From Lentisphaerota bacterium (GTDB lineage Bacteria > Verrucomicrobiota > Kiritimatiellia > RFP12 > JAAYLN01), in NCBI GenBank assembly GCA_012521875.1, contig JAAYLN010000030.1, positions 1-39,025 on the forward strand: a stretch of DNA of 39,025 nucleotides, read 5' to 3'. Positions within the stretch are counted from its first letter, which is position 1, and every line of letters starts with the position of its first letter. Below are positions 1-39,025 of the stretch, piece after piece. The position numbers and the translations under genes are program-made. The notes beneath the pieces were generated by a model. That model did not search any database. It had not been told where the DNA came from and was given only the letters and a program-made list of their open reading frames with translations.

Positions 1-877
1 TCGTCCACGCCTGCGGGAGCAGGCTGCGGCTGAAGAAGATGTCGAGCGCATCGCCGGATATAACCGTGTTAGTCGGCCATGCGGCGGAGAGCGTGACGCC
101 GTTGGTGCCGCAGGCGATGCCGGTCAGCGACAGCCCGGCCAGCGCGGCGGGCGAGCGCACCGGGGCGCCGCCTGATACCTGTGAGCGTGATGACGCTGCC
201 GCCGAACGATAGTCGGCAAGGTCGTCCTGTAGGATGAAGGTAAAGGTCATCTCCACGCGCGAGGGGCGGAAATACTGCCGCGTGTCAAACCACGCCGAAC
301 GGCGGAGTACCTTGTCCGGCACCTCTACGCGCGAGGGACGCGCCCGTAGTTCCTGATACCTCTGTTCGGTGGCGAAGAAGTCCGTCACCCTGCCGTCGGG
401 GGTGTGGAGTCTGGCGATCCAGTCCGCCGACCAGATGCCGCCATTGGCGGGGACAGGCCAGAAATGCTCGCCGGCCGCATTATAGAACAGCATGTCGCCG
501 CTGGCATCATCCGCACGCAGCACCGCGTGCCATACGTCGACGCCGTTGCGGGTCTCGGGCACGAGACCGTCCAGAAAGTCGTCCGGGAAGCCGCCTCTGT
601 TGCCGTTCAGGGGTATGATACCCCCACCCAGTTTCACCGGTCGCTCCGGATCCGGCATGAGGATGCCCGCGCCCCTTGCCAGCTCGCGCTCCAGCCGCAG
701 CGCCATTTCCAGCGGTGTGGCGGGCGCCGGGCGCGGCGCACGGGCGGGGCGCGCGACTGCCGCGCTACCCTGCGCCCATGAATGGCCCGAGGCTAGAATG
801 ATACCCGCCGCGGCTAACGTTGCCGCGAGGAGCAGCAGGAGCCCCTGCCTGACGTTCCCTGTGCCGTCGTTCTTCAT
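1..877 (-). CDS. Secreted/anchored hypothetical protein, C-terminus truncated by window edge
   Basis: Not in the supplied ORF track because it runs off the window. The reverse strand from ATG at 877 is open to base 1: MKNDGTGNVRQGLLLLLAATLAAAGIILASGHSWAQG (signal-peptide-like), then ...GGIWSADWIARLHTPDGRVTDFFATEQRYQELRARPSRVEVPDKVLRRSAWFDTRQYFRPSRVEMTFTFILQDD...ALDIFFSRSLLPQAWT. Confidence 0.72.
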   Translation of the reverse strand, partial: MKNDGTGNVRQGLLLLLAATLAAAGIILASGHSWAQGSAAVARPARAPRPAPATPLEMALRLERELARGAGILMPDPERPVKLGGGIIPLNGNRGGFPDDFLDGLVPETRNGVDVWHAVLRADDASGDMLFYNAAGEHFWPVPANGGIWSADWIARLHTPDGRVTDFFATEQRYQELRARPSRVEVPDKVLRRSAWFDTRQYFRPSRVEMTFTFILQDDLADYRSAAASSRSQVSGGAPVRSPAALAGLSLTGIACGTNGVTLSAAWPTNTVISGDALDIFFSRSLLPQAWT

Positions 878-974
878 TTCATTTCATTTCTGTTCTGTTC
901 CTTCCGGACATGCAAAATCAAGCCCCGTTCTCCGCCGACATGCGGGACTGGTGATTAATTCTCCGCGCGTATTA

Positions 975-1054
975 ATCAGGAACTCAAGAACTCAAGAAGG
1001 GTGAAAGAATGCGCGGTTTCCACAAACAAATTCCTGATTTCATGAGTTCCTGAT
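975..1054. repeat. Inverted repeat, perfect 12-bp arms
   Basis: ATCAGGAACTCA (975-986) and TGAGTTCCTGAT (1043-1054). Confidence 0.8.
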
Positions 1055-1195
1055 AAAAAACCAGTATGGAATTGCAATAAGTCAACACTCCCGACATGCT
1101 TCGTTGCCGTCGATAGAAAACTGGGTGCAATACGTTAGTATCGTACTCCCCAGCGGCTTTCGTTGCAACTGGTTTTGTGGCGCCCAATCGGCCCG

Positions 1196-1407
1196 GGGTG
1201 CGATCCACAATCGTGGATGCGCACCCAGAATTCAGAAGCCAGAATTCAGAATTCAAGAATATAAGCACCTCTTTTCGCATCTCTATTCTTGTCCGCACAA
1301 TTGATGCAACATCATGGATGGATGGCAAAAATCTCAATTTGTTTCCATGCAACATTCTGGATACTGAATTCTGAATTCGGTGCGATTCAACAATGTTGAA
1401 TCGCACC
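1196..1407. mobile_element. MITE/REP-doublet-like non-coding element with hairpin-bearing inverted ends
   Basis: Left hairpin GGGTGCGATCCAC-AATC-GTGGATGCGCACCC (1196-1226). Right perfect hairpin GGTGCGATTCAAC-AAT-GTTGAATCGCACC (1379-1407). Inverted GAATTCAGAATTC (1242-1254) / GAATTCTGAATTC (1366-1378). Confidence 0.6.
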
Positions 1408-1529
1408 CTTGATATTCTTACACATGCAATTTTGTCACGCCCGCCTGGCAGTCGTGCGCGGTGCCCTTGTAAACCAGTCTGAAGGGCTTGGCGGCGCGGA
1501 TGTGGACGGTGCCGGGCTTGCGTACGCGA

Positions 1530-4340
1530 CTACTTGCGGCCGGCGCTGTCGAGGCCGGCGGCGTTGAAGCCGGGACGAGCATCCGGCGACGATGGGGCGG
1601 CGACGGGCACGCCATCGGTGGTCGCGAGCAGAAGCGACTGCGGCGGCAGCACCAGCTCGTCGCCGGGGCGGAAGGTGCCGGACTCCACGAGGTCGCGGTG
1701 CGACGCGTCGAGGCGCTTGAGCCGGAAGGCGGCGGCAGCGCCTTCAAGCGCAGGGTGCAGGCGCAGTTCGGCCTCGCCGCGGTTGACGAGCAGGAAGGCC
1801 TGGCGGCCGCCGTCGCGGGCGGCACAGGCATACAGGCCAGGCCCCTCGGTACGCAGCCACACGGCTGTACCGAGGCGGTAGAGCTCGTTGAAGGCCTGGA
1901 AGGCGCGGTACGTGGGCGTGACGCGTCCGCTCGGGAAGTAGAAGAGCCCGCCATAGCGGCTGCCTGGCTGTCCGTCGTAGTACATGGCCTTGTCAACGGC
2001 GCTTGTCTGCATGATGGAGAGGGCTGCTGCTGCAGTGGTGGCACCTGGCATCTCCTTCATGGAGTCGAAGCCGCGACCCGACCAGGCGTCGCTGCAGTCG
2101 TTCCACTCGTCGAGGATGATCTCGGTCTCTTCGAGACCCGCCGCATCGAGGCGCTCGCGGACATGGCGCGCATGTACCGCGATACGCCCGGGGCCGCGGG
2201 GTGCCTCGATGTAGTGGTGCCACGAGAAGAAGTCGAGCGGCGCCTGCGTGGCGGGGTTCGTGATGTAGGCGATGAACTCCCCGAACCACGTGCTGCCGGC
2301 CTTGCGGTGTGTGAGGGGGTCGGGCTCGGCGGTCTCGAAGCCGCAACTGCCGTAGCCGCCCACCCTGATGCCGGGGAAGCACGACTTGAGGTGGTTGGCC
2401 GTGATGCGGTAGAGCGCGAAGAACTGCTCGCGTGTCCCTTGCCAGAGCGCGGGATTCTCCGCCCCGTTCCAGATTTCCCAGTACCGGATGTCCCACTTGA
2501 AGCCGTCGGCCCAGCCCTCGTTGTAGTGCCGGATGATGTGCTCGCAGATGCGGGCCCACTTGGCGGGATCCCCGGGCGGGAGGATTTCGTAGGTCTTGAC
2601 TTGCCAGAACTCCTCGATGGTCACGCCGAGGCGGTAGAGGAGGGAGGCGCCGGATTCGACGATTCCCTTTAGCAAACCATCGGAGAAGGCGAAGTCGTAG
2701 GAGGCGGGATCGTGCTCGTCGGCATCGAAGTCGGGGAAGATGTTCGGTATGTCTATGTAGTGCGTGCCGCCCCATTCGCCGCTCGTGTCGCTGGTGCGGA
2801 CGAAGGGGATGCCGGCCTCCTTCAGCTCGGGCTGCCCGGCGTCCTTCCACGGGCGTACCGGCGGGTTGTTGATGCCGTGGAGGGGCTTTACTGCGCCGGT
2901 GGTGCTGTTGAAGTCGATTTCAACGCTGCCCTGCACGGGGGCTGGCGCCGGCCTGGGTGGCGGTGGCGCGGGAGTGAAGGATGAGGCGGGAATGGGCTCG
3001 GCCTCGGTGGTCGCCAGAAGAATGGACTTGGCCGGTAGCGACACACAATCGCCGGCACGGAAGGTGCCCGTGACGGCGGTATCGGGGTGGTCGGCGTCGA
3101 GGAGGCGCAGCGTGAAGGTGTCGCCATCCGCACCCGTGATGGCGGGGGTGAGCTCGACGGCCTCGTCGCGCCGGTTGACGAGGAGAAAGGCCTTGTCCGA
3201 GCCGTCGGGTGTGCGTGCCGCAAGGATGTAGAGATTGGCGCCCTCTGCCTCTACACTGGTGGAGGTGCCGAGGCGGTAGAGTGCGTTGAAGTACTGGAGG
3301 GCGCGATAGGTGGGGGTGACGCGCTCGCTGGGGTAGTAGAAGAGTCCGCAGTAGGAGCGCGTCGGCAGGGCGTCGTAGTACATCGCCTTGTCGACGGGGC
3401 CGTGCTGCATCAGGCAGATGGCGGCGGCAATGGTCGTGGCGCCGGGCATCTCCTTCATCGTCTCGAAACCGCGGCCGGCCCAGGCGTCGGAGCAGTCGTT
3501 CCACTCGTCGAGGTAGCTCTCGGTCTCCGTCAGCCCGGCGGCGTCGAGACGCTCGCGGACGTACCTGGCATGGGTGATGATGCGTTCAGGACCGTGTATG
3601 GCGTCGGTGTAGATGTGCCATGGGTAGAAGTCGAGCGGTGCCCTGGTGGCGGGCGCCTGGACGTAGTCGAGGAAATCCTCGAACCAGGTTATGAAACTGT
3701 AGTAGAACTTGTCCCTTGCCCTTTCGGGATCGTCGTAGGCGTAGAAGCCGCAACTGCCGTAGCCGCCCACCTTGATGCGGGGGAAGCACGACTTGAGGTG
3801 GTTGGCGGCGACGCGGTAGAGTTCGAAGAACTGTTCGCACGTCCCCTGCCACAGGGGCGGGTTCTCGGGCTCGTTCCAGATTTCCCAGTATTCAAGGTTC
3901 CAGCGGAAACCGTCGGCCCAGCCCTCGTTGTAGTGGCGGATGATGTGCTCGCAGATGCGTGCCCACTTGCCGAAGTCCGCGGGCGGGGCAATGTTGTAGG
4001 CCTTGACGTGATGGTAGTTCTCGATCGTGACGCCGAGGCGGTAGAACGGCTTGGCGCCGGCCGCGACGATCGGCTTCAGGTAGGCGTCGGTAAAGGCGAA
4101 ATCGTAGGAGGCGGGATCGTTCTCGTCGGCGTCGAAATCGGGGAAGACGTTGGGGATGTCGACATAGTGCTTGCCGCCCCACATGCGCGCGGTGTCGTGG
4201 GTGCGGACGAACGGGATGCCCGCATCACGGATCTCAGGCTGCCCGGCACCCGCCCATGGACGTACCGGGGCGTTGTTGACGCCGTGGAGATCCTTCATCG
4301 GGCCTGTCTCTTTTGTAAAATCGATGTTCATCTTGTCCAT
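1530..4340 (-). CDS. Tandemly duplicated GH39-like (clan GH-A-like) glycoside hydrolase, two ~460-aa copies joined by a Pro-rich linker
   Basis: 936-aa ORF. Copy 1 has YWEIWNEPENP and YLDEWNDCSDAW; copy 2 has YWEIWNGAENP and ILDEWNDCSDAW. Linker is PASSFTPAPPPPRPAPAPVQG. The copies align along their length (PVRPW..AGQPE..., GIPFVRT, FPDFDADE.DPASYDFAF, KWARICEHIIRHYNEGWADGF). Confidence 0.85.
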   Translation of the reverse strand: MDKMNIDFTKETGPMKDLHGVNNAPVRPWAGAGQPEIRDAGIPFVRTHDTARMWGGKHYVDIPNVFPDFDADENDPASYDFAFTDAYLKPIVAAGAKPFYRLGVTIENYHHVKAYNIAPPADFGKWARICEHIIRHYNEGWADGFRWNLEYWEIWNEPENPPLWQGTCEQFFELYRVAANHLKSCFPRIKVGGYGSCGFYAYDDPERARDKFYYSFITWFEDFLDYVQAPATRAPLDFYPWHIYTDAIHGPERIITHARYVRERLDAAGLTETESYLDEWNDCSDAWAGRGFETMKEMPGATTIAAAICLMQHGPVDKAMYYDALPTRSYCGLFYYPSERVTPTYRALQYFNALYRLGTSTSVEAEGANLYILAARTPDGSDKAFLLVNRRDEAVELTPAITGADGDTFTLRLLDADHPDTAVTGTFRAGDCVSLPAKSILLATTEAEPIPASSFTPAPPPPRPAPAPVQGSVEIDFNSTTGAVKPLHGINNPPVRPWKDAGQPELKEAGIPFVRTSDTSGEWGGTHYIDIPNIFPDFDADEHDPASYDFAFSDGLLKGIVESGASLLYRLGVTIEEFWQVKTYEILPPGDPAKWARICEHIIRHYNEGWADGFKWDIRYWEIWNGAENPALWQGTREQFFALYRITANHLKSCFPGIRVGGYGSCGFETAEPDPLTHRKAGSTWFGEFIAYITNPATQAPLDFFSWHHYIEAPRGPGRIAVHARHVRERLDAAGLEETEIILDEWNDCSDAWSGRGFDSMKEMPGATTAAAALSIMQTSAVDKAMYYDGQPGSRYGGLFYFPSGRVTPTYRAFQAFNELYRLGTAVWLRTEGPGLYACAARDGGRQAFLLVNRGEAELRLHPALEGAAAAFRLKRLDASHRDLVESGTFRPGDELVLPPQSLLLATTDGVPVAAPSSPDARPGFNAAGLDSAGRK

Positions 4341-4460
4341 GTGGCGCTCGCTATCAAGGTCTGCTTAAATGCAAAGGTATCTTTTATCAACGGCGGCGTC
4401 AATAGGCCGGGTAGCGGTTAGTGACAAGGGGGCGATGGGCGCTTAGAGCGGGTAATACCC

Positions 4461-4530
4461 CAGTGTGGCGCGGACATTCCTGTCTGCGCACGTCCACGAG
4501 GGCAGACAGGAATGTCTGCCCCACAATACT
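4461..4530. repeat. Dispersed inverted-repeat family A, copy 1
   Basis: GCGGACATTCCTGTCTGCGCACGTCCACGAGGGCAGACAGGAATGTCTGCCCCACA. Near-identical element at 8111-8175 and 30268-30335. Confidence 0.85.
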
Positions 4531-4619
4531 ACGCTCCTTCGCTGCGGCTAGCCGGGACGGCGTCGCCCTTCCTATGCTTACGCGCCTTTGCCGGAGCGTC
4601 CCCAGCACTCGACGACAGG

Positions 4620-4765
4620 CGACGACAATCGATAAGGGCTTGCATCTGGCAGACAGACGCCTAATTCCACGACTATATCCCGCCCTTCAGGGCTAGTCAT
4701 TTTTGGCTCATTTCCCAGGGCGTTGCCCGGGGCTGGTATATTGCGTCCTTTCAGGGCTTTCATTA
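4620..4765 (-). repeat. Dispersed repeat family C (AGCCCTGAAGGGGCGxGATATA ... CAGCCCAGGGCAACGCCCTGGG), copy 1
   Basis: Reverse-oriented copy of the element also at 7868-8025, 10033-10155 and 30035-30185. Confidence 0.85.
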
Positions 4766-4852
4766 GCTTTGGCACAGGCTGCTCCAGTCACCGGACACGG
4801 AGATCCGGTGCAAGGAGAATGCCCCGGCAGAGCAGGGGAGCGAAGCCGGGGC

Positions 4853-4935
4853 AGGAGTAAGCGGGTGGAGTAAGCGTGCCGATTAAGAGTGAGTTTAAGT
4901 GTGGGATTAAGTGGGTGCTTTGCGCTTACACCATG
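4853..4935 (-). repeat. Dispersed repeat family D (TAAGCGGGTGGA...TTAAGAGTG...TTTAAGTGTGGGATTAAGTGGGTGCT)
   Basis: Same word order as 38631-38745; reverse complement of parts of 9805-9950 and 30745-30895. Confidence 0.8.
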
Positions 4936-5157
4936 TCACCGGATGCAAGCCGGTTGCGCATCCTTGTTGCCGGCTTCCATGTCCTCGAACATGTCGCCCT
5001 GCGTATCACTCCATAACGGGGCTGAACCGCTTCGGGGGGGGCATCCCCCCTGCGGCCTGCGGAGTTCCCTGTGTACGCTTACACTACTTCATTCGGATTG
5101 CTCCTCTTCCATAGTGCTTTATGGCCCTATTCCCACTGCCCAGCTGTGGCGGTGGTT

Positions 5158-5283
5158 CTATATGGGTAATGACTGGAACGTCATGCCGAGGATATGCCCG
5201 GCGCCGGGTTCGAGCGTGATGGCGTCCGTGCCGGTGTTGGCCGGCTCGATGCAGATGAAGCGCTGGTAGTCGTCGTCATCCAT
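5158..5283 (-). pseudogene. C-terminal remnant of a D-hexose-6-phosphate mutarotase / aldose 1-epimerase-like gene
   Basis: Reverse-strand reading MDDDDYQRFICIEPANTGTDAITLEPGAGHILGMTFQSLPI* resembles the C-terminus of YeaD-like mutarotases. No upstream domain is present because it abuts the dapL stop. Confidence 0.6.
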
Positions 5284-5288
5284 ATCGT

Positions 5289-6509
5289 TCAGGCGAGTTC
5301 GCGCAGGCGGGCCATCGCCTCCTCGACGTTCTCGCGGCTGTTGAAGGCACTGATGCGGATGTAGCCCTCGCCGCAGCGTCCGAAGCCGGCGCCGGGCGTG
5401 GTGACCACCTGGGCCTCCTTCAGCAGACGGTCGAAGAAGCTCCAGGAGTCGTCGCGCGTGCGCACCCAGATGTAGGGGCTGTTCTCGCCGCCGGTCACCG
5501 GCATGCGCAACTGCTTCATCGTCTTGCGGATGATGGCGGCATTGCCGAGGTAGAAGTCGGTGAGGGCGCGCACCTGCTGCTGTCCCTCGGGCGAGTAGAC
5601 CGCCTCGGCCGCGCGCTGCACGGGGTAGGCTACCCCATTGAACTTGGTGGTGTGGCGGCGGTTCCAGAGCGCGTGGAGCTGGCGCGGCTCGCCGGCCGCC
5701 GTGTAGCCCATGCAGTTCTTCGGCACGACGGTGAAGGCGCAGCGCGTGCCGGTGAAGCCGGCCGTCTTCGAGAAGCTGCGGAACTCGATGGCCACCTCGC
5801 GCGCCCCCTCGATCTCGTAGATCGAGCGCGGCAGGGCGGGATCGCGGATGAAGGCCTCGTAGGCGGCGTCGAAGAGAATCAGCGCCTTGCTGGCGCGGGC
5901 ATAGGCCACCCACTCGGCAAGCTGTTCGCGCGTTGCCGTGGCGCCGGTCGGGTTGTTGGGGTAGCAGAGGTAGACCAGATCGACCTGGCGCTTGGGCGGG
6001 GCGGGCACAAAGCCGTTGCGCGCCGTGCCGGCGAGATAGACCAGGCCGCCGTAGCGCCCGTTGCGGGCGGCGCCAGTGCGTCCCGCCATGACGTTGGTAT
6101 CGACATAGACCGGATAGACCGGATCGGGGATCGCGATGCGGATGTTGCGGGCGAAGAGTTCCTGGATGTTGGCGGTGTCGCACTTGGCGCCGTCGCTGAC
6201 GAAGATCTCGTCGGCCGCGATGTCGGCTCCGCGCGACTGGTAGTCGTGCCTGGCGATGGCCTCGCGCAGGAAGTCGTAGCCCTGCTCGGGCCCGTAGCCG
6301 CGGAAGGTGGCGGACGAGGCCATCTCATCAACGGCGCGGTGCATGGCGGCGATGCAGGCGGGCGGCAGCGGCTCGGTGACATCGCCGATGCCGAGGCGGA
6401 TGATGCGCCGCGGCGGCTCGGTGGCCTGGTATTCGCGCACGCGGCGCGCGATCTCCGAGAAGAGATAGGAGGATTGCAGCTTGTCGAAGTTTTCGTTGAT
6501 CTTGATCAT
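5289..6509 (-). CDS. dapL: LL-diaminopimelate aminotransferase
   Basis: 406 aa, [27 protein letters not shown]... [12 protein letters not shown]..., PLP-Lys region [19 protein letters not shown]. Confidence 0.96.
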
Positions 6510-7480
6510 GGGGTCTCCTGTGGTGGGGTTGAATGGTCGGCATCCGGCGCTTCTTCCGCGAATTCGCCGGCGGGCTCTTCCGCGTCAAGCGGATCGAGCA
6601 CCCAGCGCCGGTTGTACCAGAACCATTGTCCCGGTTCGGCACGAATCATGGCCTCGATCTGGCGCATGATGCAAGTGGTAATTCGAAGTAGATCCTGATC
6701 GGCTTCGGCGTCAGGGTCGGGAAAGAGTGGATCCAGCGCATCGAAACGGTGCCGGAACCAGCCCACGCGCCGTACGATCACCGGTAGCACCGGCACGCGG
6801 GCCACGCGGGCAAACTGCGCCATGCCGCGCCCCAGGTTGGCCGTCCCGCCCAGGAAGGGGATGGACAAGTCGGGGCGCCGGGTGCGGACATCGGGCAGGA
6901 TGGCGAAGATCTCGCCATTGCGCAGGCGGCGCACCACCTGCCGCAGTGCCGACGAGCCGCGCGGGATGATATCCAGTCCGAAGCCGCGCTGGCGGTTGAG
7001 CCAGTCATTGGTCAGTTGGTTGCGCTGCACGCCCGCCACGGAAAAGATCTTGATACCCGCATGGTGTACCGCGATGCCGGCCAGATCCCAGTTGCCCAGA
7101 TGGGGCAGGCCGATGACCAGTCCGCCGTGCTCCGCCACGAGTTCCCGCAGGCGTGCCATGATGGGGGCGTAGTTATCGATGTGGCGGTCGAGCCAGGCGT
7201 AGGTATAGCGCCCGGCGCGCATCAGCTCGACCATGTTGAAGGCGAGGTTGCGCAGCGAGAGCCATGCCACGCGGCGCCGCTGGCGCGGGGTAAGCGTGTC
7301 GCCGAAGACGAACCCGATACGGCGCAGGGTCTCGCGCCGCCGGAAGCGGAAGATGTGGAATGCCACCCGCGCACCCGCCCAAGCCACGGCGAATGCCGCC
7401 TTATGCGGCAGCACCCGGAATAGCCAGGCGATGGCCAGCAGCGCGGCATACTCGAGCCGGTGTTTGAGGGATACGGACAT
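6506..7480 (-). CDS. Lysophospholipid/lipid A lauroyl acyltransferase family (LpxL/HtrB-like)
   Basis: 324 aa; [12 protein letters not shown] (HxxxxD-type motif), [27 protein letters not shown]-terminal [15 protein letters not shown] overlap with dapL. Confidence 0.9.
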
Positions 7481-7589
7481 GAATCTACAGCATAAGGGAA
7501 GTGATAGCTTAAATCAACCTTTTGCGGTAATCCTTTTGCGGTAATCGGTTTGCGAGGTTTGCGACAGGGGTGCGACAGGGGAGCAACAA

Positions 7590-7760
7590 TACACCTTGTC
7601 TTCCACACCTTGTCTCCACACATTGTCGAAAATTTAGCGGCTGAAGTGATTCCGACAAAGCGTAGGAACAAAGTGTTGGGACGAAGAGTAGCCGACAAAG
7701 CGTAGGAACAAAGTGTGGGGACAAAGTGTAGGTGCGAAGCACCCACTCTAAACGTGTGTC
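7590..7760 (+). repeat. Dispersed repeat family D, ~13-bp-period GACAAAGYGTRGG units
   Basis: Repeated gacaaagcgtagga / acaaagtgttggg / acaaagtgtgggg units ending gtgcgaagcacccactctaaac. Confidence 0.8.
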
Positions 7761-7794
7761 GCAAACGGTTCTCTCCCACCCCCTCCACTTGCCT

Positions 7795-7862
7795 TCGCGT
7801 GAGCTCTTCCTGTAGCCTTCGACAAAGGCGACAAAGTTACCGACAAGGCTCGCGACAAAGTT
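7795..7862 (+). repeat. Dispersed repeat family E (CTTCGCGTGAGCT.TTCCTGT..CTTTCGACAAAGGCGACAAAGTTACCGACAAAGCTCGCGACAAAGT)
   Basis: 12-bp-period CGACAAAGNNNN units; recurs at 10519, 20686, 30893, 31017, 33461(-) and 38514(-). Confidence 0.85.
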
Positions 7863-7867
7863 CAGGA

Positions 7868-8025
7868 CAGCCCTGAAGGGGCGCGATAAACCAGCCCAGG
7901 GCAACACCCTGGTGAATGGGTCAAAAAATGACTAGCCCTGAAGGGGCGTGGTATAGTCATGGAAGAGGGCGTCCGTCTGCCAGATGCAAGCCGTTGTCGA
8001 TTGTCGTTGGCTGTCGTCGGCTGTC
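7868..8025 (+). repeat. Dispersed repeat family C, copy 2
   Basis: agccctgaaggggcgcgataaaccagcccagggcaacaccctgg...ctagccctgaaggggcgtggtatagtcatggaagagggcgtccgtctgccagatgcaag. Confidence 0.85.
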
Positions 8026-8110
8026 GTCGAGTGCCGGGGCAGCTCCCGCAGAAGCGCGCCAGCACGGGTAGGGCGAAGCCGTCCCGGCAAGCCGCAGTGA
8101 TGGAGCGTGG

Positions 8111-8175
8111 TAGTGTGGGGCAGACATTCCTGTCTGCCCGCGCAGCCCCGCGCAGACAGGAATGTCCGCGCCACT
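8111..8175. repeat. Dispersed inverted-repeat family A, copy 2
   Basis: tagtgtggggcagacattcctgtctgcccgcgcagccccgcgcagacaggaatgtccgcgcca. Confidence 0.85.
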
Positions 8176-8329
8176 CTGGGGGCAGCTTCTGGCAAAGGCG
8201 CGCCAGCACAGGAAGGGCGAAGCCGTCCCGGCTAGCCGCGCGCAGGGCACCAAACCAAACGCCATGGCCGCAGCCACGGGAGGGACGAGCGTCTGCTCGT
8301 CCACGGGTACGCGGGCAAGCAGACGCTTG

Positions 8330-8410
8330 CCCGCCCGCCGGCAGTCCCGGTAGTACCGGCAGTTCCGGCAGTGCCGGGGCTCGAGGACGAGGACGAGGAC
8401 GAGGACGAGC
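8330..8410. repeat. Composite microsatellite: 9-bp (CCGGYAGTN)n followed by 6-bp (GAGGAC)n (family F)
   Basis: ccggcagtcccggtagtaccggcagttccggcagtgccggggctcgaggacgaggacgaggacgaggacgag; same composite at 9697-9763. Confidence 0.85.
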
Positions 8411-8449
8411 CATCCGCATTCCGTCCACTTTTCATGCGCACCCCTGCCG

Positions 8450-9556
8450 CTAGACATTAAACAGGAAGTGCATGACGTCGCCGTCGCGCACGACGTACTC
8501 CTTGCCCTCGACGCGCAGGGCGGCGGCGGCGCGGCAGGCGGCCTCGGAGCCGTGGCGGATATAGTCGTCGTAGCTGATTACCTCGGCGCGGATGAAGCCG
8601 CGCTCGAAGTCGCCATGGATCACGCCGGCGGCCTGCGGTGCCAGCGTACCCTCGCGGACGGTCCAGGCGCGCACCTCCACCGGGCCGCTCGTGAAGAAGC
8701 TGATCAGCCCCAGCGTGCTGTAGGCGATGCGGATAGTCTGGTCGAGGCCGCTCTCGGCCAGTCCGTAGGCCGCCAGCATATCGGCACGTTCGGCCTCGTC
8801 CATGGCACCCAGCTCGGCCTCGAGCTGTGCGTCGATCGTGACCACGGCTGTGCCGTCAGCCTTGGCATATTCACGCAGGGTGGCCAGGGCAGGGCAGTCG
8901 TCGCGCTGTGCCAGATCGCCGTCGCCAAGGTTGGCGCAGTAGATGACGGGCTTGTCGGTGAGCAGGTGCAGTTCGGAGAAGACGGTCAGAATGGGGTCTC
9001 CGGCAGAACGCGGAAAGAGACGGGCGGGACGACCGGCGTTGAGGTGCTCCCTGAGCGCCTCCATGGCCGCCACCTCGGCACGCAGCGCCTTGTCGGCGCG
9101 GGCCTGGCGTCCGATGCGGTCGATCCGCTTCTCCAGCGATTGCAGGTCGGCCAGCAGCAGTTCGGTCTCGATGATCTGGATGTCGCGGACGGGATCGACC
9201 CCGCCCTCGACATGCACGACATCGTCGTCCTCGAAACAGCGGACGACGTGGATGATGGCGCTGACCTCGCGGATGCGCCCGAGAAACTGGTTGCCGAGTC
9301 CGTCGCCCCTGCTGGCGCCGCGGACGAGTCCGGCGATATCGACAAAGTCCACCATGGCGGGCACTATGCGGCCCGGATGCACGCATGCCGCGAGGGCGGC
9401 GAGGCGTGCGTCCGGCACCGGCACGGTGGCCTGGTTCGGCTCGATGGTGCAGAAGGGATAGTTGGCCGCGACCGCCTGCTGCGTATGTGTGAGGGCGTTG
9501 AAGAGAGTCGACTTGCCGACATTGGGCAGACCGACGATTCCGACTGCTAGAGGCAT
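8450..9556 (-). CDS. ychF: Redox-regulated/ribosome-binding ATPase YchF (Obg-family GTPase fold)
   Basis: 368 aa; VGLPNVGKSTLFNALT, CTIEPNQATVPVPD, C-terminal GDVMHFLFNV. Confidence 0.97.
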   Translation of the reverse strand: MPLAVGIVGLPNVGKSTLFNALTHTQQAVAANYPFCTIEPNQATVPVPDARLAALAACVHPGRIVPAMVDFVDIAGLVRGASRGDGLGNQFLGRIREVSAIIHVVRCFEDDDVVHVEGGVDPVRDIQIIETELLLADLQSLEKRIDRIGRQARADKALRAEVAAMEALREHLNAGRPARLFPRSAGDPILTVFSELHLLTDKPVIYCANLGDGDLAQRDDCPALATLREYAKADGTAVVTIDAQLEAELGAMDEAERADMLAAYGLAESGLDQTIRIAYSTLGLISFFTSGPVEVRAWTVREGTLAPQAAGVIHGDFERGFIRAEVISYDDYIRHGSEAACRAAAALRVEGKEYVVRDGDVMHFLFNV

Positions 9557-9696
9557 GGATAGACCTGTACGTTAGTGAATCCCCTAGTTTATACGCTGTG
9601 GGGAAAGATGGCAATGCTGCAACGGGAGCTGGAGCCAGACAGGAAGGGAGGGTAGGGGGGATACGGAGTCCTCCCCGGTACTATGTTGATGGTGGA

Positions 9697-9763
9697 CGGC
9701 AGTGCCGGTAGTTCCGGCAGTACCGGGGCTCGAGGACGAGAACGAGGACGAGGACGAGGACGA
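9697..9763. repeat. Composite microsatellite family F, copy 2
   Basis: ggcagtgccggtagttccggcagtaccggggctcgaggacgagaacgaggacgaggacgaggacga. Confidence 0.85.
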
Positions 9764-9804
9764 ACAGGCCTGCTAGGCTGCGACACCACTAGCCGCCCCA
9801 TCTT

Positions 9805-9950
9805 TAGCTTTCGACAAAGCGTAGGGACGAAGTATGGAGACGAAGCGTATCCGACAAAGCGTGGAGACAAAGTGTGGAGACAAGGTGTAGTGCGGAGCAC
9901 CCACTCTAAACCCACTCTTAAACGGCACGCTGTCTTTATCCACCCGCTTA
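9805..9950 (+). repeat. Dispersed repeat family D
   Basis: ttcgacaaagcgtagggacgaagtatggagacgaagcgtatccgacaaagcgtggagacaaagtgtggagacaaggtgtag...cccactctaaacccactcttaaacggcacgct. Confidence 0.82.
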
Positions 9951-10032
9951 CTCCCTGCCCGGCACCGCTGGGCCATTCTCGTTGCGCCGGATCTCCGTGT
10001 CCGTTGCAAGAAGCGGCTTGTGCCAAGGCTTA

Positions 10033-10155
10033 TGACAGCCCTGAAAGGGCGCGATATACCAGCCCAGGGCAACGCCCTTGGGAATATGCCAAAATGACGA
10101 CTAGCCCTGAAGGGGCGGGATATAGTCTTGGAAATGGCGTCTGTCTGCGAGATGC
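10033..10155 (+). repeat. Dispersed repeat family C, copy 3
   Basis: acagccctgaaagggcgcgatataccagcccagggcaacgcccttggg...ctagccctgaaggggcgggatatagtc. Confidence 0.85.
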
Positions 10156-10179
10156 CCGCCGCAAACGGCGGAGCGTGGT

Positions 10180-10480
10180 TGGTAGACGCGGCGTCCCCGC
10201 CGTGTGCGGATGGGGTTGAAGAGGAAGCCGCAGGGTAGGACTGCAAGCCCACGGCTGCAAGGCCATGCTGCGCTCCATCACCTGGGTACCTTTCAGTAGC
10301 GGTACCGTATGCTTGTGCTGAAGCCATCCGGCGGGCGGCTCGCCGGTCACGCCGCGTAGCAGCGTGACGGGGACGGCTCGCCCTACCTTCCGGTTGCCGT
10401 ACCGTGAGCTTGTGCAGGCCCGGCGGGCGGGGTGGTTCGGTACAGGTGGGAGAAAACCGTTTGCGACACAACCCAGTTGT
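10180..10480 (+). repeat. Dispersed repeat family G modules (GACGCGGCGTCCCCRCCGTGTGC; GGGGACGGCTCGCCCTACCTTYCGGTxGCxGTACCGTGAGCTTxTGC...GGTGGTTCGGTACAGG)
   Basis: Both modules recur, in different order, at 30400-30620. Confidence 0.75.
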
Positions 10481-10518
10481 GTCGCAGAAGAGGGTAAAAG
10501 GGCGTGGGGAAGCCGCGC

Positions 10519-10579
10519 CTTCGCGCGAGCTTTCCCTGTTGCTTTCGACAAAGTTACCGACAAAGCTCGCGACAAAGTG
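10519..10579 (+). repeat. Dispersed repeat family E
   Basis: cttcgcgcgagctttccctgttgctttcgacaaagttaccgacaaagctcgcgacaaagt. Confidence 0.85.
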
Positions 10580-10605
10580 GGGGCATGGATCTCCGTGTCC
10601 GTCGC

Positions 10606-11478
10606 CTAGCGCTGCATCCCCAGACTCTCCTCGAAGCGCCGCAGCCACCGGGCGGCGTAGTCGTCGGTGAAGGTGCTGGCGAGGAAACGCGGGTAGCCTT
10701 CGTTGTGCAACTGCTGCCAGGAATACTCTTCCTCGCCGGGCAGGATGGGGAAGAAGTGCGCGCCGCTCTCGACGGCCGCCTGATGGTCGCCCGGCGCGTC
10801 GCCGATCATGAGCATGCGCCCCGCCGCATAGCGGCCGCCGTTGGCCTCGGTCAACTGCCGCGTCTTGCTGCCCCGTTCCTGTCCCGCGATGGAGCCCACG
10901 AGGTGGTCAATCTTGTGCAGCCGCCATTCGCGCCGGACGGCCGCCTCGGGCGTTTGCGAGATCACCACGAGGTCGCTGCTCTGCGCCATAAGCTCCAGCG
11001 TGAGCCTGGCCCAGGCGAAGGGCGGTACGGGTACCATGCGGGTGTCGATATCATGGCTCACGGCACGGCTCCACTCGAGCACGCGGCGCAGTTCAGGGTC
11101 GGGGTCGGTGGCCGTGGCGGCTGCCAGTGAATCGTTGCCCAGCGCCGCGCCTGATGTGCAGAAGCGTTGCAGTGCCGTCAGATCGGGCAGAGCCACACCG
11201 CTTTTGCGAACGTTCTCATCGGCGGCCAGCGCCTCGAAGAGGCGGCTCAGGTTGAGGAGCCGGTTGCTGCCCCGGTATTCGGAGAAGCGGTTGATGCGGG
11301 CGATGTGCTGCTCCACGATCCCGGCGACCGGTTCGAGATGCCACCAGCGCACGATCAGCGGCAGGAAGTGCTGGTGGATCTTGACGGCGATGGAGTCGAA
11401 AACGCACCCGTCCGAGTCGATGCCCACAAGTGATTCGTGGCGTTGCGGCGGCGGGGGCTTGGTGCTTGGGGTGGTCAT
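10606..11478 (-). CDS. HAD-superfamily hydrolase
   Basis: 290 aa; motif I IDSDGCVFDS, motif II VVISQT, motif IV-like MLMIGDAPGDHQAA. Overlaps the upstream membrane-protein stop as TGATG. Confidence 0.8.
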   Translation of the reverse strand: MTTPSTKPPPPQRHESLVGIDSDGCVFDSIAVKIHQHFLPLIVRWWHLEPVAGIVEQHIARINRFSEYRGSNRLLNLSRLFEALAADENVRKSGVALPDLTALQRFCTSGAALGNDSLAAATATDPDPELRRVLEWSRAVSHDIDTRMVPVPPFAWARLTLELMAQSSDLVVISQTPEAAVRREWRLHKIDHLVGSIAGQERGSKTRQLTEANGGRYAAGRMLMIGDAPGDHQAAVESGAHFFPILPGEEEYSWQQLHNEGYPRFLASTFTDDYAARWLRRFEESLGMQR

Positions 11479-14012
11479 CAGGGCTCCTCGGGCAGGCGCT
11501 CGAGTTCCAGGGCAAGAATCTGCGCAGGCAGGCGGCGATGGAAGTGAAACTCCAGGCGCAGCGGGCGTGTGCCGTCATAGTCGAAGATGCAGGTGTTTGT
11601 GGCGATGTCGAGCGCCGGTACATCTGCGAGTCGCTGCTCTCCCTCGCCCATCGTGTCGGGCTGCAGCCGGCCCACTTCGGCATCGGGATCGCTGCCCTGT
11701 TCCGGATGGATCACCAGCGTGCCGCGATAGCGTCCGGCAGGGAAGGGGAGACAGGGACCGTAAAGGGCCATGCCCTGCGCCACGCGGAGCGGATCGAGGC
11801 TTACGCTGCCGTCGCGCGTGTCCGTGACACCCAGATGGAAGAGATCCGCCGCCGCCCACCGCATGGTTTCGCCGGGCTCGAGCGTCCACTCCTCGCCTGC
11901 GGTGATCAGTGCATGCTCCATGCGCGGCTGCCCTGCGACCACACGCCAGATGTCGCCGTAGGGCGGCGTAAACGGGGCTTCGAGCCAGGTGGTCGCGGTG
12001 GGGACGGTGAGCGGCGTGCCGCCGTCCGCGGCCAGCGTTCCACCGCCGGAGAGGCATAGGAGATAGCGCAGTGACGGAGCCGGGGCGGCCGGTGCCCGCA
12101 GCGTCAGCGGGAAGGCGAAGTCCTTGTCTTCGGCGGTAGGCTGGCGGCGCGGTGTCCAGTGGTGCGCGGGCAGGTAGCGTGGCGGGCCCCAGAGTTGCGG
12201 AATCTCGGCCGCCGGGCGTGGCGTGTCGCGCAGGGCGAAGCTGCGGATGGCACCGTCGGTGGCCAGCGGTTCGAGCCATTCATGCTGCAGCAGGCGGCGC
12301 AGTGCGATGGCGGAGGGGAAGAGGCTTACCTTGGCGGGATAGGGTTGCTCATGGAAGATGATATAGCCCACCCCGAGGGTGCGCAGATGCGCGATCTGCG
12401 CCGTATCCAGCACGCCGTGGTTGAGGCTGTCGAGCGGCTCCAGCACGCGTTCGCGGTAGCCGTCGGGAATCGCCGGCGCGTAGCCGTTGAGCAGGCGGAC
12501 GCGGGAGTGGACGATGCCGTATTCGTAGATCGACGAATAATGGGAATCGCCGGGCCAGAGGGGCAGGGCCAGCGCGAGGGGGGCGTGATTGTCCCGTGCC
12601 TCGGCGTGTTCCCGCACCGCCGCGTAGGCCGGCATGCCATCGGGCAGCGCGCAGAGCCCCGCCCGGAACCAGAGGCCGATCTCGACGACCGAGGCCAGTG
12701 CCAGCAGTGCGAAGAGGGTCGTCCAGCGGTGCCGGGCGCGGGATGGCCATGCGGCCAGAGGCGCGAGCAGGACCGCCAGCAGCACGGTCAGCAGCGAGGG
12801 CACCAGACAGAATATCTTGGCGGTCTGGCGGATCATGGTGAACTTGGGCAGCAGACGGCGCGCGAGCTTGAGTGGTAGCCCTCCGGCGGGGCCATTGGTA
12901 CCCAGCGCCAGCATCAGAATGGCCGCGAGGGCGAGAAGCAGCACCACCGGCAGCCAGAGGGGCGAGGTCGCGCTTGCCGACGGCTGCTGCGCTGCGGCTT
13001 CTGCCGCGCGTTGGTGTCGGCGCGAGAGGCCGTGGAAGAGCAGGGCCAGCGCGGTCAGCAGCGCCAGTGCGACGCCTGTGTAGATGTGGTTGGAGGGGCC
13101 GAGCGGCTGCCTGCGGAAGAGTCCGCTGGCAATGGGCGAGAAGCGCTGTACATCGGCCCATCCGCGTCCGCCGGACATGTCGGTGGCTGCCAGATGACGG
13201 CTGGCGAGCGTGCTCAGCCCCAGGGCGAGGAGAGCCAGCAGCAGGGTGGGCAGCAGGGCCGTGAAGGTGCTGCGGATACGTTGGCGCGAGAAGTCGAGCG
13301 GCCCGTCGAGGCACCAGGCCAGCAGGCACCAGCAGGGCGTGAGGAGCGCCGCGAAGTAGAAGCAGTGCAGGTCCGAGGCGTAGGCGCAGAGCAGGGCCAA
13401 GCCGGCAACCAGACCACCGGAAGGGCGGCGGTCGCGGATGGCGCGGTCGAGTCCCGCTAGCAGCCAGAGGATCAGGCCCATGCCGTAGCCGGTGGGGCTG
13501 CCGCCGAGCAGCGTGATCCAGCGGTAGGGAAAGGCGGTGGCCAGCAGGGCGATGGCCAAGGCGGCTCCCGTTGATCCCGCATAGCGCCGGGCGAGGCAGA
13601 AGGCACCGAAGATGCCCAGGAGGATGGAGGCCAGTCCGGCCAGATTCCATGCCGCCGGGCCGCCGAAGGCGGGAGCGGCCACGGCATAGACAAATGAGAA
13701 GGGGAAATAGTGTGGGTCGAAACGCTGTGCGCGCTGCTCCCCGCCCATGTTGAACTCGTAGGGGGGACAGAAGGCGGGCGTATGGCCTTCCAGCATGTCG
13801 CGGGTCAGCCAGAAGTGGTAGTAGAGCTGGAGGTGGTCGCCGGGGACGAGCTCGCGCACGCGTGAGCCACCTTCATGCTGGCGCTCGGTCCAGGGTATGG
13901 CGCTGCCGAAATGGCGCGGCAGCGGCCAGGTGAACCATGACCAGATCAACAGGCCGAAACAGCAGAGGAGAATCCAGTTTTTGTGTCGCGATAACATGGC
14001 CGCAGGGAGCAC
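11478..14012 (-). CDS. Large polytopic membrane protein, GT-C/YfhO-like glycosyltransferase candidate
   Basis: 844 aa; N-terminal TM then PGDHLQLYYHFWLTRDM loop, about ten hydrophobic segments, C-terminal soluble domain. Confidence 0.65.
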   Translation of the reverse strand: MLPAAMLSRHKNWILLCCFGLLIWSWFTWPLPRHFGSAIPWTERQHEGGSRVRELVPGDHLQLYYHFWLTRDMLEGHTPAFCPPYEFNMGGEQRAQRFDPHYFPFSFVYAVAAPAFGGPAAWNLAGLASILLGIFGAFCLARRYAGSTGAALAIALLATAFPYRWITLLGGSPTGYGMGLILWLLAGLDRAIRDRRPSGGLVAGLALLCAYASDLHCFYFAALLTPCWCLLAWCLDGPLDFSRQRIRSTFTALLPTLLLALLALGLSTLASRHLAATDMSGGRGWADVQRFSPIASGLFRRQPLGPSNHIYTGVALALLTALALLFHGLSRRHQRAAEAAAQQPSASATSPLWLPVVLLLALAAILMLALGTNGPAGGLPLKLARRLLPKFTMIRQTAKIFCLVPSLLTVLLAVLLAPLAAWPSRARHRWTTLFALLALASVVEIGLWFRAGLCALPDGMPAYAAVREHAEARDNHAPLALALPLWPGDSHYSSIYEYGIVHSRVRLLNGYAPAIPDGYRERVLEPLDSLNHGVLDTAQIAHLRTLGVGYIIFHEQPYPAKVSLFPSAIALRRLLQHEWLEPLATDGAIRSFALRDTPRPAAEIPQLWGPPRYLPAHHWTPRRQPTAEDKDFAFPLTLRAPAAPAPSLRYLLCLSGGGTLAADGGTPLTVPTATTWLEAPFTPPYGDIWRVVAGQPRMEHALITAGEEWTLEPGETMRWAAADLFHLGVTDTRDGSVSLDPLRVAQGMALYGPCLPFPAGRYRGTLVIHPEQGSDPDAEVGRLQPDTMGEGEQRLADVPALDIATNTCIFDYDGTRPLRLEFHFHRRLPAQILALELERLPEEP

Positions 14013-14117
14013 GGCGGATCGGTCGCAGAGGCGCGGCCACCGCTCGTTCGTTCAAGTCCATAATGCTACCACAAGCCCCGCGCGGGTGGCAATGGTTCGC
14101 CGCTGCCCGGTGGCGGC

Positions 14118-14326
14118 GGCAGTAGCAGTAGGCAGTGGCAGTTATTGCGACCACACAGTGGTTCGCAATTTAGGGTAAAAGCGCTGCGCTGCCCTTTCGC
14201 CGTCCGGTGGCAGAAGGCAGTAGGCAGTGGCAGTATGCAGTGGCAGTTATTGCGACCACACAGTGGCTCGCAATTTAGTAGGGTAAAAGCGCTGCGCTGC
14301 CCTTGCGCCGCCCGGTGGCAGAACAT
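14118..14326 (+). repeat. Tandem ~105-bp repeat family H (2 copies)
   Basis: GGCAGTAGGCAGTGGCAGTTATTGCGACCACACAGTGGYTCGCAATTTAG...GGGTAAAAGCGCTGCGCTGCCCTTTCGCCGYCCGGTGGCAGAA; repeat starts at ~14142 and ~14247. Same unit at 38794-39025. Confidence 0.88.
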
Positions 14327-14338
14327 CTCTTGCCCCTC

Positions 14339-14367
14339 TTGACAAATTCCGGCATTTAGAATAATAT
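14339..14367 (+). promoter_or_regulatory. Sigma70-type promoter candidate for the iclR operon
   Basis: TTGACA (14339-14344), 17-bp spacer, TAATAT (14362-14367). Confidence 0.7.
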
Positions 14368-14373
14368 GCCCGT

Positions 14374-14394
14374 AAATTCCGAAATGCGGAATTT
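14374..14394. promoter_or_regulatory. Perfect palindromic operator candidate
   Basis: AAATTCCG-AAATG-CGGAATTT. The half-site AAATTCCG also occurs exactly 30 bp upstream (14344-14351) inside the promoter spacer. Confidence 0.65.
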
Positions 14395-15135
14395 TTGCGC
14401 CACGTGAACACCACGCTACAAAACGGTTTCAAGCTGCTGGAACTGCTGGCGGCCAGCGGAAGCGAAGTCTCGGTTACCGAGCTCTCCGCCCAGGCTGCGC
14501 TACCCCCCAGCAATGTCTGCCGTCTGCTCAAGACGCTGCTCCAGACCGGCTACGTCGAGCAGAGTGCGGAGACGCGGCGCTACCGTATCAGTCTCAAGGT
14601 GCTTAATCTGGCCAACGCCCGTCTCGTGAACCTCGATTTCCGGCGCATTGGACGTCCCTTTGCCATGCAGCTTGCCGAATCGCTTCAGGCACCAACCTTC
14701 CTCTCGCAACCGCTGCAGGGGCGCTCGATCATCGTTGATGTGGCCTACCCGCTAGGCCTCGTGGAGGATGCCGGCATCGTGGTCGGCAATATCCACAGTG
14801 TATTCCATAGCGCCTGCGGCAAGATCTGCGCGGCGTATGCGACCGATGAGGAACGTGCGCGGATTTTTGACGAGTTGGCAGCGGAAGGCTCGCCCGAGCC
14901 GCGCAAGACCCGGCTGGCCGAGCTCGCGCAGATCCGTGAGAAGGGGCTTGCTATCCGAGATGAGGATGGCATACTGGCCATTGCCGCGCCCCTCTTCCAG
15001 GCCGGCGGACGCTTCTGCGGTGCCCTGGGTGCCTTCCTGAAGCGGGAGACCGTTCTGGATGAGCACGCAGTGCAGGAACTCAAGCGCATTGCCGAGGCGC
15101 TCTCGTTTGGTCTCGGTTATCCTTTGTCACAGTGA
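14395..15135 (+). CDS. IclR-family transcriptional regulator (start TTG 14395 or GTG 14404)
   Basis: 246 aa; N-terminal wHTH NTTLQNGFKLLELLAASGSEVSVTELSAQAALPPSNVCRLLKTLLQTGYVEQ, C-terminal effector domain ...SACGKICAAYATDEE...AIRDEDGILAIAAPLFQAGGRFCGALGAFL. Confidence 0.92.
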   Translation: MRHVNTTLQNGFKLLELLAASGSEVSVTELSAQAALPPSNVCRLLKTLLQTGYVEQSAETRRYRISLKVLNLANARLVNLDFRRIGRPFAMQLAESLQAPTFLSQPLQGRSIIVDVAYPLGLVEDAGIVVGNIHSVFHSACGKICAAYATDEERARIFDELAAEGSPEPRKTRLAELAQIREKGLAIRDEDGILAIAAPLFQAGGRFCGALGAFLKRETVLDEHAVQELKRIAEALSFGLGYPLSQ

Positions 15136-15171
15136 TTTCACCATAACCACCAACAACACGAAAGGATCCGC

Positions 15172-15966
15172 ATGAAGACACATGATCTGAAACAAGTGGC
15201 GCGCGAGGCGGGTGCCGATCTCGTCGGCATCGCCCCGACCGACCGGTGGGCCGACTGGCCCACCGCCCGGAATCCCCGAACCATCATGCCGGCCTGCCGC
15301 TCGGTCATCGTCATCGGGCGGCGTGTGCTGCGCGGCTCCTTCCGCGGCATAGAGGAGGGCACGAACTTCTCCTCGACCTACAATCACTACGGCTTGCTAT
15401 GGAACGAGTCCCTGTTCCTCGCGCGCACCGTCCACCAGACCGCCTGCGCCATAGAGGCGGCAGGCCGCGAGGCGATGCCCCTCTTCGGCGGTGCCTCGGC
15501 CAAGGCCGAGGTGCAACTCGACACCAAGGCGCTGGCCCATGCGGCGGGCCTTGGCTCGGTCGGCAAGGGTGGCTTCTTCCTAACGCGCCAGTACGGCCAC
15601 CGCCAGCGCTTCGCGCTCATCCTCACCGATCTCGAGCTGGAAGGCGACCCCGTCGACGACCTCGACTTCTGCAAGGATTGCGACGCCTGCCTCAAGGCCT
15701 GCCCGCTCCAGGCGCTGTCGGACAAGGGCGGTGAGGTCTATGCCATCGACACCCAGCTCTGCCAGCAATGCGCCAATGGCAAGATGCAGACATTCGATTA
15801 TGCCTACGAGCGCCTCGACCGCCTGGCGGCCTCCTGCGGCCGTGCCTGCCTCGTGGCACTCGAGAACCGTATCGGGAACCGCTTCGGCACGCCCTTCCGC
15901 CGCCGTTCCGTCTGGACGCGCGACCTCGAGGGACGCTGTACCGTACACCCCCTGGACACCAAGTAG
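15172..15966 (+). CDS. QueG/reductive-dehalogenase-like 4Fe-4S protein, paralog 1
   Basis: 264 aa; REAGADLVGIAPTDRW..., FCKDCDACLKACPLQAL, then CQQC-x21-CGRAC. Confidence 0.82.
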   Translation: MKTHDLKQVAREAGADLVGIAPTDRWADWPTARNPRTIMPACRSVIVIGRRVLRGSFRGIEEGTNFSSTYNHYGLLWNESLFLARTVHQTACAIEAAGREAMPLFGGASAKAEVQLDTKALAHAAGLGSVGKGGFFLTRQYGHRQRFALILTDLELEGDPVDDLDFCKDCDACLKACPLQALSDKGGEVYAIDTQLCQQCANGKMQTFDYAYERLDRLAASCGRACLVALENRIGNRFGTPFRRRSVWTRDLEGRCTVHPLDTK

Positions 15967-15982
15967 AAAGGAACCGCTTCCC

Positions 15983-16834
15983 ATGACAGCAAAAGAACTG
16001 AAAGCGGCCGCCAAGGGTTTTGGCGCCGACCTCGTCGGTATCGCCTCCATCGACGTGCTGCGCGACCTGCCCAGCGAGATCAACCCGCTCTCGATCCACT
16101 CGGGTGCCAGATCGGTCATCGTGCTGGGGCGCAAGGTGCTGCGCGGCACCCTGCGCGGTGTCGAGCAGGGTACCGAGATGGAGAACTCCTTCCCGGAGTT
16201 CGGATTCGTCATGCTGGAGGACAACTTCCTCGCCAAGACCACCTACGATGTGGTCATCTGGATGGAGCGGCAGGGCTTCGAGGCCGTTCCGCTCTTCGCC
16301 TACGATGTGGAAAAGGATGCCGTCGGCGTGCCGGTCGCGCCCGGCAAGCCGGCACCGAACGTGATCCTGCAGTACCGCCTGCTGGCGCAGGCCGCGGGTC
16401 TGGGCGAGACGGGGCTCAACGGTCTCTTCCTGACCCCCGAGTTCGGCCCGCGCCAGCGCTTCGCCATGCTGGTGAGCGATGCCGAACTGGAGGCCGACGA
16501 GCCCTTCAAGCCGCGCATCTGCGACGACTGCGGCGCCTGCGTCAAGGGCTGCCCGCTGGCGGCGCTTGATGCCGCCACCGGCAAGCCCTACGGCCTGCTG
16601 GGCTACGAGCGCAACGTCGCGGCGCGCGACAACTCCCGCTGCCTGCGCTGCCGCAACGGCGCCATCCAGACCGGCGAGGGGCGCTTCAAGACGGTCGACC
16701 GCATGGCGGCCGCCTGCAACCGCGCCTGCATCGCCGCGCTCGAGGAGCGCGGCATCCTCGAAGAGCAGTTCGCAACCCCCTTCCGGCAGGGCCCCGCATG
16801 GGGCCGCGACCTGCTCGGCAACCCGATCGCCTAA
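15983..16834 (+). CDS. QueG/reductive-dehalogenase-like 4Fe-4S protein, paralog 2
   Basis: Trimmed from ORF 15731-16834 to the ATG after aagtagaaaggaaccgcttcccATG. ICDDCGACVKGCPLAAL, then CLRC-x21-CNRAC; clearly paralogous to 15172-15966. Confidence 0.82.
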   Translation: MTAKELKAAAKGFGADLVGIASIDVLRDLPSEINPLSIHSGARSVIVLGRKVLRGTLRGVEQGTEMENSFPEFGFVMLEDNFLAKTTYDVVIWMERQGFEAVPLFAYDVEKDAVGVPVAPGKPAPNVILQYRLLAQAAGLGETGLNGLFLTPEFGPRQRFAMLVSDAELEADEPFKPRICDDCGACVKGCPLAALDAATGKPYGLLGYERNVAARDNSRCLRCRNGAIQTGEGRFKTVDRMAAACNRACIAALEERGILEEQFATPFRQGPAWGRDLLGNPIA

Positions 16835-16846
16835 GGAGAACCCACC

Positions 16847-17980
16847 ATGTCCACCAAGAAACTCACTTCCCGGATGATCAAGGACCTCGCCCTGGAGATC
16901 GGCGGCGGGGGCGGCGGCGTGGAGGTCGTCGGCATCGCGCCGATCTCGCGCTTTTCCACGGCACCCGAGCGGATGCATCCCAAAAACATCTTCCCCGACT
17001 GCAAGTCGGTGATCTCGCTCGTGCAGCCGATCCCGCGCAGCACCTACCGCGGCATCACCGAGGGGACGCACTGGAGCAACTACACCTACTACTCCTACAA
17101 CCGCCTCAACGCGCTCTTCCGTCCGATGGTGACCAACGAGCTGGCGCGTTTCATCGAGGATCACGGCTACGAGGCCGTGCCGGTCTATCCCGGCGTTCCC
17201 GAGATCTACCCCAACAAGCCCGACCCCGTGCCGGGGCGCCCATCGCCCGAGATCACCATCAACGTGCGTATCGCGGCCATGGCCTGCGGCCTCGGCGAGA
17301 TCGGCTGGTCGAAGGTCTTCCTGCATCCGGTCTACGGGCCGCGCGTGCGCATCGGCACGATCCTGACCGACGCCGAACTCGAGCCCGATCCCCTGATCAA
17401 GCCCGGCACGATCTGCAAGCGCTGCATGCGCTGCGTGCCGACCTGTCCCGGCAACGCCATCCCGCCGCGTGACGGGCCGAAGATCACGATCAGGATCGAC
17501 GACCAGGAGTACTCGTGGGGCGATGTCCACATGGGCCGCTGCACGGCGACCCACCACGGCATCAACTACAAGGCGTCGCCCTTCCTGAAGCGCTACTTCC
17601 CCGGCTTCAATCTCGATATCACCGAGACGACGATGTCCGAGGAACTGGCCTACAAGATCACCCATTCGCTGGGTCTGGCCAACTGGTGGCGGCAGAATCC
17701 CGAGTTCCCCGGCATCCAGGGCTACCCCTACATCAAGCAGATCTCGTCCCATTGCGGCTACCTCGCGGTATGCGGTGCCAAGGGCTGCATCCGCGGCTGC
17801 ATGGAGTTCCAGGAGAAGGCCAAGAACATCGGCCAGTGCGACTTCAAGACACCGGTCTTCCCCGAGAAGCCGTGGGAACTCCCGCCGCCCGAGGAGGATG
17901 AGACCGGCGGCGTGGTCGAGAAGAAGATGCTGACCGAGCTCTACCAGGAGCCCGATCTCGATGCCGGCCAGTGGAGCTAG
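16847..17980 (+). CDS. QueG/reductive-dehalogenase-like 4Fe-4S protein, longer paralog 3
   Basis: 377 aa; VEVVGIAPISRF..., ICKRCMRCVPTCPGNAI, distinct C-terminal Cys-rich block SSHCGYLAVCGAKGCIRGCMEFQEKAKNIGQCDF. Confidence 0.82.
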   Translation: MSTKKLTSRMIKDLALEIGGGGGGVEVVGIAPISRFSTAPERMHPKNIFPDCKSVISLVQPIPRSTYRGITEGTHWSNYTYYSYNRLNALFRPMVTNELARFIEDHGYEAVPVYPGVPEIYPNKPDPVPGRPSPEITINVRIAAMACGLGEIGWSKVFLHPVYGPRVRIGTILTDAELEPDPLIKPGTICKRCMRCVPTCPGNAIPPRDGPKITIRIDDQEYSWGDVHMGRCTATHHGINYKASPFLKRYFPGFNLDITETTMSEELAYKITHSLGLANWWRQNPEFPGIQGYPYIKQISSHCGYLAVCGAKGCIRGCMEFQEKAKNIGQCDFKTPVFPEKPWELPPPEEDETGGVVEKKMLTELYQEPDLDAGQWS

Positions 17981-18029
17981 GCCACAGCACATTTGTCTGG
18001 ACACCCGTCTTTCACTCTGGAGAAAAACG

Positions 18030-18818
18030 ATGCGCAAAAGCAAGGTTCTCGCCCGGCTGCGGGCGGACAAGCCCGTCTTGATGACCAACATCAGCATGGG
18101 GGTCAACACCATGGCGGTCGAGATGGCCGGCCTCCTCGGTTTCCACGCCGTCTGGCTCGACATGGAGCACCGTTCGTTCACCTGGCGCGAAACCGAGATG
18201 CTGGTGATGGCGGCCCGCCTCGGCGATCTGGATGCGCTGGTGCGCATCCGCAAGCAGGAGGGGTATGTCACCTTCCAGCGTCCGCTGCAGGAAGGTGCGG
18301 CGGGGCTGATGGTGCCCCATGTCCGCTCGCCCGAGGAAGCCGCCCGCTGGGTCGAATACGGCAAATATGCGCCGGTCGGCCGGCGCGGCTTCGAGAACGT
18401 CATGCGCGATGCCGACATGGGGCTGGTAGATTCGGCCGACTATCTCGGGCATGCCAACCGTGAAACCTTCCTGGCGCTCCAGATCGAGGACATCGAGGCG
18501 GTCGAGGCCGTGGACGAAATCGCGGCCGTGCCCGGATTCGAAATCCTGTTCGTGGGGCCCGGCGATCTCTCGAACGGCTATGGCGTGATCGGCCAGGCCC
18601 GCCATGCCAGGGTCATGCAGGCCATCGAGCGGGTCGCGGCGGCGGCGGCGCGTCATGGCAAATGGTGGGGCCTGCCCGTGACCGGCGTCGACGAGGCCGC
18701 CCGGTTCGCCGCAATGGGCGGGCGCTTCTTCAACATCGGCAGCGACTACGGCTGGATCCGCACCGGCCTGACCCAGGTGCGCGACGCCTTTGCCGAGCGT
18801 TTCGGGCTGGATGCCTGA
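18030..18818 (+). CDS. HpcH/HpaI aldolase/citrate lyase family protein
   Basis: Trimmed from ORF 17961 to ATG after ctctggagaaaaacg. LDMEHRSFTW, GLMVPHVRSPEEAARWVEYGKYAPVGRRGF, LQIEDIEAVEAVDEIAAVPGFEILFVGPGDLS. Confidence 0.9.
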   Translation: MRKSKVLARLRADKPVLMTNISMGVNTMAVEMAGLLGFHAVWLDMEHRSFTWRETEMLVMAARLGDLDALVRIRKQEGYVTFQRPLQEGAAGLMVPHVRSPEEAARWVEYGKYAPVGRRGFENVMRDADMGLVDSADYLGHANRETFLALQIEDIEAVEAVDEIAAVPGFEILFVGPGDLSNGYGVIGQARHARVMQAIERVAAAAARHGKWWGLPVTGVDEAARFAAMGGRFFNIGSDYGWIRTGLTQVRDAFAERFGLDA

Positions 18819-18852
18819 CCGGGATTCTGTCGCCAAATAAGGATGGACAGAC

Positions 18853-20685
18853 ATGGCTTGGCAGACACAGGTGATTTTCGACAATCTGGCGCCGGAGATC
18901 GGCGAGAGCGTGGCACGCGACCTCGCCGCGGCGCGGCGGCTGGCGGATGCGCGCGGCATGGCGCCTGCCCCGCTGCGGCTCCGGCTGGTGGCGCTCGACC
19001 ACGCACATGATCCGCAGTCCGTGCCGCCCCACCGCATCGAGACCCCGGAAGCATCCGCGCCCGCCAGCCTGGCCGCCCGCTGCGAGTGGCAGAAGCGGCG
19101 CGACAGCTTCCAGATCGTGGCCGGGCCGGACGGGGTCTGGGTGATCGGCGGCGGCAGCACCGGCGTGATGTACGGCGTCAACGAGGTCATCGGCTGCCTG
19201 ACCGGCCTGATCTGGGCCTCGCAGAACGAGGACGAGGCCCTCTTCGGGCCCGTCCGCGACCTGCCGGCGGCGCCGCAGGTGCCGCGGATCGCCTACCGTG
19301 GCATGTACCGCGGCAACCGGGACTGGTTCGGACGGCAGCGGCTCAACTTCTGCATGATGGGGGCGGCCCACTGGGCCGGCGAGACGGCCGGGAGCCGCGC
19401 GGCGGCACTGGCGGAGGCCGCCCGGCGCGGCATCCATCCGACGCTGTCGGAACATGCCATGCACACCTATCTGCCGGAAGAAGTCCTGAAGGCGCATCCC
19501 GACTGGATGGGCCTGCGCGACGGCGAGCGCTGCCTGCGCGCCGCGGTCGAGCTGCCCGATTGTCCGCACCTGAACGCCGCTGCCACCATCCAGCCCTGCT
19601 ATTCCAACGCGGCGGCGCGTGGCTACATCGTGTCGCGCATGGCGGAACTGCTCGAAGCCACGCCCGGCCTGGACTTTTTCGGGATATGGCCCCACGACGG
19701 GGTCAACAACTGGTGCCAGTGCGACGCCTGCCGCGCCGTCACGCCCTTCGAGCACATGCACACCCTGGCGCGCGAGCTGCGGGCGAAGGTTGGCGGAGGC
19801 GTGGCGTTCGAGCTGATCGCCTACTCCAACATGCTTAACCTGCCGCGCAAGCCGCTGCCCCCGGCGGACAACCTCTACGCCTTCTTCTGTCCCTATCTGC
19901 GCAGCTTCCGCCATCGCATCTACGACTCCGGCGGGGCGGAGCAGGTGCTTACCGGTGTCAACTACCCCGGCCCCGACCGGATCAACCCGGTCGATGAGCG
20001 CGAATACGGGCGCATCTTTGAAAACTGGCTTCCGTTCTGGCGCGAGGCGGGCATCGTCCCGGCGGTGTTCGAGTACAATGGCAACTTTCCTGACGAGACG
20101 GGCCGCATGGATCACCAGCGCTACATTCACATCCCCGCACCGCAATTGCGCGAGGACGAGGCGTGCTGGTATGCCGCGCGCGGCGTCGGGCTGGCGATTC
20201 TCTGCGGTCAGCACGGGGAGTGGCCCGACGCCTTCCCCGATCTTGCCTGGGCCCATTCGATCTGGGGCAACGAGCCGGTGGCCGCCTTGCGCCGGCGCTA
20301 CTACACGGCGCTGGGCGGCACGCATGGCAGCCAGCTCGCCGATGCTGTCGATGGCGTATCGGTCGCGCTCAAGGCCTCAGATGCCATTCCCGAGCAGGCG
20401 CTGGGCGATCTCGACGACGTGCTGCGCCTGCTGCCCGACGGCTCGCAGGTGCAGCGCTACCGTGACTGGGCCGGCTACATCCGCCTCGGCCGCAAGGCCT
20501 GGAATTTCCTGCTGGCCGGCGACGCGGCGGCCGCGGCGGACATGGAGATCGAAATCCGCAAGTTCATCGAGGCGCGCGCGGATCGGATCCAGACCGCCGA
20601 CCTGCAGCTTAAACGCAGCATCCACCTCGAGAAGCGCGCCCGCGAACAGGCCGCCGGCCGCGCCGGGAAGGACTATGTCCTGTGA
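18853..20685 (+). CDS. DUF4838-like protein (alpha-glucuronidase-related fold)
   Basis: 610 aa; GGGSTGVMYGVNEVIGCLTG... RGMYRGNRDWFGRQRLNFCMMG... FFGIWPHDGVNNWCQCDACR... LYAFFCPYLRSFRHRIYD. Confidence 0.78.
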   Translation: MAWQTQVIFDNLAPEIGESVARDLAAARRLADARGMAPAPLRLRLVALDHAHDPQSVPPHRIETPEASAPASLAARCEWQKRRDSFQIVAGPDGVWVIGGGSTGVMYGVNEVIGCLTGLIWASQNEDEALFGPVRDLPAAPQVPRIAYRGMYRGNRDWFGRQRLNFCMMGAAHWAGETAGSRAAALAEAARRGIHPTLSEHAMHTYLPEEVLKAHPDWMGLRDGERCLRAAVELPDCPHLNAAATIQPCYSNAAARGYIVSRMAELLEATPGLDFFGIWPHDGVNNWCQCDACRAVTPFEHMHTLARELRAKVGGGVAFELIAYSNMLNLPRKPLPPADNLYAFFCPYLRSFRHRIYDSGGAEQVLTGVNYPGPDRINPVDEREYGRIFENWLPFWREAGIVPAVFEYNGNFPDETGRMDHQRYIHIPAPQLREDEACWYAARGVGLAILCGQHGEWPDAFPDLAWAHSIWGNEPVAALRRRYYTALGGTHGSQLADAVDGVSVALKASDAIPEQALGDLDDVLRLLPDGSQVQRYRDWAGYIRLGRKAWNFLLAGDAAAAADMEIEIRKFIEARADRIQTADLQLKRSIHLEKRAREQAAGRAGKDYVL

Positions 20686-20717
20686 GACAAAGTTACCGAC
20701 AAAGCTCGCGACAAAGT
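20686..20717 (+). repeat. Dispersed repeat family E directly after the DUF4838 stop codon
   Basis: TGA|gacaaagttaccgacaaagctcgcgacaaagt. Confidence 0.85.
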
Positions 20718-20733
20718 GATGGCGATGCCCTAT

Positions 20734-20766
20734 ACGCCACTGGCGACCGATGGCCGCCAGTGGCGT
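20734..20766. terminator. Perfect 12-bp-stem hairpin between convergent genes
   Basis: ACGCCACTGGCG-accgatggc-CGCCAGTGGCGT; no obvious U-tract. Confidence 0.55.
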
Positions 20767-20777
20767 GACCGAGTGCC

Positions 20778-23270
20778 TCACCGCATACCGAACTGGTTGT
20801 TAAGGCTGAAGGCGAAGGGAGCCGAGGGTTTCGAGGTGGCACCCGTCTTGTCGGTATAGACCACAAAGGCGTGGAACGTGGTGCCGGCACGGAAGCCGTT
20901 CACCTGTGCGCCCGACTGCTTCAGTCGGCTGCCTAGCTTGAGCGCATCGCTTCCGTCGGCCTGCTGCGCCAGCCAGATGTCGTAGTGCATGGCACCCTCC
21001 ACCTCGTTGAAGCGGAAGATGCCGCGCGTGCCGTCGTAGTAGTGCGCCGGGTGCTCGACGGCCGTGATGGCGGTGGCGGGCAGGGTGCCCGCCGCGGCCA
21101 GCGCGGCGATGGGGTTGACGCGCGACGAGCCGGCGGGAGGCGGCGCCATGCGGATGCGGTTGCGCGCGATGGCCGCCTCGCCCATGTCATCGGTCGAAGC
21201 ATACTCGACAGCCAGGCTGCCCAGCAGCACCGGCGAGGGATCGGTCGGCTCGAGCGAGTTGACGTACATGGCGCGCGGACGCCGCTCGATGAAGATCTTC
21301 TCGATGGCCAGTGGCAGGTCAACGATGCCGTCGCCGCCCGAGGAACCCCACGAGGTCGTTCCCGCTTCGCGGAACGAGTCGTAGGGCGCGTGGGAGGGGA
21401 GCTCGAGGCGCACCAGGCGCCAGCCGTCGAAGTTGAAGAAGCTGGCGCCGGGCGTGTCGTCGCAGTTCCACTCGCCGACGCTGCCGACGCTGGTCCACTT
21501 CTCGCCCTGCGCATCGCGCAGCACATAGACGATGCGTCCCCAGTCCGAGGCGGCACGCACCCACATCGTCAGATGGGTGCCCTTGCCGGGAATGACAACC
21601 GGGGCGGACGGCTTGAGAGCCGTGTAGAATGGCATGACGCCCCGGTCCCTGTCCTGGGGCGGCAGGGTCACGGCCAGGGCGGTGCCGCCGTACTCCGCCG
21701 CCACGCTGGTGGTCGCAAGATGCATGGTGGCGTGGAAGCGCCGGACGGCATCGGGGAAGGCGTCGACGTATCCGGGATCGGCATCGTCGCCCTGTGTGTC
21801 AAACAGGGTGGCCACACAGCCCAGTTCCCTGGTGTGCGGCGCGGGTACGGCATCGCTGTGGTCGGGCTCGCCGAGTACCGCGGCAAACGTTTCGCCGGCA
21901 CCGTGGAGGTACTGCGGCGAGGTCGTCAGCGTCAGGCGCAGGCCGTCGTCGCCGGCCAGCAGATTAGTCGAGTTGTCCATGCTGTCGATCAATTCGACGC
22001 GGGTGCCCCTGGGCAGGGAGAGGGTGATGTCGCGGCTGCCGCGCAGCGTCCAGAGGATATGCAGGCTATGGCCGTCGCGGCTGTCGCGGAAGCGCAGCGC
22101 ATAGACCGAAAGTGAGCCGGTCGGCTCCCAGCCGGCGAACTCCATGTGGCGCAGGTTGCGGATCAGTGCTCCGATCGCGCTGTAGGCGGGGTGGGGGTTC
22201 AGCCCCGCGCGACGGCTGATCATGCCGCCGCCGTAGTGCTGCTCGCCCCACCAGTCGGCGCATTCGGCCGGCGTGCCCATGGCGAACTGGCGGTTGACGC
22301 CATAGGCGGCGAGGATCAGCGCCGCGCGGACGGTGTGGTCGGCGTGCTGCTGCGGCGTCAGGGCGCCGGGCATGACGGGGGCAATGCAGGGATCCTCGAC
22401 GGAGGGCCAGACCGGCGGCTTCTGCTTGAACTGCTTCCAGACCGTGGTGAACTGGTAGGTGCGGTGCAGGGCGCACTGGTGCATCTGCATCTCGGGCAGG
22501 CGATCGAAATAGCCGACATCGACCCCGACACCGTCCATCATCCTGGTCAGCTTGTCGTTGGCACGCAGGAAGGGGATCGCGAAGCTGGGGTCGCCCCAGG
22601 GGAAGAGGAGCTTTACATCGGGATCCCATTCACGCGCCACCTCGGCGCTGGCGAGTGCCGTCTCGTGGAACCGGTCAAAGGCCTTCTGCTGGCTCTCGTC
22701 GAGCTTGTGCTGCGGCTCGCCGTAGAACTCCGGCAGGACGCCGTGGGTGCCGATCCCGCCCGGCTCGGCGAAGATGTTGACGTAGACCGGCTGATGCGTC
22801 GGCGTGGTGTCGGGATGTCCGTTGACGCGCCACTTCTGCTTGAGCGCCGCGATCGACTGCTCCGGATCCGCCTGGTAGTTCTCGGCCGTTCCCCCCTTTG
22901 ATCCCCAGGGACCCACCCAGAAGCTGCGGATGCCGTAGCGGCTGGCGATCAGCATGGTCTCGGCGTTGTCCCGGATCGTTCCCCTGTTGGCGCCGGTCGA
23001 CTCCATGCCGAGCTTGCCCATCAGCTCAAGCTCCTGGGCCTCGTCCGGCGTGTGATGCGCGCCGCGCCAGTTCCAGTAGCCGAACATGAAGCCCCTGGCC
23101 TCAAAGGGGCGCGCCTTGTATTCACGCTGGCGCAGATGGGCCAGCGAGCGCTCGAAGGTCTGCGTGACGCCGTTGCAGGTGGCGGTGAGGGTTACCGCAT
23201 GGTGGCCGTAGCGGCGCAACTCAAGGTCGAAGCGCACGCGCCGCGTGCCGTTGGCGGGAAGTTCCAGCAC
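20778..23270 (-). CDS. C-terminal part of a large carbohydrate-active-enzyme-like protein, likely continuous with 23221-24675 before a frameshift
   Basis: 830-aa ORF with barrel-like region (GYWNWRGAHHTPDEAQELELMGKLGMESTGANRG... FRDSRDGHSLHILWTLRGSRDITLSLPRGTRVELIDSMDN). The first in-frame Met lies inside a domain, so it is unlikely to be a true start. Confidence 0.7.
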   Translation of the reverse strand: MLELPANGTRRVRFDLELRRYGHHAVTLTATCNGVTQTFERSLAHLRQREYKARPFEARGFMFGYWNWRGAHHTPDEAQELELMGKLGMESTGANRGTIRDNAETMLIASRYGIRSFWVGPWGSKGGTAENYQADPEQSIAALKQKWRVNGHPDTTPTHQPVYVNIFAEPGGIGTHGVLPEFYGEPQHKLDESQQKAFDRFHETALASAEVAREWDPDVKLLFPWGDPSFAIPFLRANDKLTRMMDGVGVDVGYFDRLPEMQMHQCALHRTYQFTTVWKQFKQKPPVWPSVEDPCIAPVMPGALTPQQHADHTVRAALILAAYGVNRQFAMGTPAECADWWGEQHYGGGMISRRAGLNPHPAYSAIGALIRNLRHMEFAGWEPTGSLSVYALRFRDSRDGHSLHILWTLRGSRDITLSLPRGTRVELIDSMDNSTNLLAGDDGLRLTLTTSPQYLHGAGETFAAVLGEPDHSDAVPAPHTRELGCVATLFDTQGDDADPGYVDAFPDAVRRFHATMHLATTSVAAEYGGTALAVTLPPQDRDRGVMPFYTALKPSAPVVIPGKGTHLTMWVRAASDWGRIVYVLRDAQGEKWTSVGSVGEWNCDDTPGASFFNFDGWRLVRLELPSHAPYDSFREAGTTSWGSSGGDGIVDLPLAIEKIFIERRPRAMYVNSLEPTDPSPVLLGSLAVEYASTDDMGEAAIARNRIRMAPPPAGSSRVNPIAALAAAGTLPATAITAVEHPAHYYDGTRGIFRFNEVEGAMHYDIWLAQQADGSDALKLGSRLKQSGAQVNGFRAGTTFHAFVVYTDKTGATSKPSAPFAFSLNNQFGMR

Positions 23271-24675
23271 CCGCTCGGCCAGACCTGCCGTCGTGGCTGA
23301 CCGTGCGCAGGGTCAGCGCAACATCTGCCGGGTGGCCGGTCAGGTTGCGCGCCGTCACCAGATAGGAGGGGGACGACTCCACCCAGATATTGCCCAGCAC
23401 CTCGGGGTCGAACCGGATGGCGACGGGGGCCGACTCGGCCGTCATCGCGAAGACGCGGACGGAGGAGGGGAGACCGGCAGCGTAGCCACTGTAGTGGTTC
23501 GGATCGGGATAGGCGCGGTACACCTGCACATCCTTGGTCAGCTCGACCTCGATGATGTCCAGATCCTCGAGCTCATGCAGCAGCCCCGGCTCGACGGGAA
23601 TCGTCACCTTCCACAGGTGCAGCGTCCTGCCGGAGGCGGTCCTGACGGGCCATGCGGGAGCCGACTCCGCCGCCGCCGTGGCGAGCGGCACTTCCGGGGA
23701 GGAGAAGTTCTTGGGGAAGCCGGCACCGGGGCGGAAGAACTGGGCCGTAACGCGCGGGATGCTGTCGGGGCGCTCTTCCGCGGCCGCCAGCAGGTGCAGG
23801 GCGGTGATCGGCCGCCGCGGCACGGGAAACTGGAAGCGTGACGGGTTGCCGGCCGCGAACCCCGTCCAGCGGCCGCCGAAGCTGCCGCGGTGCGGCTCCT
23901 CGTAGCCGGTCAGGTTGCCCTCGCGGAACCAGCTCAGCCCGATATCGAGATTGTCGCAGCCGGGACGCGCCGCCGCGCCCACGACAAAGGGCACACCGCC
24001 GACGGCAAACTCGGTACCGCGCGGCAGGGAGGCGGGATCAAGCGCCTCGCCTGCAAGCCCCGATGCATTATAGGCCGCCGAAAGATCAATGGGCTCGTGC
24101 AGCGGGTCGGCGGGCGGCAGGGAAGTGATCTCCGGGGGTTGCACCTCGCACCCCGGATCGAGTTCCACGACTGGGCGTGCCCCGTAGAGATCCTCGGTCG
24201 GGATCCATTCGTGCAGCAGGCGGCCGTCAAGCAGGAAGCGGCAGAGCTTGCCGCGCAGTTGGAGCGTCAGTCGCACCCGGCGCTGCCTGATGGAATGGGC
24301 AGCCGCCAGAGCGTCGTAGTGTGCCTGCCAGTCGAGCAGCAGATCGGTCCAGCCTAAGTTCGGCCGCGCCTCGCCCGCGGGGTGCAGCGTCCGCTGCCTC
24401 TGCGTACCGATGGGATCGGTATAGACGGTGTGCAGCAGCGGGGCTTCGTCCAGCGTCAGTCCGAAACCGATATGCTCCCGGCCGCGCCCCGTGTAGAGCC
24501 GCAGCCAGCCGCCGCGTTCCATCCGCGCGGTGATCGTGATCTGCTGGTTCTCGGCGAGCGGCGTGCCGATGGTCAGGCGGGCGGGCGCATCGCCGGAACG
24601 GAACACGCCGCCGGGGAACGGAGCCGGTTGCCCGCCGCCCGCGGCACCTGGGGATCGTTCGGTTTGTTGCGTCAT
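23221..24675 (-). CDS. N-terminal part of the same large protein
   Basis: 484-aa ORF; plausible sequence to ...NLTGHPADVALTLRTVSHDG, then low-quality GRSGRAGAGTSRQRHAARALRP*. Confidence 0.7.
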   Translation of the reverse strand: MTQQTERSPGAAGGGQPAPFPGGVFRSGDAPARLTIGTPLAENQQITITARMERGGWLRLYTGRGREHIGFGLTLDEAPLLHTVYTDPIGTQRQRTLHPAGEARPNLGWTDLLLDWQAHYDALAAAHSIRQRRVRLTLQLRGKLCRFLLDGRLLHEWIPTEDLYGARPVVELDPGCEVQPPEITSLPPADPLHEPIDLSAAYNASGLAGEALDPASLPRGTEFAVGGVPFVVGAAARPGCDNLDIGLSWFREGNLTGYEEPHRGSFGGRWTGFAAGNPSRFQFPVPRRPITALHLLAAAEERPDSIPRVTAQFFRPGAGFPKNFSSPEVPLATAAAESAPAWPVRTASGRTLHLWKVTIPVEPGLLHELEDLDIIEVELTKDVQVYRAYPDPNHYSGYAAGLPSSVRVFAMTAESAPVAIRFDPEVLGNIWVESSPSYLVTARNLTGHPADVALTLRTVSHDGRSGRAGAGTSRQRHAARALRP

Positions 24676-24691
24676 AACTGCTCCTCGCCAG

Positions 24692-25180
24692 TCAGTTCTT
24701 GCGGGGCACCAGCGAGTCCGGGTGGTAGCGGCGGAACTTGACGCCGGCCTCGGCGAGCAGCGCGCGCGTCTGTTCCGTGAAGACGTAGTCGCCGCCGTAG
24801 ACCACCTCGGCGATGCCGGCGTTGATGATCATCTTGGCGCAGGTGAGGCAGGGGCAGAGCGTCACGTACATGATGGAACCCTTCAGCCGGATGCCGTGGT
24901 AGGCCGCCTGCGTGATGGCGTTCTCCTCCGCGTGCGAGCAGACGCACTCCGACAGACCGGTGCCCGAGGGGGCGTCGCTGGCGCAGCGCTCGCAGCCGCC
25001 CTCGAAGCAGTTGCGCACGCCGCGCGGGGTGCCGTTGTAGCCGGTGCAGATGAGCCGGTGGTCGGAGACCACCACCGCCGCCACCTTGCGGCGCGTGCAG
25101 TTGGCGCGCAGCGCGACGACTTTGGCGATCTCCATGAAGTAGGTGTCCCAGTCGGGACGTGGGTCAACGTGTGTGCTCAT
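24692..25180 (-). CDS. Deoxycytidylate deaminase / ComE operon protein 2-like
   Basis: Trimmed to MSTHVDPRPDWDTYFMEIAKVVALRANCTRRKVAAVVV...CSHAEENAI...TLCPCLTCAKMIINAGIAEVVYGGDY. Confidence 0.93.
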   Translation of the reverse strand: MSTHVDPRPDWDTYFMEIAKVVALRANCTRRKVAAVVVSDHRLICTGYNGTPRGVRNCFEGGCERCASDAPSGTGLSECVCSHAEENAITQAAYHGIRLKGSIMYVTLCPCLTCAKMIINAGIAEVVYGGDYVFTEQTRALLAEAGVKFRRYHPDSLVPRKN

Positions 25181-25217
25181 CTTGGCTTTAAAACGCTTTC
25201 GTTTCCGGTCGCCGTGT

Positions 25218-26015
25218 TCAATACGGCACTTGCAGATCAATGAAGGTGGCGGGAATCCCGAAGCGCTGCTCGATCCAGCGCCCCAGGGCTTGGACGCCGA
25301 AGCGTTCCGTGGCGTAGTGGCCGCAGAAGTAGGCGTTGATGCCGAGCTGCTGGGCGAGGTTGTAGCCTTGCAGGGTGGCCTCGCCGGAGATGAAGGTGTC
25401 GAGCCCGGCCTCGAACGCCTGCGATACCGATGAGGCGCCACCGCCGGCCACTATTCCCACGTTGCGTATGCGCGGTGGGCCGAAGCGCATGGCCTCGACC
25501 CGCGGGCTGACCGCCTTGGCCAGGCGCTGCTCGAAGGCCTCGCGCGCCAGCGGGCGGGCCAGCGTGCCGGCCACGCCGATCGGCGTGCCGTTGTAGATGG
25601 CGAAGGGACGGCAACGCCGCAAGCCCAGCACCTGCGCTATGCCGGCGTTGTTGCCGAGCTCCATGTGGGCGTCCAGCGGCAGGTGGCATGCCCAGAGCGC
25701 CATGTCGTGGGCTATCAGGAACTCGATGTGGCGGTAGTTGAGGCCGGTGATGTGCTTCAGTGAACTGCCCCAGCTTATGCCGTGGTGGCAGACCAGCAGG
25801 TCGGCACCCTGCGCGGCGGCGGCCTCGAAGCAGGCCAGCGAGGCATCGACCCCGCAGCAGACCCTGCTGATCGGCTTGTTGCTGCAGGATACCTGCAGGC
25901 CGTTGTTGGAGGCGTCCTGGAAGCGCTCGCTCTCCATCACGGTATCGAGGGCGGCGACGATAGTGGCGAGATCGGGTGGCGCGGTCTTGGTCTTGGTCTT
26001 GGTCGTGCGTGCCAT
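25218..26015 (-). CDS. Nif3-like dinuclear metal center hexameric protein
   Basis: 265 aa; DASNNGLQVSCSNKPISRVCCGVDAS, GADLLVCHHGISW, CHLPLDAHMELGNNAGIAQVLGL, FISGEATLQGYNLAQQLGINAYFCGHYATERFG. Confidence 0.93.
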   Translation of the reverse strand: MARTTKTKTKTAPPDLATIVAALDTVMESERFQDASNNGLQVSCSNKPISRVCCGVDASLACFEAAAAQGADLLVCHHGISWGSSLKHITGLNYRHIEFLIAHDMALWACHLPLDAHMELGNNAGIAQVLGLRRCRPFAIYNGTPIGVAGTLARPLAREAFEQRLAKAVSPRVEAMRFGPPRIRNVGIVAGGGASSVSQAFEAGLDTFISGEATLQGYNLAQQLGINAYFCGHYATERFGVQALGRWIEQRFGIPATFIDLQVPY

Positions 26016-26025
26016 GGTTGGGCTC

Positions 26026-28008
26026 CTAGGCGGCCATTTGCCAACCGTAGGCGTGGATGGCGTCGGCAATGGCCGCGATCATGTTCTCCTCGGCATCGGT
26101 GATGGTGTGGTCGTGACTGATGATGCGCATGCCGGTGTTCAGCAGCTCGCGCTTGCAGATCGGCGTCAGGCGGATGAGGCGTTCGAGCGCGTTCTCGATG
26201 GCCGTCAGGTCGTCGAGGCCCTGGGTGACGAGGGCGATGCCGGGGAAGAGTGACGCGCCGTCCGTGGTGTCGGTCAGCCCCCTCACGCCCGCCTCCCATG
26301 CGGCCGCGGCATCCTGCGGGTTGGTTTGGCCGGTGTGCGCCAGCATCGAGAGCACCAGCGAGATCTCGCCGGCCAGGGCGGCGGGAGGCAGGCTCGACAT
26401 GCGTGCCGCAGGCGGCTCGGGACGCAGACGGCGGCGGATGAGGTAGCCCAGCGCAAACTCGAAGTCGTCGATATTGCTGTCGAGGCGGCTGAGTGTCGTG
26501 ATCTGCTCGACTATCCGCTCGCGCTCCGCAGGCGGATGGTGGCGCAACTGCTCGGCGGCCAGTTCGCAGGCCATGCGGCGCTGGCGCGCCGTCCGGTTCT
26601 GGTGCCGCCGCTGCCAGCCGGTGGCACTCTGCACGATGGACTCTCCATGGGTTCCATGCGCCGCCGCGATCGAGGCTGTCTGGCGCTCGCGCAGCAGGGG
26701 AGCGCTCTCGGGTGCCAGCAGTGCGCCGTAGATGCAGCCGACGGCTTCAGTGGGGTTGCGCAGGGCGGCACGCTCCTCCGTTGTGAGCCATGCGGAGGTG
26801 CGGTCGCCTGCGGCTGCGGCACGTGCCGCGGCTTTGGCCTCGGTGGCGCGCAAGGCCTGGTGGAGCACCCCGCCCGGTGCCAGGAGGCCTTCCCTGAGGC
26901 GGCGCTCGTCATCCTCCTCTGCCTGCTCCGTCCCGCCGTCGCGCGCCGCCTGCTGCCGGATGGCCAGCAGGTTGCCGACGGCACTGAAGTTGCCGTCGAA
27001 GCCGGGGTCGATGCGCCGGATGCGCCTGACGAGCGGCGGGTGTGTGGCGAAGAGGCTGGCCATGCCGCTGGCGAAGAGCATGTGCGAGACCTCGGTGGCA
27101 TGGCCGGCCCGCACGCGCGCGCCCTGCGGGGCGGCGCCGATGATCTTGAGCGCGTTGGCAAGTGCAGAGGGATCGCGCGTGAACTGGATGGCGGAGGCGT
27201 CGGCGAGATATTCGCGCTGGCGCGAGATGGCGCTCTGCAGCAGGCGCCCGAAGAAGACACCCACCGAGCCGATGATCCAGAGCGCCAGACCGAGTAGCAC
27301 GAAGAAGAGGACGACGGCTGTACCGTCGTCCTTCTTGTTGCGGCTGCGCCCTCCCGATGCGTGGCGCAGCGAGCGGATGGCCATTTCCATGATGACCCGC
27401 CCTGCCACGGAGATGCAGAGTATGCCGCCCAGGACGCCGATCAGGCGGATGTTGAGCCGCATGTCGCCGTTCAGGATGTGGCTGAACTCGTGGCCGATCA
27501 CGGCCTGCAGCTCGGCGCGGTTGAGCGTGTCGAGCAGACCCTGGGTCACGGCGACGGCCGCATCGTCCGGCGAGTAGCCCGCGGCAAAGGCGTTGAGCCC
27601 CTTCTCCCGGCGCAGCACGAAGACTTGCGGCACGCGGATGCCGGCGGCAAGGGCCATCTCCTCGACCACGTTCTGGAGCCGCCGCTCCGCGAAACTGCCG
27701 GTACCGGGGCGTATCTCCGTGCCGCCCATGGCGCGCGCCACCGCCGCACCACCGCCCCGCAGGGAGTAGAGCTTGACCAGAGTGCCCACGAGGATGATGC
27801 CGCCGCCGAAGACCAGGGTGGCAAGCAGCAGCTTCGGCTCGCGCAGGACGCGCGGCAGCAGCGACAGCGGCTCCTCAATCAGTATCAGCCAGACCGTGCC
27901 GCCGAGCAGGTTCAGCACCAGCAGCACGCCGAGCACCGCGAGGGCGACCAGCCATACCATGCGCCGCGAGAGACGGCGTGCCCGTTCCTGATGCTCGAAA
28001 AAATCCAT
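26026..28008 (-). CDS. M48-family (HtpX/Ste24-like) metalloprotease with long C-terminal extension
   Basis: 660 aa; TM segments, AVIGHEFSHILNGDMRLNI (HExxH), QREYLADASAIQFTRDP; C-terminus ISHDHTITDAEENMIAAIADAIH. Confidence 0.92.
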   Translation of the reverse strand: MDFFEHQERARRLSRRMVWLVALAVLGVLLVLNLLGGTVWLILIEEPLSLLPRVLREPKLLLATLVFGGGIILVGTLVKLYSLRGGGAAVARAMGGTEIRPGTGSFAERRLQNVVEEMALAAGIRVPQVFVLRREKGLNAFAAGYSPDDAAVAVTQGLLDTLNRAELQAVIGHEFSHILNGDMRLNIRLIGVLGGILCISVAGRVIMEMAIRSLRHASGGRSRNKKDDGTAVVLFFVLLGLALWIIGSVGVFFGRLLQSAISRQREYLADASAIQFTRDPSALANALKIIGAAPQGARVRAGHATEVSHMLFASGMASLFATHPPLVRRIRRIDPGFDGNFSAVGNLLAIRQQAARDGGTEQAEEDDERRLREGLLAPGGVLHQALRATEAKAAARAAAAGDRTSAWLTTEERAALRNPTEAVGCIYGALLAPESAPLLRERQTASIAAAHGTHGESIVQSATGWQRRHQNRTARQRRMACELAAEQLRHHPPAERERIVEQITTLSRLDSNIDDFEFALGYLIRRRLRPEPPAARMSSLPPAALAGEISLVLSMLAHTGQTNPQDAAAAWEAGVRGLTDTTDGASLFPGIALVTQGLDDLTAIENALERLIRLTPICKRELLNTGMRIISHDHTITDAEENMIAAIADAIHAYGWQMAA

Positions 28009-28022
28009 GCCGGCGGCCGGAA

Positions 28023-28610
28023 CTAGAACTGGACCTTCGGCGCGTCACGCTCCGAGTCCCTGGTGATCTCGAAAAGCGAGGCCGGCAGGAAACCGAAGAG
28101 TCCGGCGAAGAGGTTGGCGGGGAAGAGCTCGCGCTTGGTGTTGTAGGCCGTGACGGCGTCGTTGTAGGCCTGGCGCGCGAAGGCGACCTTGTTCTCGGTG
28201 GCCGTGATCTCCTCCTGCAGCATGGCCATGTTCTTGTCGGCCTTCAGCTCGGGGTAGCGCTCGACGACCACCATCAGGCGCGCCAGGGCGCCGCTGAGCT
28301 GTCCCTCGGCCTGGTTGAGCGAGCGCATGGCGTCGGGCTGGCCCACGGCGGCACCGGCCTGCTGCGAGGCATTCATGGCCAGATTGCGCGCCTGAATGAC
28401 GGCCTCGAGCGTCTCGCGCTCGTGCTTCATGTAGCCCTTGGCGGTCTCGACGAGGTTTGGAATCAGATCATAGCGCCGCTTGAGCTGTACATCGATCTGC
28501 GAGAAGGCGTTCTTGTAGCGCTGACGCAGCGTGACTAGCGAGTTGTAGATGCCGACGGCAAAGACGGCAAGCACTACGACTACGACGACCAGGATTGCTA
28601 AGACGTTCAT
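28023..28610 (-). CDS. lemA: LemA family protein
   Basis: Trimmed to MNVLAILVVVVVVLAVFAVGIYNSLVTLRQRYKNAFSQIDVQLKRRYDLIPNLVETAKGYMKHERETLEAVIQARN. Confidence 0.96.
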   Translation of the reverse strand: MNVLAILVVVVVVLAVFAVGIYNSLVTLRQRYKNAFSQIDVQLKRRYDLIPNLVETAKGYMKHERETLEAVIQARNLAMNASQQAGAAVGQPDAMRSLNQAEGQLSGALARLMVVVERYPELKADKNMAMLQEEITATENKVAFARQAYNDAVTAYNTKRELFPANLFAGLFGFLPASLFEITRDSERDAPKVQF

Positions 28611-28727
28611 TGTGTTCTCCCTGAATTGGACGTTGGCAGCCATTATCGGCTATCAGGCCCAAAAGCGAAAGCCGAAAGTGAAGATGTGGTCTCGAAAGAA
28701 TGCGCGGAGGTGTGGTGAGTGGTAAGT

Positions 28728-28815
28728 GGTGAGTGGGTGCGCCGCGCTTACACTTGGTATCCACACTTCGTTTCCGCACTATGTCGGAAGAGTCGAGGAC
28801 GAGGACGATATGGAA
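28728..28815 (-). repeat. Families D and F fragments
   Basis: gagtgggtgcgccgcgcttacacttggtatccacacttcgtttccgcactatgtcggaagagtcgaggacgaggacga. Confidence 0.7.
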
Positions 28816-28936
28816 CAATTCACAATTCACTACTCACTACTCACTACTTACCGCTCTCCATTTGGCTTGCTGTATCATGTCGCGAGGGGCATACTAATCA
28901 CGCCGCCCTAATCCGGTGCGGCGCATGGGACACATC

Positions 28937-29905
28937 ATGAAACAATACGATCTCGCCACTTTTGCCGCGGCGCTCGATGCCCGCCGCCAACCCTGGTACG
29001 GCAACTACTATGCCATGTATTCCAGCCTGCTGGACGGCGTGGTGACGGATCCGGCGCTGATGCTGCTGCCGCTGGACGACCACCTCGTCCACCGTGGCGA
29101 CGGTGTCTTCGACACGGGCAAGTGCGTGGAGGGCGGCCTCTACAACTTCGAGGCGCACCTGGATCGCCTGATGCGCTCGGCGGCCGCGATTGGCATTACC
29201 TGGCCGGGCGGGCGCGACGAAATCCTGCGCCTGACCCACGAGACCATCCGCATCGCCGGACGGCGCAACTGCTCTGTGCGCGTCATACTGGCGCGCGGGC
29301 CGGGCGGTTTCGGCGTCTCCCCTTACGAATCGCCGCGCCCGGCGCTCTACATTGTCGTCTATGCCCTGGGTAGGCCCTTCATGGAATTGCACCCCGAAGG
29401 TGCCGTTGCGCGCCGCAGCCTGATCCCCTGCAAGCCCTCCGAAATGGCCGCGATCAAGAACTGCAACTATCTGCCCAATGTGCTCATGAAGCGCGAGTCG
29501 GTCGACTGGGGTGTCGATTTCGTCGTCGGTTTCGATCCCGATGGGCACATGACCGAGGGCCCGACGGAGAACGTCGGCATCGTCACCCGTGGCGGCGAGC
29601 TGCTCTTCCCGCGCCTGGAGAACATCCTGGCGGGCACCACCATGCTGCGCTTGATCGAGCTGGCCCGCACGCGGGTGGCCGATGGCGTCCTGAGCGGCGT
29701 CGCCCACCGCGACATTACGGAGCAGGATATCCGTGAGGCGGCGGAGATGCTGATCGTCGGCACCACCCTCAACCTGGTGGCGGTACGGGAGTACGAGGGG
29801 CAGCCGGTCGGCACGGGTCGTCCCGGCCCCGTCTATCACTGCCTGGGGTCGATGCTGGAGGAGGATACGCGTACCAACGCCGCGTTGCGCGTCCAACTGC
29901 TCTAG
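28937..29905 (+). CDS. Class IV PLP aminotransferase (branched-chain aminotransferase / aminodeoxychorismate lyase-like)
   Basis: Internal start MKQYDLATFAAAL (ORF extends to 28916); HRGDGVFDTGKCVEGGLYNFEAHLDRL, KNCNYLPNVLMKRES, TEGPTENVGIV. Confidence 0.88.
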   Translation: MKQYDLATFAAALDARRQPWYGNYYAMYSSLLDGVVTDPALMLLPLDDHLVHRGDGVFDTGKCVEGGLYNFEAHLDRLMRSAAAIGITWPGGRDEILRLTHETIRIAGRRNCSVRVILARGPGGFGVSPYESPRPALYIVVYALGRPFMELHPEGAVARRSLIPCKPSEMAAIKNCNYLPNVLMKRESVDWGVDFVVGFDPDGHMTEGPTENVGIVTRGGELLFPRLENILAGTTMLRLIELARTRVADGVLSGVAHRDITEQDIREAAEMLIVGTTLNLVAVREYEGQPVGTGRPGPVYHCLGSMLEEDTRTNAALRVQLL

Positions 29906-30034
29906 CCAGCGACAGGGGGGGCGGGCAGGGCATGGAAAGCGGGCGGAGCACGGAGGCAAGGGAATTCTAGCTACGGATGACGCGGGTTTACGCGGATTTT
30001 TTGGTGAGCGGGGAGGCTGGTGGAGACGTGAATG

Positions 30035-30185
30035 AGAGCCCTGAAAGGGCGAGATATACCAGCCCAGGGCAACGCCCTGGGTAGCGAGGCAAAAACAGGC
30101 TAGCCCTGAAGGGGCGGGACATAGTCATGGAAGAGGACGTCTGTCTGCCACATGCAAGTCGTTGTCGATTGTCTTTGGTTGTCGT
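30035..30185 (+). repeat. Dispersed repeat family C, copy 4
   Basis: agccctgaaagggcgagatataccagcccagggcaacgccctgggtagc...ctagccctgaaggggcgggacatagtcatggaagaggacgtctgtctgcc. Confidence 0.85.
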
Positions 30186-30267
30186 CGAGTGCAGGGAATG
30201 CACTGGCAAAGGCGCGCAAGCGCAGGTGGGGCGACGCCGTCCCGGCTAGCCGCAGCAATGGAGCGTG

Positions 30268-30335
30268 GTATTGTGGGGCAGACATTCCTGTCTGCCCTCG
30301 TGGACGTGCGCAGACAGGAATGTCCGCGCTACTCT
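30268..30335. repeat. Dispersed inverted-repeat family A, copy 3
   Basis: tattgtggggcagacattcctgtctgccctcgtggacgtgcgcagacaggaatgtccgcgc. Confidence 0.85.
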
Positions 30336-30399
30336 GGGGCGGTTCCCGCAATGGCGGATAGGCGGCGGAATGGGCGGTGGTGGCGGTACAAAGCCGGTG

Positions 30400-30620
30400 T
30401 GCGGCTCGCCGGTAATACCGCTTAGCGGCATGACGGGGACGGCTCGCCCTACCTTTCGGTGGCTGTACCGTGAGCTTATGCCGGGGAGGCAGGTGGGGTG
30501 GTTCGGTACAGGCAGGAGACGGGAGACAGGAGGCGGGAGACAGGAGACAGGGAGTAGCAGTAGGCAGTGGCAGTAGGCAGTGCCGCCTGATAGACGCGGC
30601 GTCCCCACCGTGTGCTGGAG
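30400..30620 (+). repeat. Family G modules plus GGAGACAGG and GGCAGTAGGCAGT short repeats
   Basis: ggggacggctcgccctacctttcggtggctgtaccgtgagcttatgcc...ggtggttcggtacagg; tagacgcggcgtccccaccgtgtgc. Confidence 0.75.
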
Positions 30621-30682
30621 ACAGGAGACAGGGGACAGGGGGTAGTGTCGACGGCGTCGCGAGGTGGGGGTGGTCGTGCGAA

Positions 30683-30749
30683 TCGAAAGAATCGAGCAAT
30701 CCGAACGAATCGAATCATTCGAATCCATCGACTCTATCGATTCTTTCGA
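30683..30749. repeat. Perfect 13-bp inverted repeat enclosing (GAATC/ATTCG)-rich sequence
   Basis: TCGAAAGAATCGA (30683-30695) and TCGATTCTTTCGA (30737-30749). Confidence 0.8.
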
Positions 30750-30895
30750 CAAAGCGTAGGGACATAGTGTGGAGACGAAGCGTAACCGACAAAGTGGGGA
30801 GACAAAGTGCGGAGACAAGGTGTAGGAGCACCCACTTAAACCCACACTTAATCCCACTCTTAAACGGCACGCTTCATCCACCCGCTTAATCTTTT
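30745..30895 (+). repeat. Dispersed repeat family D
   Basis: ttcgacaaagcgtagggacatagtgtggagacgaagcgtaaccgacaaagtggggagacaaag...acttaaacccacacttaatcccactcttaaacggcacgcttcatccacccgctta. Confidence 0.85.
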
Positions 30896-30940
30896 GCTTT
30901 CGATCAAAGGCGACAAAGTTGCCGACAAAGCGACAAAGTG
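30893..30940 (+). repeat. Dispersed repeat family E
   Basis: ttttgctttcgatcaaaggcgacaaagttgccgacaaagcgacaaagt. Confidence 0.8.
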
Positions 30941-30969
30941 GGGCATCTCCTGGTCTGAGACATCCCATT

Positions 30970-31001
30970 CAAATCTGCGCCAATCTGCGCAATCTGCGGT
31001 T
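30970..31001 (+). repeat. AATCTGCGC short tandem repeat
   Basis: caaatctgcgccaatctgcgcaatctgcggtta. Confidence 0.75.
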
Positions 31002-31016
31002 AAAATACCCTTCGCG

Positions 31017-31086
31017 CCTTCGCGTGAGCTTTCCCTGTCGCTTTCGACAAAGGCGACAAAGTTACCGACAAAGCTCGCGACAAAGT
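31017..31086 (+). repeat. Dispersed repeat family E (full ~70-bp version)
   Basis: ccttcgcgtgagctttccctgtcgctttcgacaaaggcgacaaagttaccgacaaagctcgcgacaaagt. Confidence 0.87.
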
Positions 31087-31272
31087 AGGCCCTGCGGTCA
31101 TCCGCCCGCCACCCAGTCGCCTGCCGATTGCCCGCGGCGATTGCCCGCGGCCATACGATTGGTCTTGACGGTTTGGCCGCGCTAAACTACCGTTGTCATA
31201 TGCCGGGCGAGCCGGAAGGATGGCCTGATGGCGTACGGCGGCATTTGAACGCAGTCAGTAGAGGAAGCGAGC

Positions 31273-32115
31273 ATGAAGAATTTCAAGATCGGTGTCATGT
31301 CGGACGGTTTCCGCCTGCCGCCGCTGGAAGGTATCCGCAAGGCGGCCCAGATCGGGGCCGAGGGCGTGCAGATCTATACGGTGCACGGGCCGATGGGGCC
31401 GGATGAGATGACCCCCATCAAGCGCACGGAGCTGCGCCAGTTGGTTGACGATCTCGGTATCGTCATCTCGGCGCTCTGCGGCGATATGGGCGGTGGTTTC
31501 CACGATGCCGAACAGAATCCGGAGAAGGTCGCCCTCTCCAAGCGCATCGTTGATCTGGCCGCCGACCTCGGCGTGCCGGTGGTCACCACGCATATCGGCG
31601 TGACCCCCGAGGATCGCTCCTGCCCGATCTACCAGACCATGCTCACTGCCTGCCAGGATCTCGCCGACTACGCCTCCGCCAAGGGCGTGACATTCGCCGT
31701 CGAGACGGGACCCGAGAAGGCCGTGGTGCTCAAGCAGTTCCTTGACGACATCCACAGCCCCGGGCTGGGCGTCAACCTCGACCCCGCCAATCTGGTGATG
31801 GTCTCCGCCGACGATCCGGTCGCGGCCGTGCATACTCTCAAGGACTACATTGTGCATACGCATGCAAAGGACGGCATCCAGCTCTCCCCGGGCAGCGCCG
31901 TCGCCGTCTATCACGGTGCCGACGCCACGGACGAGCCGCCGGTGAAGTTCAAGGAAGTGCCGCTGGGCGAGGGAGATGTGGATTGGCCGCGCTATCTGGC
32001 CGCACTTGCTGAGATCGGCTACAAGGGCTTCCTGACCATCGAGCGCGAAGTGGGACCTGATCCCGCCGCAGATATCACCAAGGCGATCCACTTCCTGCGC
32101 GCGCACATAAACTGA
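31273..32115 (+). CDS. Sugar phosphate isomerase/epimerase-like TIM barrel (AP endonuclease 2 superfamily)
   Basis: 280 aa; MKNFKIGVMSDGFRLPPLEGIRKAAQIGAEGVQIYTVHG... VNLDPANLVM...DYIVHTHAKDG...EVPLGEGDVDWPRYLAALAEIGYKGFLTIEREVG. Confidence 0.9.
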   Translation: MKNFKIGVMSDGFRLPPLEGIRKAAQIGAEGVQIYTVHGPMGPDEMTPIKRTELRQLVDDLGIVISALCGDMGGGFHDAEQNPEKVALSKRIVDLAADLGVPVVTTHIGVTPEDRSCPIYQTMLTACQDLADYASAKGVTFAVETGPEKAVVLKQFLDDIHSPGLGVNLDPANLVMVSADDPVAAVHTLKDYIVHTHAKDGIQLSPGSAVAVYHGADATDEPPVKFKEVPLGEGDVDWPRYLAALAEIGYKGFLTIEREVGPDPAADITKAIHFLRAHIN

Positions 32116-32140
32116 CGGCTGCCAGGCCGGCTCCCTTACC

Positions 32141-32941
32141 ATGAAGCACTGGACAACAACCCGGATCCTCAAAAGCAAGGGTGTGAAGCGCATCGCCTGC
32201 CTGACCGCCTATGATGCCGCCATGGCCCGGCTGGTGGACGAGGCCGGTATCCACGTGATCCTCGTGGGCGACTCGGTCGCCAACACACTGCTGGGCTTCG
32301 ACACCACACTGCCGGTTACCATGGAGCATATGCTCCATCATACCGCCGCTGTGGTGCGTGGCGTCAGCAACGCGCTGGTGGTGGCCGACATGCCCTTCAT
32401 GTCCTACCAGGTCAGCGACGACGAGGGCGTGCGGAATGCCGGGCGTCTGCTGCAGGAGGCCGGGGCCGATGCGGTCAAGCTGGAGGGCGGCGTCATCCGG
32501 GCGCCGCTGATCCGGCGTCTGGCGGAGAACGGCATTCCGGTCATGGCCCACATCGGCCTCACGCCGCAGTCGGTTCTGGCCCTCGGAGGCTACAAGGTGC
32601 AGGGGCGCGAGGCCGATGCCGCGGCGCAGCTCGAGGCCGACGCCAAGGCGGTTGCAGAGGCGGGTGCCTTCTCGGTGGTGCTCGAGTGCGTGCCGGCCGC
32701 GCTCGCCAGCCGCATCACGGAGATCGTCCCCATCCCGACCATCGGCATCGGCGCGGGCGCCGGCTGCGATGGCCAGATACTCGTGATGCACGATATGCTG
32801 GGCATGACGCCGGCCGGCAGCACCGCCAAGTTCGTCAGGCGCTTCGCGGAGGTGGGCGAGGCCATCACCAACGCCACCCGGGAATACGTGCGCGACGTCG
32901 AGGCCGGCACCTATCCCGCCGCCGAGCACTCCTACAAGTAG
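32141..32941 (+). CDS. panB: 3-methyl-2-oxobutanoate hydroxymethyltransferase
   Basis: 266 aa; LTAYDAAMARLVDEAGIHVILVGDSVANTLLGFDTTLPVTMEHMLHHTAAV... PTIGIGAGAGCDGQILVMHDMLG. Confidence 0.97.
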   Translation: MKHWTTTRILKSKGVKRIACLTAYDAAMARLVDEAGIHVILVGDSVANTLLGFDTTLPVTMEHMLHHTAAVVRGVSNALVVADMPFMSYQVSDDEGVRNAGRLLQEAGADAVKLEGGVIRAPLIRRLAENGIPVMAHIGLTPQSVLALGGYKVQGREADAAAQLEADAKAVAEAGAFSVVLECVPAALASRITEIVPIPTIGIGAGAGCDGQILVMHDMLGMTPAGSTAKFVRRFAEVGEAITNATREYVRDVEAGTYPAAEHSYK

Positions 32942-32947
32942 CCGCCG

Positions 32948-33424
32948 CTAGCCGCGTGCGTAGGCGCGGCCGGCATCGAAGGCCGTAATGTTGGCCGCAT
33001 GGTGCTGCTCCGGCAGCGCGGCGCGGATCGCCGCGTGCCATGCCGGGACGCCCAGATCCAGAGAAGTGCTCAGGACGCCCAGCATGGCGACGGCCGCCGT
33101 GCGCGGCGCGCCGTGCTCGATGGAGCCCAGGCAGTCGCTGGTCAGCAGCTTGCCGCCGGGCTTGAGGCGGTAGCGGTTGTTCTCGATCTGCGAGGCATCC
33201 ATGACGAGCAGGATGTCGGCGGCACCGTCTGGCACCATCGGACTCATAACCTGCTCGCCGTAGCGGATGTCGGTGTTCACCGAGCCGCCGCGCTGGCTCA
33301 TGCCGTGGACTTCGGCCTTCTTGACGTCGTGGCCCGAGCGGAAGGCGGCATCCGCGAGAATGTCCGAAGCCTTGACGATACCCTGGCCACCGAGGCCGGC
33401 GATGACGATGTTAAAGGTTTTCAT
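32948..33424 (-). CDS. iorB: Indolepyruvate:ferredoxin oxidoreductase subunit beta
   Basis: 158 aa; MKTFNIVIAGLGGQGIVKASDILADAAFRSGHDVKKAEVHGMSQRGGSVNTDIRYG. Confidence 0.93.
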   Translation of the reverse strand: MKTFNIVIAGLGGQGIVKASDILADAAFRSGHDVKKAEVHGMSQRGGSVNTDIRYGEQVMSPMVPDGAADILLVMDASQIENNRYRLKPGGKLLTSDCLGSIEHGAPRTAAVAMLGVLSTSLDLGVPAWHAAIRAALPEQHHAANITAFDAGRAYARG

Positions 33425-33460
33425 GCTGAGATTTCCGTAGGTTCAGGCTTATCGAGCCCG

Positions 33461-33493
33461 CTTTGTCGCGAGCTTTGTCGCAAACTTTGTCGA
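33461..33493 (-). repeat. Dispersed repeat family E in the iorA-iorB gap
   Basis: ctttgtcgcgagctttgtcgcaaactttgtcga. Confidence 0.85.
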
Positions 33494-33548
33494 ACGTTGG
33501 CGGCTCATGCAGGTCGGTCTCTCGATAGGCTTGGGTGAATATTCCAGA

Positions 33549-35171
33549 TTAGTTCCTGACGGCGTTGGCGGCGTCGTACTGCTTGATCTTGGCCGCGGCC
33601 AGGAGACACGGACGGCGTGCGATGATCACCCAGAGGCCGCCTTCGTTGGCGGCACGGTCGAGGGTGTCGTTGAGTGCCTGCGGGTTGGCGACGTGGTCGA
33701 GCACCACGACGTTGGGCACGCCCATGGCCTTTACCGTGGCCTCGATGCTGATCTTGTGCGCCGGGCCATGCATGAGGTCGCGCCCGGTGGCTGGGTGCTC
33801 CTGCATGCCGGTCATGGCGGTGGTGCCGTTGTCGAGGATCAGCACCACGTGGCCGGTCGGCGGCGGATTGTAGAGCATCTCGGCGATGCCGGTCAGTCCG
33901 CTGTGCATGAAGGTGCTGTCGCCGATGACGCTGACCACGCGCCGTGCCTCGGCCTCCGGCAGGACATGGCGCAGGCCGAGCCCCGCCGAGATGCTGGCGC
34001 CCATGCAGACGGTGGTGTCGATGGCCTGGAAGGGCGGCATCACGCCCAGCGTATAGCAGCCGATGTCGCCGCTGACGATGGCCTTGCGGTCGCGCAGGAT
34101 CTCGAAGGCCGTGCGGTGGGGGCAGCCATTGCAGAGCTGCGGCGGCTTGCCGGGGGGTGGGGGAGTCTCGGGGGTCGTCTCGCCGGCCAGCAGACGCGTG
34201 ACGCGCGCCACGCTCATCTCGCCGAAGCGGTAGATCGGCGGATTGCGCACGGGGGCGGCACCGGCCAGGACGCAGCTCTCCCACAGCACCGGATCGCCCT
34301 CCTCGACCACGTAGGTCTGGGTATGGGCGGCGGCAAAGCGCCGTACCGCCTGCTCCGGCAGTGGGTGTACCATCATGACTTGCAGTACCGCCGTGTTCGG
34401 CGCGGCCTCGCGCGCCAGCACCGTGCTGATGCCATTGGCGATGATGCCGCGCAGTCCGGTATCCGCGCCTTCCAGCGGCGCGTAGAGGAGTGTGCCGTTG
34501 CCATCCTCCTCGGCCCATGCGCGGATAGCCTCGAGCTTCACGCGCAGGCGGCGGTGCGCCGGACGCGCATGGCCGGGCACCATCACACGCTCGGCTGCCT
34601 TGCGCTCGTATTGCGGCGCGGGCGCCGGCTCGAATGTGCGCCGCGCCACGATGCTCTTGGAGTGGCTCACACGCGTGGTAATGCGCAGCAGCACGGGAGT
34701 GTGCCAGCGCTCGGAGATCTCGACGGCGCGCGCCAGGCAGTCGTAGGCCTGCTGCGAGTCGGCCGGCTCGAGCATCGGTACGCCCGCCGCGATGGCGTAG
34801 CGCCGCGAATCCTGCTCGTTCTGGCTCGAGGCCATGCCGGGGTCGTCCGCCACGACGATCACCAGCGCGCCCTCGACGCCCGTGTAGGCCACCGTGAAGA
34901 GCGGATCCGCAGCCACATTCAGGCCGACGTGCTTCATGGTCACCATCACGCGGGCACGGGCGAAGGCCGCGCCGAGGCCGACCTCGAGGGCCACCTTCTC
35001 GTTCGGCGCCCACTGCGCGCGGCCGCCAAGGGCGCCGAACGTCTCCAGAACTTCCGTGCTCGGGGTGCCGGGATAGCCGACGCCAAGCGAGAAGCCATTA
35101 TCCAGCGCGGACCAGGCAATTGCCTCGTCGCCGTTTAGCAGCATGCGTTGTGCGTGTGTCTCCATAGGCAT
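33549..35171 (-). CDS. iorA: Indolepyruvate:ferredoxin oxidoreductase subunit alpha, without a recognisable C-terminal ferredoxin domain
   Basis: 540 aa; LGVGYPGTPSTEVLE, NGCPHRTAFEILRDRKAIVSGDIGCYTLG, GDSTFMHSGLTGIAEMLYNPPPTGHVVLILDNGTTAMTGMQEHPATG; ends RRPCLLAAAKIKQYDAANAVRN*. Confidence 0.93.
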   Translation of the reverse strand: MPMETHAQRMLLNGDEAIAWSALDNGFSLGVGYPGTPSTEVLETFGALGGRAQWAPNEKVALEVGLGAAFARARVMVTMKHVGLNVAADPLFTVAYTGVEGALVIVVADDPGMASSQNEQDSRRYAIAAGVPMLEPADSQQAYDCLARAVEISERWHTPVLLRITTRVSHSKSIVARRTFEPAPAPQYERKAAERVMVPGHARPAHRRLRVKLEAIRAWAEEDGNGTLLYAPLEGADTGLRGIIANGISTVLAREAAPNTAVLQVMMVHPLPEQAVRRFAAAHTQTYVVEEGDPVLWESCVLAGAAPVRNPPIYRFGEMSVARVTRLLAGETTPETPPPPGKPPQLCNGCPHRTAFEILRDRKAIVSGDIGCYTLGVMPPFQAIDTTVCMGASISAGLGLRHVLPEAEARRVVSVIGDSTFMHSGLTGIAEMLYNPPPTGHVVLILDNGTTAMTGMQEHPATGRDLMHGPAHKISIEATVKAMGVPNVVVLDHVANPQALNDTLDRAANEGGLWVIIARRPCLLAAAKIKQYDAANAVRN

Positions 35172-35215
35172 GGCAAAGTAAACCTTCAGAGGCCGAAAGT
35201 CAAGGAAAGGCGCAC

Positions 35216-35246
35216 AAAAAAAGGCGCCCCGCTTGCGCGGGACGCC
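35216..35246 (-). terminator. Intrinsic terminator after xseB
   Basis: Minus strand GGCGTCCCGC-GCAA-GCGGGGCGCC-TTTTTTT. Confidence 0.85.
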
Positions 35247-35262
35247 CGTTAAGCCGGTACAC

Positions 35263-35523
35263 CTACTCTGTGGGATTGAAGGGCTTGGTGGTGGCCTCGC
35301 CGTCGGGCCCCCTGACCAGCAGCTCGATGCGGCGCTCGACCTCGTTGAGCTTGTTGGTGCAGTGCCGGACGAGCTGCTGGCCGCGCTCGAAGGCGTTGAC
35401 CATGTCGTCGAGACCCATCTCGCCCTGTTCCATCTTCTGGACGAGGGCCTCGAGCTCCTCCAGGGCCGGTTCGAAGCCCAGCGTCGCTAGCGATTCATCC
35501 TTTTCCGGCTTCTTGGCTTCCAT
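35263..35523 (-). CDS. xseB: Exodeoxyribonuclease VII small subunit
   Basis: 86 aa; FEPALEELEALVQKMEQGEMGLDDMVNAFERGQQLVRHCTNKLNEVERRIELLV. Confidence 0.93.
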   Translation of the reverse strand: MEAKKPEKDESLATLGFEPALEELEALVQKMEQGEMGLDDMVNAFERGQQLVRHCTNKLNEVERRIELLVRGPDGEATTKPFNPTE

Positions 35524-35554
35524 GCTGCTCTCTGGTGGTGGTAGGTGTTAGGAA

Positions 35555-35631
35555 TGGTGGGCGGTGAGGGGCTCGAACCCCCGACTTCCTCGGTGTAAAC
35601 GAGGTGCTCTAGCCGACTGAGCTAACCGCCC
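35555..35631 (-). tRNA. tRNA-Val (anticodon TAC), CCA encoded
   Basis: Minus strand GGGCGGTTAGCTCAGTCGGCTAGAGCACCTCGTTTACACCGAGGAAGTCGGGGGTTCGAGCCCCTCACCGCCCACCA: 7-bp acceptor stem, anticodon loop TTTACAC, T-arm GGTTCGA. Confidence 0.95.
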
Positions 35632-35661
35632 GAAGTAAATGCATACCTTATACGGGTGCCG

Positions 35662-35683
35662 CGCTTTCGGCAAGCCGAAAGCG
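35662..35683 (-). terminator. Hairpin between clpB and tRNA-Val
   Basis: CGCTTTCGGC-AA-GCCGAAAGCG, no clear U-tract. Confidence 0.4.
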
Positions 35684-35699
35684 AAATCAGCCGAAAGCC

Positions 35700-38330
<2,631 letters not shown>

Positions 38331-38355
38331 GGTTGGTTCTCCTGTCGCCATATAA

Positions 38356-38374
38356 TTAGCAGGTAGAGTGCCAA
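38356..38374 (-). promoter_or_regulatory. Sigma54-like -24/-12 promoter candidate upstream of clpB
   Basis: Minus strand TTGGCACTCTACCTGCTAA: GG-N10-GC spacing, compare YTGGCAC-N5-TTGCW. Confidence 0.45.
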
Positions 38375-38395
38375 TGTGGCTATATGTGTCTAAGA

Positions 38396-38410
38396 TGCTG
38401 AAAATCAGCA
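38396..38410. promoter_or_regulatory. Palindrome upstream of the clpB promoter candidate
   Basis: TGCTGA-AAA-TCAGCA, with imperfect outer arms CTAAGA/TCTAG. Confidence 0.35.
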
Positions 38411-38513
38411 ATCTAGGCATAAAGAACGCCCCGACGGCATAGCGCCAGAATGGCGCAATAGAGCGGAGGTGGGACATAATGGCGCATGGAGAGCGGATGC
38501 TCGCCGCCCCCAC

Positions 38514-38544
38514 TTTGTCGCGAACTTTGTCGGATACTTTGTCG
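38514..38544 (-). repeat. Dispersed repeat family E
   Basis: actttgtcgcgaactttgtcggatactttgtcg. Confidence 0.83.
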
Positions 38545-38556
38545 AAGGCGAAAGGA

Positions 38557-38590
38557 ACCACGAAAGTCACGAAAAGCACGAAAGTAAAGG
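38557..38590 (+). repeat. 9-bp-period CACGAAAGY repeat
   Basis: accacgaaagtcacgaaaagcacgaaagtaaagg. Confidence 0.8.
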
Positions 38591-38630
38591 TGCAATTTGC
38601 CGCGAATGCACGCAAATGCACGCGAAAATG

Positions 38631-38745
38631 GAGTAAGCGGGTGGATGAAGCGTGCAGATTAAGAGTGGGATTAAGTGTGGGTTTAAGTGGGTGCTCCGCG
38701 CTTGCACCTTATTTCCACGCCTTGTCCCTCTTTACACTCTTTCCC
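38631..38745 (-). repeat. Dispersed repeat family D
   Basis: taagcgggtggatgaagcgtgcagattaagagtgggattaagtgtgggtttaagtgggtgctccgcgcttgcacc. Confidence 0.83.
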
Positions 38746-38793
38746 CTTTGAGGTGCCTCTTCAGGGCGCAGGGGGCGCTTTTTGGAGGGACGA

Positions 38794-39025
38794 TTATTGC
38801 GACCACACAGTGGCTCGCACTTTAGAGGGTAAAAGCGCTGCGCTGCCCTTTCGCCGCCCGGTGGCAAAAGGCAGTAGGCAGTGGCAGTAGGCAGTTATTG
38901 CGACCACACAGTGGCTCGCAATTTAGAGGGTAAAAGAGCTGCCTACCCTTTCGCCGCCTGAGGGCAAAAGGCAGTAGGCAGTGGCAGTAGGCAGTTATTG
39001 CGACCAGACAGTGGCTCGCAATTAA
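38794..39025 (+). repeat. Tandem ~100-bp repeat family H, continuing past the window edge
   Basis: TTATTGCGACCACACAGTGGCTCGCA starts at ~38794, 38895 and 38995. Confidence 0.9.

Follow-up and report, generated by a model that had tools for sequence, protein, structure and literature searches.

An IclR-associated gene cluster encoding three paralogous members of the corrinoid RDase/QueG superfamily in a Lentisphaerota bacterium

Gene organization and predicted control region

The window analyzed in this study was the whole stretch of 39,025 nucleotides of contig JAAYLN010000030.1 (assembly GCA_012521875.1) of a Lentisphaerota bacterium. The part described here contains six genes on the same strand, which encode an IclR-family regulator, three proteins with reductive dehalogenase (RDase)-like domains that are referred to as Fe1, Fe2 and Fe3, an HpcH/HpaI-type aldolase (HpaI) and a DUF4838 protein. 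The features of this locus are as follows.

14339-14367, + strand: predicted sigma70-type promoter, TTGACA-17-TAATAT (10/12 match)
14344-14364, no strand assigned: second, imperfect putative operator, AAATTCCGGCATTTAGAATAA, overlapping the promoter spacer and -10, with 2 mismatches to the consensus
14374-14394, no strand assigned: putative IclR operator, AAATTCCGAAATGCGGAATTT, a perfect palindrome (0.04 expected in the window)
14395-15135, + strand: IclR-family regulator with a TTG start (GTG at 14404 is a possible alternative), a neighbor of the Fe genes in relatives
15172-15966, + strand: Fe1, RDase-like domain, 264 aa, with 8 conserved Cys forming two [4Fe-4S] motifs and the RDase-type Arg (R146), without the catalytic Tyr
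15983-16834, + strand: Fe2, RDase-like domain, 283 aa, with R159, without the catalytic Tyr
16847-17980, + strand: Fe3, RDase-like domain, 377 aa, with Y84 and R168, the candidate catalytic subunit
17096-17098, + strand: Tyr84 codon of Fe3, counterpart of PceA Tyr246 and QueG Tyr101, invariant in 32/32
17348-17350, + strand: Arg168 codon of Fe3, counterpart of PceA Arg305, not in QueG
18030-18818, + strand: HpcH/HpaI-type aldolase, GarL-like (family match)
18853-20685, + strand: DUF4838 protein (family match, 4.7e-11)

The order and strand of the six ORFs and the gaps between them (36, 16, 12, 49, and 34 bp, respectively, from ORF calling) were the same as those described in an earlier sequence-only reading of this DNA, and the IclR, HpcH/HpaI and DUF4838 families that it named were all matched in domain searches. 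The promoter that it placed ahead of the unit was also recovered, as the top-scoring of three promoter-like sites in 7 kb, where 0.7 were expected. No terminator-like site was found in the intergenic gaps of the six-gene unit, and the single weak match was located inside iclR. The HpaI and DUF4838 genes are probably cotranscribed with the Fe genes while lying outside the conserved module described below, and would represent a lineage-specific 3' extension of the Fe-operon transcript.

The exact AAATTCCGAAATGCGGAATTT palindrome occurred once in the whole genome, at 14374-14394. No other exact palindrome was found genome-wide, and the 11 near-matches were all members of one repeat, AACTTCCGAACTTTAGAACTT. 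The motif ATTCYR-N5-YRGAAT was also found a short distance ahead of iclR in 15 related loci (L039, L041-L048, L050, L052-L054, L059, and L065), though not at every iclR of the related loci, such as that of L037. In L043 and L048, both of which lack Fe1, two further copies of the motif front a divergent gene for a fused double-RDase-like protein, suggesting by comparative regulation that the fused protein belongs to the same regulon. Both operator-like palindromes of the window (14344-14364 and 14374-14394) were absent from the sequence-only reading.

The regulator scored over the curated cut-offs for both HTH_IclR (54.3 bits vs. 22) and IclR_C (40.2 bits vs. 24). Similar to the local IclR-family repressors KdgR, PcaR/PcaU, and IclR, it possesses these two domains, its gene is the first of its probable target operon and a putative palindromic operator lies over the promoter. 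Different from them, the ATTCYR-N5-YRGAAT motif and such a target operon were not found in the literature searched. IclR would keep the operon repressed by binding both putative operators at the promoter, and a small-molecule effector would relieve this repression. Thus, of the IclR control claimed earlier, the regulator gene beside the Fe genes and the conserved palindrome at the promoter were found, and binding and repression at the palindromes are what we infer from the sequence. With a putative operator that is unique and a regulator that is local, direct screening for the inducer would be feasible.

Superfamily membership and active-site residues of Fe1, Fe2, and Fe3

By profile and fold comparison, Fe1, Fe2, and Fe3 belong to the corrinoid RDase/QueG superfamily (class III). 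They matched TIGR02486 (RDH) weakly with 51.7, 37.5, and 49.5 bits, respectively, all under the curated cut-off of 160 bits, and TIGR00276 (QueG) with 43, 35.8, and 32.4 bits, under the cut-off of 200 bits. The best TIGR02486 score in the whole genome, 58.5 bits, was also under the cut-off. In profile searches against PDB sequences, RDases (8q4h, 4uqu, and 4ras/6zxu) and QueG ranked highest for each of the three proteins. Moreover, Foldseek searches with AlphaFold models of Fe1 (pLDDT 86) and Fe3 (pLDDT 82), which are single chains without cofactor, returned exclusively RDase/QueG matches below an E value of 0.001, with modest TM-scores of 0.5-0.6 for Fe1 and about 0.4 for Fe3. The next matches were the B12 chaperones MMACHC for Fe1 and CblD for Fe3. 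Thus, at the fold level, a corrinoid-type nitroreductase-like fold with a ferredoxin domain was found by Foldseek for Fe1 and Fe3 and by PDB profiles for all three. These results bear out the earlier description of the three paralogs as QueG/RDase-like; the AlphaFold comparison proposed with it gave RDase/QueG folds for Fe1 and Fe3, in cofactor-free models. From the fold and a few residues, the Fe proteins are predicted to bind a corrinoid.

In PceA, Tyr246 is a likely proton donor, and its equivalent is essential in NpRdhA (PMC5500849). The Tyr-Arg pair is a feature of RDases, whereas QueG is without an equivalent of Arg305 and possesses a strictly conserved D-Y-H motif, for which the role of the equivalent Tyr has been described (PMC4646009). 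Mapped via a PceA fragment, in an alignment that was gapped around Tyr246 and with the Tyr assignment aided by the motif [SGDA]-Y-[NH], Tyr246 and Arg305 of PceA corresponded to Y84 and R168 in all 32 Fe3 sequences. Fe1 and Fe2 keep the Arg alone, so that the Tyr/Arg pair was invariant in Fe3 only. The QueG-type DYH motif was found in 6 of 32 Fe3, none of 35 Fe2 and none of 20 Fe1 sequences. No twin-Arg (Tat) motif was found in the first 40 residues of any of the 87 Fe sequences. The active site of Fe3 therefore looks RDase-like by sequence, yet the protein scores under the thresholds of both families, lacks a Tat signal and is encoded where there is no room for RdhB. Judged by these residues, Fe3 is most likely the catalytic chain of the module.

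The mean column identities in the alignments were 57% for Fe3, 51% for Fe2, and 57% for Fe1, and the first-cluster cysteines of Fe2 were lost in several lineages. In a midpoint-rooted tree, Fe3, Fe1, fusN, and fusC each formed one supported group, indicating that the Fe paralogs are old and distinct, and Fe1 branched from within the Fe2 group. Other loci encode proteins of about 740-850 aa that fuse two RDase-like domains in tandem, with the N half closest to Fe3 and the C half to Fe2. Such fusions support a putative physical partnership of the Fe subunits.

Conservation of the gene neighborhood

Scanning genome contigs for Fe3 yielded 80 loci. In 73 of 78 loci, which come from many phyla, the gene immediately before Fe3 was Fe2, with gaps mostly <60 bp, and Fe1 was directly upstream of Fe2 in 20 loci, although such partner counts are approximate because the ORF caller picks wrong (antisense) ORFs in GC-rich loci. 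The five exceptions for Fe2-Fe3 include L056 and L060, which start at the edge of a contig, as well as L069 and L091, in which an Fe2-like ORF is present but misframed or broken. The Fe2-Fe3 pair was found in records named Lentisphaeria, Kiritimatiellae, Planctomycetota, Armatimonadota/Armatimonadetes, Omnitrophota, and Oscillospiraceae as well as in one Bathyarchaeota MAG. The complete iclR-Fe1-Fe2-Fe3 block was present in some 20 loci of the Lentisphaeria type. Neither a dedicated electron donor nor an activator of the corrinoid was among the conserved neighbors of the Fe genes.

Fe3 was matched at E <= 1e-60 in 28 of 289 sampled genomes of the phylum of the window, representing 22 of 153 genera. 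The identities between Fe3 of the window and its homologs in genomes outside its own class were 79-82%, compared with 59-61% for those of two genomes of its own order (G012 and G040). This patchy spread, together with the closer relationship to genomes of other classes, suggests horizontal transfer of a self-contained Fe module.

The gene-neighborhood search proposed with the sequence-only reading thus recovered iclR-Fe1-Fe2-Fe3 as a conserved set, but none of the 80 related loci had HpaI or DUF4838 as a member of the Fe operon, and these two proteins no longer stand as parts of the system. Distant HpaI-like genes were near the Fe operon in a few related loci. Among 20 genomes with the Fe cluster, one (G015) had an HpaI ortholog (80% identity), which stands alone, apart from the Fe cluster of that genome; the others had relatives of 33-38% at best. 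HpaI was therefore rejected as a functional partner by co-occurrence, and the six-gene neighborhood was dropped in favor of four genes. The unit of biology is iclR with Fe1, Fe2, and Fe3, and this four-gene module is more interesting than a six-gene sugar-acid operon. No description of this gene set was found in the open-licence literature searched, which is not proof of absence. The uronate pathway of the earlier reading is not supported in the form proposed.

Possible functions of the Fe module

The iclR-Fe1-Fe2-Fe3 genes probably encode a cytoplasmic corrinoid/Fe-S reductase that is heteromeric and under local regulation, and its catalytic subunit would be Fe3. Several other functions were considered. 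It is very improbable that one of the paralogs is QueG, an epoxyqueuosine reductase, and the others its decayed duplicates. QueG is likewise a class-III corrinoid/Fe-S protein of the cytoplasm that has this core and an active-site Tyr, all three Fe proteins matched its profile weakly and no other over-threshold queG was found in the genome. However, their scores were 27-43 bits against a cut-off of 200, conservation of the DYH motif does not extend to its Asp and His and the PceA-type Arg that QueG lacks is present. Moreover, Fe1 and Fe2 are shorter than QueG, all three paralogs are strongly conserved, with Fe1 and Fe3 forming old separate groups, and the Fe genes are operonic paralogs under predicted IclR control. 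The explanation by queG and decayed copies was rejected on these grounds. A true RDase complex, which would strip halide from a natural organohalide such as a halogenated aromatic or sugar, is also unlikely. RDases are the best sequence relatives of the Fe proteins, and Fe3 shares the Tyr/Arg pair. PceA (4uqu and 8q4h; respiratory) and NpRdhA (4ras; catabolic) likewise combine a nitroreductase-type corrinoid fold with a ferredoxin-like Fe-S domain. Different from these RDases, which have one catalytic chain, the Fe module has three paralogous subunits and lacks a Tat signal, an RdhB membrane anchor and a fused NAD(P)H reductase; rdhB would not fit into the 12-49 bp between the operon genes of the window, and the RDH family scores (33-52 vs. 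160 bits) are far under the cut-off. To our knowledge, the gut and sediment anaerobes carrying Fe genes are not known as dehalogenators. Slightly less likely again is a role in corrinoid handling, in which the Fe proteins would be cobamide chaperones, storage proteins or redox activators for another B12 enzyme. The MMACHC and CblD matches, although below those to RDase/QueG, the missing catalytic Tyr in two of the three subunits, and a TonB receptor downstream in L033/L034, with BtuB models among its matches, are consistent with such a role. Against it are the invariant Tyr/Arg of Fe3, the Fe-S clusters in each domain and the lack of any B12 enzyme conserved near the Fe genes. The apparent control is also by IclR and not by a cobalamin riboswitch, of which none was found in the window or in six related loci. 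The genome itself contains one cobalamin riboswitch and a 1179-aa B12-binding ORF of MetH size, and CobS was not found in it, suggesting that the bacterium uses B12 and probably salvages cobamides.

The pathway closest to the sequence-only reading is one in which a co-encoded glycosidase-like protein frees a compound derived from hexosamine or uronate, the reductase then converts this compound, and the keto-acid so formed is cleaved by HpaI. We regard this full pathway as doubtful, if less so than the alternatives above. The uronate/sugar-acid version, as proposed earlier, lost its main props with the absence of HpaI and DUF4838 from the Fe operon of relatives and the isolated position of the HpaI ortholog. 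HpaI of the window was closest to GarL-type models (6.5e-39, below the cut-off), and its DUF4838 protein had no apparent signal peptide. A looser glycan link survives, as GH20-type genes adjoin Fe2/Fe3 in seven genomes (L066, G040 [L143], G012 [L144], L080, L083, L085, and L093); one profile used in this comparison (A6) was built from near-Fe sequences. GH20 accounted for 7 of 109 operon partners, whereas the 25 families listed for 125 distal genes of these loci did not include it, in a list too short to show a count of up to two. In addition, NAGLU follows Fe3 in L071 and heparinase II/III-like proteins are downstream of Fe3 in L069 and L072. However, most loci had no recognized glycosidase beside the Fe genes, and DUF4838 was found among distal genes too. 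DUF4838 was not supported as a homolog of the GH20 partners, as its profile had no convincing match to theirs (hhalign probability 3.4). The GH20-type neighbors are suggestive of a glycan link but do not prove it, and a glycan-derived compound is slightly favored as the substrate of the heteromeric reductase.

As a substrate-responsive operon, the module would produce a multi-subunit reductase of three paralogous class-III corrinoid/[4Fe-4S] domains. Fe3 would bind a base-off cobamide, which would be reduced to Co(I) through the Fe-S clusters of Fe3. By analogy with dehalogenases, Y84 and R168 would then supply the proton during reductive cleavage of a C-X bond in the substrate. Fe1 and Fe2 would act as electron-relay or structural partners in the heteromer, and in other lineages a fused double domain would accompany Fe2-Fe3. 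The novelty lies in the multi-paralog architecture and the dedicated regulation, and the mechanism beyond the fold and active-site residues is one that we infer. The structurally characterized relatives of these enzymes function as single proteins. The Fe module may possibly represent a third, heteromeric class-III branch, neither dehalogenase nor QueG. In such a branch, at least two RDase-like domains that are not equivalent would work together in one complex, and anaerobes of gut and sediment would use it for a new reductive reaction on a compound from glycans or plants; this wider proposal is tentative. Class-III corrinoid enzymes have two established functions in the literature searched, reductive dehalogenation and epoxyqueuosine reduction. 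Thus, a conserved, separately regulated multi-paralog version across many phyla would point to further reductive chemistry in this family.

Additional RDase/QueG-like and repeat sequences

The window's genome (G000) encodes a fourth RDase/QueG-like protein of 248 aa (locus L146; contig C405, 4186-4929), whose scores for both the QueG and RDH models were the highest of the genome and below the cut-offs. A nitroreductase-like gene is directly 3' of its gene. The repeat AACTTCCGAACTTTAGAACTT, which is similar to the putative IclR operator, is dispersed in this genome at 11 places (e.g., contig C1, 4527-4547). An Acido-Lenti-1 sRNA (RF01687; 43 bits) was found in the window at 30037-30081 (-).

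Proteins encoded with the Fe paralogs

Tandem-fused double RDase-like proteins (~740-850 aa) were found in related loci, including:
L084:6961-9177
L086:4920-7160
L100:1362-3584
L144:9575-11938

Further loci also possess them. Their genes are often 5' of Fe2-Fe3, and GH20 genes are sometimes interspersed with them. In Omnitrophota-type loci, a conserved ~345 aa protein is encoded between Fe paralogs:
L086:8034-9056
L089:1289-2323
L091:4010-5044
L100:6012-7037

The Pfam search with the L086 copy gave no match. Among operon partners of the Fe loci, four in all matched Peptidase_U32 weakly.

TonB-dependent receptors

TonB-dependent receptors are encoded a short distance 3' of Fe3 at two loci:
L033:4520-6421
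L034:11803-13704

Their sub-cut-off matches include vitamin B12 receptor models, and they are possibly involved in corrinoid uptake.
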